DNA of 21,979 nt from a virus. Positions 1 through 21,979 of the stretch are shown here, piece after piece (the first letter of the stretch is position 1; the number at the start of each line of letters is the position of its first letter). Position numbers and translations under genes: made by a program. The notes beneath the pieces were generated by a model. It was not told the origin of the DNA, did not search any database, and saw only the letters and a program-made list of their open reading frames with translations. The DNA lies in the IMG/VR virus record IMGVR_UViG_3300017669_000008, positions 1-21,979 of that record. One strand, given 5' to 3'.

Positions 1-848
1 TTCATGCCACGGATGCGGCCCGTGATCCCCGCGACACGGATGATCGCCCCCGATGCTGCGGAACCCGGGATCGTGGGCAGCACGATCTCTCGGGCGGTCC
101 ACCCAATGTGCGTCTGCTTGCCTTGGTAGAGCTGCCCTGAAGCCCGCTGGTGGATGCCTTCGAGCGAGCGGATCGGGTGGCAGACCTCTGGGAAGTCGCC
201 GCCGAGGATCTCGCTGTTCTCCAGCTCCGCCTTGATCGAGTCCAGCATCCCCGCCGCGTGCTCTTCGTCCGACCCCACGAGCGCCACGAACTCCCGGTGC
301 CCGTACACCAACGCCCACAGACACGCAATCTCGCAGAGCGAGGTCTTGCCTGAGCCGCGCGGCATCGCCATCGCAAACAGCCCGCCCTTGAGCACCGCCT
401 GTTCGATCTTGGCGATGACCTTGAGATGGTCATCCGACCACTTCAGGTGAAACGTCTGCGGGAAGTACGCCTCGCAGAAGTACCGGAAGTCCCGCGCGGC
501 TCGATCTCGCCTGGCCGGGTCCGCAACCGACGGCAGATCACCAATGTCCCGTCCCGACAGCGACAGCATCGCGTTGCGGAGCCGGGCACGCTCCTTCATC
601 GCGTCGTATCCCGTCAGACCTTCGGGCGCATTGGCAGCATCGGCGATCGCCTCGTGCCGCGTGGTCGCCAGCCACGCCACGTATCGGAACAGATCAACCT
701 TGCCCGCATCGCCGTCGGCCGCGACGCGGAACCCGGCGCGCGTGCGATGCCGGTGGAGCTGCCGCTCGCTGATCACCTCGCCCTGCGTCGTGCTGTTGAG
801 CAGCCGCGCGAGTTCGCCGGGCTTGAGTTTGCGCGGGTCAATCGCCAC
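1..848 (-). CDS. Phage terminase large subunit, N-terminal part (runs off the left edge)
   Basis: This is the DNA-packaging ATPase of a tailed-phage-like element; about 282 residues are visible and the nuclease half lies outside the window. The reading starts at GTG 848, with AAGGAG ten bases upstream. The Walker A motif is AMPRGSGKTSLCE, around residues 161-173. A later segment ending in RVAGITGRIRGMK is typical, as I recall it, of large terminases in integrated phage-like elements. Residues 20-61 (ending GKVDLFRYVAWLA) look like a small DNA-binding domain that resembles the protein encoded just upstream. The gene overlaps that upstream gene by 11 bases, so the two are probably co-translated. 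The ATPase assignment is fairly sure from the P-loop and surrounding style. The exact terminase family cannot be named because the Walker B and nuclease regions are partly or wholly missing. Confidence 0.8.
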   Translation of the reverse strand, partial: MAIDPRKLKPGELARLLNSTTQGEVISERQLHRHRTRAGFRVAADGDAGKVDLFRYVAWLATTRHEAIADAANAPEGLTGYDAMKERARLRNAMLSLSGRDIGDLPSVADPARRDRAARDFRYFCEAYFPQTFHLKWSDDHLKVIAKIEQAVLKGGLFAMAMPRGSGKTSLCEIACLWALVYGHREFVALVGSDEEHAAGMLDSIKAELENSEILGGDFPEVCHPIRSLEGIHQRASGQLYQGKQTHIGWTAREIVLPTIPGSAASGAIIRVAGITGRIRGM

Positions 849-1086
849 CTGCGGACATCTCCTTCACGAGCCACGCGGCGTAGTGCACGAGGTTGACGCT
901 GCCGTCGGCGTTGGTCGGCGCGCCCGCATCGATGTCGGCGCGGAGCATGGCTTCGGTCACGGGCTTGCCGCCAAGCCGGGTGAGCACGCGGGCGGCGTCC
1001 GCCACGGGCATCGCCGCCGGGTTGAGCCGGGACATTCCCTGTCCGCTCCCCGCAGGCTGGGAACTAGGCGCGTGTTCGGGAGTCAT
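838..1086 (-). CDS. Small protein upstream of terminase, possible terminase small subunit
   Basis: This 82-aa protein starts at ATG 1086, six bases after a GGGAGG ribosome site. Its last 40 residues (GKPVTEAMLRADIDAG, then a loop, then GSVNLVHYAAWLVKEM) match by eye the pattern of residues 23-61 of the terminase encoded next (GEVISERQLHRHR, then GKVDLFRYVAWLA). The two genes overlap by 11 bases. Position and size fit a terminase small subunit that recognises the packaging site. That role is inferred from context and from the resemblance, because no standard family motif is recognised. The first 25 residues are Pro/Ser/Gly-rich and probably flexible. Confidence 0.6.
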   Translation of the reverse strand: MTPEHAPSSQPAGSGQGMSRLNPAAMPVADAARVLTRLGGKPVTEAMLRADIDAGAPTNADGSVNLVHYAAWLVKEMSAGGD

Positions 1087-1106
1087 CGCGGACCTCCCGC
1101 GCGAAC

Positions 1107-1138
1107 TTGCCCACATGGGCGGAAGAGTTGCCCACATG
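1107..1138. promoter_or_regulatory. Direct repeat, candidate operator before the terminase genes
   Basis: The 11-mer TTGCCCACATG occurs at 1107-1117 and again at 1128-1138. The start-to-start spacing is 21 bp, about two helical turns. The first copy sits in the inverted repeat GCCCA-CA-TGGGC (1109-1120). The site lies between the minus-strand packaging genes and the plus-strand small genes, just upstream of the 82-aa gene's ribosome site. This fits a binding site for a regulator, but the binding protein is unknown. Confidence 0.4.
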
Positions 1139-1179
1139 TCGCAGAATCATCGAGAAATGCAGCCCCAACGCCTTGCCTG

Positions 1180-1208
1180 TTGGCCAGATGCCGACGAATG
1201 TGTGTCAT
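1180..1208 (+). promoter_or_regulatory. Weak candidate promoter for the small-gene cluster
   Basis: TTGGCC (1180-1185) and TGTCAT (1203-1208) are 17 bp apart. Each matches four of six consensus positions of a sigma-70 promoter. The site is 40 bp before the start at 1248. In GC-rich DNA such matches arise by chance, so the call is tentative. Confidence 0.2.
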
Positions 1209-1247
1209 ACGCGAGCGGGATGGCCGCACGCGACGGAGACCACGACG

Positions 1248-1556
1248 ATGAACGCCAAGAAGACCACCAAGACCAGCCTCGACGGGATCAGCAAGCAGAA
1301 GGCGATCGACGCCGAGATGGAATGGGCCAAGGTCGAGCTCTTGCTCGAAACACTGGAAACCCGCAAGAGCGACGGCCTCGACTTCCACGAGATCCCGGTC
1401 TGGTCGATCCGCGACTTGGTCCGCCACGCCTTTGAGGCCGGGTACCACGAGGGCCTTCACACGGGTTACCGCCAAGGGCGAACGGACGCGTGCCGCGAGG
1501 CGGCACGAGAAGAGGCCCCGACAAGCCCACGAAATCCTGAACTGCCGACTACCTGA
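1248..1556 (+). CDS. Hypothetical 102-aa protein
   Basis: The start is ATG 1248, with GGAG about nine bases upstream; an earlier in-frame start at 1107 would run through the candidate operator. The N-terminus is basic and polar (MNAKKTTKTSLDGISKQK). A central acidic helix-forming stretch follows (DAEMEWAKVELLLETLETR), then a Tyr/His-rich segment (AFEAGYHEGLHTGYRQG) and a charged tail. No membrane segment or catalytic motif is visible and I do not recognise the family. It is the first of five small plus-strand genes and is followed at once by a hairpin. A DNA-associated or regulatory accessory protein is plausible, but this is inference only. Confidence 0.6.
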   Translation: MNAKKTTKTSLDGISKQKAIDAEMEWAKVELLLETLETRKSDGLDFHEIPVWSIRDLVRHAFEAGYHEGLHTGYRQGRTDACREAAREEAPTSPRNPELPTT

Positions 1557-1584
1557 AGCCCGCGAAATGCGGGCTTCGCTGTTT
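1555..1584 (+). terminator. Hairpin terminator after the first small gene
   Basis: A perfect 9-bp stem, GAAGCCCGC/GCGGGCTTC (1555-1563 and 1569-1577), has a 5-base loop and is followed by a short T-rich tail (GCTGTTT). It starts inside the stop codon of the 102-aa gene. The weak tail suggests partial termination or mRNA 3'-end protection. Confidence 0.5.
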
Positions 1585-1616
1585 AACCGACCACCCATTC
1601 GCATAGGAGCAGAAGC

Positions 1617-1880
1617 ATGAACAAGCGCACGACCAAGACCACGAAGACCGAACCGACCGCCGCCCAGACCTACGCCGCAAGGCAGAACGACATCGCCCGC
1701 CTGATGGACGTGCTGCAGATGGAACTCGACAAGCACGCCGAGGGGGCGAAGGCCGACCCACGCAACTGGGGCTTCGCGGGAAGCCTCGGGAAGGTCCGCA
1801 GCGACCTGATCGACCTGGTCGGATTCCTCAGCAACATGGATCCCGAGCACGTCGAGACATTTCTGAACGACGCCGAGTAA
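1617..1880 (+). CDS. Hypothetical 87-aa protein
   Basis: The start is ATG 1617, with AGGAG nine bases upstream. A Thr/Lys-rich basic leader (MNKRTTKTTKTEPTAAQ) precedes a mostly helical body with alternating charged and hydrophobic residues (QNDIARLMDVLQMELDKHA and LGKVRSDLIDLVGFLSNM). The tail is acidic (NDAE). The short basic leader resembles that of the 102-aa neighbour. No known family, membrane segment or metal site is recognised. It lies in the plus-strand cluster of small genes, 21 bases before the next start. Confidence 0.6.
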   Translation: MNKRTTKTTKTEPTAAQTYAARQNDIARLMDVLQMELDKHAEGAKADPRNWGFAGSLGKVRSDLIDLVGFLSNMDPEHVETFLNDAE

Positions 1881-1901
1881 CCGCCACCACGGAGACACGC
1901 C

Positions 1902-2186
1902 ATGAAGATCAAGCACATCGTCATCGAGGGCAGCGAGGAAGACATCACGGTGCGAGCCACGGCCGACGGCGCGACCGCGAGCGTGGTCCGCATGAGCCGA
2001 GCGCAGGGCCGCTTCGACAAGGTCATCGCCGAGTTCCGCCGCGACGAGAGTCGCGAGGCGAGGTACGCCAAGGCCTGCATCGTCGCCACGCACGTATACG
2101 GGACCGACCGCCACGGACGCCCCGCCGCCACTAACTCGATGGTCCACGACGTGATGAATGAGATCGAGCGCGTCGCGGGCTGCTAA
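1902..2186 (+). CDS. Hypothetical 94-aa protein
   Basis: The start is ATG 1902, with GGAG eight bases upstream. The first 35 residues alternate in a beta-strand pattern (MKIKHIVIEGSEEDITVRAT). A basic helix follows, rich in Arg and Glu (GRFDKVIAEFRRDESREARYAK in pattern). The C-terminal part resembles no catalytic motif I know. A small alpha/beta fold is likely. It follows the 87-aa gene closely and is probably in the same transcript. A hairpin lies 14 bases after its stop. Confidence 0.6.
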   Translation: MKIKHIVIEGSEEDITVRATADGATASVVRMSRAQGRFDKVIAEFRRDESREARYAKACIVATHVYGTDRHGRPAATNSMVHDVMNEIERVAGC

Positions 2187-2200
2187 CAGACCCCACGCGG

Positions 2201-2220
2201 CGTCGCGGGGAACCGCGACG
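2201..2220 (+). terminator. GC-rich hairpin between small genes
   Basis: A perfect 8-bp stem, CGTCGCGG/CCGCGACG, closes a GGAA tetraloop. It follows the stop codon of the 94-aa gene and has no T-run after it. It could be a pause site, a weak terminator or an mRNA-stabilising structure. Confidence 0.35.
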
Positions 2221-2279
2221 GCCACGCTTCCCCGCCGCGATGTGCGACGGGAGTTCCAACCCCCAGTTCGGAGATGACC

Positions 2280-2807
2280 ATGAGCACGAAGACGAAGAAG
2301 CCCGCCAAGCCCCGCACCCCCCGCACCCCGAAGATATCCAAGAGCGCTGCCCGCGCGGAGGGAGCCGCCAAGACAGACCGGCTCCGCAAGGCGGCCCTCG
2401 CCGAGATCAACGACCGGTTGGCGGGCGGGAAGCAGGACCACGAAGTCCCCAGCGAGAAAGAGGTCGCCAACAACGCGAGCCTTGGCGCGGCTACCAAGGG
2501 CAAGAAGGCCAAGGGCGAGAAGGCCCCCAAGACGCCGAGGGCCCCGAAGCCCGCAAAGGAGCCCAAGCCCAAGCGCGTCAGCGCCCTCGACGCGGCGGCG
2601 CAGGTGCTCGCCGCGAGCGAGGTGCCGATGCGGGCCAAGGAGATGATCGCCGCGATGGAGGCGAAGGGCCTGTGGACGAGCCCCGGCGGCAAGACCCCCG
2701 AGGCCACGCTCTACGCCGCCATCATCCGCGAGATCGCCGCCAAGGGCACCGCCGCTCGCTTCAAGAAGCACGAACGCGGCGTCTTCGTCGCGGGGAAGGG
2801 AGCCTGA
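2280..2807 (+). CDS. Histone-tail-like protein with C-terminal HARE-HTH domain
   Basis: The protein has 175 residues. ATG 2280 is preferred because GGAG ends six bases before it; the in-frame ATG at 2274 would abut the GGAG. Residues 1-25 and 72-100 are Lys/Pro/Ala-rich repeats ([16 protein letters not shown]) like bacterial histone-H1-like tails. Residues 101-171 (from [10 protein letters not shown], through [17 protein letters not shown] and [14 protein letters not shown], to ERGVFVAG) fit the HARE-HTH (HB1/ASXL) winged-helix domain. That domain occurs in chromatin proteins, RNA polymerase delta and restriction-linked proteins. The likely role is non-specific DNA binding or nucleoid organisation, perhaps acting on host or element DNA. 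It is probably translated with the next gene, which starts four bases downstream. The domain assignment is by pattern, with good confidence. Confidence 0.75.
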
Positions 2808-2810
2808 TCC

Positions 2811-3080
2811 ATGAGCGCCACCCCGGCTCCCCAGCCCGCGCCGACCCAAGCGCAACTCGAGGCCGTGCTGCAGGCCGCCTTGTACCTTCTCGGCGCACGG
2901 CAGGACCGGATGCTCACCATCGAGGAATGGACGGACCTGGCGCGGGCTGCCGCCGCCTGCCAAGGGCGCAAGACGGCCGACTACCTCACCGAGCACGACC
3001 TCGAGGACATCGCCGAGCGGTACGCCCTTGAATGGGACGAAGCGACCGACGGGGCTCTGCCCACGCTCGACGACGAGTGA
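2811..3080 (+). CDS. Hypothetical 89-aa acidic protein
   Basis: The start is ATG 2811, just after the stop of the HARE-HTH gene, with GGGAG in that gene's last codons, so translational coupling is likely. A Pro/Ala-rich N-terminus (MSATPAPQPAPTQAQ) is followed by helices (QLEAVLQAALYLLG and TIEEWTDLARAAAAC). The second half is strongly acidic and ends DGALPTLDDE. I do not recognise the family. An acidic partner encoded beside a very basic DNA-binding protein may bind or neutralise it; this is inference from charge and context alone. Its stop lies inside a hairpin shared with the convergent methyltransferase gene. Confidence 0.6.
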   Translation: MSATPAPQPAPTQAQLEAVLQAALYLLGARQDRMLTIEEWTDLARAAAACQGRKTADYLTEHDLEDIAERYALEWDEATDGALPTLDDE

Positions 3081-3101
3081 GGCGTACATCACGCCTCGCT
3101 C
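3075..3101. terminator. Hairpin spanning two convergent stop codons
   Basis: GAGTGAGGCGT (3075-3085) pairs with ACGCCTCGCTC (3091-3101) over 11 positions, one of them a G-U wobble, with a 5-base loop. It contains the stop of the plus-strand 89-aa gene (3078-3080) and the stop of the minus-strand methyltransferase (3089-3091). It has no T-run of its own. Confidence 0.5.
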
Positions 3102-4459
3102 CCAGCCGCGACACGCGTCGCGGCTTTCTCTTCGGCCACACCCTTCGCAGGCAGGCGCTCCGCCTTGCGGCCCGTGAACTTCTCCCAGCGCTGCACGATG
3201 ACATCGCAGTAGAGCGCGTCGAGCTCCATGAGGAACGCGTGCCGCCCGGTCATCTCCGCGCCGATGAGCGTGGAGCCGCTCCCTCCGAAGAGATCGAGCA
3301 CGTTCTCGCCGGGACGCGATGAGAACTCGATGGCCCGCCGCGCGAGTTCGACGGGCTTCTCCGTGAGATGGACCATGCTCTGTGGGTTGACCTTCTTGAT
3401 CGACCAGGTGTCCGGCACGTTGGCCGGGCCGAAGAAGCGGTGCGCCGCGCCTTCCTTCCAGCCGTAGAAGCACCACTCGTGGTTCCCCATGAAGTCCTTC
3501 CGCGTGAGGACCGGGTGCTCCTTGATCCAAATGATCGCCTGGGCGAAGTAGAGCTCGCAGCGCTTCAGCACCGGCGGGTAATTGCCGCAGTTCGCGTAGC
3601 CGCCCCAGATGTAGAAGGTGCCGCCGGGGATGAGCACACGGGTGATGTTTCCGAACCACGCGGCGAGCAGCCGGTCGAACTCGTCATCCGACACAAAGTC
3701 GTTGGCGAGCGGCCGGTCCTTGGCACGAAGCTTCTTGTGCGTCGCTCGGCTCTTCTCTGGGTAGCGGTTGAGGTCGGCGCTTTGCTGGTCGTGCTGGTCT
3801 GCCTTGCCAGGCAGCGCGAACGAGCTCAGGCCGGCGACGATCGCGTTGTTTGAGCGGGGCTCGACCTTCACGTTGTACGGCGGGTCCGTGTTCACGAGAT
3901 GGATCGGCTGGCCATCAAGCAGGCGGTCGAGGTCCTCGGGCTTGGATGAGTCGCCGCACATCAGGCGGTGGTTGCCGAGCACCCAGATGTCGCCGGGTAC
4001 GGTCGTCGCTGCGTCCGGTGCGCCCGGCACGTCATCGGGATCGGTCAAACCCTCGCTGCCCGCGGGAGCCATGATGGCGCTGAGATCCTCGGCGCTGAAG
4101 CCGAGCAGCGCGAGATCGAAGTCCACGCCCTTGAGGTCGGCCAGCTCCAGCGGCAGGAGTTCCATGTCCCACGACGTCAACGTGGCGACCTTGTTGTCGG
4201 CGATGCGAAGCGCCTTGACCTGTTCCGGCGTCAGATCATCGGCGCGGATGGTCGGCACCTCCTTCAGCCCGAGTTTCCGCGCCGCGCGGAGCCGCGTGTG
4301 CCCGGCGATGATCACGCCGTCGGCGTCGATCAGGATCGGCACCTTGAAGCCGAACGCCTCGATGCTCTTGGCCACCGCGTCGATGGCGGCGTCGTTGATG
4401 GTGCGAGGGTTGCGGTCGTACTCGTGGACCGCGTCGATGGGAAGCGTTTCGATGTTCAC
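3089..4459 (-). CDS. ParB-domain / DNA adenine-type methyltransferase fusion
   Basis: The start is GTG 4459 with GGAG six bases upstream (456 aa); a longer reading from GTG 4531 has no ribosome site. Residues 1-110 form a ParB/Srx N-terminal domain with VIIAGHTRLRAARKLG around residues 49-64. From about residue 155 comes a beta-order DNA methyltransferase. The catalytic motif NTDPPYN is near residue 193, and the SAM-binding motif LDLFGGSGST, near 388-397, follows it. The enzyme methylates adenine N6 or cytosine N4 in DNA; DPPY favours adenine. Such fusions are common in phages and integrative elements, usually without a partner nuclease, and none is visible here. The likely role is protecting element DNA or marking it for replication or packaging. 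It stands alone, 568 bp from the primase gene and converging on the small genes. Confidence 0.9.
   Translation of the reverse strand: MNIETLPIDAVHEYDRNPRTINDAAIDAVAKSIEAFGFKVPILIDADGVIIAGHTRLRAARKLGLKEVPTIRADDLTPEQVKALRIADNKVATLTSWDMELLPLELADLKGVDFDLALLGFSAEDLSAIMAPAGSEGLTDPDDVPGAPDAATTVPGDIWVLGNHRLMCGDSSKPEDLDRLLDGQPIHLVNTDPPYNVKVEPRSNNAIVAGLSSFALPGKADQHDQQSADLNRYPEKSRATHKKLRAKDRPLANDFVSDDEFDRLLAAWFGNITRVLIPGGTFYIWGGYANCGNYPPVLKRCELYFAQAIIWIKEHPVLTRKDFMGNHEWCFYGWKEGAAHRFFGPANVPDTWSIKKVNPQSMVHLTEKPVELARRAIEFSSRPGENVLDLFGGSGSTLIGAEMTGRHAFLMELDALYCDVIVQRWEKFTGRKAERLPAKGVAEEKAATRVAAGSEA
3104..3131 (+). terminator. Intrinsic terminator of the small-gene cluster
   Basis: The 8-bp stem AGCCGCGA/TCGCGGCT (3104-3111 and 3118-3125) has a 6-base loop and is followed by TTCTCTT. 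This is the best rho-independent terminator in the window. It ends plus-strand transcription inside the antisense 3' end of the methyltransferase gene. Confidence 0.65.
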
Positions 4460-4823
4460 AGCGATCTCCGTCGTGGGTATGGGCGCGGCGGTAAGCGCCG
4501 GCGCGAGGCGTCGTGGTGGCCCGCCGCACACGCGGTGGGTCCAGGGATCGGTGGATCGCTAGTTGGCTGGATCGCTCGGGCGACGGGCCCGTCCGGGAGC
4601 GCTTAGCGCCCCGATTCTCCCGCGCTACGGGCCGCGCCCGTTGGCCACGGGTCCGCCCACGTTGGCCCACGTCGCGTCATTGGCGGCGAGGCGTACCAAC
4701 CCCGCCACGGGGCCGCCCCGCGCTCGGACGGGCGAAACAAACTCTGTCGCCAAGCGCGGCTGTTCCCGCGGGCGTCGATTCGCAGGCTCGGCCCGGGAGT
4801 ACCTAACGCCATCCGCCTCCCCT

Positions 4824-4853
4824 GCCGTAAGGCTTCCGGCTGTAAGGCTCCCG
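4824..4853. repeat. Tandem 15-bp direct repeat
   Basis: GCCGTAAGGCTTCCG (4824-4838) is followed immediately by GCTGTAAGGCTCCCG (4839-4853). Thirteen of 15 positions match. It lies in the long non-coding gap. It may be an iteron-like pair or a chance duplication. Confidence 0.5.
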
Positions 4854-4964
4854 CTAGGCGCGGCCTGGCACACGACCTGCATGGGCGCTGCGGTGGGGAC
4901 GCCGGGGACGGGAGAAGAGGATTCAGAAAGAGAGAGATCATTCAATCTTTCAATACCTGCTTTC

Positions 4965-4991
4965 CGCCCACGGGCACGCGACGCGTGGGCG
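4965..4991 (-). terminator. Hairpin downstream of the primase gene
   Basis: CGCCCACG (4965-4972) and CGTGGGCG (4984-4991) form an 8-bp stem with an 11-base loop, 37 bases past the primase stop. There is no T-run on the minus strand, so it may only pause transcription or protect the mRNA end. Confidence 0.3.
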
Positions 4992-5027
4992 CGCGCGGAG
5001 ATTAGATGAACGATTGAGGTTTCTTGT

Positions 5028-7214
5028 TCAGGCCAGCGCATACACCACCCTCGGCTTGGTTGCCGTCTCCTCGGTCACTTGCTCGATCTGCCCGGTTTCC
5101 AGGAGGTTGTCGATGACTTCCTGCCGTTCCCGCTGGGTGAGCCACTGCGTCTTGCGGCACAGTTCACTGCGGGAGATCTTTCCATCCGCCTTGCGCACGA
5201 TGCGCAGCACGCGCTTCTGCCGGGCGTCGAACACGCCGTCGGCAACCCACTCGTGGGCGATGTAGAGCATCCTCCGTGTCAAATACTCCGACAGGTCACA
5301 CGCCCAACGGGCCGCAGCGGCGTCGATCACTGGTTTCGGGGCGTTGGCGGAGCAGGCATAGACCAATGCGAGGCGGCACGCCTTCTCTTCGGCCCGTGCC
5401 CAGAGCGACCGTCCGGCCTGATCCGGCCTGCCGAGTTCGGCGTCAACAGTTGCCGCCAGCGCATCGAACAACGCGCCGGCCTCCGGCGTGGCATCGACGA
5501 CGAGGGGCTCGGGATGCTCGCCGGCGAGGTTGCCGCCGGGCTTGAACGATCCCCACCATGCAGCGGCCTGCTTGATCGCCTCCGGCACCGGCCGCGCCTT
5601 GGCTCGCTGACGCGCCGGCGTCGCGGTTGCCTCGAACACGAGCAGACGCGCGATGAACCCATCACTGAGGCTGTCAGCCGTCAGGGACTCGTAAAAGTGC
5701 TCGGGGACGGTTGTGCCGTAAACACTGACGCACGGCTGGTCGACCACCTTGTTCCGCTTGGCGTCGGCGTAGGCCTTGCCGCGGAAGATCGTGTCGGCGC
5801 TGGAATAGAGCTTCATCAGCGCCGTGAGGACGTTGAACAAGTGCGGGGCCTTCTTGGGATCGCCGATGGTGCGCAGGAAGCGCCCGAACTCATCGATCTG
5901 GAACAGGATCGCGGGCTCCGTCTCCACGGCGGTGACCAGCCCCGCATCGGACGCGAGGTCCTCGTTCCCCTCGTGCTCGACCATGTCCGCGGCGAAGAGC
6001 ACGTTCTTGTTCACCTTGCGGGCGTGGTCCTTGCCTGCGCCCGATGGGGCGACGCCGACACTGTAGAGATTGGTGCGGTTGCCGCGCTCATCGCGCACCT
6101 TGCGTGCCGCGAGCACGGCTTGCAGACAGACGCCTGCGGCGAGTGCGAGCACGGGCTGTGGCCGCGTGGCGGTGGCGAGGTTGTACGCGACCACCTGCTC
6201 GATCAGCCCGGGCACATGGAGGAGGTGCTCGGGGAACGGACCGGGATCGGGAACACGCTGCGACGTTGCTCGCTGCGCGTCATCGCGGCGGCGCTCGGGG
6301 TCGAATCCGGAGAGGTCCACGTCGCTGGCCTCCACGGGCCCCGTGTCACGAAGCCAGCCGAGCGGTTTGTCGTGCGGCTTGCTCGCGGCGTCCGTCACCT
6401 TGTGACGGAGTTCCTTCTCCGTCCACGGCGGATCGCAGCGCGGGTTGTAGCGGTCCGCCAGCAACCGGAACGCTGTCTCCGCGTCGAGGCCGAAGCCATG
6501 CACCATCGCGGTCGCGGCGGTATAGGTCTGGCTGTGGCCGCCCGAGCCGGAGATTGCCGGTGGGATGCGGTCGAGGTACGCGGCGGCACGGCGCTCAACG
6601 TGGTCCTGTGGGAGCGCAGGGAAACGATCGCTTCTGAGCGGAGCGGGTTGGGAAGCGATCGGTTCCTTGCGCCCGTGCCGCCTCTCGGTTACCGCCTCCG
6701 CCAGCGCCACCACGGCCGCGGCCAACTCCGCGTGGTCGATGACAGCGGGATCGCCTTCGAGCGGGTCATAGGGCTCGCCGCTGGGGTGCGTGCCCGGGCC
6801 GACAACCGTCTGCGCCCCGGTGCTGCGGAGCTCGACCATCATCTTGCGTGAGACCGGGTCCTGGTGCTTGCGGGTCAGCGCCCCCTCACAGATGTACCAC
6901 CAGTGCGAGGCGGGCTTGCCGGGCCGGCCGGACTTTGCACCCGTCGCCGGCAAGAACTCCGGCGCGAGCGCCACCGCCTCCTCGCAGTCGAGGTCGACGT
7001 CGACGAGCCATCCGCTGGGCTCGCCCAGTAGCAGTCCGATGTTGCCGGTGCCGTTGAAGTGTTGGGGTAGGTCTGGCTCATCCAGGCGCAGGGTCTGCCA
7101 GCCCTTGAGCACAGGGATCTTCGTTCCCGCGGGCACCGGGATGGGCGCATAGCCGCGCGACCGGTACCACCGGGCCGCATCGAGCAGGTTGTGTGTGTGC
7201 TCGGGGATGTGCAT
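5028..7214 (-). CDS. Bifunctional primase-polymerase with C-terminal P-loop ATPase
   Basis: This 728-aa protein primes and helps replicate element DNA. Residues 8-165 form an archaeo-eukaryotic-type prim-pol domain: IGLLLGEPSGWLVDVDLD holds the catalytic acidic pair (D72, D74), H104 (SHWWY) fits the next motif, and VVGPGTHPSGEPY the third. Residues 225-280 (HSQTYTAATAMVHGF, WTEKELRHKV) look like a primase C-terminal helical domain. Residues 335-620 form a DUF3987-like ATPase or helicase with Walker A APSGAGKDHA near 389 and Walker B ILFQIDEFG near 436. The last 60 residues look like a winged helix. ATG 7214 overlaps the helicase stop by one base (TGATG). Phage or plasmid replication is well supported; loading of a separate helicase is inferred from the neighbour. 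Confidence 0.9.
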   Translation of the reverse strand: MHIPEHTHNLLDAARWYRSRGYAPIPVPAGTKIPVLKGWQTLRLDEPDLPQHFNGTGNIGLLLGEPSGWLVDVDLDCEEAVALAPEFLPATGAKSGRPGKPASHWWYICEGALTRKHQDPVSRKMMVELRSTGAQTVVGPGTHPSGEPYDPLEGDPAVIDHAELAAAVVALAEAVTERRHGRKEPIASQPAPLRSDRFPALPQDHVERRAAAYLDRIPPAISGSGGHSQTYTAATAMVHGFGLDAETAFRLLADRYNPRCDPPWTEKELRHKVTDAASKPHDKPLGWLRDTGPVEASDVDLSGFDPERRRDDAQRATSQRVPDPGPFPEHLLHVPGLIEQVVAYNLATATRPQPVLALAAGVCLQAVLAARKVRDERGNRTNLYSVGVAPSGAGKDHARKVNKNVLFAADMVEHEGNEDLASDAGLVTAVETEPAILFQIDEFGRFLRTIGDPKKAPHLFNVLTALMKLYSSADTIFRGKAYADAKRNKVVDQPCVSVYGTTVPEHFYESLTADSLSDGFIARLLVFEATATPARQRAKARPVPEAIKQAAAWWGSFKPGGNLAGEHPEPLVVDATPEAGALFDALAATVDAELGRPDQAGRSLWARAEEKACRLALVYACSANAPKPVIDAAAARWACDLSEYLTRRMLYIAHEWVADGVFDARQKRVLRIVRKADGKISRSELCRKTQWLTQRERQEVIDNLLETGQIEQVTEETATKPRVVYALA

Positions 7215-8867
7215 CAGAACGGGATCTCGTCATCAGGGATGCCGTGCGTCGTGCCCGCGGGCGCGCCAACGGCGTCGGGTACAGCATCGGGATCATCCAA
7301 GCGGGCGGGGCGCTCGCCGAGGTGGTGCGAAGAGACGCGTTCGAACTGGTCGCCGGCCTTCTTTTCGACGGTGATCGCCAGGGTCTGCGCGAGTGCCCCG
7401 GCCTTGGCCATCTCGACCGCCTCCTCCGTGCCGCCCGGCACCGGCTCAACCGAACGGGCACGCCACCAGGCCTCGGCTTTGGTCCGCGCGTACCCGGTGT
7501 GGTCGAAGCAGACCCACTCGCGGAAGTAGCGGTTGAATCCCACGCGGTACTCGACGCGCATCGTCAGCGGCGCGGATGGGTCGCTGCGTTTGTAGTGCAC
7601 GTGGTACGTCGTCTCGCTGACGCGATGCTCTTCCCGCGTAGTCTGCCCCGAGAGGATGCCCTCGGTGCTGGCCTTGGCCTCGTGCTGCTGCTTGTTGGGC
7701 TCGGGGAACTGGTGTCCGCACTGCGGACAGGTCTGGTAGCCCGCCGCGATGAGCGCGTGGCACTCCGGACATTCCTTCGCGGGTGCCTCGCCGTCGCCAC
7801 GGTCCTCGGCAGCAAGGCGGATGGCATCTACCGGCCCGTGACGCAGCACGTTGCCGCCGAAGTCCAGCACAAGGCAGTCCGCTTTGCTGGGGTGCAGCCG
7901 GAATCCTCGTCCCACCATCTGGTAGTACAGGCCCGGCGACATGGTCGGCCGCACGAGCGCCACGCAGTCGATGTGCGGGGCGTCGAAGCCGGTGGTGAGC
8001 ACGTTGACGTTGCACAGGTACTTGAGATCGCCCCTGCGGAACCGCGCGAGGATCGCGCTGCGGACGCCGTCGGGCGTGTCGCCGGTGACGAAGCCACACT
8101 CAACGCCATGCTTGGCCCTGAGCACATCGACGATGTGCTGCCCGTGGCGGATGCCCGACGAGAAGATGAGCGTGGCGCTGCGGTCCTTGGTGTGCGTGAC
8201 GAGTTCGGCGCAGGCACCCTCGACCAGCCCTTCCTTGTCCATGAGGTCCTCGACCTCGCTGGCGACGAACTCGCCGGCGCGGACGTGCAGCTCGTCGGTG
8301 CTGACCTTCTGCAGGCCCGCCTTGGTCTTGAGCGGCGACAGGAATCCCTGCACGATGAGCTCGCGGACGCCAACCTCGTAGCAGACGTGGTTGAGGATGT
8401 TCTCGGCGGCGCAGATCGAACCGGACTTCATGCGGTACGGCGTGGCCGTGAGCCCGATGACCCGGACGTGAGGGTTCACGACCTTGGCGTCGGCGATGAA
8501 CTGGCGGTACATCCCGTCGTCTTCGGCGGGCACCATGTGCGCCTCGTCGACGATGATCAGGTCCACTGGGCCAAGATCGCACGCCTTCTTCCAGATGCTC
8601 TGGATGCCCGCCCGCTGAATAGATGCCGACGGGCACGTCGGGCGCGATGGTGCGAAGCTTGTCCGCCGCCTGCTCGAGCAGTTCCTTGACGTGGGCCAGG
8701 ATGACGACCCGCCCGTTCCAGTGCGTAACAGCATCGCGGCAGATCGTGGCGATGACTGGCGTCTTCCCGCCCCCGGTGGGGATCACCACGCAGGGGTTGT
8801 CATCGCGGGCGCGCAGGTGCTCGTACACCGCGGCGATGGATTCGGATTGGTAGGGGCGGAGGTTCAT
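7214..8867 (-). pseudogene. DEAH-box superfamily 2 helicase, broken by a frameshift
   Basis: The ATG at 8867 overlaps the RusA stop (ATGA). The first frame reads MNLRPYQSESIAAVYEHL, then Walker A IPTGGGKTPV (residues 29-38), up to VGIYSAG. The frame then breaks at GCCCGCCCGC (plus strand, 8606-8615). A second frame continues with AGIQSIWKKACDLG, the DEAH box LIIVDEAHMV, LTATPYR (motif III) and QMVGRGFR (motif VI), then a zinc-ribbon-like CPECHALIAAGYQTCPQCG. Relatives that I recall have about 13 residues between YSAG and AGIQS; here one base remains, so about 38 bases appear lost. Intact members unwind DNA for phage replication or recombination. The gene sits between the resolvase and the primase in one operon. 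If the break is real the helicase is probably inactive; an assembly error is the alternative. Confidence 0.85.
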
Positions 8868-9181
8868 GGCTTGAGTTGCGTGATCTCCACGAGCACTTTG
8901 CCGCCGGGCGTGATGGGCCCGCGGATGACTTCGAGCCGGTCGATCTGCGAGTCATCGCGATACGCCCCTCCCTTGGCCAGAGCGTCAAGGAGGGCCTTCT
9001 GCACGTTGTCCAGGTCGCGCCGGCGCGCGTCGGGCGGGCAGACCGTCACCCGCACCGACAACCGGCCGAGCATCGCGGTCACGCGCATCGCCGCGAGAGC
9101 GGCGCACACCGCTTGGCGGTAGCGCCGGCCCTCGCGGCTGATGACGGTCCTGGAGCCCAGCCGCCGCCAGATGTGGTTCAC
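8864..9181 (-). CDS. RusA-type Holliday junction resolvase
   Basis: About 105 residues from GTG 9181. The signature DLDNVQKALLDAL followed by DDSQIDRLEV is the RusA family's metal-binding core. The enzyme cuts four-way junctions during phage replication or recombination. The usual first strand is visible upstream in frame (LELPYPPSVNHIWRR), so the natural start is probably before GTG 9181. Yet no ATG or GTG precedes that strand between it and the end of the DUF669 gene, where a run of seven G lies (9225-9231). The true start may be a CTG, may overlap the DUF669 gene, or may have been lost to an indel. Its stop overlaps the helicase start. Confidence 0.85.
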   Translation of the reverse strand: MNHIWRRLGSRTVISREGRRYRQAVCAALAAMRVTAMLGRLSVRVTVCPPDARRRDLDNVQKALLDALAKGGAYRDDSQIDRLEVIRGPITPGGKVLVEITQLKP

Positions 9182-9231
9182 GCTGGGCGGATACGGGAGC
9201 TCCAGGACACGACCGGATGGACTTGGGGGGG

Positions 9232-9696
9232 TCAGCGTTTCCAGGGCGGCGTGCTCCCCGGGCCAGCGCTCACGGCCTGGCGCTGCGGTGCCGCCGAGCC
9301 GCCCTTCTTGGTGTAGCCCTTGATGACGTTGGTGAACTCGCCGTTGTCGTCGCGCTTCTTCAGACCGACGGAGATCTCCAGCGGGATGTTGTGGAGCTCG
9401 ACCGAGTCCTTTGGCTGCATCACGCCGATGGCGCGGCAGATGGCCGAGAGTTCGCCTCGGGCGATCTTGACCGTCATCTCGCTCTTGTTCTCGAGGTTGA
9501 GGCGAGCCCAGACGAGGCGGCCCTTGAACTCGCCGTCGATGACCTGAAAGGTCAGCTGCAGGTACTTACCGCCGCCGGTCTTGGTCGGTTTGTACTCCGA
9601 GTCGGAGATCACCGCGGTGTACTTGCCGGCTGGGAGCGGGTCGAGGGCGACGGACGGGTCGACCTGCGAGGCGTCGAAGTTGTTCAGTGTGGCCAT
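9232..9696 (-). CDS. DUF669-family protein, probable phage single-stranded DNA-binding partner
   Basis: The protein has 154 residues. The start is ATG 9696 with AAGGA eight bases upstream. Features of DUF669 proteins are the opening NNFDASQVDP, PLPAGKYTAVISDSEYKPTK (about residues 21-40), GKYLQLTFQVIDGEFKGR, and a C-terminal GYTKKGG followed by a low-complexity tail ending PPWKR. The family is found in phage recombination and replication operons next to RecT- or ATPase-like genes. An OB-fold-like ssDNA-binding role is suspected for it, though I know of no firm assignment. Here it lies between a P-loop ATPase and a RusA resolvase, which is the usual setting. Confidence 0.85.
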   Translation of the reverse strand: MATLNNFDASQVDPSVALDPLPAGKYTAVISDSEYKPTKTGGGKYLQLTFQVIDGEFKGRLVWARLNLENKSEMTVKIARGELSAICRAIGVMQPKDSVELHNIPLEISVGLKKRDDNGEFTNVIKGYTKKGGSAAPQRQAVSAGPGSTPPWKR

Positions 9697-9746
9697 GTGA
9701 CAGATTCCTTGTGCAGGGATGTGTGGGAGTGCGGTGGGGGGACGGA

Positions 9747-10559
9747 TCAGTTGGCGAGGACTTCGGGCGCGGCTGCGGGCGCAGGCGTGGCGACGGCCTC
9801 GGCGAAAGGGTTCTCGCCACGGGCGAACGCGCCGTAGATGCGGAAGTCGAGCGGGAGCTCCTCGGGAAGCCCCAGGCGGTTCTTGGCGACATGAGCGGGG
9901 CGCTCGACGGTGCGGATGATCCGCTCACCGGTGCCGATGCCGTTGTGCTTGGCCTGGTTGAACCCCTCCGCCACCTTGACGGTGTGGACCTTGTACGTGG
10001 CGAAGAGAACCTCGTCGGCCCACTCCTGCACCAGCGCAGACGCGAGCTTGTGAAGGCGCGGCGAGTAACGGTCGTATGGCACGGTCTCGGGGTTTTCGAA
10101 CTTCTCGATCTTGGCGTGCGCGATCAGGACGACGGTCATGCCCCGGTCGCTACGGAGAGCGTCGAGTGCGCCGAGCACCATCCGCCACTTGTCAACGGCG
10201 AACGTGTATCCCTTGGCGTATCCGATCTTCTCAATGTTCTCGACGCTCTCGTCAGCGCACACCTCGGCCCAGATCAGGCGCTCCAGCCAGTCGAGACTGT
10301 CGATGACCACGGTCTTGTACTGATGATCGCTGGAGTACAGCGACTCGAGCGCGGCCATGATGTCGCCGAAGCTCTTGGCGAGCGGGAAGGACTCGCAGTC
10401 GATGTCGGCGAGGCCGTCCTCGGTGGGGACGAAGATAGGCTTGTCGGCCATCGCGCCGAAGGTGCTCTTGCCGATGCCGTGCGTGCCGTACAGCATGACG
10501 CGGCGAGGCTGGGCCTTGCGGCCCTTGGTGATCTGGTTCATGAGGGTTGTTGGGGGCAT
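9747..10559 (-). CDS. Phage-type P-loop nucleotide-binding protein (AAA_24-like)
   Basis: The protein has 270 residues from ATG 10559, where GGAG lies five bases upstream. Walker A is GTHGIGKST (residues 25-33), Walker B is TVVIDSLD (83-90), and a sensor-like strand TVVLIAHAKI follows. A Pro/Ala-rich tail ends the protein. This RecA-fold ATPase family is common in phage recombination operons beside DUF669 proteins and probably handles recombinase loading or strand processing. The frame stays open for 41 more codons up to a GTG at 10682 that overlaps the previous stop (GTGA). A longer product or a small leader peptide is therefore possible. I prefer 10559 because relatives start close to the NQITKGRKAQPRR segment and the ribosome site is good. 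Confidence 0.85.
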   Translation of the reverse strand: MPPTTLMNQITKGRKAQPRRVMLYGTHGIGKSTFGAMADKPIFVPTEDGLADIDCESFPLAKSFGDIMAALESLYSSDHQYKTVVIDSLDWLERLIWAEVCADESVENIEKIGYAKGYTFAVDKWRMVLGALDALRSDRGMTVVLIAHAKIEKFENPETVPYDRYSPRLHKLASALVQEWADEVLFATYKVHTVKVAEGFNQAKHNGIGTGERIIRTVERPAHVAKNRLGLPEELPLDFRIYGAFARGENPFAEAVATPAPAAAPEVLAN

Positions 10560-10678
10560 GCGGTCTCCGTGTTTGCTGGATGGGCGGTCGAGGTCGTCGG
10601 GCCAGATCTCGCGGGTGAAATCACCCTGCCCGAGCCGCACGAGCGGCTGGGCGTCGGACTTAGAAGTGGAATGGCGCG

Positions 10679-11005
10679 TCACGCGGCAGCGCCAGCGGGT
10701 TCGGCGGCGGCCGGCGTTTGCGGGAGCGGATCGCCGCCGCGAACGATTGAGAAGTTCTCGTCGCCGTACTCAAGGATGCAGAAGCCGGTGAAGACCCGCG
10801 TGACCGCCCGCCCCGTCTCGGTTGCCGCGTCCACAGCGACCACTCGCTTCTCAGCATCGACGGCATATCCGGCATCGAGCCGGACGGCGGCCTCGCCGTG
10901 CAGGAAACCCACTGCGAGGATCGACAGGAAGAGCGTCTTCTCGACTTCCTCCATGTCTGTGTCCTCGGCGAACTGGAAGCGGTACACGAGCGAGCGGCTT
11001 TGCAT
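10679..11005 (-). CDS. Hypothetical 108-aa protein, first gene of the replication operon
   Basis: ATG 11005 follows GGAG by nine bases and lies 52 bases after the 39-nt element at 11057-11095. The predicted fold mixes beta strands and helices (SLVYRFQFAEDTDMEEVEKT, TLFLSILAVGFLHGEAAVRL, RVVAVDAATETGRAV, FTGFCILEYGDENFSIVRGG), followed by an Ala/Pro tail. It has no nuclease or ATPase motif and no true membrane segment. Its stop overlaps a possible GTG start of the ATPase gene. Small proteins in this position in phages are often operon-specific accessory factors; the function here is unknown. Confidence 0.65.
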   Translation of the reverse strand: MQSRSLVYRFQFAEDTDMEEVEKTLFLSILAVGFLHGEAAVRLDAGYAVDAEKRVVAVDAATETGRAVTRVFTGFCILEYGDENFSIVRGGDPLPQTPAAAEPAGAAA

Positions 11006-11056
11006 GGGGGATTGCTCCGGACGGGGCGGGGGATCACAGATGGGTGGCGGCACCCG

Positions 11057-11095
11057 CTATCAGGCATCTCGCCGACGGCGGCACGTTTTCACGAC
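11057..11095 (-). promoter_or_regulatory. Shared 39-nt element, copy A, before the replication operon
   Basis: Read on the minus strand this element runs from GTCGTGAAA through GGCGAGATG to CTGATAG. It matches 32 of 39 positions, without gaps, at 16738-16776, ahead of the recombinase cassette. After both copies comes a ribosome-site-like GGAGCA(A/C)TCCCC. It does not fit a standard -35/-10 promoter. It may be recognised by an element-specific sigma factor or repressor, or by the recombinase. It overlaps the last codons of the sigma-like gene. Confidence 0.55.
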
Positions 11096-11583
11096 AGGTA
11101 CTGATCAAGATCCGCGCGGCGAAACGTCTCGCGGACGCGCTTCAGTGAGGAATCGAGGGTGGAGCGGGGCACGCCGCGGCTGCGGGCCACGCTGCTGACC
11201 GAGTCACGACGGAGTTGATCGCAGGCCTTGCGAAGGTCGGGCGGCAGATTGGTCACCGCCACCTCGACATCGATGCGCAAAGCGATGTGCCGGAGGTCGT
11301 CGTCTGCCGCGGGCTTGTCGTGGTGGTCGGCGTCGAAGGACCGAGCGGGGCGCTGCGAGCCCTCGGCGCGGCGGAGCTTCCACGCTTTCTGCTGAATGAG
11401 GTGCTCGACGAACGCTGCGGGCTTGCCGCGAGCGGGATCGAACCGTTCCCACCCGATGACAACTTCGAGCAGGAGTTCCTGCTCGAGGTCCTCGCGGGAG
11501 CAGGTGCGGATCAGGCGTCCGAGCTGACGGGCTTTGATGCGGGCGAGACGGCGGGCGAACTGCAGGGTCGTTGGATCGATCAT
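11089..11583 (-). CDS. Small sigma-70-like factor
   Basis: The protein has 164 residues from ATG 11583 with AAGGT seven bases upstream; a reading from further upstream would run into the previous gene. Residues 10-72 (ARIKARQLGRLIRTCSREDL, then LLLEVVIGWERFDP and FVEHLIQQKAWKL) match sigma region 2 in style. Residues 112-155 (NLPPDLRKACDQLRRDSVSS, ARSRGVPRSTLDSSLKRVRE) match region 4, with its helix-turn-helix. A charged linker (residues 73-100) joins them. This is the layout of small phage or extracytoplasmic-type sigma factors, which direct host RNA polymerase to their own promoters. Its nearest potential targets are the two copies of the 39-nt element, one overlapping its own 3' end. Both the assignment and the targets are inferred from pattern. 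Confidence 0.65.
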   Translation of the reverse strand: MIDPTTLQFARRLARIKARQLGRLIRTCSREDLEQELLLEVVIGWERFDPARGKPAAFVEHLIQQKAWKLRRAEGSQRPARSFDADHHDKPAADDDLRHIALRIDVEVAVTNLPPDLRKACDQLRRDSVSSVARSRGVPRSTLDSSLKRVRETFRRADLDQYLS

Positions 11584-11641
11584 GGCCGGACCTTCCTGGC
11601 ATTGCCAGAAGGCCCCGGGGAGCGACAGGTCCGGCGTGAGC

Positions 11642-12739
11642 TCACCGGGGCGGGAATGGCGTGGGATGCGGGCCTGTCGTCCCCGACTGGCGACTTGTCG
11701 ACTCCGCGCCAAAGAAACAGGCAATGCACCCGCCCCAAAGCGACACAACCCGCTGTATTTCAGCGGGCTGCGCACGATGTTCGTACCTCAAGAAGGTCTG
11801 CAGCCTCTCCGCCAGGCGCTCGCGCCGCTTCTGGTTCTTGGGGGAAGCGTCTCCGCTCTCCCAATCCAAGATGCCGCGCCCGCGGGCGAAGGCGTACAGC
11901 AGCGCCCACTGGACATCGGGCTTGCGGGTCCGGGCGATTCCCATACCCATTGACGAGAAGTCGAAGGTCCCTTGTTCACCGCGCACGGTGACCGAGACGG
12001 TGTGCCCATCCGTAAAGCGAATCCGCACATCCGACCACTTGGCTCCGGCCGGTGTTGCAAAGCGGGGCGTGCTTTCGCGCGGAGCAGCAACCCTCACGTG
12101 GCGGCCGACAAACGCCGCAAGCGTCTGCGCGATCGGGCGTTTGGCCTCGAACACGCCCTCCCCTTTCCACGTCAATGTCTCATCCAGAGTGATCCACGCC
12201 GAGCCGCGACCATCGACGACCGAGTTCACCGCATCGCTGGTGCTGCGCCGGCTGGGCGTGACGAGGACAAATGGACGCCGCGATAGCGCGGAAACGTGGC
12301 CGGCGCTCTTGAGGAGGTCGTTGGCGTCCCGCGTCGTGGCGAGGTAAACCGGGAATCGCTCGCCTTCGACGGGAACGAACTCACCCAACCACCACAGGCG
12401 GTTGCCCATGCCGACCGAGGACGGTGTGCCGATCAGTCCGAGCGCGGACCCGACCCCGCGAAAGAGCGTGTCGGCGTCGAGCTTCCACAGGACGATGTCT
12501 TCGCGCGAAATGGGCGAGGCCTCGGAGGTCTCGCGGTCGACGGCAACAATGTCGTCCTCGTCATGGACCACGACCTTGCGGCCCTCGACCGCACCGGGCC
12601 ACGGCACCGATAGCGCGAGCTCGTCCATCGGAGTCAGCAGGGGCTCGAGGAACTGCAGGTCGTCGCCCATGTGCTCACGCCAGACGGAGCGAACGCCCGC
12701 CCAGCCGTGGATGTTCTCAAGCGCTCGCCAAAGCCGCAT
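11642..12739 (-). CDS. Unrecognised 365-aa protein of the regulatory region
   Basis: The start at 12739 lies inside the end of the upstream gene (23-base overlap), so the two are probably translated together. The protein opens MRLWRALENIHGWAGVRSVW. It contains an SRRPFVLVTPSRRSTSDAVN stretch near the middle. Toward the end comes KPDVQWALLYAFARGRGILD and a basic helix (KNQKRRERLAERLQTFLR). The last 40 residues are low complexity and ride over a hairpin (11749-11767), so the conserved part may end near residue 325. No enzyme motif or membrane segment was recognised. A DNA-binding C-terminus is possible. The pairing with the 392-aa protein suggests a two-component function. Confidence 0.6.
   Translation of the reverse strand: MRLWRALENIHGWAGVRSVWREHMGDDLQFLEPLLTPMDELALSVPWPGAVEGRKVVVHDEDDIVAVDRETSEASPISREDIVLWKLDADTLFRGVGSALGLIGTPSSVGMGNRLWWLGEFVPVEGERFPVYLATTRDANDLLKSAGHVSALSRRPFVLVTPSRRSTSDAVNSVVDGRGSAWITLDETLTWKGEGVFEAKRPIAQTLAAFVGRHVRVAAPRESTPRFATPAGAKWSDVRIRFTDGHTVSVTVRGEQGTFDFSSMGMGIARTRKPDVQWALLYAFARGRGILDWESGDASPKNQKRRERLAERLQTFLRYEHRAQPAEIQRVVSLWGGCIACFFGAESTSRQSGTTGPHPTPFPPR
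11749..11767 (-). terminator. Hairpin inside the 3' end of the 365-aa gene
   Basis: The 7-bp stem CCCGCTG/CAGCGGG closes a 5-base loop; on the minus strand TTGTGTCGCTTTG follows. It looks like a weak terminator or attenuator between the two unknown genes and the sigma-like gene. Confidence 0.35.
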
Positions 12740-13895
12740 GGGCCACCTCCCGTGTTCCCTTCACGAACCCGCGGCGGCGCAGGAAGCACTCGATGAGCTC
12801 GGCATCGTCGTCGCGGGTGTAGGAGGCCGTGTTGCCGTGGCGGATCGTCACGGGTCGGGGCTTGCGTCCGTCCGCGAACCGCACCTCGAACGTGGCGCTG
12901 GTGAGAAGCGAGTCGGACGCGATGGTCTCGCCCGCCGCCTCCAGCGCCACAAGCACGTCGTCGGCCTTCTCGACCTTGCGCCGGTGGTACGGGCCGCCCA
13001 CATACAACGAGAGCTCCACGAGCCGCACCGACGCGAGCCCGCCGACATCGGTGCAGACGAGGCTGCGGCGGCCCACCGCCCGCAGCGGCTCGAGGTCGTA
13101 GCGATCGGGGTCGGGCGGGAACATGTCGCGCCGGCCGAAGATGTGCTGGCCCACGAGCTCTCGGTACGCCGTGCGTTCCTTCTTGGTGCCGCCGTTGATC
13201 CGGAGCTCCCAGGTCTTTCGGTTGAACGTCACCACGCCGTGGGCCATCGGGCGGTAGCGGACGCACCCCGGCTTGCCGTCGTCCAGGCTCCCCTCGCGGC
13301 GGTACGGGCCGCCGTGACGCACCAAGAAGCGGAGTTCGTCGCCGTGGTCGAAGAAGAGGACGCGAGCGCCAAGGCCGCGACGGTTGGCCGAATACCACGC
13401 CGCCACCGCGCCGTCCAGGGCCGCGATCTTCTCCGGCCCTGGTGGGACCCAGGCGAGCACCGTGCCCTTCGCGGGAACGAACGTCTCGAAGCTGCGACGC
13501 CGCGAAACCGAGAGTTCAGTGTGGCATCGCCGCAGAAGTTCGGCGTCCGCCAGCCAGACACGGGTGGCGATGTCCGCCGGCGCGAGGTGATCGTGGGGCA
13601 GGTTCAGGCCCGCCTGCTCGACGGCGCTCAGGAGCGACTCCATTCCGGCGGGAGTCGACATCTCATGGATGTGCCAGAGGGCGTCGAGCAGATCGATGGG
13701 GAGTTCACCCACGCTGGTGGTAAGCAACGCGACCTCGACCCGCTCGATGTCCAGGCGATCCGGATCAGTGGGGAGCATCGCTCCGTTGGCGGCGAGATGG
13801 GCGGCGTGTGGTCGGAGAAGTTCGATCAGCGCCGCGGGATCGACTTCACGAAGGGCGTATGCGTTGGTGAAACGACGGAACGAAAGGGTGCTCAT
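12717..13895 (-). CDS. Unrecognised 392-aa protein of the regulatory region
   Basis: ATG 13895 follows GGAGG by nine bases and opens MSTLSFRRFTNAYALREVDP. Residues 20-130 are rich in Leu/Ala helices (ALIELLRPHAAHLAANG, SVGELPIDLLDALWHIHEMS). The centre has PAKGTVLAWVPPGPEKIAAL and VLFFDHGDELRFLVRHGGPY. The last third alternates strands and basic loops (YVGGPYHRRKVEKADDVLVA, RKPRPVTIRHGNTASYTRDD) and ends FLRRRGFVKGTREVAHAA. I see no known catalytic signature, membrane segment or repeat. It is the first gene after a good promoter, and the 365-aa gene overlaps its 3' end. The C-terminal Arg-rich region could bind nucleic acid; this is not shown. Confidence 0.65.
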   Translation of the reverse strand: MSTLSFRRFTNAYALREVDPAALIELLRPHAAHLAANGAMLPTDPDRLDIERVEVALLTTSVGELPIDLLDALWHIHEMSTPAGMESLLSAVEQAGLNLPHDHLAPADIATRVWLADAELLRRCHTELSVSRRRSFETFVPAKGTVLAWVPPGPEKIAALDGAVAAWYSANRRGLGARVLFFDHGDELRFLVRHGGPYRREGSLDDGKPGCVRYRPMAHGVVTFNRKTWELRINGGTKKERTAYRELVGQHIFGRRDMFPPDPDRYDLEPLRAVGRRSLVCTDVGGLASVRLVELSLYVGGPYHRRKVEKADDVLVALEAAGETIASDSLLTSATFEVRFADGRKPRPVTIRHGNTASYTRDDDAELIECFLRRRGFVKGTREVAHAALASA

Positions 13896-13923
13896 GATCC
13901 AGGGCCTCCGCACGAGTTTGTCC

Positions 13924-13938
13924 CCGGTTTCCAACCGG
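13924..13938. promoter_or_regulatory. Inverted repeat in the leader of the 392-aa gene
   Basis: CCGGTT-TCC-AACCGG is a perfect 6-bp inverted repeat with a 3-base centre. It lies between the predicted -10 box (13952-13957) and the ribosome site of the 392-aa gene. It could be an operator near the transcription start or a small hairpin in the mRNA leader. Confidence 0.4.
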
Positions 13939-13951
13939 AGGTGATGGCCCT

Positions 13952-13980
13952 AGTGTACCCCGAACGAACACGGATGTTAA
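13952..13980 (-). promoter_or_regulatory. Sigma-70-type promoter for the two unknown genes
   Basis: On the minus strand TTAACA (13980-13975, five of six) and TACACT (13957-13952, four of six) are separated by exactly 17 bp. The predicted start point is 50 bases upstream of the 392-aa gene. The -35 box includes the stop codon of the HTH gene. This is the best conventional promoter in the window. Confidence 0.55.
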
Positions 13981-14474
13981 GGATCCGACAGGGTATACTC
14001 GCTTTGTCCACAACCATCGGTTTTGACAGCGGTTACAGGCCGATTCGGCTTGGGTGCGGTTGCCAGAACCTCGGTCTGTAAACGAGCCCAGGCCCGCCGC
14101 TGGTGGGTCCAGTCCGGCATACACGTCAGTGGCCGGAGAAGCTGCTCGGAGAGCTTGCTGCGCCCCTGGATCACCCGAGGCAGAAACAAGATCTCCTCCT
14201 GAATGTCCGGCGCGAGGTTGTTCAGGTTCATGATCTGGCTGACGCGTGCGCTCGTGACACGGCCCGCCCTCGCCAGATCGGACTGGTTGCGGACCGCGCC
14301 CGTCATCAGGAGCCGCTCGAACTTGATCGCCAGCGCCATGAGCTTGGAGATGTGGGGCGTGCGACCCTCCGGCGGCGTCAACTTCGGGGGCGCATTTCCC
14401 TCCTTGAGCTCTCGACGGGTGTTCGGCCCTCGCGTCAGATGGATCTTGAAGGTTAAGGTTGCGCCGTCGGACAT
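13977..14474 (-). CDS. Helix-turn-helix protein encoded after the serine recombinase
   Basis: The protein has 165 residues. The start is ATG 14474 with AAGGAG eight bases upstream; it overlaps the recombinase 3' end by 22 bases. Residues 62-84 (RNQSDLARAGRVTSARVSQI) form a clear HTH resembling those of ParB/KorB and phage regulators, followed by NLNNLAPDIQEEILFLP. The N-terminus is basic and Pro-rich and the C-terminus is low complexity. Small HTH proteins of this kind are, as I recall, often encoded directly after large serine recombinases in mobile elements. There they may act as recombination directionality or regulatory factors, but the role here is inferred from position. Confidence 0.75.
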   Translation of the reverse strand: MSDGATLTFKIHLTRGPNTRRELKEGNAPPKLTPPEGRTPHISKLMALAIKFERLLMTGAVRNQSDLARAGRVTSARVSQIMNLNNLAPDIQEEILFLPRVIQGRSKLSEQLLRPLTCMPDWTHQRRAWARLQTEVLATAPKPNRPVTAVKTDGCGQSEYTLSDP

Positions 14475-15920
14475 GGTGGGGTCTCCTTGGCGAGCCAGTC
14501 GTTCTCCGCGTGAAACGTGACGCTGATCTCGCTGGCCGCGCCGTCGAAGGTGATCTTGGTGATCAGGAGCTTTAGGAACGCGGCCTGCTCGCGGGTCGTG
14601 AGGGCGCTCCACAACGGTTCGAACTCGGCCATCGCCGCCTCGGTTTCTTCACGCCCGACGAGTTTCTGGCGCAGGCGGTTGACGTCGTCGTCGATCGCCA
14701 GGAGCCGTCCCCGCGCCTCGCGTTCGCGGCCGTCGATGTCCGCCAATCGCGCCCGCGCCGCGTCCGTGCCCGCCCCCTCGGCCGTGAGCCGCGTGCTCGA
14801 CTACCAGCCGCACGAGCTGCCGGTCGCGCCCGACCGTCTTGATGCGGCCGACGACGAACTGCTCGAGCTGATCGGCGGGAATCGACTTGCTGTCGCACCG
14901 GTCGTACCCGCGGTCTTGCGCGTTCGAGCAGACGTAGTAGCGGTAACGCTTGGTGTTCTGCGTCGAAAACGAGTGCAGCATTGGGCGGTTGCAGCCCTTG
15001 CACCACAGCAGCCCCTTGAGCAGGGCACCGTGCATGTTGTTGACCTCCGACCCGCCGGTCACGGCGTTGAAGCGGAGCTTGGCCTGCACGAGGTCCCACG
15101 TCTCCTTGTCGACGATCGCCTGGTGCTCCCCGTCGTACACGTCTTTGTGGTGCGCGACCTTCCCGATGTAGAGGACGTTGGTGAGCATGGTGTAGAGCAG
15201 GGAGCGGTTGATCGCTAGCCCGCCGATTGCGCGACCGTCCTTGGTGGTCCACTTCTTCGTCGTCCAGCCGCGCTTCTCCAGGTCGTGGACGACGCGGCGG
15301 ATGGTCTCGCACCGCAGGTACGTGCGGAAGACCTCCCGCACCTGGCAGGCCTCTCCCTCGTTCACGACGAGCTTGCTGCCCACGTTGTCGTAACCGAGCA
15401 CGGGCCGGCCGCCCGCGTACTTGCCCCGCTTGCGGGCGGCGGCGATCTTGTCCCGCGTGCGCTCCGAGATGATCTCTCGCTCGAACTGCGCGAACGAGAG
15501 CAGGATGTTCAACGTCAGCCGCCCCATCGAATGGGTTGTGTTGAACTGCTGGGTGACGGAGACAAACGACACCTTGTGCCGGTCGTACACCTCCATCATC
15601 TTCACGAAGTCTGTAAGGGACCGCGAGAGACGGTCCACCTTGTAGACCACCACGCAGTCAACCACGCCGGCGGCGATGTCGTTCATGAGGCGGCGTAGCG
15701 CGGGGCGCTCCATGTTGCCGCCCGTAAATCCACCGTCGTCGTACTTGGTCGGGAGGCAGACCCAGCCCTCGTTCTTCTGGCTCGCGATGTACGCCTCGCC
15801 GCTCTCACGTTGGGCATCCAGCGAGTTGAACTCTTGGTCAAGCCCCTCGTCGCTGCTCTTGCGGGTGTAGATCGCGCAGCGGACGCGGGGCGTTGCTGGC
15901 GTGGAGGTACGCCCGCTCAT
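14453..15920 (-). pseudogene. Large serine recombinase, broken by a frameshift near its C-terminus
   Basis: The ATG at 15920 overlaps the DUF2924 stop (ATGA), with GGGGAGG seven bases upstream. The resolvase/invertase catalytic domain shows CAIYTRKSSDEGLDQ with nucleophile S22, then VVVYKVDRLSRSLTDF and LLSFAQFEREIISERTRDKI. A recombinase domain and a zinc ribbon follow (LLWCKGCNRPM, YYVCSNAQDRGYDRC). After LVRLVVEH, near 14792-14797, the frame shifts. The other frame continues in the expected way (TRLTAEGAGTDAARARLADI), through a coiled coil to FLKLLITKITFDG. The gene length is 3n+1. Losing two bases (CACACG to CACG) would explain it. Intact, the enzyme would integrate or excise the element; the shift removes only the coiled-coil C-terminus. 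It may be real decay or an assembly indel. Confidence 0.9.
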
Positions 15921-16456
15921 GCCGACACCTCCCCGGCCGTAGGTTCGCTGGCAGCCGGACGGTTGCCTCGGTCGATACCGAAGAACCGGTTCCCGTTCCA
16001 GTGGTTGCCCGTCGCGGCGTTGGCCACCGCAGAGAGGGACCTGTAGACACGTCCGTCCCATTCGAATCCGTCGGCTCGGACGAGCACCACGATTCGCGTT
16101 CCTTTGTAGTCTTTGGTGATAATGGTGCCAACCGCTGGGCGTGCGAACTTTGCGGGCTGCCGGAAGGTCCCCAGCGCCGCAACTTCGGGCGCAAGCGGAG
16201 CGGGCTCCGCTGTTCGCATCGACGGTGCCCTCACACGCACGTCGGCGTCGTTGGCCAGCGCGTCGGCGCGCAGGCGGGCGCGCTCCGTTAGGCCGCCTTC
16301 CGCGTTGGCCTGCATACGCCACGCTACGCGCTTCAGCAGGTTCTCCCGGTTGTTGGTCGACGGTTCTTCGCCGTAGACCTCGATGTACTTCTCCTTGAGT
16401 TCGGCGGTTCGCAGGTTCACCAGCGACCGGATCTGTGCCGACAATCGTCCGTTCAT
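15917..16456 (-). CDS. DUF2924 protein of the recombinase cassette
   Basis: The protein has 179 residues. ATG 16456 is preceded by GAGGTG four bases upstream, and both ends overlap neighbours by four bases (ATGA). The N-terminal helical part (LRTAELKEKYIEVYGEEPS, ENLLKRVAWRMQANAEG) and the C-terminal part (VGTIITKDYKGTRIVVLVRA, YRSLSAVANAATG, HWNGNRFFGI) match DUF2924. I know this family mainly as genes placed directly before large serine recombinases. Its function is unproven; DNA binding at the attachment site is a reasonable guess. Confidence 0.9.
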   Translation of the reverse strand: MNGRLSAQIRSLVNLRTAELKEKYIEVYGEEPSTNNRENLLKRVAWRMQANAEGGLTERARLRADALANDADVRVRAPSMRTAEPAPLAPEVAALGTFRQPAKFARPAVGTIITKDYKGTRIVVLVRADGFEWDGRVYRSLSAVANAATGNHWNGNRFFGIDRGNRPAASEPTAGEVSA

Positions 16457-16653
16457 GCGTCACCTCGTTTCTGGCCATCGGGGAACGACCCCGATCCAAG
16501 CGGACCACTGAGGCGATCATCAACGCGAGAGTCAAGCGGAGACAACGGAGAAGATCGATGCTCGGCGGCGCGAGATCCGGGGCGTCCGAAGTGCCGCCGA
16601 ACGGCTCGGGCGAGCAGCTCGGCGGCACGTTCCTGGCGTTCGGCAGACGACAT
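16453..16653 (-). CDS. Small conserved-looking ORF heading the recombinase cassette
   Basis: The protein has 66 residues. ATG 16653 has GAGG five bases upstream and opens MSSAERQERAAELLARAVRR, a helix. The rest is Ser/Arg/Pro-rich and probably disordered. Its stop overlaps the DUF2924 start (ATGA). An alternative TTG start at 16698 follows a GGAGCACTCCCC like the one before the 108-aa gene, and would add 15 residues. I recall short ORFs of this kind before DUF2924 genes, but have no function to offer. Confidence 0.6.
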   Translation of the reverse strand: MSSAERQERAAELLARAVRRHFGRPGSRAAEHRSSPLSPLDSRVDDRLSGPLGSGSFPDGQKRGDA

Positions 16654-16737
16654 CGCTGCCTCGCGGGCGCAAGGCTGGGGGACGGTTGGGCGGATCAAGG
16701 GGAGTGCTCCGGTTTCGGGATGCGGGGTTTGGGGCCC

Positions 16738-16776
16738 CTACCAGACATCTCGCCGCCGGTGTCTCGATTTCACGAC
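16738..16776 (-). promoter_or_regulatory. Shared 39-nt element, copy B, before the recombinase cassette
   Basis: This matches copy A (11057-11095) at 32 of 39 positions without gaps, in the same orientation. The conserved blocks on the minus strand are GTCGTGAAA, GGCGAGATG and CTGGTAG. It lies about 85 bp upstream of the small ORF of the recombinase cassette and 33 bp before the divergent 399-aa gene. It may be a shared promoter or operator, or a recombinase site. Confidence 0.55.
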
Positions 16777-16808
16777 TTTCCGCCGTAGTCGTGCGGACGG
16801 CCATCGCA

Positions 16809-18008
16809 ATGGCTCCAACGATCTCCGCAGACATGAACGCAACTGACGCCATACAGATCGTTCAACCGGCGACACTCGACCAGGTGGTAATGTCGATGCT
16901 CGACTCCCAGATCGGAACAACTCAGCTACTCGCTGAAGAGCTGGATGGCACGGGGAGCCTGGGCCAGCCGTTTGTTGACGCGATGAATCGACTGCTCGCG
17001 CATTTGGTGAACGGAGACGCCGCCTCCCGTGATGCCGTCGCGCGAACGCTGCCCCCGGTGTACTCGAGTTTTCTCGACATCTTGTCTGTTAGACGGCAGG
17101 ACCACGCGGCCACGGTCCGCATGGCCAGGTGCTGGTTGGCGCACTTGGTGACGGACCGAATGGCCAGCGGAAACCTATCTCCTTTGGCATCAGTCGTCGG
17201 CAGCCGGTTATTGCAACGCTTCCCGAAACTGCAGGACCATTTGAATGACGACGGACTGATCCGATTGACGCCTGAGCTCAAGTTCGATCGTCATGGGGTG
17301 GTTTTCGACGGTCACCTCATCCGCTATCACCCGTTCATTGGCGTGAGTCGAGCTTCTTCGCCCGAGTATGACCTGCTAGCCATGCTCTGTGACCATGCGG
17401 CCCGAACGAGCAACGACGTATCGATTGCGATCGACGGCAGCCGCATTATTCCAGCGGAGAAGGCACAGATGTACCTGCTTGAAGACCACTGGCGGGGGCG
17501 GCCGTTCATGCGAGGCGACCTCGATGATCCGCACGCTCTTGGCGTCACAATTCACACTGCACCCGATATCAGTACCGCTAAGGACATCGCCGCTGCGTGC
17601 ATGTTGGCTGGCATTCAGCGCACTGAGTTCATCTGGAAACACAAAGAGAGTGTCAAGACGTTCGAAGCGGAAGAGGTCATGGTTGCAGAGAGGGACCGGC
17701 GCGGTCGGTATCTGCATGCTGAATACAAACTCGCAAACAAGCCTGAGCACAATCACTTTCGGCATCTCGACGGTGCCGTAATGGTTTATTCTCCTGCTGA
17801 CGAACAGACCCGCCGTCAAGCCTCTTGCGTGCTGCCCAAGACTCCTCGTGCAGCGTGCAAGCCAAAGCTGTTTCGCATAGACGGCAACATGACAGTGGAG
17901 CATTGGACCACAGCACTTTGCCTGTTCTTTCGTGGCAACCCGCTCGTGCTCGAGTACCTCGCGGGCGAAACGGGACCCTCGGTGGACACGATAACCACCG
18001 CACCATGA
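16809..18008 (+). CDS. Unrecognised 399-aa cargo protein
   Basis: ATG 16809 is chosen although its ribosome site is weak; ATG 16833 is the main alternative. The N-terminal half is helical (PATLDQVVMSMLDSQIGTTQ, GQPFVDAMNRLLAHLVNGDA, ARCWLAHLVTDRMASGN). The second half is mixed (FDGHLIRYHPFIGVSRASS, YLLEDHWRGRPFMRGDLDDP, HALGVTIHTAPD, KPEHNHFRHLDGAVMVYSPA, VEHWTTALCLFFRGNPLVL). There is no signal peptide, membrane helix or P-loop. Its base composition appears less GC-rich than that of its neighbours, which suggests separate acquisition. It converges on the SLOG gene with one base between the two stop codons. I do not recognise the family. Its position makes it a candidate third component or an independent cargo gene. 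Confidence 0.6.
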   Translation: MAPTISADMNATDAIQIVQPATLDQVVMSMLDSQIGTTQLLAEELDGTGSLGQPFVDAMNRLLAHLVNGDAASRDAVARTLPPVYSSFLDILSVRRQDHAATVRMARCWLAHLVTDRMASGNLSPLASVVGSRLLQRFPKLQDHLNDDGLIRLTPELKFDRHGVVFDGHLIRYHPFIGVSRASSPEYDLLAMLCDHAARTSNDVSIAIDGSRIIPAEKAQMYLLEDHWRGRPFMRGDLDDPHALGVTIHTAPDISTAKDIAAACMLAGIQRTEFIWKHKESVKTFEAEEVMVAERDRRGRYLHAEYKLANKPEHNHFRHLDGAVMVYSPADEQTRRQASCVLPKTPRAACKPKLFRIDGNMTVEHWTTALCLFFRGNPLVLEYLAGETGPSVDTITTAP

Positions 18009-18009
18009 C

Positions 18010-18609
18010 TCAATCGCGGCGACGCACACCTCGATGGTGGTCTGCGAAGCGGGCAAGCCGATCCGCAAGAATGCGAACGACGTCGTCAGCCGAGTCCGCA
18101 CCGAAGATCCGATCATCCGCTTCGTTCGGGTAACGAATGCGCTCGTCCACTCGCTGGTCGGCCATTCGTCCGCTCCAGCCCTCGACACGCATGCCGATGA
18201 TTAGCCGCTTGTATATCCAGGCGAAACAGATCTCCGACATCGTGCCCGCGCCCCCGCCGACGGCGATGACCGCATCGGCGTGCGCTACGACGGAGTTGCG
18301 GACATGGTCGAGGCCTGAGGCGAGCACGACATCCACGAACGCGTTTGCCTCGCCGGGATCGTGGCCGGGTACGACGCCCACCGTATCGCCAGACCGGTAC
18401 TTCGAAGACGAGCGGGCACCCCGAGAGGCCGCCTCCATCACGCCACCAAGCCCTCCCGTGAGCACGCGATAGCCAGCATCAACGAGGGCTCGACCAATGT
18501 CCTCCGCGAGCTTGTCCTTGACGGAACCCAGCTCCAGCTTGGCATCGCCGATCACCGCGATGAGCGGCCGCCGGGTCGAAGGGTGAGCAGTTTGGCTGGA
18601 TTGACTCAT
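18010..18609 (-). CDS. SLOG/LOG-fold protein (TIGR00725-like)
   Basis: The protein has 199 residues from ATG 18609, which overlaps the upstream stop (ATGA) with GGAGG seven bases before it. The Rossmann-like SLOG fold shows PLIAVIGDAKL (residues 15-25), TGGLGGVMEAASRGA (51-65), HVRNSVVAHADAVIAVGGGA (102-121) and GGGAGTMSEICFAW (118-131). This last segment is a variant of the PGGxGTxxE motif of cytokinin-activating LOG enzymes, with Gly for Pro. Members of the wider SLOG superfamily bind or cleave nucleotides, including nucleoside monophosphates and NAD- or ADP-ribose-like ligands. Coupling to the giant gene suggests that it makes, cuts or senses a nucleotide-derived molecule in the same pathway. 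Its substrate cannot be told from sequence. Confidence 0.8.
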   Translation of the reverse strand: MSQSSQTAHPSTRRPLIAVIGDAKLELGSVKDKLAEDIGRALVDAGYRVLTGGLGGVMEAASRGARSSSKYRSGDTVGVVPGHDPGEANAFVDVVLASGLDHVRNSVVAHADAVIAVGGGAGTMSEICFAWIYKRLIIGMRVEGWSGRMADQRVDERIRYPNEADDRIFGADSADDVVRILADRLARFADHHRGVRRRD

Positions 18610-21600
18610 TGGATGACCTCCGTCTTGCGCATGATCTGGGCCTCGTCGAGGCCAACAAACACTCCGCCAAGGTACGGCACCGCCGTCACCCGGACGCCCC
18701 GGAGCGACGCCAGCAACGCCATGATCATGAAATCGTGGGTAATGGCGACCACGCGCGAGCGTCCTGCCGCCTCGGCCGCCGTCAGGGCAGCATCGATTGC
18801 GGAACGGGCAACGTCGTGGCACGGGATGAGGATGTCCCGGTCAAGCGAGCCATCCATCCACGCGGTCATCAGGCCGGTCCAACCCAGCCGTCGCTTCACC
18901 AACTCATAGGCATCCGTGTCAGCAATCCGGAAGTTCACCAGTGCGTCGATCTGGCGGACTTCGGCTTCGCTCACTCCCATCGCCTCCGCAATCGCGGCCG
19001 CCGTTTCCACGGCGCGGAGCACTGGGCTTGATGCTAACAGCACTTCGCTACCGAGGGCCTTGCCCAAGCGCAGCGCTGCGTTCCGCCCCTGATCTGTCAG
19101 CCTGACCTCGTCTTTCTCCGCGGCGTTCAGACCCGCAAAGGATGGACGTTCTCCGTGGCGAAGGAACAGGACTCCGCCGTCTTGTGGCCACACGTCGGCG
19201 GACATTTGCTGCGGGTCCAAGACGGTCTCTTTCGACGCGCCGGTTTGCGGTCGGCGTGGCGACTTGGCGACTATGGCTGCAATCTGCTGCTCGCGGTCAA
19301 GTCGATCGCTCCCTTTTCCGAGCCCGGATGGTTCGTACAAGTAGAGGGGCTCACGAATCCAAGCGGGCCGTTCCGCCATCTCGACGATCGGAAGCATGAA
19401 GGCCCAGTCGACGGCGATGTCGACATAGCGAGTGCCCAACTTCAGATCGTGGTCGGGGATGGCGTCGAACAGACGCTTGCGGAATGTGCGAAGGTGTTGC
19501 CACACGTTGCCCCCGCGTGACTGCCGTGGGGCGTCGAACGCCACTGGATACTCTGCGTGCTTGTCGGTGCGGAGCATCGAGCCGACCGTCACGTCCGCGC
19601 CCTTGAGGTACTCGGTCCCCAAGCGATCCAGAACGGAGCTCCCGATGAGAGCGTCATCGAGGTCGAGGGTGATGATCACGCTGTCTGGGTTTGTGCAGAT
19701 GTGACGGATCGCCAGCGTCATGTTCGCCAGCTGTCCACGCCGCTCGCGGGGTTGGATGAGCGTGACCCGCTCACGCCAAGGCTCGATCGCCAACCGCAGG
19801 GAGTGACGAGCGAGTTCGGAAGAGCCATCGTCGATGATGACAGCACCCCAGTCGTGCCGGTGCTGGGACGCGAGCGATTCGAGGCACCGGGCGGCACGCC
19901 CCGGCGGTACGTTGCGCCCGGTGATCACGAAGACGAATGGTTCGGATCGGTTCCGGGGCACCCAAAGGAGCGGGCCGCCGACGAGCTCCACCCGCCCCAT
20001 CTGCTCTGCAGGCATGTGCCCCTGTTCCACCAGGTCCATCAGGAGCATCCAGTCCATTACCGACCGCTTGAACTCGTTCGGCGGATGGATGAACGCGGTC
20101 TGAGCGTCGCCCCCTCGCATTGACACGATGTGCCCTGCTGCGGCGGCGATGTCCATCGAGCGATGCCATGAGTGCTGTGGAGCGTCTGCATCCAGTTGGT
20201 TGGGAAATGGGCGTGCCGCCATCAACCTGGCCTTGTGGAGGAGACATCCGCGAGCCTCGACGCGCCACGGACCGCCGCCGTTGCCGGGTGTGAAGGGTTG
20301 CGACGAGGGTTGCGGGATGTTCAGCGACACGGTGACCGCAAGCGGTGTCGCCTCAATCGCCGCGATCATCTCGCCGAGATAATCGTGAACTCGGTTGCCA
20401 CGGCTAATCAGCAGGTCCGAGTCAACCTGGAGGATGTAGTCGCCCGTGCAGGTCTCCATCGCCAACAGCGGAGTTGCCAGGGGAGCACCCTGGCTCGTGT
20501 GCGTCTTGTCCGAGTCGATGCCACACCACTCTTTGACGATCCGGCGTGATTCGCCGCCGACGCCGGGCCCTTGGACGATGCGATCGATGATGCCGCGCCG
20601 CAAGAGCCGCTCGCCAGCCTCCTGGAGAGCATTCCAATCCGACCCCGCGTGCTGTCGCACAAATCCATCGCGGCGTGAATCGATGGCAAGCACTCGCTCG
20701 TCGAATGTGCGGGGACCCTCAAGCTGTGCGACCAGGTGGGCGACCTGCCGCTCGAGGGTCGCGGCTTCCATCGCGCACGTTTTGATGACGAGCGACACCG
20801 TTCGGGGCGGTTGGGGAGCCGGAATGGGTCGGCACACGAGCGTGATAAAGTCCGACGCCGGCTCGAAACGCTCAGTGTCTACGGTGCGGCTTTCAACGCG
20901 ACGATCCACTTGGATGCCGTGGCGAAGGAGGTCTCGCTCCACTCTGGCCAGCGGTCTGTGGAACTCGCGGCGGCCCGCACCGGTCTCGGCGTTCTCGGTG
21001 TACCAGAATGTGTCCTCGTAGGTCATGCCTGCCGGCAGATCCCGACGCCGATGGAGCGAAGTGGGGCCGCCGAATGTGCCGAACGGATTGCAGAACGAAA
21101 TTACTAGCAGGCCATCGTCGCGTACCGATGCGCGGAGATCCGCAAGGACCTGCTCGTATTCCGACCCGTCGTCAAGCTCGCAGATCACTAGCGAGCACAC
21201 GGCCGCGTCGAATGGGGCGTGAGACAGCGCCGTTATCCTGTCGGTGGTGAGGATCAGGTTCTTCGGGACAGGGCCCTGTTCCGCCCACTTCGCGGGCATC
21301 CCTTCGCCGGGATCGAACCCGACCGTCTGCAGACCCGCTTCGGCAAGGCGGCGTGCGCTTCGTGCCTTCTTGCCGCATCCGTAGTCAAGGACTCGCTTCG
21401 CCGGGGACTTGAGGAGGATGTCGTCAACCGCTGCAGCAACGATCCGCGTCGCGGAGGGCTTATCCTCGTTCAGCGCCATCCAGAACCGGCTGAATCCATC
21501 GAGCTCGGGAAGTGCCTTGTCTGTGAGTGCGCGTCGCATCAGCTCTTCGAGGTCGGCGCGGTGGGGCCATCGCCAGGTCAGCCATGCTCGCTCGGCCATC

Positions 21601-21979
21601 GAGCGATAGCCCGCGTCCGTAAACGAACGGACGTCCGAGCCGTAGTCAATGAGCTTGAGACCGGTCGCCGACACCCGTAGGTTCTTAGGGTGCATGTTTC
21701 TGAAAACGATGCCGTTGGCCTTGCACTCTCGCAGCAGCCCGATGATCTCTGTCCCACGCCCGCCAGCGTACGGCTCGCTCGGCTCGAACGGGTACACCAC
21801 CAACAGCGTGCCGTCCTTGACCTCAACGCGCGCAAGCGGATACAGATGTTTTGCATGCTCGAACTGATCGCGAAAGTGTGTCAGCATGGCGAGCGTGTCG
21901 TGGTTCGGACGACGCTTGAGCAGATCGAAGACCTTATAGACCCGATCCTCGTCGGTGAACACGATGCCCTCCCCGCCCG
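18606..21979 (-). CDS. Multi-domain protein: kinase-like, methyltransferase, two glycosyltransferases, histidine phosphatase (5' end outside window)
   Basis: More than 1120 residues are visible; numbering is from V at 21962, and the frame continues past the window edge. Residues 1-130 are kinase-like: the glycine-rich GGEGIVF lies just before, then VYKVF (K10), FRNMHPKNLRV where HRD is expected, and LIDYG for DFG (D106). Residues 175-375 are a class I SAM methyltransferase (RVLDYGCGKK, TVGFDPG, FDAAVCSLVICELDD). Residues 387-670 look like a GT-A glycosyltransferase (TGDYILQVDSDLLISRGN). Residues 675-880 are a GT2 transferase (FVFVITGRN, VIIDDGSS, ITLDLDDALI). Residues 925-1118 are a histidine phosphatase (LFLRHGERPSF, LTDQGRNAALRLG, SPVLRAVETA, VVAITHDFM). 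The stop overlaps the SLOG start (ATGA). Together they suggest synthesis of a methylated, glycosylated phospho-metabolite or surface group. The product is unknown. Confidence 0.85.
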   Translation of the reverse strand, partial: GGEGIVFTDEDRVYKVFDLLKRRPNHDTLAMLTHFRDQFEHAKHLYPLARVEVKDGTLLVVYPFEPSEPYAGGRGTEIIGLLRECKANGIVFRNMHPKNLRVSATGLKLIDYGSDVRSFTDAGYRSMAERAWLTWRWPHRADLEELMRRALTDKALPELDGFSRFWMALNEDKPSATRIVAAAVDDILLKSPAKRVLDYGCGKKARSARRLAEAGLQTVGFDPGEGMPAKWAEQGPVPKNLILTTDRITALSHAPFDAAVCSLVICELDDGSEYEQVLADLRASVRDDGLLVISFCNPFGTFGGPTSLHRRRDLPAGMTYEDTFWYTENAETGAGRREFHRPLARVERDLLRHGIQVDRRVESRTVDTERFEPASDFITLVCRPIPAPQPPRTVSLVIKTCAMEAATLERQVAHLVAQLEGPRTFDERVLAIDSRRDGFVRQHAGSDWNALQEAGERLLRRGIIDRIVQGPGVGGESRRIVKEWCGIDSDKTHTSQGAPLATPLLAMETCTGDYILQVDSDLLISRGNRVHDYLGEMIAAIEATPLAVTVSLNIPQPSSQPFTPGNGGGPWRVEARGCLLHKARLMAARPFPNQLDADAPQHSWHRSMDIAAAAGHIVSMRGGDAQTAFIHPPNEFKRSVMDWMLLMDLVEQGHMPAEQMGRVELVGGPLLWVPRNRSEPFVFVITGRNVPPGRAARCLESLASQHRHDWGAVIIDDGSSELARHSLRLAIEPWRERVTLIQPRERRGQLANMTLAIRHICTNPDSVIITLDLDDALIGSSVLDRLGTEYLKGADVTVGSMLRTDKHAEYPVAFDAPRQSRGGNVWQHLRTFRKRLFDAIPDHDLKLGTRYVDIAVDWAFMLPIVEMAERPAWIREPLYLYEPSGLGKGSDRLDREQQIAAIVAKSPRRPQTGASKETVLDPQQMSADVWPQDGGVLFLRHGERPSFAGLNAAEKDEVRLTDQGRNAALRLGKALGSEVLLASSPVLRAVETAAAIAEAMGVSEAEVRQIDALVNFRIADTDAYELVKRRLGWTGLMTAWMDGSLDRDILIPCHDVARSAIDAALTAAEAAGRSRVVAITHDFMIMALLASLRGVRVTAVPYLGGVFVGLDEAQIMRKTEVIQ

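Follow-up and report, generated by a model that had tools for sequence, protein, structure and literature searches.

A giant multi-domain glycosyltransferase protein and its SLOG partner as mobile cargo of planctomycete prophages

Introduction

What kind of system is encoded by a giant multi-enzyme gene and a SLOG gene that overlap one another at the edge of a phage contig, and does the pair travel as cargo? The question is raised by a virus contig of 21,979 bp, analysed here over its whole length and referred to as the window. The pair, hereafter the cassette, occupies one end of the contig, past the integrase gene, and the right end of the contig cuts into the giant gene. The features concerned, all on the minus strand, are:

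18606..21977, minus strand, giant multi-enzyme gene, its 5' part lost at the contig end (stop-free over 1,123 codons; 1,123 of ∼2,000 aa)
18010..18609, minus strand, SLOG gene, 199 aa, SLOG cluster 4, TIGR00725-like (PF18306, 1.8e-30)
18606..18609, minus strand, 4-nt ATGA overlap of the giant stop and the SLOG start, GAGGTCATCCAATGAGTCAATC

Results

The giant gene and its full-length relatives

Comparison of the window giant with three relatives gives a dN/dS of 0.13–0.15 (0.13–0.17 for the family), and because selection is this strongly purifying the open reading frame is not a chance frame. The window protein shares 89–90% identity with 2,007-aa copies from Phycisphaerales, and full-length relatives are 1,964–2,007 aa long at 60–90% identity. 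Upstream of the window sequence these relatives extend by a further 840–885 residues, which contain two extra N-terminal GT-A glycosyltransferase domains (A and B). Read from its N terminus, the complete protein is composed of GT(A)-GT(B)-kinase-like(C)-SAM methyltransferase(D)-GT(E1)-GT(E2)-histidine phosphatase(F), seven domains of which four are GT-A, and the SLOG gene comes next. The original prediction described a five-domain protein forming a complete line; the domains and their fusion are real, but the count of five reflects truncation at the contig end, and with two GT-A domains missing from the 5'-truncated window gene the line there is not complete. A GTG at 21962, which the list of open reading frames gives as the start, was rejected, as it sits within the kinase glycine loop and the relatives extend upstream of it.

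Modules of the giant protein

Five modules are present in the window:

21468..21977, minus strand, module C, kinase-like (residues 1–170; protein kinase profile match, 2.7e-5)
20823..21467, minus strand, module D, class I SAM methyltransferase (residues 171–385; PF13489, 4.7e-8)
19953..20822, minus strand, module E1, GT-A glycosyltransferase (residues 386–675; DXD at 519–521)
19233..19952, minus strand, module E2, GT-A / GT2 glycosyltransferase (residues 676–915; PF00535, Glycos_transf_2, 2e-11)
18663..19190, minus strand, module F, histidine phosphatase (residues 930–1105; PF00300, His_Phos_1, 4.8e-13)

A Pfam scan of the window giant recognises D, E2 and F and returns no match for E1 or the kinase-like domain, yet both are backed by relatives and by predicted structure. 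The two GT-A domains, methyltransferase and histidine phosphatase that had been read from motifs are thus all borne out, E1 by its fold and its relatives. Module D scores 33.4 bits for PF13489 (cut-off 27), has PDB profile matches down to 6e-12, and its SAM-binding motif is invariant in the aligned relatives. Module F scores 49.7 bits for PF00300 (cut-off 21.7) and carries the RHGE motif and a second histidine (H941, H1081); within the family it is restricted to the Phycisphaerales/prophage clade, and most relatives are without it.

Of the four GT-A modules, A (seen in full-length relatives) and E2 are assigned by Pfam GT2 matches and B and E1 by fold. The model of E1 has a pLDDT of 86.5. Module B has a GT-A fold by predicted structure (pLDDT 88) and no meaningful sequence match, the sequence libraries searched not recognising this domain. 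The acidic DXD/DDD motifs of the GT modules are invariant in all aligned relatives, including the DXD of E1 and D772/D774/D775 of E2. The best fold matches of the GT-A domains are to chondroitin polymerase, hyaluronan synthase, TarP and GtrB, and E1-E2 together match a two-GT-A polymerase, K4 chondroitin polymerase, over 575 columns.

The match of the kinase-like module to PDB kinases (2.7e-5) is weak but motif-aligned, with 'crNlhPkN' set against 'HRDVKPHN'. Lys15, Asn99 and Asp111 are retained, and the catalytic Asp of the HRD motif is replaced by Asn94 in 26/26 aligned sequences. This invariant Asn suggests, from sequence, that module C is not an ordinary kinase.

The SLOG partner

The SLOG protein scores 106 bits for PF18306 (cut-off 26.3) and 104.5 for TIGR00725, slightly below the cut-off of 106.9. 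Its best solved relative is the Moco carrier protein (1.7e-15), and it falls far short of the LOG cytokinin phosphoribohydrolase models (NF058542, 30.3 vs 300 bits; TIGR00730, 41 vs 96.35 bits). The protein is nearer to the cofactor-binding, Moco-carrier branch than to the LOG phosphoribohydrolases, and enzymatic cleavage is therefore not assured. With the Moco carrier protein and the LOG phosphoribohydrolases (TIGR00725, TIGR00730, PF18306) it shares the SLOG fold, the GGxxGTxxE motif and the Arg that precedes it; it differs from them in being coupled to, or fused with, a giant. Presumably the SLOG families linked to defence are not its closest kin, the Moco-carrier branch being nearest.

The stop/start overlap had been noticed at the outset, and the same 4-nt arrangement is found in ten relatives. 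A SLOG gene lies directly downstream of the giant in 23 of 28 readable loci, from planctomycetes, proteobacteria and myxobacteria; in three others (L067, L070 and L077) SLOG is fused to module C, and five readable loci are without it.

A patchily distributed family

The module order A-B-C-D-E1-E2(-F) is held across phyla at 33–90% identity, and with its four GT-A domains it agrees with the proposed modular line of sugar-modifying enzymes. The cassette is present in 5/201 genomes of one planctomycete order and 2/298 genomes of one alphaproteobacterial family. It is a real family, patchily spread, and not an accident. A loose search of viral contigs with profile A4 found nothing beyond the two copies already known.

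The cassette is sometimes a three-gene and otherwise a two-gene unit, and its partners vary. A polysaccharide deacetylase domain (Pfam match) is present in one relative, L056, most relatives being without it, and a sugar-nucleotide epimerase adjoins the cassette in some relatives. A second subtype has A, C and B alongside GTP cyclohydrolase II, asparagine synthase and an acetyltransferase in 11/15 loci; among the sister subtypes SLOG is replaced by these three, or by a radical SAM enzyme.

Position as prophage cargo

The vehicle in the window is represented by two paired genes:

14649..15956, minus strand, serine-recombinase integrase, start approximate (phrog_95 integrase, 7e-104)
15917..16456, minus strand, DUF2924-type gene, integrase-paired (phrog_11806, 7e-35)

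The gene matching phrog_11806 is one that we take to be DUF2924, and its pairing with the integrase is also kept in sister phages. A ParB-methyltransferase gene is also present in the window phage.

In the window the attachment side falls off the contig. In the prophage G733 the order is host genes, tRNA-Asn, cassette, DUF2924, integrase and phage genes, which places the cassette between the attachment site and the phage genes. In both G733 and L037 the cassette has the host tRNA-Asn on its outer side, and the sister phage L013 has an empty cassette site. These observations show that the planctomycete cassette is mobile cargo of prophages and integrative elements, which in prophages has the tRNA-Asn attachment site on one side and the integrase on the other, as the original prediction of cargo had it. 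The position of the window copy at a contig end, past the integrase, could also be expected of a host housekeeping gene at the contig edge or of an assembly artefact, and it had been recognised that either would undo the prediction. The tRNA-Asn position, the empty site and the small number of genomes of the order that carry the cassette refute the former; the latter fails because the chain is uninterrupted in ∼20 relatives, one of them within a complete chromosome. An intact giant and SLOG pair is carried by the complete genome CP054186.1. We regard the chance of either as negligible.

Possible functions

Our tentative reading, which we hold with a little less than even confidence, is that the giant is a cytosolic assembly line for a small methylated oligosaccharide-like conjugate, assisted by SLOG and carried by the element as cargo for conflict. 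The four glycosyltransferases would add several sugars in fixed order onto a single acceptor, and the methyltransferase, kinase-like domain and phosphatase (and the deacetylase in relatives) would trim or cap the chain. SLOG may bind or cleave a nucleotide-type intermediate and so supply or recycle the acceptor. A small decorated glycoconjugate would result, formed inside the cell, and as cargo it would most likely help the element or its host against other phages or bacteria. Sugar chemistry is suited because of the deacetylase domain in L056 and the epimerase neighbouring some relatives, and a small nucleotide-derived molecule because of the three enzymes that accompany A, C and B in the second subtype. 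A surface polysaccharide would be just as compatible with the polymerase-like folds and the deacetylase. A broader proposal, possible and put forward with some doubt, is that the family represents a new class of mobile single-chain biosynthesis, in which one protein, partnered by SLOG, assembles sugars in several steps on a nucleotide-derived acceptor and yields a prophage-spread chemical weapon or phage shield.

A surface product is central to lysogenic conversion, in which the giant would build or cap a cell-surface glycan that hides the lysogen from related phages. The best folds of its four GT-A domains in polysaccharide and teichoic-acid enzymes, the deacetylase in a relative and the location in a prophage all favour this explanation; however, no conserved gene for a flippase, polymerase or exporter was recognised among the cassette neighbours, and some copies sit alone in ordinary chromosomal regions with no phage genes close by. 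We consider it unlikely. Those chromosomal copies also tell against hypermodification of a DNA or RNA base decorated by the glycosyltransferases, for which the ParB-methyltransferase gene in the same phage might be cited, as might SLOG and GTP cyclohydrolase II, both of which work on nucleotides or purines. Neither a base-hydroxylating enzyme nor a thymidylate-synthase relative nor a DNA-binding domain was recognised in the cassette, and this explanation seems very improbable.

The remaining alternative is a dedicated intracellular anti-phage system, with SLOG sensing or making a nucleotide signal and the giant as effector or modifier. The coupling of the giant to SLOG accords with this, as do the neighbours of several copies: a DISARM/Druantia-like cluster lies directly downstream of the cassette in L033 (∼54 bp to DrmD) and likewise in L032, and AbiE, restriction or methylase genes are close to L031 and in G661. 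Such neighbours are frequent in planctomycete loci only, however, and most non-planctomycete copies adjoin ordinary genes. When 101 neighbours from 21 loci, most of them outside prophages, are pooled, defence genes are not dominant in a plain tally without matched controls, and general defence-island enrichment was rejected on that tally. PADLOC gave only weak partial matches to the giant (mad2, 1.6e-5; PD-T4-6, 0.0098) and none to SLOG, so membership in a PADLOC defence system was likewise rejected; no nuclease, pore or NADase domain was recognised in the cassette. An anti-phage system of this kind thus appears distinctly unlikely.

If the assembly-line reading is true, temperate phages carry a glycoconjugate assembly-line enzyme loosely analogous to the modular peptide and polyketide synthases, opening both a new molecule and a new kind of prophage-conferred trait to testing. 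Across several phyla the family also holds a GT-A domain (B) that libraries do not recognise, and its kinase-like domain bears an invariant Asn. Even with an ordinary glycan product, its architecture and cargo behaviour are absent from the family libraries and open papers searched.

Comparison with known systems

No known system matching the cassette was found in Pfam, NCBIfam, PADLOC or PHROGs. The arrangement is not described in the open literature searched on SLOG with glycosyltransferase and histidine phosphatase, LDcluster4/TIGR00725, GTP cyclohydrolase II with asparagine synthase, and planctomycete prophages, although the 2015 SLOG survey may mention it. DISARM and Druantia have no domain in common with the cassette and are neighbours only. 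The gtrABC O-antigen conversion cassettes of phages likewise bring GT genes as prophage cargo close to the attachment site; in contrast, the present cassette is built around a single giant chain, and no GtrA flippase or membrane GtrC-type gene was recognised.

Glycosyltransferases are combined with kinase and methyltransferase domains in WbdA/WbdD, an O-antigen polymerase and its kinase-methyltransferase terminator. In WbdD the kinase residues are canonical and the methyltransferase comes before the kinase, whereas in the giant the kinase-like domain precedes the methyltransferase, Asn stands for Asp, and all domains are in a single chain. The methyltransferase region of WbdD is one among many matches of the giant profile; with the domain order also reversed, WbdD was rejected as a direct relative and serves as an analogy only.

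K4 chondroitin polymerase of E. coli (K4CP, PDB 2z86/2z87), to which the window protein has its best fold match in the PDB, likewise has a tandem GT-A pair in one soluble chain. Its domain arrangement does not superpose with that of the giant (TM 0.31, rmsd 21), which combines four GT-A domains with a kinase-like domain, a methyltransferase and a phosphatase and is partnered by SLOG.

A two-gene cassette beside phage genes

The window, an entire database record, is a linear virus contig of 21,979 bp, and is therefore probably a fragment. Its phage genes (terminase, ParB-methyltransferase, primase, helicase, Sak4-like protein, serine-recombinase integrase and a DUF2924-type gene) lie nearly all on the minus strand. 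Past them is a cassette of two genes, the stop of the giant gene sharing an ATGA overlap with the SLOG start:

18010–18609, minus strand, SLOG gene
18606–21977, minus strand, giant multi-domain protein gene, 5' part lost at the contig end

The host is probably a Phycisphaerales bacterium, since the phage genes are 82–90% identical in the related locus L030 and the cassettes are 89–90% identical.

A 440-residue ORF at 16686–18008 (plus strand; GC lower, about 0.58) converges on the SLOG gene, their ends lying at 18008 and 18010. Searches of Pfam, NCBIfam, PADLOC and PHROGs gave no match to it, and the related loci compared lack a homologue; it is possibly a further cargo gene.

Domains of the giant protein

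The visible part of the giant comprises a kinase-like domain (module C), a SAM methyltransferase (D), two glycosyltransferase (GT) domains (E1, E2) and a histidine phosphatase (F), and its predicted structure is good (mean pLDDT 86.5). Full-length homologues of 1,964 residues on two virus contigs, L002 and L007, are 64% and 67% identical to this part, and Phycisphaerales genomes hold 2,007-residue copies that are 89–90% identical across the shared part. Every full-length copy carries two extra N-terminal domains. Module A is a GT2 glycosyltransferase; module B found no match in Pfam and no meaningful match in a PDB sequence search, and its model (pLDDT 88) matches GT-A enzymes, among them hyaluronan synthase, TarP, chondroitin polymerase and GtrB. 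With the other GT modules this gives four GT-A domains in the full chain, all with acidic motifs invariant among 25–26 aligned sequences. In the kinase-like domain, numbered from the contig-end residue, Lys15, Asn99 and Asp111 are kept and Asn94 replaces the catalytic Asp of kinases (26/26 sequences), as Asn also does in weaker relatives from Pseudoalteromonas and Salinivibrio.

Family and subtypes

When modules A-B-C were used to scan 84,980 species genomes, 80 loci were recovered, the weakest matches being ordinary GT2 genes. In type I the modules run A-B-C-D-E1-E2, and SLOG comes directly after them in 23 of the 28 readable loci (counted by hand, window and virus copies included); the window's 4-nt overlap is identical in ten relatives. 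E1-E2 is missing from two type I loci (L042, L052). Module F is confined to the Phycisphaerales/prophage clade; a polysaccharide deacetylase tail identified by Pfam replaces it in L056, which the L054 tail resembles by eye with no Pfam match. Three loci (L067, L070, L077) fuse SLOG and kinase-like domains into one protein, independent evidence that the two act together. Type II has the module order A-C-B (or A-B); in 11 of 15 loci, genes for GTP cyclohydrolase II, asparagine synthase and an acetyltransferase come after it. Type III combines A with a radical SAM gene and GT-C-E.

The type II operon, with its GT–kinase-like–GT giant, occurs in L065, L066, L072 and other gamma-proteobacterial loci, and on plasmid NZ_CP032092.1 directly after transfer genes. 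It looks like a small-molecule gene cluster; we found no description of it. One sub-clade (L002, L007, L037, and planctomycete genomes G661 and G733) has a separate methyltransferase gene between giant and SLOG (L002 7279–7992; L007 12088–12876; L139; L141), absent from the window. In both G661 and G733 a DUF4258 gene (PF14076, 7.6e-6; L138:15705–16067 and the matching region of G733) lies immediately 5' of the giant, and the corresponding region of L002 is similar in sequence.

The giant/SLOG architecture was not found in the family libraries searched, nor was a description found in the open literature, one relevant survey lying outside that search. We regard the arrangement as of a new kind, although it is built from enzyme families already known.

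Cargo position and distribution

On a chromosome contig of G733, host genes are followed by tRNA-Asn, the cassette, DUF2924, the integrase and phage replication genes. L037 reads integrase, DUF2924, cassette, tRNA-Asn and a gene reading as host release factor 1, and the end of L002 retains the tRNA-Asn 3' half. The related phage L013 lacks the cassette: its bases 116–406 and 434–814 align to L002 116–428 and 8660–9041, so that L002 holds about 8.2 kb where L013 has 27 bp. In L007 the cassette is reversed relative to the integrase.

The L007 contig also bears another phage of this type, which has a DUF2924 and an integrase of its own (L025; IMGVR_UViG_3300048834_001178, bases 57033–77032), as if the two were tandem prophages. 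In sister phage L009 the slot upstream of the integrase is occupied by a helicase-like protein gene and further ORFs, which suggests a cargo hot spot.

Modules A-B-C were matched (E≤1e-40) in 11 of 294 Planctomycetota genomes, about half being full type I. Modules C-E were matched in 5/201 genomes from the order of CP054186.1 and 2/298 from the family of a Roseovarius genome; the cassette is thus accessory, not housekeeping. dN/dS was 0.13–0.17. The giant's frame is broken between E2 and F in G661 (G661:C2 near 299620), probably through decay of the copy or an error in sequencing.

Proposed function

The analysis demonstrates the cassette's anatomy, conservation, giant–SLOG coupling and cargo behaviour. 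GT-A domains use sugar nucleotides as sugar donors, methyl transfer is catalysed by SAM methyltransferases, and histidine phosphatases remove phosphate. The giant would be an assembly line performing multiple steps on one acceptor. Surface conversion is one main rival. Among the neighbouring genes (no membrane-segment predictor was used) no conserved exporter, flippase or polymerase gene turned up beside the cassette, which favours an intracellular product.

Anti-phage defence, the other main rival, draws on the defence genes that adjoin several planctomycete copies, although the neighbouring genes of 21 loci, taken together, are a mixed set. AbiE and methylase or restriction genes lie near the cassette in L031 and G661. 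In the complete genome CP054186.1 (L033) the SLOG gene ends 54 bp ahead of DrmD in a DISARM/Druantia-like cluster, an arrangement repeated in L032; the L033 vehicle has integrase and primase, and no terminase matching the window's was found there.

Two genes hint that the acceptor is derived from a nucleotide: SLOG in type I and GTP cyclohydrolase II in type II. A GGxxGTxxE motif preceded by an Arg is present in the SLOG protein, but this protein is closest to the Moco carrier protein and so may bind rather than cleave.
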